From Onchidella celtica (Eukaryota; Mollusca; Gastropoda; Systellommatophora; Onchidiidae): 64,000 bases of DNA. The translations under genes were made by a program, and so were the position numbers. The notes beneath the pieces are model-generated. The model ran no database searches, had not been told where the DNA came from, and saw only the letters and a list, made by a program, of their open reading frames with translations. Where the stretch lies: the NCBI GenBank assembly GCA_963931925.1, contig OZ007567.1, positions 96,168,176 to 96,232,175 of the forward strand. The letters are read 5' to 3'. Shown in pieces: positions 1 to 64,000 of the stretch. Numbering within the stretch: position 1 is the stretch's first letter; each line of letters begins with the position of its first letter.

Positions 1-437
1 GCAATGTACAGAGAGACCGCTGCAGACCCCACCCTCATAGTACCACCTCCATCCTTTCCCACTGCTGTTCTTGTCAGATCGTGCTGGATGACGTGCTGCA
101 ACAATAATGCTCAAACTGCTTCTATTGTTAATCTTATTATCCGACATGACAAAGATTACAATGACAGCCGTGTTGCAATGCAATGTCGCTAGGGGCCTCT
201 TTCACCATCTCCCCAGATGCCCCCACAACTATGATGATTCAGATGTTGTTATTGTTGTCAGGTTGTAGTTAACGATATCAAGTTTTACTGATGATTCCAG
301 CAGCACCCGTATCATCATTAAACCGCGAGGTTTACCCTATCTTACATTCGGGGCCTAACAGATCCCAGATAGGTACACTCGCAGATAGTCTAATCACAAA
401 GCCAAATACAGAAAATACTGGGGTATGTTCACATGTT

Positions 438-500
438 CATGACACCATGCTAACAGATCATCTGCTCTATAAACACACGACAGGCTACAAACTTTGTCTC
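438..500 (+). repeat. Dispersed repeat, copy 1
   Basis: The segment starting CATGACACCATGCTAACAGA and ending ACTTTGTCTC recurs in the same orientation at 6631-6700. Both copies share the blocks CTCTATAAACACACA/G and GCTACAAACTTTGTCTC, with small indels between them. Both lie in non-coding DNA. This is probably a fragment of an interspersed element; its family is not recognised. Confidence 0.6.
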
Positions 501-1421
501 ACGCTCCCCTAACAACAGCCTCTTCATCATAACATCCCCAAACCGACTGGAAAATAGGGTAAAATATCCCTTTTTACTCCAAGGGTAAATTTCCCCTACC
601 ATGAACATTAGTTCCAATGCCTGTTCACCTGGCAGAAATGCATATTGTGTACTGCAAATGGAAAAGAATAACCACAGCATCTTCTATCTGTAGAAAGGGT
701 TGAGCTGGGAGAGAAAAAAATTCTGACCTGAGAATAACACGGTGCTGTGTGACATTTAGGCTGGAAGCAGCGTAGCTCTGTAGCTCTGTAGTCTAGCTGA
801 CCTCGCACGCACCATGCAAATGAACACGATACAAGCTGTGTTCTTGAACAGCGTCGCTGTGTGGTTCGTCTGTGACCAGCGGGCTTGCACGACTCGTCAG
901 ACGGCCCATTCAACTGTGTCGTAAAACACGTCTGTCAGAGCAGCCTCGCTTCTTGAGCATTTTCTACCGAAATCCTTCACAAGTCATCAAAATCAGCAAG
1001 AAGTAAGTATTATTAGGTGCTTTACTATTAGATATTGGTGCTAGAATCGACACCTGACCACAAAATCCCAAGAAATGCACTTTATCATACATTAAAATTT
1101 CCAATCGAAAGGTTGACCTACTTTTCACATGTAGTGAAAACTGTGGACTGTGTGCTTCTGGCCTCTGGTTCTAGAATCTAGATCTAGATTGATAGTTCAG
1201 GAATTGGGATGCAGAGGAATAATCTCTATAAAGGCCTAGATTCTAGATAGATAAATCTGATCTTGATCTTGATCTACATTTAATTTTAAAGTATTCACTA
1301 CAGAATCTATCCAAATCTCTAATAAAAAGTATCTGGTGTGCAGTGTCCATAGACAAATCTCGAAGCAAGGGCTAGGTAAGGATGAAAGTAGAAGAATTGA
1401 GGAGACTGGAATTAGTTAATT

Positions 1422-1448
1422 TAAGATAAGAAAAGATAAGATAAGATC
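1422..1448. repeat. (AAGAT)n-like pentanucleotide tract
   Basis: Repeated AAGATAAGAT units run directly into ATCAACGTTTATTG. On the - strand this reads as AATAAACGTTGAT followed by (CTTAT)n. That is the layout of a retroelement 3' end with a microsatellite tail, so this may be the 3' end of a non-LTR retroelement lying on the - strand (inference). Confidence 0.4.
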
Positions 1449-1594
1449 AACGTTTATTGTCCAGTCACTGGCACATTGGCTTGGTGTTTCATAGTACATA
1501 GTACACACATGTAGTTACATAATAATACACATAGACAGGTAGCGGTTATCCATCCATGCTGTTCGGACTACATTCATCCCTACCGCCCACGGGT

Positions 1595-1630
1595 GAGCGC
1601 GCGCGCACACACACACACACAACGCGCGCA
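1595..1630. repeat. (CG)n(CA)n microsatellite
   Basis: A GCGCGCGCGC block is followed by (CA)n and then by ACGCGCGC. The two CG blocks flanking the CA tract can pair with each other or adopt alternating purine-pyrimidine Z-DNA form. Confidence 0.8.
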
Positions 1631-1941
1631 AAATTTAATATGTCATGTATAATAAAAAGCCAAGGCACATTTGATTAAATTTATGATGATGGCAGTATGA
1701 CGCATACATGTATGCCAATTTATTGTGTACAACGTTTAATGTTAGAACCATTGCAAATTCCTAGGATAAAATGGAACTAAACGTAGTCAAAAAAAGAAAT
1801 ATGTATGAATACAGGATAGCATTTTGGTAACATGGTAAAGATAAAACAATTAAAATGTACTAGCTTTTAGACTTAAGATTGTAGTTACACTAAAACAGCA
1901 GTTCCACCAGATAAGCCTGAGGTTAAATATTTTTCTTTTTT

Positions 1942-4267
1942 ATGTCAGGAAAATTTAGAATGGCTACCGGTACCCAGTCAATGTCTGATCGGGATTTCAC
2001 TGAAAGACTAATTGAGGAAGTTAAAAAACATCCTGTCCTATACAACCCGAGGGAACCAGGGTACAAGGACCGCTTCAAGGTTGAAGCAGAATGGAAAGCA
2101 GTAGCCTCTTGCGCGGGTTGCACAGGTGAGATTTCAAAGCTAGTTTATTTAGGCCTACAATCTCAGTATTTTTCAACTGTGCTCAGAAAGTCAGAACAGG
2201 ACCTGGCAACACTTTTATTTTAACCAATAAAAAAAATAATTATCTTAAGCTTAAATGATTTTTTATCCAAACCCGACTGTATGCTTATAATATATTAATA
2301 AATATAATAATAATAATAATAATAATAATGTTACTGCAGCCTTCCCTCAGAAAGAAAAATGAGCTCAAGGCGCTTTACTCATCATATATTTTCACAGATG
2401 CATAATATGCTTAAACATTTTTGATATTGAAAAGAAAAAATACATATTATACTTATAGATCTGTACATATGTACATACTTTATTTATGCATTTGCAGCAG
2501 GGCGAACATGAGCCCTTTCATACTGCCAGGGGACAGCAAGGCCTGTCATGAAGAGATTTGCAAATTTCTCTCGCACTACCATTGCCTCTTGGGTTGGCCT
2601 TCCGGTACTGGACATGGACCTTTCTGTACCGTGTTGTAGCTGGAAGAGGTTTTCATCTGTTGATGCTTCCTCGGCAGCAGAATCCACACTCGCAGGTTGT
2701 CGTCTCCGCACAAAATTATGGAGTATGCAGCACGCTAGTACAACTTTCCTAGCATTGTCAGGGTTGATCCTCAGAGTTGTCTTTAAAATCCCCCACCTCT
2801 GTGCCATTATGCCGAAAGCACACTCCACAATCCGCCGTGCCCTCGACAACCTGTAATTAAAAATCCTACGTACGTCATCAAGCCCTCTGGCAGGAAAGGG
2901 TCTCATGATGTTTGGGTGAAGTGGATACGCCTCATCAGCCACAAACACGTATGGCAAGACTTCTCCCATAATCTCATCAGGTTGTGGGAGAGGCAGCTGC
3001 TGCTGTACTAAAGCCTTACCAAAGGAAGAATGTCTCAGTATCCCACCATCCGAGTGCCTTCCTGAATCCCCTACATCAACTGCAAGGAAGTTGGCTTTTG
3101 CGTCAGCCACACCTTGCAAAACAATAGAAAAATGTTTTTTATAGTTAAAAAAAGCACTTCCAGAGTTGGGGGGGCATTCAATGTTTATATGCTTCCCATC
3201 CACTGCTCCCAAACAATGGGGAAACTGCCAAATGTTTTCAAAGGCATTTGCTTCTTCCTTCAGAGTCTCCTCAGTAGGGCGAGGCATTTCCTTGTCCAAC
3301 AGTTTCTGCCAGAGACATTCGCATGTGTCGTACACAATGCTGCGCACAGTGCTGTCGCCCATTCGGAACTGGTAGTGCAAGCTCCTTGCACTTTCTCCAG
3401 TGGCAAGATATCTGGAAGGGAAAAAAAGATGTTGAAAGTTCCTAAATTTGTGTTTGCATGATACATATATATATCATGCTCCAGCCTTACTTCTCTACAG
3501 CACAACCCATTCCCTCAATTGCAACACTCCCTGTAGTACCATATTATCTATTCTGACAGGGACTGACTGTACCCATGTAAACCATGATTCTGCCAACTTA
3601 TGGGTTAAAAAAAAATATTATTCTACATAACATCTTTTTACTTTCACTTTCAGCTGATTCTGCCAAGAAAAGGTGGCAGAATTTGAGAGGCTCATACAGC
3701 CGAAGTCGGTCAAGCCAGAATCTACCCAGTGGCTCAGGTGCACCTGGGAAAAAGAAGCCCCAGTTTTACCTGGCTCAACAGATGAGCTTCCTGGAGCCAC
3801 ACATGCAGCATGGCTCTATGCTGGGCAATTTAGGCTCCTCCGAGCCTGAGCCACTGTGGGAGGAGGGCGCCTCGGTGAGTGGCAGCCAGGGTGACTTTGA
3901 GGAAACCACTCCCAGCACATCATCCCCATCCCCTTCACCATCTGACGAGCTAGAGTCACAGCCTCTGGAACCAGCCACACCTGCCCCTGTCAACAAACAG
4001 CGGAAGAGAGCGACCCCTACTCCCGAAAAAGATGACCTCTTCAAGGAGAAGGCGGCCCGCTTCTTGGAAGCAAAGATGCAAGACAGTGCATCAAACTCAA
4101 TGCACAAAGAAGACCTCGAGAGTCTCAGGGGCCTTCTGCCTCACATGGCCACCCTCTCGGGTAGGAGGAAAAGGACCTACCTCCGCAAAATTTACAATTT
4201 ATTGTTTGAGATGGTGGAGGAGGAGGAAGATGAAAATGCTGCTAGTGCTACTATTGTGTATATTTGA
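1942..4267 (+). CDS. MADF-BESS DNA-binding protein of a PIF/Harbinger transposon
   Basis: This is a spliced two-exon gene with exon 1 at 1942-2125 and exon 2 at 3654-4267. The joins are CACAG|GTGAG and TTTCAG|CTGAT, phase 1, and the product is 265 aa. Residues about 15-85 form a MADF (Myb/SANT-like) domain split by the intron; exon 1 gives DRDFTERLIEEVKKHP and exon 2 opens with SAKKRWQNLRGSY. A Ser/Pro/Glu-rich linker follows, then a BESS-like C-terminus (DLESLRGLLPHMATLSGRRK) and an acidic tail. Harbinger transposons are known to encode a Myb-like partner of this kind that helps the transposase reach and bind DNA. No internal stop is seen. ATTAAA near 4290 could serve as the poly(A) signal. 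Its intron contains exon 2 of the opposite-strand transposase. The start is the first in-frame Met; a Met seven codons downstream is also possible. Confidence 0.85.
2312..2376 (-). repeat. Retroelement-like tail with (ATT)n, in the MADF intron
   Basis: Read on the - strand, this is GAGTAAAGCGCCTTGAGCTC, then further unique sequence, then (ATT)n. Sequences with an AAAGCGC motif followed by an ATT microsatellite are common 3' ends of interspersed repeats in marine invertebrates (general knowledge). A related + strand copy lies at 42388-42450. The (AAT)n run is at 2312-2330. Confidence 0.4.
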
Positions 4268-5212
4268 TTTTTTGTTAAATTGTTTGTGTTATTAAAAGAT
4301 ATATTTGCAAGACTTTTTTGTTTTTATCAGTCTCCCAGAATATCATTGCTATGCAGTTTTTAAATTGCTTATATATTCAAATTAACATTCATACTAATCA
4401 CAGCATTTAATAGCTTCAATATTATTAATTAATAACTAACAAGACATTGCAGATTTGTGACCTGATTCTTCGATTCGGCATCAAAGTCGATTTTGGGTGT
4501 TTTGAGTTATTGCATAAAATTGCATAAAACCGCGGGGACAGTATAATGCACACACACACACACACAAAAGAAACAACAACAAAAATAAGCTGATAAGCAC
4601 ACAAGTCAAACCAAAACAATGTTATTTATCATTACATGAAACCTGGAATGGCCGAAAGTAGTCTACAAAGGGGGTGTCGATGGCCGAGCGGTAGTGCGCC
4701 CGCCTTTTGACGAGGAGATCCTGTGTTCGAATCCGTGGAGGTTTACTGAGATTTTTTTCGGAGTTTTCATGGCTCCGACCCCGTCCTATTGGAGATGTAC
4801 CTTAAATTCGAAGGTTCTGCCTCGTAAATGACCTTACAGTGTTGCATGTGGCGTTAAACCAAAACTTAACAAAAACTTACCTAAGGGTCAATAGAAGTCT
4901 TTCTCGTGGGGGTATTGCCCGCTGAAAGTTGGTGTCTGGCTTTCGAATATCATCTTGCACAGCAGTCAAGAGCTCCTCGAAAGCGACTCTGCTCATCCGA
5001 GTATAATTATGAAATTTATCCTCATCATCACACAGTTGAGGATACAGCTTGGACATGACCCCTCTGTGCTCTCTCTCTTTGTTTATTGGGTGTGCGCGAA
5101 AGCGTCGCTTTCTTTTTCCATCCGAAAGCAAATACAGTGCAAGACCGATTCCAACATCTTCGTCTGATGATGAAGCCATTGTGATACTGATACTCACTCC
5201 AACTGCACTCAA
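2484..5212 (-). CDS. PIF/Harbinger transposase (HARBI1-like, DDE_Tnp_4 fold)
   Basis: This is a spliced two-exon gene with exon 1 at 5212-4881 and exon 2 at 3411-2484. The joins are CTTAG|GTAAGT and CTTCCAG|ATATC, phase 2. The product is 419 aa, or 408 aa if translation starts at the better-placed Met at 5179 (MASSSDEDVG). The N-terminal helical region runs across the join as LLLTLRYLATGESARSLHYQ, the usual helix-turn-helix part of this family. Catalytic-domain landmarks are GAVDGKHINIECP (Asp about 182), GDSGRHSDGGIL (Asp about 232), VFVADEAYPLHP (about 263-276) and FNYRLSRARRIVECAFG (Glu about 307). Which acidic residue completes the triad cannot be fixed by eye. The length fits active Harbinger transposases (about 350-450 aa), and there is no frameshift or stop. 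The stop codon overlaps an AATAAA signal (2479-2484). Confidence 0.9.
4548..4566. repeat. (CA)n microsatellite
   Basis: A short (CA)9 tract in the intron of the transposase gene, followed by an A-rich stretch. Confidence 0.85.
4671..4873 (+). mobile_element. tRNA-derived SINE
   Basis: The head contains an excellent RNA polymerase III A box (TGGCCGAGCGG, 4681-4691) and B box (GTTCGAATCC, 4725-4734). Spacing and flanks resemble a tRNA-Ser/Leu-type gene, but it does not fold as an intact tRNA. A unique body follows, with TTTTTTCGGAGTTTTCATGG and CCTCGTAAATGACCTTACAG, ending in GTGGCGTTAAACC and an A-rich tail. The total is about 200 bp. It lies inside the HARBI1-like intron, antisense to it, and its tail ends only a few bases before the splice donor at 4880. 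Confidence 0.75.
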
Positions 5213-5440
5213 TTCGAAATCTAGGTCAACTGAGCCTGTTGCGGGGGGGCCGCGGTTACACGGTACCTAAAAATAGCAAGGCAGCCCTGTCAGTTACAGA
5301 CGCCGCAGACGATAACCCAATGTGCGGCTGGGGTGACACGCGGCCAGCGTGCTTCGCGCTAGCGCAGACACAGACCTACAGAGCTACACTGGGACCGGCT
5401 TTATTCTCGGGTCACGCTATTACGGTTCGATATAACTGAC
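5213..5440 (-). promoter_or_regulatory. GC-rich 5' flank of the transposase gene
   Basis: This stretch is clearly richer in GC and CpG than its surroundings: GCGGGGGGGCCGCGG at 5229-5243, then several GCGC and CGCGG motifs to about 5370. It lies immediately upstream of the transposase start and probably contains its promoter and the right end of the transposon. No TATA box is obvious, and I could not place the terminal inverted repeat. Confidence 0.35.
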
Positions 5441-6300
5441 ATAAGGTGGACAGGTATCACGAACAGCGTTTCGTCAAAAAAAAACTTTTATTCTGTTAAG
5501 CTATGACTGTATGAGGTGGGGGTGGAAGGAGGGGACTGCACCGAGGAAAAGCGTATCACTCAAAACAAATAAATAGCGGTCTGAAAGATTTTCGCCAGGA
5601 AAACTTAAAAACATAAATGGCCCGTTTAGAAGAAAGCGAAGCAAAACCAAAAAGTTTCGCCTACTCACTTGTCACATATTTTATTCTATTACTTATTTAT
5701 TTTCCGTATTTACTCTATTCATTTTTTTCCTCCTTGTTTGCTTAATTCTTTCTTTGGTTCTTCGTCATGTTCTCTCTTTTCTTTTCTTAATATTTCTTCC
5801 TCCTTCGTCTACTTCGCTTCCATTATTTTCTGCTGTTGATTTTTCATTCTCTGTTGGGTTCCTCACTCTTCCTTTTCCATCCACTTCGTGTTTTCCCCTC
5901 GGGAAATTTAAACTGAGATACATTGCCATCCAATCCGCTGAAAAAGTGTAAATAAAATCATTCTCGATCTTACTTCAGTTTTATGAGTATCAGACCTGGA
6001 TCTTTTTTTTTTTTTTTCCCGCTGCATCAGCTTCCTCCTTCAGAATAAAGACGTATGAGATGCTTAGCGAGAAAGAGACACGAAGGGAAGCATTTGAAGG
6101 AACAGAAATGACTCTCTAGCAACTTCAAACGGCATACTCAATAAATGCGATTCTATATTTATGAAGAGTCAGGTCTTTCAAGTGTAAATCCGATCTAGGT
6201 TTCTTTGAATAGCTGGCGAAACTAGTGTAAAAATAAACACGCGTGGCATATAAACATTAAAAAACAGCCACAACAACCTTAATCCCGTGTAATATTTAAC
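5441..6300. other. Non-coding, T-rich DNA
   Basis: No gene is seen. The part at 5680-5880 is pyrimidine-rich on the + strand (TTC/TTT/CTT repeats), and there is a T16 run near 6003-6018. Confidence 0.6.
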
Positions 6301-6320
6301 ACTCTCAACTTAACCTGAAA

Positions 6321-6365
6321 GCTCTCTCTCTTTCTCGCTCTCTCTCTCTCTGTCTCTCTCTCTCG
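6321..6365. repeat. (CT)n microsatellite
   Basis: An interrupted CT dinucleotide tract that borders the 106-bp tandem duplication to its right. CT/GT tetranucleotide runs also sit at the ends of both duplicated units. Confidence 0.8.
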
Positions 6366-6370
6366 CTCTG

Positions 6371-6550
6371 TAGGGGGTGGGAGCACCGAGATCGGAAGAC
6401 AGGCTTACAGGACATTGTTCTTGACACAGAGATCTGGCAATGCAAGTCTGTCTCTTTCTCTCGCTCTATAGGGGGGTGGGGGTGGGGGCACCGAGATCGG
6501 AAGACAGGCTTACAGGACATTGTTCTTGACACAGAGATCTGGTAATGCAA

Positions 6551-6560
<10 letters not shown>
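6371..6560 (+). repeat. 106-bp tandem duplication
   Basis: Two nearly identical copies have the core GCACCGAGATCGGAAGACAG, starting at 6382 and 6488 (period 106). They run through GCTTACAGGACATTGTTCTT and GACACAGAGATCTGG to AATGCAAGTCTGTCT. Copies differ by one base in the core (GGCAATG versus GGTAATG) and in the length of the G and CT runs. This suggests a recent duplication mediated by the flanking CT repeats. Confidence 0.85.
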
Positions 6561-6581
<21 letters not shown>

Positions 6582-6630
6582 GTTTTTGCGTGATGACCAA
6601 AAAGAAACCTTGTCCTTCCTAGGTTCCCTA

Positions 6631-6701
6631 CATGACACCATGCTAACAGATAAAATAATATGCTCTATAAACACACATGTCAAGCTACAAACTTTGTCTC
6701 A
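6631..6701 (+). repeat. Dispersed repeat, copy 2
   Basis: This is the second copy of the element at 438-500, in the same orientation, with an 8-9 bp insertion near AAAATAATATGCTC. Confidence 0.6.
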
Positions 6702-9700
6702 TCTCTACCATCTCTCACACTGCAACCTGTGCACTCGAATGCACGCGTGCCATCTTGTACTCCTCCATACAGACCTGACTAGGCGACAACAGGCAGACAA
6801 TATGAGTGAAAGATGCCAACATTTGCCCTTCAGAAACCTGCAAGTGCCTGGGATCTCTGATAGATCAAACTTGACATTTCATAACCGGTAGGCAACAAAG
6901 GAGGGCATGCGGTGCAAACCCACTCACTTTCTCTACATCTATATCACTCCCTCACATACAAACACCCTCCGATCAATGTAAAACAGTCAGTTATAATGCC
7001 AGCTGATGCCAAAAAGACATTTTGATAACGACTCAGATAAAGATGTGTGCACTTGCCTAACTTACCTAGCTATGGTATCATGCTCCTGGCTACAAACACT
7101 GATAAATTAATGCACAGACAAAGACAGAATTTTGAGTGAGGCTGATGGAGATAAATACTTGATGCTTTGGGTTTTTTTTTTTTTCTTTTGAAATATTTCT
7201 ATCTGCTTCATAAACCGGTAGACTTCACTTTCTCTCTCCCCTCACCCACCCATCCAACCTCCCATAATTGCTTGTCTCAGTGATATCAAGGTAATTAGTA
7301 GTGAGAATAGAACTTAGGTGAAGACAATGAAAATGGTGGAAATAATGGTGATAATAACGGTCCTGGTACCGTCCTTGCCCAATCTAACAATCTTTCCAAT
7401 TTTGCTCGTTTTTTTTTTCTTCCCTTCCCTATTACCTTCTTTTATTTCTGTCACGTGCCAGTTGCCGGCGTTGATCCCCTGATGATAATACTGACTGCGT
7501 CTTACAGACCCAAGATACCTCTCCACTCTCACCCCCCCCCCCAAATCCCCTTTCTTTCTCGTTGACAAAATTCATCCCTCCCCTACACCTTACTAATCAT
7601 CCCACCCAATGTCTAATCCAGTTTATCAAAGCGCTTGGATTACACATAAAAATCATAATTACCTCGATAGATGTATTAAATTCAATCTCTTGACACAGGA
7701 AAACAAAATCTTCTATTCAAACAACAATTCTTCAACCAGCGATCGATCTGGTATTCAGCAACGTTAGACATGCTTCCGCAATGTCTGCATGCTAGGGTGA
7801 GTACATGCTTGCAGTTGCAATGACGGGCAGAATTGATGAAGAGGGAAGGGGGGGGTGGAAGGAGGTGGAAAATGAAGGGATGGAAGGAAACGAGAAGGTC
7901 AGAGCGCTCGCCAGTGTTGACACGTAACGTATCACATGATGTCAAGCCATGCTGACAAGCAGAGAATCGATTGAAAGATTAGCACTGCACAGTTTACAAA
8001 CCTCTCCCATCCGAGAGTTCCCACTATCTCTCCGACTCACTTCCTACAAACGACAGTCAAGATCAGATAAGTCTTCTCTATATCTTTACCATGAGTTATT
8101 TTCTCGTTTCCTTCGCCCGTCTTGCCCCATTATATCTGCGACACATCAGAGTGCTTTCCGTTTAGGATCGCTATTCCCTGGCACGCCCTCCTTTTATCTC
8201 TTTCTTCTTCTTAATTACCCTATCCTTAATCAGGACCTTAAAATTTAAGCTTGGCACTGCTCTCAAGCATTACTCATCTCGCGGAGAGTTCAACAAGGCC
8301 CAGACCGTGACGGGGTAAATTTTACTTGCCTATTTGTGTATCTACCCAACCATCCATCCACCCACCCATCTAATCATCCATGCATTCATATACCCACCCG
8401 TATTATATCCACATATCCATACATCTATCCATCCACCCACCCATCTGTCATGATCACATTAGGATCATAAATGCCGTGCTAGGTCACGACGTCAGTGAGT
8501 TAATTTTTACGATCTTGTTGATTATAACCAGCGTAATTTGTCCTTGAGCTGTTCTCGTGAACAGTTTGTTTTGAAACACCTTTTTTCTGATAGATGGAGA
8601 GAAGGAGGGGCGAGACAGAATAAATGTATAGCTAGGAATGACAGAGCAGTTTTCGACCCCGTGATTTTGATTAACATAGATAAGGGGCGAGTAAAGGTAG
8701 TTTATTTAGACGCTTAGTTGGCGTTCGGAAATTCGTGCATAAGAGTAGAAAGCACGGGGTTTGAAGATTTTAGTAGTTAATCTTTCGCATTTTAAATTTT
8801 GTCTAGACCGTAAAATTGACCTTGATTTGGCGCAAGGCCGTGACAAGCATAAATTAATATTGCAGGCTGAGCTCCAGCGACTGCACCAATCAAATGTATG
8901 AATCTGGACGGAAGGTCGAGACATAGCTTTAGTATTTAAACCCGTGCAGAGCTTAGATAGAGGCCACATGTAGACAATCCATTTACAAAGTGGACCGCGA
9001 TAGTCCTCAGCCAGATGAGAGACATAGAGACGCAGTTGAGCAGTCCATATTGTGAGGAGCGTGATGTTTTAAAGCTCCAGAGCCTAAGCTACTTGGTTTG
9101 ATATGAACCCACAGCTTTTACATCCAGCGCTCTCACTCCCAGTGAGGGCCGCATGGTGAGAGTCCATACTAATTTGTAATGATGAAAGTGAACCGTTCTA
9201 CTTACTTTTGAAGACAGTTTCAGAGCTACCGTGAGACAACGCATGGTTGTACAAGCATTCTCCATGGCGTGTCTAGAGGAAATGTCCATATCATAACATG
9301 TCTCATTGAATTAATAGAATTTAAACTGTTATATCCGTCGCCACGTGCGCGGATTCTATTTGGCATCTAACTCATATGACCTGCAAGTAGTTAGAGTGAA
9401 TAAGTTAGTCTTTATAGAAAGCTGTAGTTTCATTAGTTAGATTCAGTTGCCTTTGAATTGATATTTATATTTATAATTATATTTGTTACATTAATTCCTG
9501 TAATTAAACTGCCCTACAGTTCTGCTAAAAATCAAAGCAATTGATTTATTTAGTTTTTAGAGTGCAAGTATTTTTTTTTGTATGTTCGTCGATTGTGGGA
9601 GCGGACCTCGAAAGAGTGTCAGTCGAATTCTCCCCATCTAACCCACATCGCGACACCATCCATCCCGTTAGTCCGTCCGCCCGTCCATCCATTCATCCAT

Positions 9701-12054
9701 CCATCTAACTAGCTAGCTATCTTCCTATCTCGTGCCCCATTAATCAATAGATCTAGATGTAAACCAGACAGAACTGTGGAAATATCCTTGACACGAACTA
9801 AAAACACTATTCTCACGTACTCCCTCAATATAAGACTCTTATCCCCGGCCGTTACACACCGTGTTCCCGCCCGACACCGCTAAATCGGGGCTGATGCCGT
9901 GTCGATCGCACCTGAGATTTTCTCTACTCTGCTTCATTCACCGAGTCTTAAGTCGAGTGCCTGGTCTTTGTTATGTGGCCGAGTCCCGCTCCGGGGCCCG
10001 GTCTCGCCAACCTTTTACCCGGCCTTTGATAGCATATCCACTTTCCTGACCCTTAGTGACTCTTTTTCAAATTGAGGTCTCCACAGGAATGAAGGTTTAC
10101 AAATTTAATAGCGGAAGCTGCCTGCAGGGGCCTGATGGTGTTTGGTGATTCTGGGACTTATTTTGGCAAACCCAAGGTGATTGTTCAAGACTTAATGTCT
10201 CTATTAGCCGTTGGGTGTTGTGTGGTGGGGAGGAGGAAGAACTCAGATGTAGGTCAATGTCAGGACATAACAATGAGAGTCAATTAGGACTTGGCAATGA
10301 CAGAAGAAAACAAAAACATGTTTATGCGCGTGAAACAGTCAGAAAAGATTTAACTGCATTTTAACTAAATAATAATGTTAACAATAATAACAATACAAAA
10401 AATCAGAGTGCAAAAGTCGGCTGCTTCCTTCAGCAGACTAGGAAATACATGCAAAGTCGGAAGAACGTGAGAACGCCAAGTGTTATAAACCAGTAAAACC
10501 TGATTGCTGTGTGGTGGAAACGTGTGAGTCCCACGCCAACACTTGTCACTCTAATGACAAGGAGGGAAAATTCAAACAAAGATAATGTTATACAAGTCAA
10601 CTAATGACACAGCAAACAAGGGTCCCTGAGCTGACTGCAGTCGGAAAACTGGGTTCACGAGAATCGGTCACGGAAACATAAAAGGACTATACTCCGACCC
10701 GCAAGACGTCAATAAATAAGCAGCAAAAGATTCAATCAATTACTCTGCCTCCTGCAGGAATGACTCGAAAGATGCAACTTTCTCAAGCCTCCCCGCAAGA
10801 ATGAGTCAAGCGCACCAAAGGAGCATACTGACCAAAGCTCACAGGCAAATTTGATGATGGTTTCCTGATATCAGTTAATCTTCCTAACCATTATCATCTT
10901 CACCACAGGATGCTGCCGCTGGGGTTCAAACGGAAATTATTGGCATTTTGCTTTTTGGCTTTGCAGCTCTCCATAAATTACTGATACATCATTGCCAGTT
11001 GCGTATATTATATTTTAGCGCTAATCCTCTGCCTTTGTAAGACCTCACTAGCTTCAAAGTCTCAATTTCAAATAACATTTCTGGTTTTCTGTGTGTGTGT
11101 GTGTGTCTCTCTCTCTTTCTCTCTTTCTGTGTTTGTGTGTTTGAATGACATTTTGTCTAACGAAGTAATCCCAATTACCTGTGACCAGCTGAAGACTTCG
11201 TTATACTTTCTTTATTTACAATATTATATATTTGTATTGTTCTCCAATTAAATTCGCAATTACGTAAAATGACCTGACAACAAATGCTTGCAGACCCCGA
11301 AGAATCACCTACATGGGCTCACCCTGTGCGCCAGGAAGTGCGATACCGAGCTTGAAACTTCCCCCAGGTAAAACCTCCCAAAGAGAAAATCAGACTGACG
11401 GGCATTTCTGCAACCGTGGTCACTGACTGGAATGAAAATGAAGCTAGCCTGATTTACTGAAAGGGCGATTCGCCGAGTATCAACTATGCATTAAACAGAA
11501 ACGATACAGGCTGTGGTGAGTAGAAATGTGGATGCCCATGTGTCTGTGGGCTTGTACGCAGATTCTAAAGTAAACTACTGAGGGGTAATGCAGATTAGCG
11601 CCTGCTGTGCCGCAAATTTTCACGGGCAAGTCTCCGCGGGCTGTGGGAAGCCAATCAGATAACTGATGCAAATGTGGTGACCATCCGTCCCAGCAGGCGC
11701 TGGTCTTCCCTTAAACATCCGGCAGGGCCGTGGAATCCAACGCCCACACTACCTGGAACTTAAGAAAAGTAAGGCGCGGTCTCAGAACAATCACTAATGA
11801 GATTGTGACACAAGGTCGTGGCCATGAGTGTGATTTTGAACAAAGTGTTTCCCACTCTTTAACTCGTGAAACAAAACAAGAAATCGGTGGTTCAAATTAT
11901 GTTTACGAATTATTATGGGGTGATAACTTAGCGATATTACCTTAGGAAAATTCCCACTTTGAATCACGCTTGAAATGTAGCCAATGTTGATGCTGAACAA
12001 AATGTTACAACCACTATCTGTGGCCGTCTCAAATATGAAACTGATAAATCGTCA
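6702..12054. other. Non-coding DNA
   Basis: No gene is supported. Tetranucleotide (CATC/CACC)n-rich stretches lie at about 8345-8445 and 9650-9712, and a (GT)n(CT)n tract at 11090-11130. Small frames such as 9861-10049 lack homology features. The region may be part of a long intron of the LRR gene, whose remaining exons should lie to the left. Confidence 0.5.
8345..8445. repeat. (CATC/CACC)n low-complexity tract
   Basis: Irregular repeats of CATCCATCCACCCACC. A second tract of the same kind is at 9650-9712. Confidence 0.7.
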
Positions 12055-12067
12055 CCCCCCCCCCCCC
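12055..12067. repeat. Poly-C run (13)
   Basis: A homopolymer of C in non-coding DNA, one of many long G/C runs in the window. Confidence 0.9.
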
Positions 12068-15000
12068 GCATAAATAAAACCACCTACCGCATCTCTCTAC
12101 AACTACACAAACGAACCAACCATGGACCCACAACAACGTATTCCGGTCCTGATTTCCACCATACCTTCCCCCCTGTGCGGCACTGTACTGTACGACCTAC
12201 TTCATTACTTTCGTTTATCTTGTCCTGGCTGTAACTTCACTCTGTGCGATGTATTTTGCTGGTGCAGTAAGACGACAGCTTCCACACATTACAGATGGGT
12301 CATCGGGTTCGTCTTGTTGTTGTGAAATCATGTTCTTTCCACACCGACATCTATTTGATATCCAATCTCATTTTGATCCATTCTTTTGCAAGTCTCTAAA
12401 TGCTTATTTTGAGTCTCCACAGTAAGTGCAGATTTTAAGTGATTTTCAAGAGGTTCACAACAGGGCATTTTTATGAAGTTCACAACGGGACATTTTCAAC
12501 CGCAACATGATACTTCTCTACCAGCTGAAAGCTTTTGCTGGAGGGAAACGTAGTTACTTGGCAGCGTCCACAACACAATTTTTCAGGTGCAAAATCCACA
12601 ATGCATGGGTTCGTGGAAAAAAAAAATCATACCTTTCACAACTGACACTCTCAGGCGCATTTCCCGTTGCCTAGAAAGCCATTCCATCCCGGAAGCTCAA
12701 TTATAATGTCAAAAGTTCCACCACGACGTGTTACGTCAAAATCTCTCAATGTGACAACTGGTTGAGTAAATACCTGTGTAAAGCCCGAGCCCAGCTATTT
12801 CCTCCCACAAGTTAACACCTATATTCTTCCCTCAAATACCGGCAGTTTTACCTTTTTTTCTGGCATATGGTGCCTTCACTCTTGATCACACCATTAGTGC
12901 ATGACATAGTTAAAATGTTCCCCCACCCGCATTGAAAGATTCTATGAAACAATGCAGGTTCAAGTTTGGAAAAAAAAAATGGGGGGGGGGGGGGGGGGGG
13001 AGACACACAGAAATCCAAGCTAACACGGAGACGAATCGATAGTGTAATTACTAAATAAGAAGTCAGTGCTCCGTAAGTCAAAGAAAGGTACCCAAAAAAA
13101 GGCAGAATTTGGTTACATTCACACAAGTTCTTATTTTCCCCATTAGGGGTTTAAAACAAACACACACACACACACAAAGGCAGAATTGCCCCTCTCCGGT
13201 CCAAATCTGACGGTATGCAATTTATTTGTTGCTCCAGGTTTGCAAAGGCACAGTAAAAGTTAAAACCATATTAACTTCCAAAATAACACCGGCAAATTGG
13301 ATTTACACTGATTAATCCTGACAATAAAGATATACATATATATGTATATCTATGTCGATGTGACTGGTGGAGTTCAGACATGACACAAAAGAATGCAAAA
13401 GGCAGGTGCAAAGCTCTTCTTTATATCATAAATTGAGAAGGCAGAGGGGGGAGATGGAGAGACAGAGAGAGGGAGATATTAGACCCGGTATATTCAGGTG
13501 TGGAATCTTGAACCCTGGGCAGAAACGAGGAATACAACACAGGGAAACGTCAATATACGGTCTTATACTCAAGAGTTTCCCTTGCGCACGCTTACTCAGT
13601 TACTGTGAGCTTCCGTGACTGGACGCATCATTACCGTGTCCAGAAAAAATCTCAGTCCTGCCTGCTCAAGGGTTTCAAAGTCTCAGCATTAATATGCCTA
13701 CCCAAGAGTGGGGATAGATCTCTTAATCATTTACATTCACTCTTGTTGCATTTTTTATAAATTGGGAAACTATAGTGGTCGAAATTGGAAGGATTTGAAA
13801 GAGGGAGCGAAAGATTCAGCGTAGAACGTGTAAAAATGGATTATACCGGGTGGCATAAGTTATTATTATGTTTATTATCATTATCATCATCATTGTTTTT
13901 TAAAAGAAAAAGCAATTTCCAGTTTGAAATGTGCTCGTATTTCAAGAAACAAATTCTAAATGCTAAGAGCAAAACGATTAAAAAATGTAAACAATGACTT
14001 CAAAGACACACCTGGAAATGTAACGCAAATCATTTCACAGGTACGTAAGGGCCTCCCGTTTACAGTTCAGGCAAACTATAGGAAGTAGATGTTGGGCTGA
14101 ACCTTACAGGTGCGCTGCTTGTGGTGAACACAACCCGAATTCACAAAAAGCCGAGACCTCGACCAGGTAAAAATCCTGTGCTCGCGCTCCTCTCGAGACT
14201 GCACTGATGCTCCCATACACAGACCAACAACTCGATGGTACCGGAACTAATCGGTGCCACTTGACCACTCAGATGATTAAAGGAGTGGACCAATTTCCCA
14301 AAACTTACTATCTTCCAAACAGTTATAGTCTCTCCAGTGGATCATGGAGTATACTTAAGTCCTTATAGAGAGCAGCATCTGAATCATTTTGAAACCAAAA
14401 GGGTTCCTTCATCGGTCAAGATGAGTGTGGTTCTCTATAAGTGTCAGCACGGGGAACGTGAGGATGGAGTGGTGAATGAAAGTTTCAAAGAGGCCACTCC
14501 CAGACGGAGCACGCACTTCATTATGCGCCATCTGTCACTGGTCGTGCATTATCGAACCAAGGTCAGGTGCCCGTTCTCCGTTTTGTTTTTTAATTTTGGT
14601 ATATTTATCTCTTCTTTCCATATCTAGATCTATCAATCTCTCATGTCTCTGCATACCCTACCCCCTTCTCTTTTGCAAAGTTGCGATAACACCCCTTTAC
14701 TTAATCATTAATAGACAACATTACCATTATTGCACTATTTATAAACCCTGTCATTTTGACGGTTTGACTCGCATTTCCATTACTTGAAAAACATTTAGTC
14801 GCACATAACTGAATCAACGCAAAACAGATCTCCGTATCAAATACAGAGTAGAGACTGTTCGTTCTGTAATTTGTGGTATATCTACTAACTGGGCGAAAAA
14901 TCACCAAATAGCACGGGGGTACTACTAAGAGAACACGACTTCCAAACAAGTATCTGAACATTTCTTACTAGGTCTGCCAATAAACCGCAGAACCACAAAG

Positions 15001-15299
15001 TTTGCTATGATGGAGAATTCACAAGTAGCATTACGCCAGGTCTGATATACTTCCATTAATGTCTGGCAGCTAAGTGGCATCGTGCGTGGCCTGTAGCTCT
15101 CTGAGGCAGCAATCGCAATGGTAAAGTCTGTAAATGACTCACAAAGAAAAAAAAATCAGAGTAAAAGGGCAGTGAGCGGTCGGGGAGGGGGGGGGGAGCA
15201 TGGAAGGATATAGAAGAGTAGTTTGAGATTCAGTCTGAGTTAAACAGCGCACAGGAAGGGTTGCTGGTACAGTGCACCGAATGGGCAGACGAAGCGAAG
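12068..15299. other. Non-coding DNA
   Basis: No gene is supported. The region includes the 20-G run, a short CA tract (about 13160-13178), and AT palindromes near 13331-13350 (ATATACATATATATGTATAT). Confidence 0.5.
12981..13000. repeat. Poly-G run (20)
   Basis: This is the longest G homopolymer in the window, directly preceded by an A9T tract. It can form G-quadruplexes and its length is error-prone in sequencing. Confidence 0.9.
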
Positions 15300-15304
15300 A
15301 ACTG

Positions 15305-15595
15305 GAACGATGGATGGAAAGAAGGAAAAGGCAAAAGGGAAAGAAGGTGGGGGGACAGGAGGTGGGAAGGAATCAATGATCAAATGTGGATGGGTGGAAA
15401 AAATGAAGGAAACAAAGAAAGCAAGGATGAATGGATGGAATGAAGGAAGGAGGGGTAATGGGTGGAAGGAGAGTACGAACAAAGAAACCACGAATGAATA
15501 GGTGGAAAGAAGGAACGAACAAGGAAGGCAGGAGTAAAGAAAGCAAGAACGAATGGGTGGAAGACAAGGGAAATTGGTGGAAGGAAGAAGTTTGT
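15305..15595 (+). repeat. Polypurine tract of about 290 bp, GGAA/GAATGG-rich
   Basis: The + strand is almost entirely A and G, with irregular GATGG, GAAGG and GAATGG units. The apparent frames on both strands (Ser/Phe/Leu-rich on one, Lys/Gly/Glu-rich on the other) are products of this composition and not proteins. Confidence 0.8.
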
Positions 15596-15599
15596 ACTG

Positions 15600-18500
15600 A
15601 GTATAAAAGGAAACCATTAACTCTGATGTGCAAGCAAGGTGACACCCGACAGCAAACTGCAAAACAATGGATGCTCAGAAACTAAAATAAACTCACGATT
15701 AGATCTATGAGAAAACGATGTTGCCAGCAAATCTCTATGCTTATCAGAGGCAATCACAAAACAATACTCTTATATTCTGAGTAGTTTTGAAAAAAATAAT
15801 GGCGGGAGACTGGATGAGATCGAGCAGGAAGAACAGCAAGTACCAAAAAAAAAATTAAAAAGACCAGAAGCAAATGAGACAAAAACTAAACCCTGCCTGG
15901 CTTGCTATGTTCCTTTCTGATGGCACAAGATTAGGCTGCCATCTTTGTTTTGAGCGGATAGAAAATGGGATTATTTATCACGGAAAGAAGAAAAAACAGA
16001 AACGACATGAAAAAAGCACGACAAACGTCGAATATGATAAAGATAAATTCTGCTGCTAATTTTATTTTCGGTTCAAAGGAGTCCATGGTTTCCCCACCCT
16101 CTAAATCCTGCATTGTTTCTCTGGCTTCAATTTGCCGTTCTGCACGCAGTGTTAAATTCGATCAGTTTCAGCAAACTGGAAGAGTACGCATAATTTCATT
16201 TCTACGACGGTTTCCGCAATGTTGGCTCCGTTTCTGCGGCTGTATCTATCGACTTGTCACGGGCGAATGCATTGTGTTACCACCTTGCCCGAGCTCACGA
16301 GACTGAAAATTATTGTAATTAGTCCGCGAGGCGCCTTTCTTCTGGGGGAGAAACTGGAAGGTGCTTCAGAAATGGTGCCTACATGCGAAAACATCATTAC
16401 ATGAACATTTTTCATCCTGTCTCTAAATCGTGTGTGTGTAAGTGTGTATGCGTGAAGGTGTGCTCGTGTTTCCCCGACTGGTGAAATGATGGTTGGGGGC
16501 TCTTACCTGAAGAGGGCTACCACCCCTTCCCCCGCCCACCTGATTAAACTAAGTACGTAACGACCAGTACCGGAAATGGAAAGTTGGCGTGTGATAAAAT
16601 AATGTCGAGAACTTTTTTTTTCTTTTTTTGTCAGTTTGAACATTACAGTAGATTCTCCTTGGTGCAACATACATGAAACGAACAGCTTCTTCCGTGAAAT
16701 CGGAGGGCAGAAGGTGTATATTTATACGTAACAACAAAGCCTTTTTACTCGTTTCACTGGTCTTTCCAAAATGTTCATTAACAGTGAAGTACATATTGGT
16801 ACGCATGTGTTTCGAAATATACTGTTTGTTATCTTTACTATTACAAGCATTTCCTCCACTTTGTGGACGCACCAGAAAAACGTGTTTATTGTGACTGCCA
16901 CAAAACAAGGCCAGCAGGCAGCTGTAAAGAGGAAGGTGCTGAGAAGTCGCTTTTCCTCCCAGCTTGCTCTTCGGCTAAATCCCTGGAAACGACTTCCGTT
17001 CGACCGAACATTGTGCACGCTAAAGCTTAACTCCCATTGCAACTACTTGCTCCACCACTTCAAAACTTGAATGTTGCTAGATGTAAGTAGAAACAGATCT
17101 CTGAGAACGGCCAGGCGACAATATTATTCCCCGAGCTGAAAACTCAGCAGTTCTAGTGCTGTTTGGCACAGTGTACACGCTGAACAGTAGTTTTCATGCT
17201 TTGATTCACGACTGCTCACATGCTGAAGAATGCATTTCATGTACACCGAACTGGTGCACAGTTCCCATGGGCACATATCAGACAGATAGGGGGAGGGGGG
17301 GTGCAGGGGTCTCCAGCGGTGAAAAAAAAAAACTGCTCAGTTTACATTGTTCCAAAAAACTGGATCAATAAGTTGCCTGCAACATTAACTGCGTCTCCAG
17401 CAATTTCTCTGAAGTTTATGGACCAATTCCAAGGATGCGCCTGGTTGGGGTATCTGCATGCAGTTCGAAGTAGTGAAGAATTCACTCGCACCATTCAATA
17501 GAATTATAAATGAGTCGTGGGAATCCCTGGCAATGTCAGCCTCTATACTCTGCCCTTTTCTACAACATTGCAGAGGGAGTGGATGGTGGATAGAGACTCT
17601 AAGAATAAAATACTATTTAAAAAATCGCTCACTTTTGTATGTTTTTCTCTTGCATATTTCTCCCCTCACCTGTTTTTTTCTGCCCCTAAACCCTTGCTGC
17701 CCCTGTTTTTCTTGTTAGACGAAACCCAACGTTTATCAGTTTATCTGCCTGGTACCTGTGTATTCTCTCTGCTGTACCTTCCTCCTTCAACTCTCCTAGA
17801 TAGTTCAACCCCTGGCAAGTTTAAACTGATGTGAACTTATAATCACTACTTCTTCAGACTCCATCAAACTTTATAGTCAAGTACCTCTAAGAACACGCAG
17901 TGTCTCTTTCTCTCTCTATATCATGTATTACTCGCGTGCACCATCCAAGTGGTATGAAGTGGAAGAGATTTCTTTAAGCAAGGAAAATCAGCCGGCATAA
18001 AACTGCAAATGAGCCCCCGCAGAACACGAATTAAATCATCCTCCATGACTGTTACAGCCGTAGAGATGATTTAGAAACACAGAAGCTGGCATTCACAGTC
18101 TTGCGCGTATACAGAGGAAATAAAGTGAAGAAATTCCTTCTCTTTTGCCAGCTAAGATTACTTTACGACAAAACAGTTCTGGGGAGGCTTTGCTAAAACT
18201 GATGTTTAAAGGTATGGGTTCACGGCTTTAACTCATGGTTTGTGTGAGGAGAACGATATTGCAGCGCATGCGCGAACAAGACGAGAAATGCTCAGTTTAT
18301 AAAGACCAAATAGCTCTCGATAATGCAGCTTATGAGTCAGGAAATAATCGACCGAGACGACTTTATATGAACGAGTTGTTGATGTTAAGCGACGACTTCC
18401 TACGTTTTTTTTACCGCGATTCGAGAGTCGTCATTATTTTTGGTTTTGATACTACTTGAAGTTTGTTTTATGTAGCACTTGGCATGCGCATTTGCGTGGG

Positions 18501-20935
18501 AACAAGCCATGCTTGAATTATACATGCAATGAGGCAAGAGGTTGGCGAAGAAGGGAGGGCAGGGAAGTAGGAAGGGGAAAGACTGAAAACGGCACGGTTG
18601 ATGTTTTCGGTTTGCGTGACCCTGCACACTATAAAATATAATATTGTACAGGCAAATATTAAACAAGAACTCACAGGATCATACATAGGTCAAAACTGAA
18701 GAACTCTGAATCTGGCAGACAAACAAAAAAAAAATCAGAGTTGCCCATACATGCTGGGTTTTATCTCGTAATGAAAGGCTTTAATATTTTCAATTGCTGG
18801 GAGAGAATGAAATTATAGCAAACTGCCCCCCCCCCCCCAAAAAAACTACGAAAACTTTACTGCCCTTTACCTCCCTCTTTCTAAAGTCAATCAGGACTCC
18901 CTTGAGAAATGCTCTTTCAAAGATCTGAACATAAATTTTACCAGCAGCAGTCGGCTCAGACACGGATCTGTCCCCCCACAAATTTCCAATCGAAAACCCA
19001 ACTCCCCTCAGACATTTACAATTATGATCGATCATTTCATGAGCTAGGTCGTACAGGGTCTTACTTTCCCCGCGGCAATCGCAATAAAGCAAGGGAATAA
19101 AATGATGTGGAAAACCGACGTAGGAGAAAATCACACAGACACATAAATATAACGTTACTGTTGAACTCAGGGGGAAGACTCTCTGCCTTTGTTATTTTTG
19201 GAGGGTCTGATTTTACTCAGTGTATTGCCACTGGGGCAAACCCAGATCTTGATGTAAATCTCAGAATGTAAATTGCCTCATTTTTGCTTTAATAATTTGA
19301 ATATCAACTGATGAACGCCTCGGTGATTTTTCCCTTTTTTTTTTTTTTCTATTTGTAAAAGACCTGCGGCGTTTCGACTGAGGGTTATCATCCTGCATAA
19401 GATGTTTATCTACAAAAATTTCTGTGATCGGCATTATCATGTTCACCCGCCCATAAAACACGCACTGCTATTGCGTGCTTTCATTCGGCAGAATCATCGA
19501 TACGAAGACGATACTTAAGAATAAGGTAAAAGACGAGATTAAAACGACAGAAAGATGTAAAGGACAAGACAGAAGGATGTTATCTATCAGTGACGTTGGT
19601 GTACAAATCCACTTCGCCAACATAAAGCTATGAAGATTTGAATCCCCTTCAAGCAGAAAGACCTGAGCTGTGTACATATCTGCTGAGAATATTTATTCAC
19701 GTTGGATGAAACTGAACCTTGTCAACACAGCTCTGTTCCAATATCCCAAACTTGGACAACCCCGAGGGGACATGAGACCTCCTGTCACCTGAATCAATGC
19801 AATGAGACACCCTGTATGGATCTCCAGAGCAAATGAAGAAATCATACCTTTTTTTTATCATATCAGTTCGCTCCCTAGGCCGGAAGAAAGGAAGCAAGAA
19901 AAACTGGATTTGGGCACAGAATTGGGAAATTTCTCTCCTCGCCTCCTCGTCCATCTCCTCTCTGCACTGTCGCAAGACTCTACTTCTCAAAACTCAAACA
20001 TAAGCAAAATGCAGATAGGAGTATCTACCGGGTATAGTACTGCCACTGATATCAAGATTCCACCGCTGATGACCATTCGAAAAAAATATATTTTCCATGT
20101 ACATACAGGATATTTTTATTTATTTTTTTTAAGTGGGCGTAAAAAGGGCAGATGATAAACGCGAACGATCAGATTCAAACAACAATCGCTGAGCTGCAAG
20201 AAAAATCGTAATTTCTGGTTCTGCAATTTAAATTTCATTTTTAGATACGCCCATAAACTATGATAAAGTCCTGATAAACGGAAACGGTACAGACGCAAGC
20301 TCAATATTATGTGAAATTAAAAGTGTTCAACCACTCAAAATTCATTTCAAACGTTTAACTGCTCCCTTACGAAATGTTTCGTTCGCGGACAGATGGCAAG
20401 AGCTGTATGATGAAGACGCTTAAAATCTGTGTGAAGACTCGTTTCATATTCTAACCTCTTTTTCCAACTTTTTTTTTTCCCCAAGCAGTAGCCCAATGAG
20501 AGACTCAGGTTTGTCTCTCTTGCCTTGTACTAAATGTCCAAGCTCATTTATGGTCAGCCTCCAGACACACGGAGTCTAACTAACATTGACTGAAACCATG
20601 AAAACTTTACAAGAAGACACAAACTAACAGGCGCAATGAATATTCCGCACCAGGAACATTAAAAATATTTCATTCGCTGGATTTTTTCCATATGTTCTGG
20701 TGGAAGGCAGGGGTGACAAGGCAATGTTTGTAAAGGCCAATTTATACAAATTTAGCAATACTTGCTTACTAAAATACAGACAATGGACATGTTTTTCGTG
20801 TATATATGCCAGAATTCATCATGGATTTTCTCATAAAAACAATGCAGCATGAGAATCAAAACAGTCTCAAGCATTTGGACACTACATTTCACATGCAGAC
20901 ATTTCATTTCTAAAACAAACACATGTTCAACTTAC
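15600..20935. other. Non-coding DNA, possibly intron of the LRR gene
   Basis: No exon could be supported. Because the LRR gene continues leftward after the exon at 20936, this stretch is at least partly its intron 2. It contains poly-C 18826-18838 and several A or T runs. Confidence 0.5.
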
Positions 20936-23900
20936 AGTTTCTGAAGGCTTGACAGCTGAATGAAGGATCCTTGTTTCAGGACGACTAGTGCATTATGAGC
21001 TAAATCCCTGAAAGGTAATTATTTCAGTAAATTTGGATCTTCATGTCAAATAAACAATACTTAATCTTAACCTGCAGCAAGTGCACATAATTATATGCTA
21101 TTGAAATATTATATATCTTTGAGACTTCTTCTTTCAAGACTTTAAGTTTTGCTTATCTCAGTCCTACCACTCTAGTAAGCAGTAAGCAGTATAAATTAAC
21201 AAACTATTGTCTTTTAGTTTGTTATTACAAATGTAGAACAACACAAGTCACTCTGACAACTATAACTGTACTACAAAAACAAAAGACATTTAGAATGAAG
21301 TAGCTATACCTTTCTCTTCCTGTCTTTTCCTACTCAATAACTCCCCCACCCCTCCCCACTTTCATTTTTCTATCAAACTTGCCAGTAATGCCACCTTGTT
21401 CTATTTGCAGGATTTATCCAAGATTCCTTCAAATCCTATCTACATGCACTATAATATCTCTTTAATTTAATGTCAGGATGACGATTTATAAAAAGCACAC
21501 ATTTATAAATTAAATTTACATTTATACATAAATTTACAACTACAGAAAAGGGCATGAAATTACCTTTTACTCCATTTAAGAAACTGAAAGAATGCATTAG
21601 TAGACGAATATTGTTAGTTGCCTACTAGTAATACTTTGCCACATATATCAAAACTATGCATGAAACTGGAAGACCCACAAAACCCAAGTCTGTGTGAAAC
21701 AGAAAAAGCACAGTTTCCAGCAATCAAGAGAGACACACTCATTTTAATGACTTTCAACATTGACGTGTTTAAATACTATCCAGGTCCGGGCAAAAGTATC
21801 CATGCCAACAACTCTCTGGCCTCTTCCTTCTGCAGCATTCAAGCTGTGTTGTTCAGTTTACAAACTGAGTCAAAATCTTTGCTTCTAGCTCTAATGTCTA
21901 TGTAATTTCAATTGTTGGACGAATTTTCCAACAAGTTCATCTGTCACATCCAATCAAATCTGTGTATTATAACAGAAGACAGTGTCTCTGCACATCAAGC
22001 TCTACTCCTCCATTAGAAACATATGTGTATAACTTTTAACTACATCAGTACATGTAACAATTTCAATACATACTTCTTATCAATGTTGAGTTTCATGGCA
22101 TCTTCTCACATTATTACTTAAAAAATGTGTCCAAACTTCCCTCTAGTGCCCAGTGCCCTATATCTGGAAAACCCAACTCAGTGTCAAATGTTCTACATTT
22201 TGGACATTCATATTATTTTACTTGACAACATGGCCTTTCTTAATTTCTTTTTTCCATTCATTTTAAATATTATATTCTGTAGGTTTTAACATTCCTGGAC
22301 ATTGCACTTTGGGCACTAGAGTAGAGGGTTCATCTTAATTTTCCACTTATAAATATTATATTATAAGGCTCCCTATTTGACCAATATCAGTAAAATTTTA
22401 ATCAAATTTGTTTAGAATGAATGCTAAGTGGAGCTGTAGACCCCTGTTGAATCATGTTAAGGACAAAGTGCTTATTCGCAGACGTCTGCGAATAAGATCC
22501 TGATCTTATTTGCAGATGGGGCTTTCTTGGTTTTGTTATTTTATTACAATGGAAGAGTTCCTCCAGTCTATCATGGTGTGTGGTAAAGACTGGTAGCGCA
22601 ATGAATAGCATCTGCAGTTATCAGTTGCAGACTATGGGTTCCATCCCACACCAGAGCTTTCATTTTTGTTTTTAAACCTAGTGCTGCTCATTATTGGGAA
22701 TCAATGTTTTTTGTTTTTTTTCTAAGGATTTTGCAAAAATCCATATCGTCAGGAAACTGATCATTACTAGTATTACTTAAGTACTAGATCTAGTGTGCTC
22801 CAGATTACTTCTTTTATTTATTCCTGTTCACTGAACGGGACAGTTGCTAATCAGAAATAAAAATGTAAATCAAATTTTAAACATGTAAATGATTTCTTTT
22901 AGTCAGTATGAACTGAAAATTTCATGATCTCTCTCTATGGTAACTTAGATGATCTATCCTGTATTTACTGAAAATATATTTTGGGGGTCTTCTCCTTCAG
23001 CTTTCTGTCATGTTTTGTTTTATCACATTTTTGTTTGCATGGAAGTTTGGTTCATGTTTATTTCCTCTGTCTGACTTTGTCAGTTTTTGATTTCACACCT
23101 GACAAAATTGACTGACCTCAATCTCATCTACAAAAAAAAAATTTATTTCACTTTCACAATTTTCTACTCGGGAGCAAACCAACAATGATCAGTGGGGGAA
23201 AAGCAGGAAAAAAAATGCAGCAGACAAAAAAAAAGTCAGCTCTTATGGGGATTCAAACCCCCTTACCAGCGCGGCAGACGAGTTTACTAGTAATATTAGC
23301 ATGCCACTGGGGAACCTGAGTAAAAGCATTACTATGGAGGGTCTAATGCTACCGAGGACACGATAATCGATAAGTATCGCTAAAAAAAAAGACAACTTGG
23401 TGCATCATTTATATTGCGTGTTTACCCGAAATAGTCATTATTATATAATAATATATAAATGTATCTTTTATTTTGTATCATTTTCAGGACAGGTTATTTT
23501 TCAATCAGTTCCACTAAATTTAAAATTAGTTCTTTTGTCATTTTTCTTGCTTTTATATAATAATAAATATATAAGTAAACAATGCTATTCATTGTAACGG
23601 TGATTCTGTTATGTAACACAACACATGATTATGTAATTTTAAATAAATGGGCTTTAAGATGGAGAGATGTTTCTGAACACAATTCTAAGAACCTCACATC
23701 ATAACCTGTCTTTTCACCGAATTTCATGCATATATGTTGAAAAATAAGGAAATTATGTATGTTTTACTGTGTAAACATGTCGTATTACATAACATTGCAT
23801 CATATCGTGTGATTGTATTGGCAGATGCGGGATTTCGGTTTGCGTTTATGAAATCGCCACCCCAAAATCTATACACATGTGAATTTTCATGGATTAATAT

Positions 23901-24604
23901 TAAATAGTAATGAAGTTATGCACATTTTAGCCATTTTTGAATAAAAACTGAGTACTAGTACTGCCTTTCAGCATTGTTTTTGTTCTATTTCTTTGTAATT
24001 AATGTCCAGCAAAATCCTCATACTTAGCGACAGTAAAATGGTCATAAGTTTCTTATTTATTAATGGATTTTGATGATTTAAAAAGTATTTTGTTCAGAAA
24101 TGGTTGCTCTGAAAGATTAAGGCAAAAAGCACGACTGTTTCTCATTTTCAATTGTTTTGGTAGCCTTGCCAGGCGGGGAAGTCGCGTCGCTAATCATTAC
24201 CATAAGAAACACCATGCATTACTCCGAATCGAGCCATCTTACTGAGTGAAGAGCCAAATTATTCAACAAAACAAACCAGAATTGTGATCTTAAGAAGCTC
24301 TTCCTAAATAAAAATCACAAAACCAAAAATCCATCTGCGAATAAGATTCTGATCTTCGCAAACGTCTGTGAATAAGCGTGGCTAAAAATGATACTTACAA
24401 ATGAACTGTGTCCAGGGGAAAGTTGATATTGGCCAGTGACTTAAAAGGTGCCGGATGCTGAGAACAATCCACTTTCCGACCCTTCGACCTCTTGGCTGAT
24501 CCAGCCATGGTACACTGACAGCTGGGAGCACAGCCCCTGCCCAGGGGTATCAGTGCACACAGGACAAGAAGAAGTAGCACCATACGTCCATAGTATGCAG
24601 GCAT
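20936..24604 (-). CDS. Leucine-rich-repeat secreted/membrane protein, first two coding exons (partial)
   Basis: Coding exon 1 is 24604-24399 and exon 2 is 21007-20936. The joins are CATTT|GTAAGT and CTTTCAG|GGATTT, and the 72-nt exon ends at AAACT|GTAAG. Exon 1 starts at MPAYYGRM and has a signal peptide core (VLLLLVLCALIPLG). It then has a Cys-capped LRR N-terminal module (CAPSCQCT...VDC) and the start of the first repeat (FPLDTVHL). Exon 2 supplies DLAHNALVVLKQGSF and IQLSSLQKL, a textbook extracellular LRR. Phase-2 introns and 72-nt single-repeat exons are typical of LGR receptors, Slit and LRIG-type genes. The family cannot be chosen from this fragment. Further exons are not found in this window. 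An upstream in-frame Met at 24667 is less likely because it would bury the signal peptide. Confidence 0.8.
21008..22469. other. Intron 1 of the LRR gene, distal part
   Basis: AT-rich intronic DNA with no exon or repeat that I can name. It lies between the 72-nt LRR exon and the inverted-repeat element. Confidence 0.6.
22471..22496. repeat. Perfect 26-bp palindrome
   Basis: CTTATTCGCAGAC is followed immediately by its exact reverse complement, with no spacer. It forms the outer part of the left terminal inverted repeat. The matching right end has lost the symmetry by substitutions. Confidence 0.95.
22578..22648 (+). repeat. tRNA-Arg-like segment (pseudo-tRNA or SINE head)
   Basis: The text GACTGGTAGCGCAATGAATA followed by GCATCTG resembles the 5' half of a tRNA-Arg. 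GGGTTCCATCCC is a B-box-like T arm, and CACACCAG can pair with the 5' end. The anticodon stem (TCTGCA/TGCAGA) encloses an oversized loop, so it is not a functional tRNA. Confidence 0.45.
23244..23322 (-). repeat. tRNA-like segment, - strand
   Basis: On the - strand, GTTCCCCAGTGGCATGCTAA precedes GGTTTGAATCCCC, which resembles A-box and B-box elements at tRNA-like spacing. The acceptor ends do not pair, so this is a degenerate tRNA or SINE head rather than a tRNA gene. Its two boxes may also be a chance match. Confidence 0.3.
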
Positions 24605-26482
24605 TTCTACAATGGCGCACGGTGCATTTCTTCTAAACTTCAATAAGGAGTAATTACAGTTTCCCAATCACATCCATCTAAAATTAGCATCACGACTTAT
24701 TGAAATCTGTCATATAAATTTCCATCTTGCTTTTCTGTGACAAGAAATTTCTCACACTTTAAAATCAGCTAGTGGAAAACACTTCAACACTGCAGCACTT
24801 ACAAACATCACACGGTTTCCATGTCAATTGTTTCAAAACAACCTTTTTACTATTACGGGGCCATCTATAAAGAATCATAGATTGTTATATTTATATTACA
24901 CACCCTCCATTTTGGCAATTTTTTTATTAATTCTATCACAATTTTCATTTGGTTGGCTTCAATGTCCCTCCCCCGACGGGTGTCAATGTTTTCGAACTCA
25001 AAAGTTGCATTTTACATGGACTATATAAAGTTCTGTTTCATTAGAGCCTATTCTCCATTTTCATCACAATCCTACAAATCTCTGGTGTTCAAACAAAAAC
25101 AAACCAAAAAAATGTGCTGCAGGAAAATAATAGAGCATGTTTACTACCAATACCATGCAATGCTATGTAATCAAATACAGCTGTGTAGAATTGGTTAGCA
25201 TCGCGAAATGTTTGGGAATTACTCAATTACTGCAGCATTATCGCCGTAACGTGATAGTTCCAGAACATGATTCATCATGGTTTCTTTTCTGCTTGTTTGT
25301 AGAGTGAAACTATCATTCTTTCATTCATTTCTGTTTTGTGGCATACTAGATCTAGTAGGATGACTGATGAGCAAGGATTGGGAAAAGACTCACTCATCAC
25401 TTTTTAAGGAATCTTTTGATTATTCTATCATGATATTGATAACTCTAGGAAATACATCACTCATATTAATATCGTGACCATCAATCATCATTCATTTATA
25501 ACATGTTCTATTGTTCAATAGATTTATTGAGCAATTTTTGTGATACTGTTAATAGGCCTTCACTTATGGAATCACACTGGGCTATTTCTGCTGTTTACCC
25601 TAGGCCTACACAAAATAAAAGGTATCAAATGGACAATATAATAGTTTTACATTGGTGCTGTGTGCATGTTTGGGGAACAAAAAAAGGGGGGAAAATAAAT
25701 ACAATCAATAACACTGCAAATATATCCATGTATTACATTTACAACACTAGCAGTAGCAAGCATCTTGATAGAACTAATCTTAGTTTTTTTATTGTTGTTG
25801 TTGGGGGAGGGGGGGGGGTGGTTTGTACCCACTAGGCCTTATAAGATTTTAGGTTGGGGCGTATGGTAGAGCTCATCTAAAAGCAATGCACGTCTTGCAA
25901 TACAGATCCAGTCGAGATATTAAAAACAAGAACAAAAAAAAGGGGGGGGGGTGCAAATGCAAACCCATGAATCACGAACATCAGAAGTGTTTCTGTGCCA
26001 ATGTGTAAGCTCTTTCGAAACACTCACTGATTCCCCCACTTTTGCGTTTATCGTGTGTATGTCGACAATTTTGACTCACTGGCGGGATAGATCGGTGTGT
26101 TATCCGAAACAAATCGAACACATTATTGTCTTTCTGCTGCCCACAAAGTTGTGATAATCACAGGCCACTAGATCTTGCCAACTGCATACTGATTTTCCTA
26201 ACTTTTCACCCCATTTTCTTTCTGGGCGTTCCTATGTTTGCCGTGGGAACAGTTAGATTCCCAGCCCACCGACGCACCGTTATTTCGCGAGGCACGATCC
26301 TTTTCTTCAGGAGGGTAGCCTAGTCGAGGACTTTATCTACTCTTACACACATTTTACATCCTCTCCCTTTTGGACAAAAAAATTCGTTTGCACTCCAGCT
26401 ATCCAAATGCACACGTCCAAAACTGAATATGTAGTAAAACTCCTTTCTGAAACTATCGTCATATCCAAGCACACGCGTTTAC
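24605..26482. other. 5' flank or first intron of the LRR gene
   Basis: No coding exon is seen. A possible 3' splice site (CTAATTTTAG) lies at about 24683 on the - strand. It would fit an upstream non-coding exon spliced to the signal-peptide exon. Contains G runs at about 25805-25818 and 25942-25951. Confidence 0.4.
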
Positions 26483-26640
26483 CAGTGTGTGGCCAAGTTC
26501 GTGGAGAACAGCACACTCTTTCTTCAGCGAGCCATCTTGATTTTTGGCTGCTTTCGTGACGTCACAGGGTTAGCGTAGTTCGCTGAATCGCGATTGGTTG
26601 ACCTGAGCTGAATAAACAATGTTGCAGGATTATCCAAATC
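26483..26640 (-). promoter_or_regulatory. Candidate promoter and non-coding exon 1 of the LRR gene
   Basis: The stretch contains a perfect CRE palindrome TGACGTCA (26557-26564) and, on the - strand, CAAGATGGC (YY1-type initiator, about 26530-26539). A possible donor ACACTG|GTAAAC lies at 26483/26482. The order (CRE, YY1 site, donor) fits - strand transcription toward the LRR gene about 1.9 kb away. The linkage is inference and no transcript evidence exists. Confidence 0.35.
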
Positions 26641-27440
26641 TGGACCCCCATTTCCCCTACAATGGTCATTTAGACAGAAACTGCCTCAGTGACCATCTAA
26701 TCGGGCATGTTGGCTAACAGTCGTAATCATACACTTGGAGCGGCTGCCTATGAAACCACCCGGAATAGTGCTTACACTTTAACGTGGAATAACGGCGGCA
26801 AACCAAACTCTTGATACTAATGATAGGCAGTTCATACCTGTTGGTCAAATTTGGGTGTCACGGCCGCTAACTTTGTCCCCAGCAAGGCTTCAGTTTGGCT
26901 CCATTGTTCAACTGGCAGGTTGGCGCAACTGCTTATTTTATAGGCCTATCCTCCACCCCTCCCCCTTTCTGTCTTTCTTTCCGCCAACTACTCCGCCCGC
27001 CATTCTTTCTCTCACCGGTCCATAAGAAAGAAAGGCCTGCTGATGCAGATCCATTCATCCAAACATTTAAAAACATTTAACCTTCTCTCTCTCTCTCTCT
27101 AACACACGTTATTCCTCGTTTTCTCTTAACACCGCCTCTCTGATTTCTTTTCACCTTCTTTCCTTCTCGTTCTGAGTTTATCTCTTCGTCTTCTCCCCAC
27201 CCCGCCCCCGCCTCCATTCCCTTCCCAATCCCATCTCGTCTCCAGTTCAGCTGTCTATATTACACACATAATAAAACAAACGGGCATGTAACGGAATTAA
27301 TCCCGTAAATGTGTATATGTAGGCCTATTGTCATAAAACGTTCTAATTCCTGCCTTCTATGTCTTTTTGGGTTGTTGTTTTTTTGTCGTGTTCAACTCAT
27401 AGATATATTACACGAACTGTCATGTAGTAGGCTATATCTA
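26641..27440. other. Non-coding DNA
   Basis: No gene is seen. Contains a pyrimidine-rich part (26950-27250) with a (CT)n tract at 27082-27101. Confidence 0.6.
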
Positions 27441-27448
27441 TGGTCCAA

Positions 27449-27631
27449 CTAAGAGGCGTCTTAAAACATGGGCACACTGGGCAGTTGTCCGGAGGCGCCA
27501 CGGTTTAGAGGGGCCGCTGAGCATGGCTGCTCTCGGTCTCATGAGTAGCGTGGGGGTGAATAGTTGAGTATGAGGGTTGGGCCGCAGTCTATTGCTTAGC
27601 CATGGGGCCCATACTGATGTTAAGACGGCCC
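27449..27631. mobile_element. MITE of 183 bp, hAT-type, with 8-bp direct repeats
   Basis: TGGTCCAA occurs exactly at 27441-27448 and again at 27632-27639. The ends just inside are inverted: the left has GGCGTCTTAA...ATGGGC, and the right, reverse-complemented, has GGCCGTCTTAA...TATGGGC. An 8-bp target duplication is the hallmark of hAT elements. The exact termini could shift by about two bases. The interior, with GGGCC runs, has no coding capacity; a 91-codon frame across it is incidental. Confidence 0.65.
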
Positions 27632-27831
27632 TGGTCCAATTGGATGTGTTTGGAACCGAATTTGTTAACTCTATGGCAGTATGATCGTGCAGTGGGTATT
27701 TCCTGGCTCCCACACTACAATGGTTAGGTTAATCTGACATTGTCGTGGATGAGCTATCAAGGAATGAATAACTTTACATTGTACATGTATCAGGATACAT
27801 TACCGTATAATCCTAAATGCGTCGGATGTGT

Positions 27832-28071
27832 TCCTTCAAAGGTCGTCCAAAGCGGCAGAACTTGAAATGACGGGATGAATGACTTACACATTACTACAGC
27901 AGCATGAAACCACTGCACAGTTGGCACAAGCACACACTATAGCATTGAGAGTCCTTCAAAGGTCGTCCAAAGCGGCAGAACTTGAAATGACGGGATGAAT
28001 GACTTACACATTACTACAGCAGCATGAAACCACTGCACAGTTGGCACAAGCACACACTATAGCATTGAGAG
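27832..28071. repeat. Perfect tandem duplication of 120 bp
   Basis: Copies 27832-27951 and 27952-28071 appear identical, each starting TCCTTCAAAGGTCGTCC and ending GCATTGAGAG; the next bases (TCC) continue the match. Zero divergence implies a very recent duplication or an assembly or read-joining artefact. Confidence 0.95.
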
Positions 28072-29150
28072 TCCCAGATCATGACACAGTAAAATGGAAA
28101 AAAAAGTATTTCATAAAACCCCGAGACAGCAATCCAGTGGATATTTAGAGACTGACCGGGAAAAAATCCCAAGAGAAAGGAAAGTTGAAGACCACATTGT
28201 GGGCTAATTAACCGTAGAATATATATTTTCGGAAAATAGACAGATGATCATTTTTTATTAACATATTTTTCATGAGAACAAGTGGACTGGTGACGATCAA
28301 ACAAGACTGACCAACTTCACACATTATAGCAAGCTTAAACTTAACACGGAATCAACGCCTTCCATGTCCCGCCACGCAGTACCGGACTGGCCAGGTTGTT
28401 AGCTTGCCCAATGGCAAGTGGGCCCCTGAGGAAGTGGGCCCCCTTGGACATTAGAACAAAATTATTAGCATGAAAATATTATAAAAGTTCTATTGTAATA
28501 TATCTTCAATTCTGTTACGGGGTTATGATAATTACTATTGTCTACAATATAAATCTTAAAATGTCATGAGAAACCAATCTTTTTATATTTAGCTGGTTGT
28601 AAGGTCTTTACCGTAGTTTACCTTGAAATATCTCCAGATAGCTTCAAATATTACATTTTCTTTGAAGAACAACATACGTTTTCTAACCTTAGAATATCAA
28701 CATTTCTTATTCGAAGAGGTAAGATTCTGATTCCTTCCGATATTTACACGTATATTCTTGTATATATAACACATATTTTTTTAAAAATACTTATAAGACA
28801 ATATGCCTAAAGTGTCATAACACTGAATTGAGCTAAACAAAAACAAAAAAAGAGAGAAAAACTATCAAATAGAAAAAGAAAACAACTCAAAATAAGAATG
28901 AGCAATCAAGGAAATTGGGTCAATTTTTACTTTAGGGCCCAGCCGGAAACTGACAATGAAAACATATTTTTCTAATATTTCAGACAGTTCTAAGACACCT
29001 TTCTTCTATGGCATTTCTGCGGGAAATTAGCCGTTAATGAGATACAGCCACTTCAAATTCAATACTAATTCAGCAAAGCTAAAGGAACAGACAAGAACAT
29101 TTGATAACGACCACAGCAAGGCTTTGGAATTTGTAAAAATGTAATGACCA

Positions 29151-29291
29151 TGTGGCCGTATGCATAATCAATGCGTAAACTAAAGTAAATACGTTAACTG
29201 GTGTTAACACGAGAAATTGTATTCATTTCTTGCGTTCACACCAGTTAACGTATTTACTTCAGTTTACGCATTGATTATGCATACGGCCACA
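29151..29291. repeat. Foldback hairpin, 57-bp arms
   Basis: Arm 29151-29207 (TGTGGCCGTATGCATAATCA...) and arm 29235-29291 are inverted copies with two mismatches in 57 bp, separated by a 27-nt loop. It lies immediately before the surviving hAT transposase reading frame and looks like a small foldback or MITE insertion. The transcript would make a long hairpin. Confidence 0.9.
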
Positions 29292-29336
29292 GATTTCACA
29301 GATGAATATGGATGCAAATCAAACATTGGAAATTGA

Positions 29337-30054
29337 TCCTTTGGAAACTGTACAGTCTTGCCAGTTAAGACGCAGAGAAAGAAGAAAAGAATGGCAGATG
29401 CGCTTACTGATGATGAAAGAAATTCCTCGGATTCTCTAGCTGATTTCCGGGTAAACGTGTTTAGCCTAATAATGGATCGCATTGTCCAGTCATTAGAATC
29501 ACTCTTTGTGCAACATAAATAGTTGTATAAAGATTTATCCTGTTTGGACCCAGCAAAGTTTAAAACTATTGCTAAGAAGGGCCTTGAAGATGAAGCATTG
29601 GAAAGTATTATTAAGCTGTTTCCACAAATCAGCAAAGATGAAGTAAAATTGGAATTGGCTTCTTTTGCTTCGAAGTTTGATGTATTAAAGCTGTTGCTTA
29701 ATGATGGTGAATCTAGTTGCAACAATTGTAAAAATTTGCAGCACCTGCCCATCGTGTGTTCTTAAAATTCTGGCATCGAACAGATTTCATGACAAGGCAT
29801 AATTTTATGATATCATTTATGAACCTTATAAAGTCATCTGCACACTATCACTTACTCAAGTCAAATGTGAGAGGACATTTTCAAAGCTGAAGATCATTAA
29901 GACAAGGTTAAGAAATTCGCCGTCTGTGGAGAACTTGGAATTGTACATGTTGCTATCCATTGAAAAGGAATTGCTAGATGAATTGGATGCAAAAGCAATT
30001 ATTGACAGATTCACACAAACATCTAGTGAACTCAAACGAATGCTCTTAATATAG
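29337..30054 (+). pseudogene. hAT transposase pseudogene (ZMYM1-like C-terminal half)
   Basis: Frame A (29337-29765) reads FRVNVFSLIMDRIVQSLES and, after a TAG at 29520, LYKDLSCLDPAKFKTIAKKG. It ends at a TAA at 29763. Frame B (about 29803-30054) resumes with CERTFSKLKIIKTRLRNSPS and LELYMLLSIEKEL, the C-terminal hAT dimerisation domain. A TGA at 29334, the TAG and at least one frameshift show it is dead. Zinc-finger and DDE-core parts upstream are absent, possibly removed by deletion around the foldback at 29151-29291. The block CTTAATATAGTGGACTGCTT is nearly duplicated right after the stop. Confidence 0.8.
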
Positions 30055-30305
30055 TGGACTGCTTGATCTTAATATAATGGACTGCTTGAAATATGCTTTT
30101 GTACTTTTGAACTATCTGTTAATGTGTATAATGTGCAGTACAACTTACAAAACTATTTGAACTCTAATTACATCTTTTTTGTTTCGACGTACCAGTACAT
30201 ATTTTTTGAAAATTTAATTTATTCATTTTGAAAATTAAATGATAGAATTGTATTGGTATACTTTGTCTCCTGGCAACCAATATTTTTAGACCCAGGCCGC
30301 CACGC

Positions 30306-32030
30306 AAACTCTTAACTCTGACAATTAATACAAAGAGAAAGGAAGAGAGCTCTGTGACAATGTGGTGGAGTTGGTTTGGTGGAAGGATGTGTAAATTATT
30401 TTCATTCCTTAGTCTTAAATTTCGTTCATACTCATACTGAATTTATGCAAGAGAAAAGATGTACCGGTAGGCCTACATGTGTATCACAAATTTAAATTTA
30501 CAAAATGTATTTCGCTGAATTAAAATGTAACTGCAGTTGTTTAATTAAACTATACAGACCCCAAATTGGTGCGCTACGTCGATGTAAGCCGGAGATTACA
30601 ACACATTAGAAGCAGAAAGAGTCGTTTTTTAAGTCATTGTCACTATTCGGATCATTCGTGTAGTCCCGACACTTTTGTCAAACTCATGATTTTGGACCTA
30701 ATTGAATAGGAATTCTGACACGTAAAGGATTAAAAAAAAAATGATGTTCTTTTCAACTCCACATGCGACCAGAATAAACAAACAAAATCATAGACACAAT
30801 ATTATCTCAAAAATATTATCATGAACTTCGTCGATTTTGTCGGCTTGATTAGGCTCTACAGAGGCCTATATATAGCCTATACACGACAAAGTGCAGAATC
30901 GATCAATTTTCTGGAACAAGTGTCTGTTGGATTAATCTAAAGTTTTGTGCAAGCTCACATTTCACACTGACCCCCATGGAGCTACAGGTAATTTTTTACT
31001 GTTAATGTAAGTCTGTAGCCTGGTTTAGAGTTTGCTTCTTTGCACTTTATAAAACACATTGGTTAGACCAAATTAAGAACAAAAACAAAATTTCTAGTTA
31101 CAACGTGTGCTAAAGACTGAAAGGTGTTCAACATAGTACAAATTGTATGCTTTAATGTCAGGAGTTTTGTTCGCTGAGTATTCACCGACCATTGCTTTAC
31201 CTTTTCACTAAAACACACGTTTTAGTGTTTCGCACAATCTAGTACCGTACTGTAGATTTTGTACTATTCTTGTAATTTTTAAAAATAATTTGATCTAATC
31301 AATATTTTTCAGACAGTTCTATAACAAATAAAACATCAGTTCCAAAAAGTTTAGTGTGAAATACAAGCCAAGAAAATCGATGTTGATTCCGTTCGCCGTT
31401 ATAAACGGCGCACTATTATAATATAGTGCATTTTGGGCTGAAACAGTAAGGGAATTAATTATGCAGACAGTGTGAAAACTAGAAATTACAAGGAGTTGTT
31501 TCTCTTAGCACAAATAACCGCAGAAGAGGGTACGGTAGCCATACGAATGGCAGTTCGATCTCTAGTTACAAATCGGTAAACTCTATTTGATTTTTAAACA
31601 TGTCCTCTTTTCTAATTTCAGCGAGCTCTAACGATTGACCCCCTCTCATCCATATTAACAATATGACCCAAGATTTCACAACGCAAACAAGTGTGCATGT
31701 ATACAAAATGCACGCATTCTGAGATCATGTGGTTGCTGTAGCGGGGGACTTTCTATTTGATGTGAGCACCACCCTTTATGTATTTACTGCTGTTCTCGCA
31801 CATAATTATGCATTTGCCAGTGCACCATATGCAAGGCCGCATGGTATACTATAATAACCTGACTTTTAAAAACAAATTGAGATGCATACGGCATGCTTGT
31901 ACAGGAATAGCACTGATCTCCTCTCACTAAAATATTAGACTGGGTCAATATATTGTCTTAGGGTCAAGACGGCTGTGCCACAATAGTAGGACTTTAAAAG
32001 ATAAGAAGCAAACCAAGCGTTTGAGTTTGT
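30306..32030. other. Intergenic DNA downstream of PSMD4
   Basis: AT-rich, no gene supported. Contains short inverted repeats near 31392-31430 (GCCGTTATAAACGGC, then GCACTAT...ATAGTGC). Confidence 0.6.
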
Positions 32031-32048
32031 AATTCAGGTATTTCAAAA

Positions 32049-33058
32049 TTTATTGATTCTGCACTTTTGCATAAATTTCTCCACAGACTTGCACAAACAT
32101 GACAGACAAGACAGAACTGACAACAAGAGAGACACCATTACTAGAAATCATGGAGATAGTTTTAAATTATACCAAATTTTGACTCATTAACTAACAAAGG
32201 TCAGAATACCAGGATAAAAGGGGGCAAGAAGGACTTAGCAGTAACCAATCATACCATCAAAAACAAAAAGAATGGGAACCTCTTAAAAAAAACTGTCACA
32301 ACATGATCACAATAAAGAAATTACACACAGTAAATTACAAGTACTTGAGACACTAACAAGTGCATGAACATATCAAGTTTATTTGACATAAGACATGGGT
32401 GTGTTAAAAAACAATGAATATCCACTGCAAAAAATTTTTGTTTTTCGTTAGAAGAATAGTACAGTTATTATACACTTTATCATTTACCTGAGGTTATGAA
32501 CACCACTCAGGCATAATAAATGTGATAATCTGTTTCAAATTGGTATCTCAGTTACAGTAGGCAAGGTGATTGTAGTGAAGAGCTTCATTTTTATCTGACA
32601 GTTCATAACTACTGCAATATATTATGGAGAGGCTGACATGGACAGTTGCTTTTGCCCCGTGATGCGACTTTTACACACACAGGATGACTCCCAGATATTA
32701 CTGGGAAGGTGTCAAACTAGTAACTGTGTAGATAAGACAGCAGGGGATTCAGAAAGTGTGCTAATATGCTAACTGTTACCACATGATCATGGTCAATGTA
32801 AATAATATGATTTTACTTATCAAATGCCATATGAAAGACCACTATTTGTATGCTATGGTTCACTTCTGAAGCATGACAATAGGTAATATGGTATGAATGA
32901 AACAAAATGAAAACTTTCCCTTGCCAATCAAATTAAATTCTCATCACTTGACAACAGGTACTATCAAAACTCCTTGTAGACCCAAGTTTATCCAGAAACG
33001 TAAACAAGAAAAAAACTTCATACAGAATTCAGGAAATGAACGTTAGATTCAAATTACT
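32049..33058 (-). other. Probable 3' UTR of PSMD4
   Basis: Non-coding sequence follows the PSMD4 stop codon. An AATAAA signal on the - strand lies at 32054-32049. A second AATAAA (33063-33058) overlaps the stop codon itself and would give an almost UTR-free transcript. The extent is inferred; no transcript data are available. Confidence 0.45.
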
Positions 33059-36000
33059 TTATTTCTGATTGTTCTTGTCATCTTTCTTATCTGATTTTTT
33101 GGTATCTTTTGTTAAGCTGCTCATTGCACTCTGAATAACTTCGCTATTAGGGTCCACGCCAGGTAAACTTTGTAATACATTTTGCAGGAAATCTGGGTCA
33201 TTCATTACTTCTGAGTAGTCTTCTTCTTCGTCCTGAGAATACAAATCAACAATGGCATTAATTAAAATGGTTTGAACAGGCAAAATGATAAAGGTATGAC
33301 TACTTTTGTTCAGCCTCTGATTGTGTAAATTAAGTGGAACTTTTCATTGTTTCTTTTTTGTATGCACCCACCCACATGATTAGATTTAATATTCAAAATA
33401 AGTCATTCTCCATGACATTCTGCAACCAAATCAGACCCTATGTTAGTCCTTACATCCATAGATCCAAGTTCCATGAAAGCTAAAAGTTTAAGTAAGATAA
33501 CTCAAACCCTCCTTGCTGATCCCATCACACATAAATGTTCAGATTATTATGTTTAGCTTATTTAGACATTGTAAACTTTGCAACATGGAACAAATAATTA
33601 AAACAATTTGGTGCGCATCTGAATCATAAATCTACAACCAATCAATTCTGTGGAGTATGACATACATTGCTGTAATTTTCAAACGAAGTCCTTTGCAACA
33701 ACAATTAAATACCAACACAACTTTCTGAGATTCCAGAATAAAATACCTTGGCGATTAGCTAATAATACACACTTTTTTAAGGTTTAATATTTAAAATAAT
33801 TTGGAGACAGTTGGTTACCTTTTTCTGATCTGCTGACTTTGCTGATGCTCCAGCAGTATCCTCTGTTTCCATGGGAGCTGGGGTATTCTCTTCTGTACTC
33901 ACACCTGGAATTCCAGAAACAGGAGACAGCAACTAAAGAAATGCTATTGAATGTGAATGAAAATACTTAATTAACAAAATACGAATTCTCTTTTTGAAAA
34001 AGCTATGATCTGTACTTTAGAAAGAGAATGAGTATTCTTAAATACAGAGTATTCACCTACAGCTCTTTCTAATTTAATTACTAATTGAACCTCTAAGACC
34101 CAACTTGTTGCAACATTGCTAAACCCGGTCCGTAGACCTACAACCTCCCTCCCCCATTTCTGTCATTCTAAGGGCAGGATTTGATGCTGTTGCTACTGCA
34201 ACTGATACACTAGGAAGTCCTGGCTTCTACGGCCCCTTTGTAGTGAATGGATAGCAGTCTTATAACCAACATCGAGCTATTTTACTTTTCATCCCATGCC
34301 ACGATGTGGATTCTTTTCCAATTCAGGTACCAAAAAGCAGACAAGTTGATGTTTGAAGTAAAGTGCCTCTCTTGTTCAGTTATAAATTCCTTTGCTGTTC
34401 AACAAGGGGAAAATGAGAAATCATAGAAATTCTGTATCAGCAAAACAGCTGTTCAGATATTCAGTTTACCTGTATTTTCCATGGACAATCTCATGGCATA
34501 CGCAATTTGCTCATCTTCAGACATGGTAGCAAAGTCCATGCCACTTGGTGTTGGGTTGGCTGACTGTGGGGCAGACTCTCCTGGATTGAGAGATGTGCCG
34601 AGGGCTCTTTCTAGCAACTCTTCATCTGCAGAAGCTGTGAAATGGATAACAGTATTTTTATCAGGAAATTCTACAAAAAGATTTACTGAAACACTTGCAT
34701 CACCAACACTTGTAGAAGCATAGCACAGAATCCCATTTGAGCACCACCTTTCTATGAAACACTGACAAAAATAAGGATTGCATAAACCTTTCAGGACTAC
34801 ATAATCATGACCCCAAGAATATAACAAACAGTATGAAAAAATTGAAGTAAAAAAAAAGAAAAATTGCTATCAGTGGATTTCCCTGAACCACACACAGCAT
34901 GTCAGAAATGAGCGATTCACTGATGTTTTAATGATTTCTGGTATACACTAAATGACAGACCGTATTATGCTGACAGACCTGCAGAAACAGCCCCTGATTC
35001 TCCTGTTGTGGCAGTTGTAGTGTCTCTTATCTCCTTCTCTTGCCTTGCTCTTTGTTCCTCCATAGACACCCTGAGGGCCTGTTAAACAACAACAACAGAA
35101 AAAACGGTGATCAATCAATATTTTGTCACATTATCTAAATTGTTGCTTTAGTAGTATGGGATTGTTTGTGTTGCTGTAATTGGACTAGCTTATTGCTTTA
35201 TAGGTTGCTTCCTTGAAGCTGGTAACAATGAAAATATTTTACAGATCATATAAAGTGACAAAAAGAGTCAGCAAAACACACTTCACCAGTATATTGGTTC
35301 TTGCTATCAATGACAAACAGAGGTGAGGCCAGAAACTTATAGAAAGTTTGCAACACGATTGTAAAATATTTGTAAGTATGCTCTTCTACAGTAATCATTT
35401 CTTGTCCAAGAAAAATACCTGATGAATCTGCGAGGAGATATCTTTCTCCAAGACTAACGTAAACTTACCAGAGCAAGCTCTGGGTCTTCATTTGGATCCA
35501 CCCCAAACTCAAAGCCTGCTCCAGTCATATTGGCACCTGCCCCATCTTCTCCAACAATCACGGGAGAGCTGAGCAGGGCATCTGACAGCATGGGACCAGG
35601 GGGCACAGTCACCAAATGAGAGCTGTGGAATAGAACAGACAAACATAAGTTAAAAAAAATAAAAGAAAAATGGCTGAATAATGGGACAAAAAGTAATGAG
35701 AAAGTATTTGGTATTCTTCTCTGGCAAATCACGTCCCATGGTGACTTACCAGCCCAGAAAAATTATTATAATTCTGTATTATCTGGTACAATAATTACTC
35801 TTACTCTCAATGCAACACATAAAAATATGCTTTTATTTTGAATGGTCTCCTCCAAATTTCAGTGCTTATAAAAATGGTTAAAGACATATTTAACAAAAAC
35901 CATAGTTTATGAGAAAATAACAAAAGGAACTGAAGACTTGGTCCATCAAGTAAATTTTTAATGTTCTGTAGAAAAAAATAAAAAAATAAATAAAAGTTGA

Positions 36001-39000
36001 CGATTGAGATGCATGTAATACTCAACCTTGTTCCATCTTTTCCATTGATAGCATTCACAAAAGCAGTGAGTTTGTCTGTATTGATGCCCTGCAGATAAAC
36101 AGATGTCCAAGATTTTGTCTTGGTTGAGTGAGGTGTAGCGATGCCCATTTACAACTCTAAGAAATGCTAAGAGCCACTTGTGTTCAACGATTGATAGATA
36201 TTATATTGTAATAAAAGGAAAAATGATATCTTTTCTAGCCAACTTAATCTCATAAATCAAGTCTCCATGTCATAATTGCAGCATGTTAATCAAAGTGGTG
36301 CGTGGTACAGGGTGTGCAATCCTAGTCTTTGAAAGCAGATGGGGAACATTAAGAAAGACACCTTTACGGCCTGAATTACTAAAGGTGCATGCTAATAACT
36401 ACAATTATTTATGAAACCATTTCTTTCTCAATCAGTATCTGAACTTTCAGACAGCAGCAAATGGATCATGAACATCAAAAATAAGATGTTTTGCCCATTT
36501 TCAAGGTATATAAACTGCTAAACCTTACCTCCTCTCCGAAATTCACAACATCCACATTCACTTTCTCCTTCTTCAATCTCTTGGCAGCTTTCACCAACTG
36601 AAATGAAACAGGATCAAAGAAAGTGTAAAGAAATTGTTATTCAAGCTTAAAACTTGATGAAAAATTCTGAGTTAATTTCACTGAAAAGTACAAAGCAAGA
36701 GATCTCTTGGTTAATTTTCAAACAAGTTAATTAACAGAGATTAAACTAAAATACGTTTCAGTGTGAAAGAAATACTTGAAGCAATACCTTTCAAAACCAG
36801 CAATTTCCAAAAATCATAAATACGTTCATATATATTCAAATAACGTTTCTGGAATATTTGAAAGAAATGATAAAGTTATTTGTCTTTACCTCTTTTTCAT
36901 CCATTTCAATAGGACTGCCGACGAAGACAACAATGCGCAGCTTGTGATTACGCCCTTGCCGATGTTTTAATGCCAGCTGGAAGACAAAAGTGATGAAAAG
37001 TTGTGGAAAATAAATAATTTCACGTCATCATAAACAGTCACCAGATAATAAGTATGTTGGTCTGCAGTATCACACTCAAAAGACAATATGTAATATGATT
37101 ATTTGAACTGATAATAGAATAGAATCAATGACCTGTGCTCCTGGGAAAGTGAAACAACATTTTGACCAAAAGCCGCAATTGAACACTCCACACAGTATAA
37201 AAACTGCACAAGAACTGCTTCTAGAATATTCACAGATAAATCCCTCCTTCAAGACATTTAAAGAGTAATTTAAATACAAAAAGAAAAAAAGCAATATGAA
37301 TAGCATCTAGATAAAAGCTATAGGTGAATAAATTTGTAGGGCCTATGGTTGTCTTTGCAACAGTAAAAATTTGCTGGACAGAAAATACTTACAGGAATGC
37401 AATTACAGGGATGTAAATGGCCTCCTGAAAAATTCTCTGAAGCCAACGCGGCGTTCTTTGAAACAAGTTCTGACACTGCGGCGCGCAGGCTATTTGTCTA
37501 ACTCTAATGAACCATGATGGAAAACATAACACATAACAACCTAATAAACTTAACTTTACAGTTTTACATCAAATATTTAAAGTAACATACCTTTTTGGGC
37601 TTTGATTATTAAGTCCATGATCTTACTGTCAAAGTATAGGCCTAGAGTAGATCTAGGCTACATAATATCTACATAATCTAGAAAAAGATCAAGATTTCTA
37701 GACCAATATAGATCTATTCTGCGTATCACAAGCCAGCACTTGCTCCTTGATCACAACATTCTGTCACTTAATGAACTTTTCAAAACAGACCGGTTAGGCT
37801 ATGTAGAAGATATAGATCTAGAGTAGACCTATATTAATTTTTAAAGCAAAGATCAGCCACCACACTCAATATTTCTATAATATAGCAATGTTAATAGAGT
37901 CAAAAAATTAAAGCAATATAGATCTAAATAATTCTTTGAGAAATCCAGGAATTTGAAGAAGCGTATGTGTAACAAAATCGGTTGTTCCAAGGCACGAGAT
38001 TGACAAGATTTGAAGTGGAAATGACGTGCGAATCTTCACTAGGCCAGACAGTTGACTTGGCCTATGACTAGAGTCTCGTCAGACTTCACAAAAATTATTA
38101 AAAACATGGAAATGTGCGCCTCCTTTAAAACCCTATGAACATGCTAGGAAGCATGATGAAACAACCACAATGGTATGAAACGAAGGAATATGCTATGGAA
38201 CATAAATCTTTCTAACGTCGGTGAAACACGTGTACGCCTTTGTCTAGGCCTACATCTAGTTATAACCCGTGATCGTCAATTACGTTCGAAGATTTTAAAA
38301 GTCTGCCGACCTAGATCTACCAGGAGTTACCACCGCCAAAGATGAGGGGGGGGGGGGAAGTTATTGCGAGTTCGGGCATACGCAGTACGGCAGAACACGG
38401 TAGGGTAGAGCTGCCACGTTTACGGTCGCACCTGTTGAATCGCTAGGTCCGGCGCTATTACTTTTAGTGGTAGCTATGGAAATGAATCAACGCTCGGAAC
38501 AGAATTTCGCTCTCGTCTATTCATTAAAAAAGAAAAAATCGGGAGTCTGATTCTCTCCGAAATCGGAACCAGAAAGAAATTCTCGGATTTCCGAGGATTC
38601 TCGGAAGATTTACATCCCTGCAATTACTCTTTTATGAGACCATTTTCAAAAGTTCCTGTGCATTTGCAAAAGTTGTCACTCAGACATAAGTTGTGAAATA
38701 GTCTTGGGACAATAGATAGGAGAATGGATAAAAATGCCCCTCCCTTTCAGCCCTAATGAAATTACATTTTACAATGCAATACACTGCCTGTTAACTCCTG
38801 GCATAGAACAAGCTGATTGCATCATTTAAATTGTCATGTTTAATAAAAGACTGTCTGTATCTACCAATCAAAATGAACTCCATCATGTGTTTTTCTTATC
38901 AGTATGCTATTACTAACATGTGCCACTCGAACTGCAGTCATAAAATTAATGTCCCCTCCAGGCTGGACTTGGTGGAGTCTAGCAAGTATGCGGCCAACAT

Positions 39001-41544
39001 CAGAAGTCAGCGTTACCAGAACTTCAGTACTGAAACAACAATAACAAAAAAAAAACAACAGCTTTAAGCATTCTGCAACAATTTCCCCGTGCAGAATAAA
39101 ATGTAAACTTTTTATAATTCTTTACCATCAATTTTCATGACAAAGATTTGATACACCACTTACACACAGAACTTTTTTTTAGTTAATTAAAAATACTTCT
39201 CTGATATTCACCGAAGTTCAGGGCTGCAGATCACCCATTCAAAAGGAAAGAAATATGAAAATTCAAACCAAGAATCCAATTTCTTTTCATGCTAAAGCTG
39301 GCATTTTAAAGACAATGCAAGGTCTAATTTATTGTGTGCACAATATATCGACACTCTCCTCCTGTTTCACACTTGAACTCCAACAAAATTAACACTGGTT
39401 GTTACTGAAATGAATAGTGCTACTGTTACCAAAGCTGCTAAACTGTTTTGCAAAATCAGATTTCAAAAATTTCATTGTACACAAGTGGACTGATGAAGTT
39501 AATGTTTGTGAGCACTTTTTTCACTTTACTGTTTGAACAACGGCAGAAATTCTAAACATGGGACTAAATTCTACTAGAGATCCATGTGTAACTGCACATT
39601 TCAAGGATCATGTACACACAAAAGCTTACTGTAAGGAATCAATTTAGGACAACTCCTTTCACATCCTAACATCTGCAAATAAGGAAAACCTGGAATGATG
39701 GTGATAATGTTGGTGGATATGAATCACTGATACTGCTTTAGGTGAGGCATCTTATCTGTCTCAACTGAGCTACTGATAACTGGGATAGAAAGAACATTTT
39801 TTGGGAGGAGTTCCATTTGAGTAACACAACAGGGTTATTACATTATTACAAGGACACGACTTTAGGGTAGCCACACAAAGGCCACCGAGCCACTAGGCGC
39901 TTTAGGTGAGAAGAATTGCACTATATAAACGGACCGAATCTAGGTGGGCTCTATGTGCAGTTGTTGAAATTATATAGTGCAATTCTTCTCACCTAAAGCG
40001 CCTAGTGGCTCGGTGACCGAATTCGGTGGCCTTTGTGTGGCTACCCTAAGAAGTGTCCAAGTGCAGTGGAGGGGGGTGGGGGGGGGGGGGGGCATCGCCC
40101 CACTGAAAAGTTGGTAACCTGGATGGATGGTTTTAGAGTAAATGATTACTAAATGCGGGGCTCGGTGAAAAATACACAGAAACATGAAAAGGTAGGCTAC
40201 AACTACCACAAGACTAAAGTTGTGTAAATCCTATGGTACCCCTCCACGATTTTTTTTTGTGAAAAGTGTTAAAAATTTACTTACAATGCCATCTTGAGCA
40301 GACCAACATTATTCTCAGGATTAGATCTGGTCTTGGACATGCACACAAGATTGACTGCGTCCTGTTGTGCCTGCATGCGAGTGGGGACAAAATCCCCATT
40401 ACGCATGTAGTCACTGTTGTCAACACTGAAATAAAAAATTTCCAAACCATGAGACAAGTGAAAGACCCAAGATGCATTCAGGTTATTGATAGCATGCCTG
40501 AGGAAACATTAGGCCTATACTCAGAAATAGAAATTAAGATGTAGGGCTACAGTGAGAATGATAGCATGTCATCAGTGAGAGAATAACAGGCAACAATATA
40601 TTATCTGTCAATAAGAAACACTGATTATGCTCAGCTAACACTCAGTAACAGTACTCTTACTATATGACACATCATTTGGTGATCACTAGAAGTCCAGTAG
40701 ACAACATATTCATGGCTCAAATGTCCATGGCCTGACTAGCAAGATTTCAATTTTGGATAAAGACGAAGACAAACCTGAATATTATCCGAACTTTGGAATG
40801 ATGATCCAATCCATCAGTTTCAAATTTCCTCCCCAGAGGAATAATTGATTATAATGTATGTAGACATGGGTAGGCCTATATCATAATTTGACATAATCAT
40901 TTAAAATAAACTGTACCTTGTCTCCCTGAGAGTCTGAAAAGCCAGCGGCAGATTTAACCACTGGAAAGAGTTCGTACATTCTGACTACCCACCAGTCAAT
41001 GAACCATAAACCCATCCCTAATCCTGTCCTTGTTCCAACCTAAGTTTAGAACTAAAATCTAGACCTAATCTTTTCATTCACCGACGACCGTGTGCGATAT
41101 CCTTTTCTGTTTCAAGTTCAACCAGAAACTGAGAAAGGTTTAGTTTTATTAAGGAAAAGCTGGTCGGGACGTAGGTAGTTCCATCCAATATGGCCTTGGA
41201 TGGAAAGAAAAAAAAAGGGGGCATATTCGATTGCAACTAGGCTAGACAACATAGATCTAGAACGAATTATTTTTTCTTGATTGGTGCATCGAAAAAAGGC
41301 GATGAAATTCTTTCTGACTGGTCCGTCGGTTTTGCTCGGGGTGCTGCGTCATCGGCGACAAACTCGGTTCAGCAGTGCTTTGAGAATCATTCACATCTTA
41401 TTTGTTTTGCTCGACAGTAATAAGACAACACAAAATAAAAAATCCTTAAACGGAAAGTTGACTTGACACAAAGTCCCCTCAATTTGTTGCAAAATACATA
41501 AATTTTGATCTAACTTACCATATCATAGTACTTTCCAGCACCAT
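33059..41544 (-). CDS. PSMD4: 26S proteasome regulatory subunit 4 (Rpn10/S5a), 11 coding exons
   Basis: PSMD4 is a ubiquitin receptor of the 19S proteasome cap. Exons: 41544-41519, 40425-40285, 39029-38918, 36976-36890, 36597-36529, 36088-36027, 35622-35469, 35078-34979, 34634-34470, 33904-33819, 33232-33059. All have GT-AG joins, and the frame runs on for 391 aa (human 377). A VWA domain covers about residues 5-190 ([50 protein letters not shown]). UIM1 is at about 210-230 ([15 protein letters not shown]) and UIM2 at about 288-305 ([13 protein letters not shown]). Between them [13 protein letters not shown] (254-266) looks like a third UIM. The C-terminus has [16 protein letters not shown] and a Lys-rich tail. 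At the exon 2/3 join, GLLKMAFTEVLVTL is one residue shorter than human. The first coding exon is only 26 nt. Single-copy essential gene in animals; no damage is seen. Confidence 0.97.
37399..38627. mobile_element. Non-autonomous hAT element with 8-bp target-site duplication
   Basis: GCAATTAC is repeated exactly at 37399-37406 and 38620-38627. The enclosed 1213 bp begin AGGGATGTAAAT and end ATTTACATCCCT, a perfect 12-bp terminal inverted repeat. Weaker inverted similarity continues inside (CCTCCTGAAAAATTCTC versus CCGAGAATCCTCGG). There is no transposase coding; the interior has a G12 run (38346-38357) and several TCTAGA/AGATCT motifs. It lies wholly within PSMD4 intron 3. Confidence 0.85.
39852..40059. 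repeat. Large foldback hairpin in PSMD4 intron 2
   Basis: The left arm 39862-39928 (TTAGGGTAGCCACACAAAGG...ACTATATAA) matches the right arm 39970-40049 as a perfect inverted copy of 67 bp, apart from a 13-nt insertion in the right arm. The insertion creates the palindrome ACCGAATTCGGT. Outer GGACAC motifs extend the pairing. The loop is about 41 nt, with no coding. This is a foldback or MITE-like element or a young inverted duplication; a G15 run (40078-40092) follows. Confidence 0.9.
40078..40092. repeat. Poly-G run (15)
   Basis: A G homopolymer inside PSMD4 intron 2, next to the foldback hairpin, preceded by interrupted G tracts from 40070. Confidence 0.9.
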
Positions 41545-41650
41545 TTTGTTTCTAATGTCAGCTTCGGACAAATTGCTGGCGCAGTTTGATTGGCTTAATT
41601 ACACAAAATAATAATTCGACAAAATTAAGTGCCGTCATTTGTACTTAGAT
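41545..41650 (-). promoter_or_regulatory. PSMD4 promoter-proximal region
   Basis: The region immediately upstream of the start codon has a CCAAT box on the - strand (plus 41589-41593, context AAGCCAATCAAA), about 45 bp from the ATG. There is no TATA box at a fitting distance, as expected for a housekeeping gene. Confidence 0.45.
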
Positions 41651-42281
41651 AACTGTAAAAGTTTCTTGTTTGTATTGAAATCATATTCATGAACCTTTAA
41701 TGGATGTAATAAGTTAGTGTTCACTATCGAGCTTCACCACTGAAGTTCTGCCTATGAAGTTTAAGAGCAAAAAATGAGAATGCGCCGTATAGAAATTTCA
41801 CCCCAAATGGGAATGTTGTTGCCAAAGGCCGAGTGACACTATGGTAAAGAAACACGACAAAGACAATAAGCATCCCCAGCATTCGAATATTCTTATTCTT
41901 ATTAAAATTCCTGTATTGCTAATGTGATAACACATGTTGCACCCCCTGGCCATCCATAAACATGTCAGAAATTAGTATATAATATCACAGCAGTATGCAT
42001 GGACTGAACTAGCGAGTATTATAAATTACACATTCTGGCACCCGATATGAGTAAAACTGTTATGGCAGCTATTATACTGTGATTTATGTTTTGCGTTGTG
42101 TTTGATAACTTATTGGCACCTACATGAATTTGACTTTATAATATTTTTCATGGTATATGTGGCGCAATTGTCAACACAAGGTGGTCTGGGGCAGAGAGAA
42201 AATGTTGATCCCTGAAAATCTAGAAAATTGAAGAAAAGCGATGACATATGACATAATTATAATTTCTGCCTAAGAGGGAGA

Positions 42282-42283
<2 letters not shown>

Positions 42284-42331
<48 letters not shown>

Positions 42332-42363
42332 GGAAGAGAGAGAGAGAGAAACACACACACACG
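42284..42363. repeat. (GA)n then (CA)n microsatellite
   Basis: GATA units lead into about 20 GA repeats, a short interruption (AACAGGAA), more GA and then ACACAC. Confidence 0.9.
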
Positions 42364-42387
42364 TACAGATTTGTTACTGTTTCATTG

Positions 42388-42450
42388 TAAAGCGCTTTTG
42401 GCCCACAATGGGGAAACATGAGTGATGTAGATGTTCTCCATTATTACTAC
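42388..42450 (+). repeat. Retroelement-like tail with AAAGCGC motif
   Basis: TTGTAAAGCGCTTTTGGCCC is followed by CACAATGGGGAAAC, then GTTCTCCATTATTACTAC. The layout (AAAGCGC, unique body, ATT-type tail) matches the - strand copy at 2312-2376. Family assignment is inference. Confidence 0.35.
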
Positions 42451-43387
42451 AGTACTTATAGTATTTACACAGATATTGTATGTTTATCCATGCTATACGT
42501 GCTACTTGATACTTTGACAACCCATTGAAATTATTTTAGAAAAATAATTTGGTTAATATGGAATCTGATCAAATTTTTATATGGTATACTATAAATTATA
42601 CTCAGTTTGTCTATAGGAGATTTTAAATTGAGCAAATATTCTGAGTTCAGTACTCTTATTGCTCACGAAGCATTGCATAAAAAAATGAACACTCATTGTG
42701 GGTGATTAGCATCATGCATCAATATTCCCAAATCTGGACTCTTGTTCATCTTGCCCTCATGTCAGCTAGCCTGTCCATTTTTTGGGTAGAAAATAGCTGA
42801 ATAAAACAATACAGAAATGCTTCATTTTGCATGCACGTTTGGGTCTTGTCTTTGTGAGTGGGAACAAGAGGCTGATAACAACAATTAAATTGTATGACTG
42901 GATAGAAAAAAAAATAAACAACCAGTCGAAAATTCCGGTGGCACTGCTCCGATTGAGCTACGGAGAAGAACCGTGAAGACAATGACCAGTGAAGAGTTTT
43001 TTTTTTAAAGTAAGAGTAAACCTATCTATTGTGTGATATACCAAAGAATATATGAATACTTTATAATTCAAACGTGCATCGAAATTCCAAATGAGCTATC
43101 GAAGGACAGATAAACTTCCCAGTTTTCTCCTTTGTAATGTGATATCTAAAATATATTTTACATCAAATAGGCAAAATATTTTCCCGAATTAAAGCATGAC
43201 ACAGTTAGTCCAAAGCGACTGCGTTTATATTATGTTTAGTCAAGCCATACTGTTCGTTGAGGAAGATAACAAGGTCCGTCATTAATTAAACATTGCTTTG
43301 TAGAAGATCATAAACTTGGGCAAATTCGTATGCGATCGTGATTCCAATTATGAGTAAAACATTATTACACACTATACAAACTTTCAA

Positions 43388-43593
43388 CCAATCAAAAGAC
43401 ACGCTATATTCACTGCCCTAAACTGACTGACTGATATTTCAGCTTCCTGCTTCCTTCCGTATACAGTGGAAGAAGTGCCGACTTACGTAGAGAGGAGTGT
43501 TATAGAACTGAACATTCAGTGTGTGTACAATTTGTGTAGTGAATTCATATCTGCGAACTATTTCATTCTGGCATTTATCCTGAAAACGTAAGT
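43388..43593 (+). promoter_or_regulatory. Weak candidate promoter and first exon, + strand
   Basis: A CCAAT box (43388-43392) is followed about 200 bp downstream by a good consensus donor (AAAAC|GTAAGT, 43588-43593). No coding exon that would continue it was found to the right, so this is only a hint of a gene transcribed away from PSMD4. Confidence 0.15.
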
Positions 43594-45894
43594 ACTTGTA
43601 CATATTATACTAAATTCAATTTAGTTCGCTTGATAAACTGGAAAATTTCTCTCCTGGATAGATTCATACAGGCCTGTCTAGTGCCAATGCCACTAATACT
43701 AGATTGTCTAGATCTAGATCTAATAGTATTACCATCTGTGCGTAAATAATTTCAGGGAAGAACTTGCGGCTTGCTGTTTATGTGCTTTTATTAAGGCACA
43801 AATGGTTTTGAATGCACACAAAATGATGATGAGTATGTGGGAGAAAAATAAATAACAAGGTTTTTAATTATTCACAGAAGATTGTAGGCTACTCATTTGT
43901 TAGCCTATAGACTATAGTTACAGTGTTACGTTACACTGAAGTCTGAATCGTCAATACACGCCCAAGGCGAAATAATGAACAAATTAAATGATAATCGTAT
44001 TCTTGAGAATGTATTTGGATGCAGGCGGAGAGCAGCAAATTTGTTTTAAGATTTGTCAGACGCAAAATATTATTAGGCCAAAGACATAGGCCTAATTACA
44101 AACGTGATAAAAGTCAAAATATTCTAGGAAAGGATGAACTCAGAAGAACGTGGGTTGCATTAGTAGAACTAGTAGGACATGATGAATGTCTCTTAGAGCC
44201 GTCTGCCAATCGATGAATTTAGCGCAACTGAAAAGACACACATAGAAAAAAAGGCCCACAAGAACCTCTGGAAATGAAACGGTACAGTAAACACTACATA
44301 AAAAAGTACATTACACAACACAAGGACCCCAGTTTTAACAGTTTGAGGTGAATGTAATGTAGGTTTTTTCTTACTTGAAAAGTGCATGTAGTGCCTACCA
44401 CACTAGTTTTCTCACTGTGGAGTCAGTACATCCTCTGTAACTTTCCATGTAGTGTGATTTTTTTTTTCTGTTACAGTAACCAGCTTTTGCCATGATGAAG
44501 ATCAAAATATATTTAGATGATTAAATGTTTACAACCAGCATGGCAAGAATTCATACTTTTTGAAGGAGTACCATGGTAGTTACACAATTTTATTATCTGG
44601 TACATAGTACATATTTCATGTTCTGAGTGTTAAGTTGCTGAGCTGCGCATTTACAATAAAAACATCCATCTGCAATCTAGAGTGGTGTGGGGGAGGTGCG
44701 GCCCCGTGACACCCTGCTCAAGGGCAGTGCTGAAGTCACATCTTTATGTGGCTCAAATGAAACACCTCCCTCTTTTTTTCCTTTTTATTCCTTTTTCATG
44801 CCATGGCATACACTTCATTCAGTTGTTTCTTTCATTCTTTGCCCCCCCTCCCCCATCTTTCCTTCCTTCCTTTCCCTTTTTAATCTTTTAATTTTTTTCT
44901 GCCTTTTCATTCTTTTGTCTATAGATATTAAACACTTTATACTCTGTTTATGACTTTTTTTTTTTTTTTTTAAATTTGCAGATCCAAAAGTAAAATTCAT
45001 GTTTAACCTGGACAGAAATGTAACGCCATTACTTGCCTTTAGGCTTCAGTTGTTGTAAATTTCTTGTTATAATTATCACAGCATCTGAAGTCTGTTTTCA
45101 TTTTGAGCCAGTCATCATGAAATCAGTTTTTAAACACTCATCATCTGCAGAAGATATAAACTGCACCTTCAGTATTGTGCCCTGGGGATGATCTTCATTT
45201 GAAATATTTATATGCATGCTTCATGAACACTGACAATTATTTCAATTAAATAATAATCTAAGAATGCCACAGGTAATTGATTTTTTCTAGGTTAAATATT
45301 TGTTGTGATGAAGCAAAAACTGTATAGTGTATGTCAGGAGATACAAAGATGATATTTAAAACATCTTTTGAACTGATGTAAAGACAGGAACTGCAAATTG
45401 CAAGATTCAGAGGCAGTTAAAATGAAGGGAATTTTAACAACCCACAGACAGTGCTTGTTGTCCTTTCAAGTCTAATTTTCGTTGCTGCTTCTCTGTAAAC
45501 AGAATGAACAGGTGCTGCTTTGTAATTGTGGTGGAGAGAAACAGATGCCAGTCATTAAAATGTCCTTCAAATTAATTTGAATTGCTGTAACATAGGGCGA
45601 GATGGCTGATCCATTGGTGAATTTGTGATGTTCATACTATACAGGGAATCAGATGAGGTCGAGGAGTGCAGTCTACCTTTTGTGAAGTTTTTTAAGTTAA
45701 ATTTATAAAGCATCACAAATTTAAACTAGTCTATTTTATTTGAAAGCAAAAAAGAAGATGAATGATTGATAGAGTGGAGTGCACTTCAGCTGTAAAGGTT
45801 AATTGTTGTAGAAGAGAGACAGAGAGAGATTAATTTTTGGCACTGGTCAGTGTATGCTTTCACCTTCTTATGCCATTTTATGCATGGGGATTTC

Positions 45895-45960
45895 ATGGCA
45901 TTGGTTTCACTATTGTGCCATAATAATATCTGGGGTTTCACCATTGTTCCATAATAATGA
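45895..45960 (+). repeat. Outlying copies of the 31-bp minisatellite
   Basis: Two diverged units with the same text as the main array (GGTTTCACTATTGTGCCATA and GGGGTTTCACCATTGTTCCA) lie about 400 bp to its left. Confidence 0.7.
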
Positions 45961-46046
45961 AGATCATTTATAACACCCAATCCAAACAATTTGCTTGTAG
46001 GCGCTTTACAGGAAGTTTTGGTCTTGTTGTCTCCATCTGCAACTCA

Positions 46047-46104
46047 CCCTCTCTCTCTCTATCTCTCTCTCTCTCTTTCCCTCTCTCTCTTCTCTCTCTC
46101 TCTG
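46047..46104. repeat. (CT)n microsatellite
   Basis: An interrupted CT tract between the outlying and main minisatellite copies. Confidence 0.85.
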
Positions 46105-46350
46105 CTAGACATACATTGTATACATAGATACACACATATTTATTAACATACTATAAGCCAGAACTTCAGAAGGCAGAAATTAAACAGTGAAACAGCAAAA
46201 ATAAAGTGAATTGAGAAGATAAATGGATTGGGAATGAGACCACAGCTAGAAGTGTTTTTTAAAAACGTGGGTTTTTAGATCAGTTTTGAATTTTGACTCA
46301 GTAGATGCTTCTCGCAATGATTTTGGCAGCGAGTTCCAGATGATATCATA

Positions 46351-46641
46351 ATGATATCTAGAGTTTCACCATTGTGCCATTATGATATCTGGGATTTCGC
46401 CATTGTGCCATAATGATATCTGGGGTTTCACCATTGTGCCATAATGATATCTGGGGTTTCACCATTGTGCCTTAATGATATATCTGGAGTTTCACCATAG
46501 TGCCATGATGATATCTGGAGTTTCACCATAGTGCCATAATGATATCTGGAGTTTCACCATAGTGCCATAATGATATCTGGAGTTTCACCATTGTGCCATA
46601 ATGATATCTGGGGTTTCACCACTGTGCCATAATATCTGGGG
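46351..46641 (+). repeat. 31-bp minisatellite, about 9 copies
   Basis: The consensus is ATGATATCTGGGGTTTCACC followed by ATTGTGCCATA. Units vary mainly at GGGG/GGAG and ATTGTG/ATAGTG. Neighbouring units share the same variants, which points to local duplication, and one unit carries an extra AT. There is no open frame of note. Confidence 0.95.
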
Positions 46642-47740
46642 ATTATTTTCCTACCCTATACGCCCCACAGTACTAATCCATCATTATTGAGTGCTCTGTC
46701 TCCATCTGTATTGCTATACGCGGATCCGCCACGCCCCACCCCCCCCCCCCCCGGCCTTTTTTTTGGGTCTCACTCACAGCTGTTGTCTGTTCACTAGAAT
46801 AATCCTGTCTTTATAATAACATTGCACAAAGTCATATGTGAATTTGTTGTGTAGGCAATGGGTTGGTTTGGGTTTCAGATATTGGGATGGATTTGTGTCA
46901 GGCCTACCCATTCTTTGCCTCTTTCCCTAACTCACTTTTCCCCCAGGCGCGTCCTCTGATATCATAGCTGTCCCGGGGGCACGGAGGGGGAGGGGGCTGG
47001 GAGTCGACGGTCCTGGTCACACCCCCACGTAGTGTGACGCAGGTTCCAACCACCTGTAAATTAGTGTAGCTTACAGAGGCTGGCATAATCAACCTCATCA
47101 GCTCCGGCTTAATTTAGCACACGGCTGTGCCTGAGATCTGCTGGGGGAGAGCAGAGCACGTACTCACCCTTTCCTTCTGCAACCTGATCTGTCTTCGCCT
47201 TCCCTCATTACCCACTCTTCTCTCCAGTCCCCCCCCCCCCCCCTCATACCGACCCAGATTCCAAAATGAATCTGGATCTTTCCTTTCCTCTTCCAGGTTG
47301 GTGCTTCCAGGTTGGTGCTTGGAGCAGCTAGCTCATTATTTCCTAAGCCCTTTTTTTTTATTTATGTAGAGGCATGGGCTGAGAGGTATGAGAAAATCTC
47401 ATGATAACATCAACTCATTTCCACTTTGTTGCGTTCAGATTATACATGCACACTGGCGTACACACACTCCTTCAGTACCTATGCACTAAGGTTTCTTTCT
47501 TTTTTGTTTTTTTGTTTTTTTGTTTGTTTTTCCCAATGCAGGCGTATAACTGTTCATTTCATATATTTTGTCGCTACTGTATTATTCCTTTCTTCTATAT
47601 ATCTCTTCCCTGCTTCCTTCTCTCTTGTGCGATTCGGAGATGTGAAATATAAATTTAGGAACCAGCAATGTCTGTATTTTGCACCTGGTTCTAACTCTTA
47701 ATTATTGCTTTTATTCTTTTAGCAATTTCATTTCCATACT
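46642..47740. other. Non-coding DNA
   Basis: No gene is supported. Contains poly-C runs 46739-46752 and 47229-47243 and a 14-bp tandem pair (TTCCAGGTTGGTGC twice, about 47293-47320). Confidence 0.6.
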
Positions 47741-48004
47741 TCATCTCACACAAAAATGCAGGGGCGCTTCTTCATATATAGTTGTACTTTCAGTAGCAAC
47801 ATAACAACATAGATCAAGCGATAAATCCGTTTTCTTTTCCACAAGGCATTGTGTTTCTCGTACATATGGCTCAAGTGACATAGTTTGTATTTTCAAACCA
47901 TATAATTTGACTAAGTATGGGTGAATATCGAATTTCACAGAACCGAAGAAAATATTCTCCGTTCTCAGAACGACGAGGCCAAGCGAGTCCAAGTCCATTG
48001 ACAT
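47741..48004 (-). CDS. Hypothetical 87-aa open frame
   Basis: An uninterrupted frame starts MSMDLDSLGLVVLRTENIFF and ends EEAPLHFCVR. Its composition is protein-like (mixed acidic, aromatic and aliphatic residues, no low complexity), unlike most chance frames here. An acceptor-like TTTTCTTACAG sits 12 bases before the first ATG. I do not recognise a domain or partner exon, and it may be a chance frame or transposon relic. Confidence 0.2.
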   Translation of the reverse strand: MSMDLDSLGLVVLRTENIFFGSVKFDIHPYLVKLYGLKIQTMSLEPYVRETQCLVEKKTDLSLDLCCYVATESTTIYEEAPLHFCVR

Positions 48005-51000
48005 TGTATTATTATACTGTAAGAAAATGGCGCCACTAAGGAATGAGGTCTAACTATACCCCACATACACATACCATTACCAGGCCTATAGCCCAGCGCG
48101 CGGCACATCATAGGGTAGGAGGTTTTTGGTGAAAGATTTATGCTTTTCTTTAATCAGCTTCAAATCAACACGCACTCGCCGCCGCCTTGAACCCCCCGTC
48201 GCCAGTGTCGGCCCTTTATCCAATCTCTTTCATCCGCAAGTTTTATGATAAAACAGGGCAAGCATGGAAACTGGATAGGCTAGTGGTCTTATTATTATGC
48301 CAAGGGTTGGATGTAAACTAAGTCGCAACAGCTTGCAGTGTAGCCTGCCAGAACGGTAAAAAATGGTCACAAAATGTCTGACGATAGTTTAAATCAAAAT
48401 GTACAGAATTCTACCAAATTTCTTTCTTTCCATCATCTTCTTCATATTTTTCCCCAGCTGTTGATCTGATCTTTCTCTTTCAGTGCCCGTCATTCTTTCC
48501 TTCTCTTTCTTACTTCTTTAACATGACTCCGAGCAGAATTCCAAACCTGAAATCGTTTAGCCAACCATAAAACATTTCCCCAGTTTATTCTTCAATATCT
48601 GAAAATTATTAATAGAATTCGCCATAAGTGCAAATAGTTGAGTTGTTACAGCAAGTGTACGGGATGCAAAGCATGTTGATTAAAATGAGTGCATGCCTAA
48701 TGATGGCAGCTGAAGAGACAGGAAGATGTCAGTTCTCATTTCGGGGAAAAAGTGAAAGACGGCTGTGTCCACTTAAATTGTTTTAGCGTTTTTAAAAAAA
48801 AAAAGTATAATGTGATGAGCAAAGAGGTAACGCATTGTAGTGGAGGGAAACAGATTTTTGGCTAAATGACCTTGATTATGACCACTACAATCAGCAAATA
48901 TTTAAAAAAAAACAAAAACAGAAAAGCTGAGGGATGGCAAGTTGGTTTCGATATCAGCAATGCGAACGGCATTCGTAAGGCATACGTTATGCTGTTCTTA
49001 TGGGCCAACGTGAAAACAGGCAACACGTTGCATTACTGCATTTATCATCGAATAATATCTGAAAAAGAGCAACGTTAGGAGTAAAATTATAAATCTTGCT
49101 AGACCAATCCGCTTTTCGTTCAGTGATCCCAAATATCATTTCATGCTTTGTGTAGATTACGGATTTTATTGTCGCTCAGTGTAATTCAACCGCTTTTTGC
49201 CACGGAGCGCTTGAAATAGTTGCGCCACCAGTTCATAATTTATGAACTTGGCGAGGCCGAGGCTCCGTTTCCGTAGCATGATCCCAGTTTATCGTCTCTT
49301 GCAATGTGTGGATCGTGATTAAGTTCACATTAAGAGTTTTTCGCTTTCTTTGCCCTCTGATTTGTTGTTTTGTTGTTGGTTGATTTTTGTTTCTCCCCTT
49401 CAGCGCTGAAGTGGTTATGGGGAAATGGCCACTTACCTTACTTGGTAACATAGCCAAGCTTCGCAGATAGGGAGGGCCTGGTATACGCAGTAATCTAGGT
49501 TGAACGTTGAGCAGCATTTTGATAGTGGGTGTTTGTTTTATGTCTGTGCCTCGAGCTTACTTTCACTGGAACTCAAGATCAGCTTTTGTTTGTTAGTTAC
49601 ATAAACCTTGTGCTTTGTTATAGAAAATGTCGTGGATGAATTTTGCATGTTTCCAATGGTCCGTCGGAAACGCCCAAAAACAATACGTCAACAAATGCTC
49701 ATTCTGGATATAATTTGGAGTTAAACAAAGAAACGTTGGTAGAAGTGGCTAAAAGACCTCTCTTGGAACTTTTGCCTTTTGATGCGCATGCCAGGTTATT
49801 CTGAACTGTGTGTTTGAGAGGGAGAAAAGCGCAGTGTAATTTTGGAAATGATATTGCTGGCTGGAAGATTGCATCCGGTCGATAAATGATCATTGATTCT
49901 TTTGACAGCTCGAGAGCGTGAGCTATTTCCGTCTTCAATCCATTCTCGTGTCCATCCATTTCTAAATGCTTCTTCATTTTTGGCCCGGGAAGCGTAACGT
50001 TTGGTTGTGAGCTGATGACAATTTGGAAAACCTCTTGGCGGGGAAAATAAACACAAACAAAAACAATCGAAAAAGTCCTCGGTGATCAAACAGAAAGACG
50101 TGTAGTTATGGGCCCTTTAAGAGTGCAAATTTTATTTTAATTTTTGAAAACTGAAAATATTGCACCCCCCCCCCCTCCCCACCTCCCTCTGGCCCCCTTC
50201 AAAAAATTCATTCAAACAGAAATGCTATGAATTGTTTGATTCATTTTAACATCCGTACCTGTGAGCTCTCGTTTCCGTCCGTAATTATTGTTGGAAGGAA
50301 GACAAAGCTATGGTGAAGGAGAAAAGAGCCCAGTGTTTGCCAATGGTCGCCAGTGATTCATATAGCCAGGCATGCATTTCTGGCGTTGTCTTCGGTAGTT
50401 GCTGCAGGCAATGCGGTAGACAGACGACCAAGTGCGTGCTGTATGTGAATAGGGACCCGACCAGCTTGTTAGAGAGAGGCCGTCGTCGATTGATTCTCTG
50501 AAAACAGTTATGGACACAAATAGACGTGTGAACTCAAGGTCAAAGTGCATTGGAAAATTGCCTGGTGCGGTGTTGGTGAACCATCGCCTCAATGTTCTCT
50601 GTTCGGTACTGGTAGCAAGTTTGAAGGTGATGACCGAAGGCCGGCTCTGTACTGACGAGGGCGAGCACGTAAAGTTAATTAACTGTCAACATTCCCCGAG
50701 TTTTGGTGTGAAGTGGACACTGACTGCAATTACTATTTTGTCCTTGTCAGTCAATGTGTCAAAGATCAGAGTGCTTTATCATTTCAATCTGTTTGAATCC
50801 GTGTTAAAAAGTTTCTAGGTTTATCATGTTGGTCTTTTTTCATGTAATAGGGCCCCAGCGCTCATCAGTTTGGACTCTCCGAGTCAATGATATACCACTT
50901 ATCATTGTAGCCCCTCTACATCGGCAGAAAAAAAAAAAGTTATAGCAATTAATAATAATAGGCACATTCTATTGTTGAACATTTACGGACAATCTGAGGT

Positions 51001-54000
51001 TTGAGTTTCGAAAAGACTGTATTTTCAATGCTTATAACTGCTTTAGAGGTAACTTCGTCAAAATGAGAGTTGTTCAACTGTTGTGTTTGAAACTGTCGGT
51101 TGAATGAGGGAGCGTTCTCTGGTTTGATTAGAAGGTTACATTGCATCATTTTTGTTTGTTTCTGGGTTTAGTAGGCTTTCCATAGCGGTAAAATCTGTGA
51201 CGAATGATAATTGACCATCTGTGATGATACGGTACATGATACAATCAGCGCCTGATATTCAATGGTATTGTGTAGCAGTGTAATACAGCCCTCTCTCACT
51301 TTCTCTCTCTATATGTTTGTTTCACCCATAAATCGAATGGCTGCGTGGCTTGTGTGTAGCTCTCGGACGAGAGTTATATAATGAACACTCAGGCAAAAGG
51401 AAATGGAACTTTGAATCAGTTTGCCCAGTGCGGGGGGGGGGGGGGGCGAAGAAAGGATTTTTGGTGAGGGGGCGGGGCGAAAAATTCATTCTATTTCTCA
51501 CCCTAAACACTTTTAGTAACGTTTCAGACGGGGGGTAGGGAAGAAGATTGAGAGGTTGGCCGAATGTTTTGCGACAGATCAGAATGGTAAAGTTGCCAAG
51601 TGATAACCGTCATTATTGTTAAATTGTTTCTTGAAATTTGACAAGTGCTGTATTGTGACAGGAGGAGTGGAAGACTGTTGTCTGTGATATTTAAACAGCA
51701 AACAAAGTAAACTTCCGGCGACTCCCAGGAGCACGTCCTTTGTTCTTATTGTGAACCAGTAAACCTCTCTCGGTGGCGGTCGCTAAACAGTGGAAATACA
51801 CTTGTCAGGCCTCAATATATTACATAAATATAATTATAAATATAATATATAAATATAAATGAATTACATAAATGTAATTGTTCATTAGGAGACTGTCCCA
51901 AAACAAGAGAAAGAACCGAGTCAGATCTAGGTAGCGTCACACTCCACAGTTACGCCATTTAATTTGTGTGTGTGCTTTAAACCCCCAGCAAAGTTCACTG
52001 CGACCTTAAACAAGGCGGAGGAATTCGAAAGGATGTCTAGACACGAAAGGTAATGCATTATCCGCTGTCTAGCTCTTGGGACAGGGAACAAGCAGGTTGC
52101 AGTGAAATCTATAGACTCATTATGCATCACTGCTGACGAGTGTATTAAGCTGATTTTCAAATCGCTGTCGCATATATTACGGCAGTTCTTGCTCCTACTA
52201 GTAATGTTTATTTAATGTAGTTTCAGATGTAAGACTTTTAAAAAGCAGGATTCCGGTGGTGGTTAGGGCTACTGTCACTACTTGTGAGATACTTTTAAGG
52301 GAAATGAGAGAGTTGGTTGTTTCTGATGTCTCTTCTACTTCTTTTCTGTCACTAGGATGTAAAACGGGACAAACCCTTTTTGTCCAGACAGTGGTGAGAC
52401 TGGGAGAAACATTCACAAGCAACTTGGGCAGATGAATCTAAAACGCCACTTAATGTGTCACAACAGCAGTTTATTTATGGTCGTATGACGTGCTTTTGTA
52501 CAGAGTTTGTGAAGTAGGAGTGAAGGCCTTTTATTTTAGAGTACATGTACTTACCAACAGGAAGGAACTTCTGTCTCACACTCAAGGGTTTCGGTCAAGT
52601 TCATGCAGTTTGCATTCTTATCCTAATCTTTTTGACTTTTTTTTTCTTAATACGTTTCATTTACGAAAGAGAAGTGGGGGCTTTTCGCCATATATTATAA
52701 AGATCACTATAAGTCATTGTGCATGGAAATAATCCAAGAATCATTTCAGTTAAGGGTAATTGTTTCGACTTTCCACATTATCATGTAAGATTTGTATTGT
52801 AAAATAATACCCCTCGAAACTTGCAGTAGAAACATAAAAAGAAAATACTCTTGTATTCTTTTCATGTAGTTGAGTCATAAGGGAGTACAGTTTCATTTGA
52901 GGTTAATCAGAATATTACTGCGTAACATTGAGAATAAACCTAAAAAAATAAATTTAAAACAATCCTCCTTCTGTTCTAGGGCGTGGTTGAAGACAGCCCT
53001 TCAGTCGAGCATGAGCAGGAACTTGTATTCCACATAATTTTTTTTTTGCATTCATCTTGGAAAATGAGCGCAGGCATGTCTAGACAGAAGTGTCTGACCT
53101 CCAATATAGTGTGATGTAAAGTTTCATGGTTTGGTTGAAAAATGTTCTGTTTCATTCATATGGCAAGCGATCTCCAGCCCGATTCCAAATTGCCTTCGTG
53201 ATTGCTGTTCATTGCAAGTTCTATTCTATCTGCGTGGACGCCACATCGTCTAGTCTGGGTCAAGAGAGGATTATACTTTTCATTGGCTTGGGGATAGTAA
53301 GGAGATTGCTACTGTGTAATTTTCTGTCCGCATTCCGTCCTGCAAAATGTCACTGTTCTACTTTTGGAGTCGTAAATATAGGTTAAGCTAAGGCCAAGCT
53401 CATTCTCGGAATTGTTTTTGTTTTCGGGCTGTGTTTGATTACAAAGAAACATCTTTGCTTGTCATGCCGAGCGTGGGTGGAACGCGGGCGGTTACGTGAG
53501 ATTGCTCGTGCAGCCGTTTTCCCCAGAGATGACCAGAGTGCCAGAATTTCCTTTAGTTTTCTCAGTTAGGTTAGAGAGCTAGATCTGTTCCGAAAGCGAC
53601 ATACACACAGTCAGCTTGCAGGTCAGAGTAGACCAACTTGGCTTTCGGTGAAATGGTTAAATGCCATGTTGAGACTGCTTTAAGGTTGAGCCATGTTACT
53701 TCATAACAGGAATATTGCCTTGTTGCGGGAAATGTCCTCGTACACCAACTGAGGTCAAATTGTTTTTTAACATCGTTTTATGAAATGAAAGGAGCTCTGT
53801 CGTTTTCTTTGGGTTATACTCTCATGCAATAAATAGTCTCCTTTGGTCATCAACTTGGAAATTGAACAAAGAACAAAAAGAGACACAGTGCGAAATTACG
53901 ACGTCTCCAGTGCAGTTTGGTCCTTGGCAAATAGGCTTTCCACCCCCCCCCCCCCAGAACATAAACGCGGCAGAATAATCCTTGTTTGTAACATGCACAC

Positions 54001-56314
54001 GAGCGTTCATTTGGCTTCTTCCACATAGATGCATGAATCGGATCCAGAAGTCAAATTTGGTGGCCACAACAAACCGTGGAACTAAGGCATGCACAAATAC
54101 CCAGTTATTGGTCCCGGTTGCTATGCCTGGACCTATGCCGTGTGTAGTCAGACATACATTTCTGTACGCCAGCGGGAACTCATATATTAAATCTGGGGAA
54201 AATTTAGGAGAGACATTGGAATAGAACAACATTATTTATTGTGTTTACAAAGTGTTTGTTCCAGAGCTTGGTATTTCAGCAGCTAGATTTAGTTGTAAAC
54301 CATAGTCTACGCAGTGCAACCATTGTCGGGCTGGGTCACCAACAACGTAAAGAGCTGGGAGGTGTTCCAGTCAATGTTTACATTTAACCCATTTGAATGA
54401 ATGCACCGGGAATCAATGCGGATGGACTTGACCGCAAGCCTCTCCTTGGTGTTTGTTCATCGCGTCTCAGTGTCAATGCTTTGCTACAGGCAACAGTTCC
54501 CTGACAGCAATGATCATCACCGGCGGTTCTCGGACTGGGAAGGCCGGTACACGGCCAGGTTACCACGGTCTCCTGATTTCTTATCTTTAATCATTTTAGT
54601 GACGTTCGGCTGTCTGGTCGCAATTCTGACCCGATGACATAACATTTTTTTTCCCTAATAATATCTGTTTTTCGAAGAACATGTTGATGAGTCCTCGGCC
54701 CCACAATATACATACAAAACGGCTCGTTGTTTTAAAAAAAAAAAGTGATAAAAAAAGAACAACCATGTAAGAACAGAAGATTCTAGGATTAATTTTAATG
54801 TTCACTATAACTTCGGCAAATTTTCACCCTGAGCGATAATTGTTCATCGCATATTTAATATTTCATATGAAGAAAAGAGGGATATAGAAAGCAAACACCA
54901 CTGTAAGGTGCTGGTGAGTACTCCCGATTTTTGCCGAACTGTTCAGTATGGGAACCACTGTTATAAACAGCCTAGCCTAAAGATTTAGCTCTTCTTCCGG
55001 TCCGCCCAGGTGTAACTCTGCTGTGGCTATTTCTGTCCTTGAACAAGAGAACGTTGATCTTCAAACCTATTGCAGGGATAGCAATTCGTATTTGATGCGA
55101 AGCTGCTGTAAACGAGTTATGTGTTTTGGTAGTAATTTTGGTCAACTGTGGTAAGTAACATTGCCAGAAAGTATAATTCATTGTATGTCCTTATCTGTCT
55201 GTATGTTTGTGACCTATAGCATGCCAAACTGCTGACCAGAGAGTGTTGATCAATAGGTAGTAGTAAATTAACCGTGTGTGGTCACTTAGGCTCAGCCTAT
55301 CTGCCCTTCCGTTTGTCTGCTTTTTGAATATGCGCATAGCTTTGCTTGAATTTTACGCTTTATTTCTCATTCTGATTTTCAAATCGTTGTGAGAGAGTAT
55401 TTCAGTGGTTCATCATAACTGTGTTCCAGTAAACAAACCCAGCTGATCCTTTCATGGCAAACACCCACTCAGCTAATCGCATATTGCCACACCATATCAA
55501 GCTATCTTGCATGGCACACTTCAGACATTGCTATCAGTAGGTCAGGTCTTGAAGCTTTGTGATATCGGCTCTTTTTTATCAATATCATTAATTTATCTTA
55601 ATGCACTACTGTGTTCCCGACCCTTCAGCTCAAGAAATGATACATGTTTTCTATCTTTTGATAGACATAAAATAACTTTGGGGGACTTAAAAGTCACGGA
55701 CTGAACGACATAATTGTTTGTATGTATTGTTCTTTATTCATTACCAAGAGCTTATTTGTCACTGTGGCCATGGCTGAGGCTTCGGCACGATATCATTTTC
55801 TAGGTTATTATGGTCAAATCTGGCTGCCTTCTGTTGATGACACACACAGGCCACACTTGAGGCTGCAGGAAATGAGTTTCGCGAGCCAGCTTAATGGCCC
55901 TCGGGTCCTGTTTGCAGTTACAGCAGCCAGTGGCATAGACGGCGGTTTTCTGCTGTCACACCGGACAAACATTGCATAACTGACCTGTCAAGCAGTGTTA
56001 CACACATCGCTCATCCTTCATTCCTCCGTCCTGTCGTCTTTGCTTGTTTGGGCCGCTTTCGGTAAAGGGGCAGTGAGAAACTGTGCCCCCCATCCCCCAA
56101 ATACATAATAAACATACCTCTTTAAGTACAGCGTCTTAACATGACCGTCCCGGATCTCTTTCATTGATCGTATGCGCTGTTTGAGCAAGTTTGAAAGGTG
56201 ATAAATATAGATTGGCCTGTGTCACGAACTGGGTCCGAGCGTAGCTATCTTTAGTCAGCGTAAAGCCAGATTGTTATTATAACATCTAGAAAATTCAAAA
56301 TTCAACCCGCGCTG

Positions 56315-56348
<34 letters not shown>

Positions 56349-59300
56349 TCTCAGCGATAGCTAATCTATACAGATCCATGTATAAAATACCTTGTGAATG
56401 ATCCTTGGGGCAGTTTAATCATTCCTGTCAAAGGCGGAGCAGAAAGAAGAGTATTAAGTCGCCGCGGGAGGTCATGCTCAGGCTGTCTTTACGTGCCAGG
56501 GAAAGACAGTATGTGTTGTTTTTGTCGCAGAGACCATAAGTTTACCTTAATCTGCATGATTCGAGCATGCCTTTTTCTTTTTTTTTTTTTAAACAGGGTT
56601 TTTTAGACGAATTTTTCTAAAAAAAAATAAAAAAATTTTGTAACCTTACGACACTATTTCATCACCAACTAGTTTCACTTCCGACACTGAACTGTGTCTC
56701 AGTAAATATAGCATGGTTTTATAATGAACCAAAGTGATGGCAAGCATTGTCTCACCAGAATTTGATAGAACTTGGCAGTACCGGTACGCACGCAAGGGCT
56801 GCAAAGGTATCTCTCTGTCTCGTCATAAAACATGCATGGCGTCGGTGCGTGTACTCAGAATATCTACGTAGCTGCTGATGACGCCGAGAATTAGTGCACT
56901 GGGTGCTGGCGTTATTCCTTGCGATGCTTTGCGTGTTTGCTCACGTGTATCGTGTTGTAACGACTGAGACAGTTTAATAAATGTATTATTAGCCGTCTGT
57001 CTCGTGGAATTATGTACCGAGTCTGGTCTCCATTTCCCTGGGTACTCTGAGAGATCTCTCGTGGTGCCACCAAATATCACACACGTGCACGAGTACACCC
57101 ACGTAGTCTTATCCATTTCCCCCCAAAATACCTCTTGGATTTTCGGCCTCGTAAAGTCTGTAATTCTCTAATGGAAAATTGCATGGACAGAAAAGACAAC
57201 ATAAAATTGATGGCGATTCCCCGAAGGCGTTAAATTAATACATCCCAGTCCTGTGATGATGATGATGAGTCCTGTGTGCAAGATCCATGCGCGACCAGGA
57301 GTAATTTCCCCAAGAAACCATGTCAGCTTTAACATTTCCTCATCCCGTGTGTATTTCTGCAATTTTCATTGACGTCACTTCTGTCATCGGTGTTTATGCT
57401 TATTTTGGTGGTAGTGTAAGTTGGCCTTTTTTTTTTTTTTGCAGCTATCAGAAGAGGTATATAACATTTTGTAGTTTGTTTGGCGTACTAAGCAGTCGCC
57501 ACGTCAATCCTTAATCCGGAACGTCTGTCTGTCTTCTTTCTGTCTGTCTGTGTGTCCGTCTGTTTGTCTGTTCCTCCACATATTTTGTTATAAATCCAGC
57601 ATAGTGTCAGATTGGGTCGGTGCCGCTCCCTCATCGTAATTTTTTTTTTTTTTTAAAGGGGCACCCCTTTCTTCGCTCTCTACTTCACCGTGCCCCTCCT
57701 GAAGACAGAGATGAAATCAGAGAAAACTGTGAAGACTGTAGACATTATTATCACTTCTGAAAGTGTCCACCAGTTCTCACGCACGCAATGTGAATGAAGC
57801 ACGATTTCCATTTGACGCCCAATGGAGCAATGAAATCACTAAACCATAACTCCAATCTCACGGTTGAATTCTGAAAATTTTAACTTCAGACAGGATATAA
57901 ATACACATATATCATCATTCAAATCCTGAACTTAAAATTTGCATGTTTATCCGTGCTTGAACCTCAACCCCATTTAGGTGTCACGATGAAGGCGCGGGAC
58001 ATCGTTTGGGTGTTACGGTGCGCCACCACGGTAGCTGCTATATTGGGCTATGCATGGTTCCCCCGTTGAGATAGTTAAAACATTAAAAGTGTGAAGAACC
58101 CCACAGTACAGGGTTATCTATTTAAGGCATACATGGAGATCTTCCAGGAAAAGCGAGACGACGTGTTATCATCTAAGGATGGAATGGATTGATAATTATC
58201 TGGCTCCTGAACATTCCACTTTCAATCCTAAGTATTCCCGGTCCCATTTTCTGCTCTTACTCATTAACTGTTAAAAGAGAGAAAGGAGAAGCCAGACGAA
58301 GTGTTCCTATGATCACAGGACATTTCCACCTCGGAAATCCTACATGTGCGCGGCCAGTGTTATCTATGTGTTTCCATGGTGCCATTTATTTTGATTGCCT
58401 GCCGCTCGTCTTGTACTGGGGGGCACTGCAAGTGGCTACATCAGTGTGGCCATCAGGCACATATCGCAGATCTATCTGCACTGGACCGACAGGCTCATTT
58501 AGCCGTGGTCAGTTTGGATGGGGGGGGGGGGGAGTGTCAGGGTCAGCCGGTCATCACGGAATGGGGGCGAGCGACGTGGGACGGGGGGGGGGGGTCCAGT
58601 GAAAATAAACAAAGGGGTGAGAATGACGCATCAACTGCCTCACTTGAAAGGGGCGAGAGGGGAAGAAAAAAACAACAAAGCAAGGGCCTTTAACCGCTGT
58701 CCGCCGGGACACACAAAGGGCCTTAATTGGAAAGGAAGAGGGTTGCCCATGCATTGGGGATTGGAGAGAGGAATTTTGCTGTGGAGTATGCAGGGGTCCT
58801 GGATGATTGTGTTCTTACGGCCAAATGATTTTTTTTTTTATCCAGTGCAAGTCCTGAATTCATGCTGTTGGTAGGTCATCCTCTGAAACTAATGTTTGAA
58901 CTTGTGGTGAATTTATGAATTTAAGCATTTAGATTTGTCGTCGTCTCCCCCCCCCCCCCCTTTTTTTTTTTTGGGGTTAAAATTTGAGTGGCGATGAGTG
59001 CCGCTTTATGATGGTAGATACACCGAGTTCCAATGGGAAACTTCAGTAAAAAATAAAGGACATTCGGGGAAACCCATGTAATGCTCATAGATCAGACTTA
59101 AGTGCAACAAAGTCGAACGACTTGAGCATGGTAAAGTAATTCACTCCAACATTATTGAAATGAAAAACAACAAAACGCTGAGATCTCTGAGGTCTATCAA
59201 GGTGGTCATTGAGGTTTTGAGCACGGCGTTGGGGTTGAGAGACAAGACGTTGTGATTATGGTTGAGTTAGACTTCGGTGCCGGTGCTATAAAGGCATAAT

Positions 59301-60009
59301 ACACATGTAGTGATTATTTTTCAACCCGATATGGGAAGACACGCCATTGATTATACGTATTATGATAGCTTACACAACACTCATATTGAGGTTTTTAAAA
59401 TAAATAAAAAAATTCTTAATTCTTGAAATGTGACAACCAGAAATCTTCACAAAAGTCGAGGTTTTTTATTGAAAACCTGGCACCAGAAAAAGTCTGGTCT
59501 TGACTCTTGGTTTTCTCAGAGGCAACCAAAAAGCCATTCAAAAACATCCCCGGCAAGGTAGTCAAGTAGAAAGTCTTACTTACAGCACCCACCTCCAGCG
59601 TTATGCCTCACTAATTTTGTTGTTCCACCACTCAGCCTCAGTGCACAGTGCACTTGCTGATCAAGAGCGCGGCTGTCTGCTCTAAGATATACCTGGTGCC
59701 CCTCGTCAGCTGACACTCTGCACTAGGACACGCCAGGCAGTCCCATCGTAGTTTGCTCACAACGTTCATGAGTAATCTGGGGCGGCTCAGTTCTGAGGTC
59801 TGGTGGTAATGCAATGTGCGAAACTTGAATGGAGGACAAAGGGCAGGAAACAGGGCTATTTAAATAACTTTTGGGTTAAACGTTAAGTGACACAATTCTA
59901 AAAAAAAAGAAAAAGGGGGGAGGGAGGGGTACACAGTACAGCTTGTGTTCAAGGCGGTGTCTCGGGATACACAGTTTTAGTTGACTGTTTTAACAATTTG
60001 TGAATGGAT
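48005..60009. other. Long gene-poor stretch
   Basis: Twelve kilobases in which I can support no exon. Simple sequence includes poly-C 50165-50175, poly-G 51432-51446, an AT-only tandem stretch 51815-51880, poly-C 53943-53955, (CA)n 56315-56342, (CTGT)n about 57524-57570, poly-G 58520-58532 and 58583-58592, and poly-C 58947-58960 followed by T12. Confidence 0.5.
56315..56342. repeat. (CA)n microsatellite
   Basis: An uninterrupted run of 14 AC dinucleotides. Confidence 0.95.
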
Positions 60010-60219
60010 CTGGCGAAATCGGGCTTAAGGTGATATTTTTTTTTTTTACCTAATATTTCTAAGACGATTTCAAGCAGAATATTTTAAATGAATGCAGAGG
60101 AACGGCTAATCTTGCTGGCAAGAAGTAAAAGATATAAGCAATTTTCATAGAATTTTGTCCCCACTTCAGAGAGGTTTTCTGAAGAATGTGGCCTTTCACC
60201 TTAAGCCCAATTTCGCTGG
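60010..60219. mobile_element. Small MITE-like element with about 24-bp inverted ends
   Basis: Left GGCGAAATCGGGCTTAAGGTGA (60012-60033) and right 60196-60219 are inverted copies with one mismatch in the core, enclosing about 160 bp of AT-rich DNA. No clear target-site duplication. The superfamily is unknown. Confidence 0.55.
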
Positions 60220-61467
60220 ACCAACTCACATTTTGCTCTTGGGTCCAGCCCAGCCTATGGCGTTTAATTTTCACTTTAGAATAGAAGTGATATTGTTAAA
60301 CAGTGTTAAGTTTACTGTTTATTACATGTATATTCTGTATGCCGGCGAATACATTTGCACCTTTGTAATACCCCTGCTTGGCTACAGTGCACGATGTCTG
60401 TTCCCAAGCATGTTAAAGGGGCAGCTGAGCTGTGACTGGGGCAGGGAATATGTTCATGTGATTAGATACCGTGCTTGACTGGAATGTTTGTATTGATTTC
60501 TTTCAAGCAGTTGCTTAAGCTTGTTATCGGGACCTTGTGTAACAAGGCCGGCTATGTTTGTTCAGAGAGAGTAAAAAAAAAAGATAAATTGTTTTCTATT
60601 TAGCTGGCTGTCAGTCTGTCTTATTATCTATCTATCCATCTGTCTATCTATCTGTCTATCTATCTATCTATCTGTGTGTGTGTGTGTGTGTGTCTGTCTG
60701 CCTGCCTGCATGTCTGTGTGTCCTCCTGCATGAATGTCAATCTGCTTGCACCTCACGAGAATATTTCCGACTCTCATCGAACTCATATATACCATGCAAC
60801 AATGACGTAGAATGCGGTTGTTGTTTTTTTAATGTAATAAATACGACAGTAGCAGATGTTTATCAATTCATAATATATTCCTACACACATTCCAACTATC
60901 ACGCATACGAAAACATCATTATCTGGAGTAAGCACATCGTTTAACGTGAGTAAGAATCCCGATAATTTCCCCATGTTTTTGAACTTGACAGCCGTTCAGG
61001 TGACTCAGAGATCTCTTTACGTACTTTTCTCTGTTTAACTAACACATGCAGCTAAATATAACACCTCTTGTTTGAAGAGTGGCATCACATATCCATGGTA
61101 ATGCACTCTGATACCCGATACAACAGATGCGGTTTTAAAATAGACCTAGAACCTTCGCAGTCATTGCATCACCTAATAACTTCTCGGGTTCCTTCGTGTG
61201 CGTCATCGCCCAATTTGCCTGGCGTGAAGTTTGTTATTAGCGCTCTTATCTTTTTCTTTCTTCTGTTTCGATGCTTATTTAGATAGTTCTAGATAGTTCT
61301 GCGTCTGGAAAAATGCAGGGAGATTAAATAGACCTAATTGTATGTCAGGCCAAGTGGAAATGGGCACAGTGTAGTTAGTGCATGTCTTTATTGATTAAAC
61401 AGAAATGGGAAGGAAAGTTTCCGTTGTATTACTATATCCTGAAGCAATGTTTGGTCACCCTTAGTAA
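60220..61467. other. Non-coding DNA
   Basis: No gene is supported. Holds the tetranucleotide microsatellite listed separately. Confidence 0.6.
60622..60707. repeat. (TCTA)n (TG)n (TCTG)n compound microsatellite
   Basis: TCTATCTATC units with CATC and TGTC variants lead into (TG)9 and then TCTGTCTGCCTGCC. Confidence 0.9.
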
Positions 61468-63157
61468 GGGGGTATCATACCAAGCCTGGAGCGTCACTGC
61501 CAGTTGATGCCCGCAAAATATACACCCAAGAAATAATGGCAGAAGCTGACTGTGTCTGACCGGGCTTAGTACGATTAGGGTCTTCTCGGGTATGGCAACA
61601 GAATATAGAAAATTATGGTGTGCACTTCTTATCTGCCAGCAGCTGACTGAGCCGTTCCGGTGCGGCTTAGTATGACCAAAGATACTAGAAATAATAAGAT
61701 GAGACAGCTCGGGGTTTTCGCGTGCATTGGTTTCGCAGTGCCACTTTGTGGCGTAAGCGTGAGAGAAGTAAACAACGGCATTTTTTACAAAGCCAAATAG
61801 AGAAAAATGTTTTTTGTTCAGTGTTCAGCTCTCACCCTAGAACTTGCTGGAAATCGCTTACTTTGTAATTATAAAGTAATTCGTTATAGGGCTGTTTTTT
61901 TCCTTTTTAGATGTGGTAACAATGTCACAATCATTTTATTAATTTACTATCATACCGAAGATAGATGTAGTACAGTACATTTTTAGAATAACACGGGACC
62001 AAGGCTGGATTTTTCCGTTTATGACGTAACTCGCGCTCCCTGTCTCCCAGTGGCAAATGCAAGTGAGAAAGTAAACGAACGCGGGAGCTATGAAGGGTTT
62101 TGAAAATGTTTAAGAACGTTCTTTGAACAATCATAGACCAACCTTGGATTTTTTCTTCTTCTTGTTCTTCCTCCTCTTCTTTTACTTCTTCAAATTCACT
62201 TAAAATACACCATCGTCAAGAAACACATCAATCGTGGCACCAGAGACGCATAGCAGTACAAACACTAGCAGTAGAATTTCAAACGCTGTCGTTAGACTAA
62301 AAATAACTTGTCGCGAGAGAGGCCGGGGAAACCGCACGCACATTTATTTACTAGATATATCCCCATGCCATCTCGTGAAAAATCTATTTCTCTCTTTTTC
62401 CTTCCTTCATCCGCCCTTTTTTGGCTTTGCTTTATAGAACAATTCCTTATTGATTAGATACTGCATATTTTAAAAATATTGTGACGGTGAAATTGCCTAT
62501 GGAAGCGAAACCGATCGGTGTTGTCTCTTATTTTGTATGCCAGTCCATTGTACGAAGCGCTGGCTCCTGCGCGCCGAGAGTGGGCGGTGCCCATGACCGG
62601 GTATAAACGGTATTTTAAGAGGCCGGAAGAATGGACTGTCCGATCTTATCAATCTTGTATTTTTGGTATGACAACCCCGGAACCCACAGTCAGACTACAG
62701 GACGATTTCCGATATACATGTATTTCTGCGTCATATCGAGATGAACATTGTGCAATCGACACGGCTTTTAAAGCTCAAGATAGATCTAATTCTTCAGGAA
62801 ATCCATTATTTCTCAGCTGTTGTGCCAGCCCGCCAGCTTTCCTGTAATAATGAATTACAAACAGCATTCGTCGCTTGCACACGTTTTCCTTTCTTAACTT
62901 TCCAAGTATGCAACTGTATCATACTAAGCCCTGTCGATGCCGGCAGACAAGAAGTGCACACTATATAAGTTCCTACAAAGAATGTAGAGTAGTAATTCTA
63001 CATTCTTTAGTTCCTGTATTTTCTTAGTAAATCCGGGAAAATCCTGTCGTACTAACCCCGGTCAAAAACAGACTGCTTCTGCCATTATTTCTTCGGTGTA
63101 CATTTTGCTAGCAAAATCTGACTGTGTCTGACCAGGTTTTGTATGATACACCCCTAA
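61465..63157. mobile_element. Non-autonomous Harbinger-type element with long inverted repeats
   Basis: The element 61468-63154 (1687 bp) begins GGGGGTATCATAC and ends GTATGATACACCCC, flanked by TAA on both sides (61465-61467 and 63155-63157). Inverted similarity extends about 125 bp inward. The left has GCAAAATATACACCCAAGAA and ATAATGGCAGAAGCTGACTG; the reverse-complemented right has GCAAAATGTACACCGAAGAA and ATAATGGCAGAAGCAGTCTG. A TAA duplication and G-rich start fit PIF/Harbinger (family knowledge). The interior has no transposase; the frames there are not convincing proteins. Confidence 0.75.
62977..63008. repeat. Perfect 12-bp hairpin inside the element
   Basis: AAAGAATGTAGA, an 8-nt loop, then TCTACATTCTTT, within the Harbinger-type element just before its right inverted repeat. 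Confidence 0.9.
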
Positions 63158-64000
63158 CATGCTTCAATCGAAATGTAACACAATGGGATTGCTATGTCGT
63201 GCATGACCTGTATTATATAATAACGACCTATTTTAATGTGGCGTTGTGGAAAGAATCTTTTTTTTTTTTTTCGGGAGCAATGACAAGCAGTTTTGTAATT
63301 TTGCCTAAGGGTTTCATGAATGTTCCAAGGGGAGTCAGTGTAATGTGAGATCAATGACATGGCAGAGGTGCGTCACGCCTCGCTGCTCTCCCTTCCCATT
63401 TTGCTGTAAATAGTGTATTGTTTTAAAACACGCACACCTGGTTTGAAACATACCCATACACATGGTTTAAACCGCACGAACATACACACACGTGCACGTG
63501 CACACACGAAAGAAGCCCTGCCCCTTGTGTTGTAAGTAGACCACAGGATTGTCATGTGTTGGTGGCGAGTCGTGGGTGAGAACCTATAGTCGAGCCATGT
63601 AAATCGAAGGGCGTGGCAAAACTGTTGTAACTTGCCACTTTCAGAGGGGGACTACGCATTTACTATAAGTATGTCCGTCTGTCTCTCCCTCCCCTTTGTC
63701 ATCTGTAACTCCACCTGTCTGTCTGTCCATCCGTCTCTCTTTCTCTCTAAGATATAGAACAATTATAACAGCTCTGCTTACTCAGCATGTTTGTGTCCGA
63801 TACCTTCTGTTTTCATTTAATTTTTTAGTCATCTTGTTCTCAGTTGTCTCACCTCCATTGTAAAAACGACTTAAGACAAGTATCGTGGGTGTGAGAGAGA
63901 GAGAGTGAGAAAGAGAGAGCGAGGGAAAGAGAAATGTGAAAAAAAAAAAACCCCAAAAAAGGATGGAGGTGCCAAAATTCGAAAACGGAAGGGGTGGTGT
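63158..64000. other. Non-coding DNA at the right edge
   Basis: No gene is seen. T14 near 63258-63271, a CA/CG-rich stretch at 63470-63508, CT-rich 63680-63745 and a GA tract at 63892-63936. Confidence 0.6.

Follow-up and report, generated by a model that had tools for sequence, protein, structure and literature searches.

The closest described relatives of the locus considered here are the two-gene DNA transposons of the PIF/Harbinger kind and the host gene pairs that resemble them. According to Han et al. 2015 (PMC4482050), PIF/Harbinger elements, a branch of the PHIS superfamily, have a TWA target-site duplication and two ORFs (for a DDE transposase and a Myb/SANT protein). Their ends are mostly shorter than 60 bp and have A or G as the first base, and their mean length is about 4,124 bp; the portion of that paper available to us gives no exon map with which a gene layout could be compared. 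Harbinger3_DR (zebrafish, reconstructed) and Ping/Pong (rice) likewise depend on two element-encoded proteins, both of them needed; the available part of that account terms the two genes independent and mentions no interleaving (PMC2836001). In these systems the Myb-like protein attaches to the ends of the element and to the transposase, and the latter does the cutting and insertion (PMC2836001, PMC9179366). Among fish Harbinger elements the two protein trees agree for the most part, apart from a few exceptions (PMC9179366).

Harbinger elements need two mutually fitting proteins, and they repeatedly yield host gene pairs. APLG and APM of Anopheles are likewise neighbouring transposase and MADF genes derived from a single insertion, with a direction that is not always the same. 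They differ from the present locus in that the genes lie side by side (with 97 and 179 bp between them in A. gambiae), in that one pair is annotated as a single transcript, and in having neither inverted ends nor a duplication (PMC9710019). BPLG2 of cockroaches and termites is likewise a two-exon PIF transposase gene with a single long intron, which in most species measures about 900-1500 bp (here 1,469 nt), and differs in being domesticated (PMC9710019).

The present locus lies in a 64-kb stretch of the Onchidella celtica genome, called the window below. Two spliced genes on opposite strands, one for a MADF protein and one for a transposase, occupy positions 1942-5212 with their exons interleaved. 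The element around them, apparently whole, spans 759-5400 (4,642 bp), and it is like PIF/Harbinger in its duplication, in both proteins, in its G/A ends and in a length near the mean (PMC4482050). It is an element of a known two-gene kind, and its gene packing is unusual. Within the portions of the literature that we searched, a body of text outside Repbase, we found no description of interleaved exons or nested antisense genes in transposons; the layout may be described in Repbase, and we make no claim that it is unpublished. The reading that we prefer, with a probability of about three in four, is that an autonomous DNA transposon of the PIF/Harbinger type occupies 759-5400 and that its two genes are interleaved as compact packing. 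Its features are the following.

756..758, no strand: left copy of the target-site duplication TTA, in register 759/5400
759..789, + strand: left terminal inverted repeat, imperfect, with 24/31 bases matching the right end
Donor at 1003 or 1376, + strand: possible upstream leader exon, from splice scores
1949..1959, + strand: probable 5' leader ahead of ATG 1960 in the first coding exon, from the acceptor before 1949
1960..2125, + strand: MADF gene, first coding exon, MADF profile 1-34 (1942-2125 in the first-pass annotation)
2126..3653, + strand: MADF intron, 1,528 nt, carrying the antisense of transposase exon 2
3654..4267, + strand: MADF gene, second coding exon including the stop, with the rest of MADF and a weak BESS-like stretch
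4291..4296, + strand: ATTAAA, possible MADF poly(A) signal, motif only
4881..5179, - strand: transposase gene, first coding exon, ATG 5179, donor 4880 (5212-4881 in the first-pass annotation)
3412..4880, - strand: transposase intron, 1,469 nt, carrying the antisense of MADF exon 2
2484..3411, - strand: transposase gene, second coding exon including the stop, DDE_Tnp_4 at 2.4e-33 on the exon alone
2479..2484, - strand: AATAAA that overlaps the stop codon of the transposase, candidate poly(A) signal, motif only
5370..5400, - strand: right terminal inverted repeat, imperfect, matching the left end
5401..5403, no strand: right copy of the target-site duplication TTA, in register 759/5400

Gene models and splice sites

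The frames, the splice-site pairs and the domains of the two genes, like the inverted ends and the TTA duplication of the element, are read directly from the DNA. All four exon boundaries (2125/2126 and 3653/3654 on the + strand, 4881/4880 and 3412/3411 on the - strand) follow the GT-AG rule, and both spliced frames, the MADF gene on the + strand and the transposase gene on the - strand, are open. The MADF intron encloses the second exon of the transposase on the other strand, and the transposase intron encloses the second exon of the MADF gene in the same manner. To rank the junctions, every GT-AG pair that keeps one open frame within a gene's two reading frames was scored with general splice matrices, not trained on the Onchidella celtica genome. 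The MADF pair 2125/3654 ranks first of 204 with a score of 19.2 (next 15.1), and the transposase pair 4881/3411 ranks first of 151 with a score of 24.3 (next 19.2). The first-pass annotation had described each second exon as lying inside the other gene's intron, with four good splice sites and two intact frames, and on all of these points the coordinates, the ranks and the open joined frames agree with it. Both donors and the transposase acceptor are each the top-scoring site of their strand within the element. The MADF acceptor ranks no higher than eighth among those of the + strand in the element, and 155 of the 127,970 positions scored in the window do at least equally well.

The protein domains bear on the junctions as well. 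The joined MADF protein matches MADF_DNA_bdg (Pfam PF10545) over the whole profile, 1-84 of 84, at 3.5e-18 and 66.2 bits; taken exon by exon the profile is cut into 1-34 in the first exon and 43-84 in the second (31.8 and 24.6 bits). As the domain is split by the intron and becomes whole after joining, it supports the junction independently of the splice scores. The joined transposase matches DDE_Tnp_4 (Pfam PF13359) over 1-158 of 158 at 4.7e-33 and Plant_tran at 1.5e-10. A further, weak match to HTH_Tnp_4 (17.6 bits, cut-off 27) crosses the transposase junction; neither exon alone shows it. Candidate catalytic residues stand in GAVDGKH, FVADEAYP and RIVECAFG, at transposase positions 168, 256 and 293, which we take to be the DDE triad. 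The name MADF-BESS, given to the + strand gene at first, stands in its MADF half; the BESS match (PF02944) has an E-value of 0.0099 and 16.1 bits, below the cut-off of 21. A search of solved structures with both proteins returned nothing meaningful (best E 0.43 and 0.44). A transposase made of a single exon was considered and set aside, the frame of the DDE exon having no upstream ATG.

The starts of both genes are probably not where they were placed initially. The MADF protein has 259 aa from ATG 1960 and 265 aa from ATG 1942, the start chosen in the first-pass annotation. The top acceptor on the + strand of the element (score 11.1) would open the exon at 1949. This puts ATG 1942 probably inside an intron and makes ATG 1960 the likelier start. 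An upstream leader exon near the left end of the element is then likely, for which the + strand donor candidates are 1376 (9.8), 1593 (9.5) and 1003 (8.1). For the transposase, position 5212 had been given as the start; the first in-frame ATG is at 5179 and yields a protein of 408 aa. Both introns contain possible poly(A) hexamers, as motifs only: on the + strand within the MADF intron at 2226, 2297 and 2856, and on the - strand in the transposase intron at 4411 and 4203. With these hexamers in place, some transcripts might end early.

Could the exons merely appear joinable, in a copy that has been rearranged or is made of nested elements? Only one copy is seen in the window, so the layout may not be shared by a whole family. 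Two best-scoring frame-keeping splice pairs together with unbroken domains are unlikely after a random rearrangement, and one pair of ends is found; nested separate elements were set aside on that last ground. We regard accidental interleaving as very improbable.

Ends, class and age of the element

The inverted ends give a local alignment score of 37, a value that none of 2000 Markov-sampled sequence pairs reached (0/2000). Equal flanking 3-mers occur in 2 of the 33 registers tested: one gives TTA, in agreement with TWA, and the other, lying two bases farther out, gives ATT. The TTA duplication is 3 bp long and is seen at this one insertion; its shortness, the second equal register close by and the imperfection of the ends count against the preferred reading. 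In the terms used for PIF/Harbinger, we find a transposase of the DDE_Tnp_4 type, a second gene for a Myb/SANT-like DNA-binding protein in the form of the MADF gene, a 3-bp TWA duplication as TTA at 756-758 and 5401-5403, and short imperfect inverted repeats with G and A as first bases. The domains, the ends and the duplication bear out the first assignment of the unit to the Harbinger transposons.

Other members of the PHIS superfamily were compared and rejected. Pangu has an ANT duplication, AG or GG at its ends and a second ORF with no known motif; the MADF domain contradicts this, and the ATT register would put TA/AA at the ends, not AG or GG. NuwaI and NuwaII have a duplication of CWG or of TNA set between C and G, and the only equal 3-mers among the 33 registers are ATT and TTA. 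Each TTA copy has T before it, and the base after it is G on the left and T on the right, which is not the C...G context.

Within the 64-kb window, blastn of 701-5500 matched only itself, the end pieces gave no further element ends elsewhere, and the joined flanks gave no empty insertion site. Relatives were also sought in viral and prokaryote collections. With the transposase, a pattern fitted 8 stretches of the viral collection, none of which encodes a relative; a two-row alignment picked 244 viral and 26 prokaryote stretches, again with no relative among them. A motif pattern had 0 matches in the viral and 0 in the prokaryote collection, and a second motif led to one locus in the viral collection, which holds no relative (best E 2.4). 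An absence from viral and prokaryote collections is to be expected of an animal-type element and says little about animals.

We turn to the age of the copy. Neutral decay was simulated with an assumed indel rate of 0.12 per substitution. At 1% divergence 29 of 1000 copies kept both frames intact; at 2, 3, 5 and 10% none did, with 1000 copies simulated at each level. Since open frames are lost so quickly in the simulation and both are open here, the copy, as judged from its frames, is recent or its proteins are still under selection; imperfect ends cannot decide between the two without other copies. An alternative is that the pair has been co-domesticated, as DPLG7/DPM7 in flies and APLG/APM in Anopheles have been, and that selection by the host, not recent transposition, preserves it. 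The open frames, set against the rapid simulated decay, and the imperfect ends of the element go along with this view, as does the finding that such Anopheles pairs are intact and single-copy (PMC9710019). A recent insertion, however, accounts for the open frames equally well, and the element here retains recognisable inverted ends and a TTA duplication, both of which the Anopheles pairs lack (PMC9710019). Co-domestication is in our judgement distinctly unlikely.

Antisense geometry and its interpretation

Between their coding bounds the two genes are antisense to each other over 2484-4267, or 1,784 nt. This would grow to about 1.85 kb if ATTAAA at 4291 (+) and AATAAA at 2484 (-) act as poly(A) signals, and the figure of more than 2 kb proposed in the first-pass annotation shrinks accordingly. 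The two second exons are 242 nt apart, so the mature coding parts do not overlap, and the earlier statement that the mature mRNAs are free of overlap is correct for these parts. It had been concluded from this that only unspliced RNAs could pair, which goes too far. The MADF intron includes a stretch complementary to the whole of transposase exon 2 (928 nt), and the transposase intron one complementary to the whole of MADF exon 2 (614 nt). Since both second exons have their full complement in the opposite intron, a spliced mRNA from either gene could anneal to the unspliced transcript of its neighbour or to the intron cut out of it.

The geometry has a second consequence. With the second exons locked inside the opposite introns, a single crossover between two elements is unable to unite the intact MADF gene of one with the intact transposase gene of the other. 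A lock that keeps the partners together would fit the congruence of the two protein trees in fish.

Does this layout regulate the element? An intron or pre-mRNA might act as antisense to the other gene's mRNA and lead to double-stranded RNA, small RNAs and mutual damping of the transposase and the MADF protein, or the two transcriptions might collide in cis and so limit transposition. The link between splicing, RNA interference and transposon control suggested in the first-pass annotation gains no support from the sequence. The geometry permits it, as the introns complement the second exons in full, but convergent overlapping genes would give an identical geometry with no selection at all, and we hold a regulatory role to be unlikely. 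We are similarly doubtful that the interleaving itself has been selected, with the full antisense in the introns (928 and 614 nt) coupling the output of both proteins through splicing and the lock keeping co-adapted partners together.

The layout is explained most economically as compact packing of two proteins, both of which transposition requires. Each gene begins near one end and reads inwards, with one intron in its coding part, and the second exons pass each other, so that each comes to sit in the intron of the opposite gene. By analogy with Harbinger3_DR and Ping/Pong, the MADF protein would bind the ends and the transposase and bring the transposase to the ends, and the transposase would then cut and paste the element. 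The interleaving is most likely just the packing of two genes driven from opposite ends, and the complementary pre-mRNAs and introns would be a by-product until shown otherwise.

The distinction matters in several ways. A layout locked and antisense in this way would bear on the linkage of the partners, on the self-limitation of the element and on why a host should recognise the element through double-stranded RNA. If the interleaving is selected and its order is kept in other copies and species, the element would be a self-coupling two-gene unit, a form undescribed for Harbinger in the portions of the literature searched. If it is mere packing, gene prediction that is blind to strand may break such pairs, and models must splice across the other gene.

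Minor observations in and around the element

Inside the transposase intron, at 4674-4860 on the + strand, there is a SINE-like stretch in which tRNA-like A- and B-box motifs can be seen by eye. It receives no ARAGORN or Rfam call, and shuffled sequences fold as well as its first 77 nt do (z +1.0); ARAGORN finds no tRNA in the window. Should the stretch be an inserted SINE, it would date the element. The left part of the element contains an AT-rich inverted repeat at 1170-1247 with arms of 23 nt and 78% identity. A MIR403 match at the same positions, the only one from an Rfam search of 700-5500, was rejected at 23.2 bits against a threshold of 70, its folding being no better than that of shuffled sequences (z -0.56).

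Flanking the element, and not at its ends, a repeat of about 70 nt occurs at 438-501 and 6631-6701 with 84.5% identity. Exons of a host gene lie at about 33000-39100 on the - strand, and the frame 34453-34866 among them has a ubiquitin-interacting motif (PF02809, 3.2e-5) and reads like the proteasome subunit PSMD4/Rpn10. Frames at 29523-30054 on the + strand resemble, by eye, the C-terminal part of a hAT-type transposase. Tandem duplications are present at 27832-28074, exact over 123 nt, and at 6349-6574 and 45903-46644, at about 87-92%.
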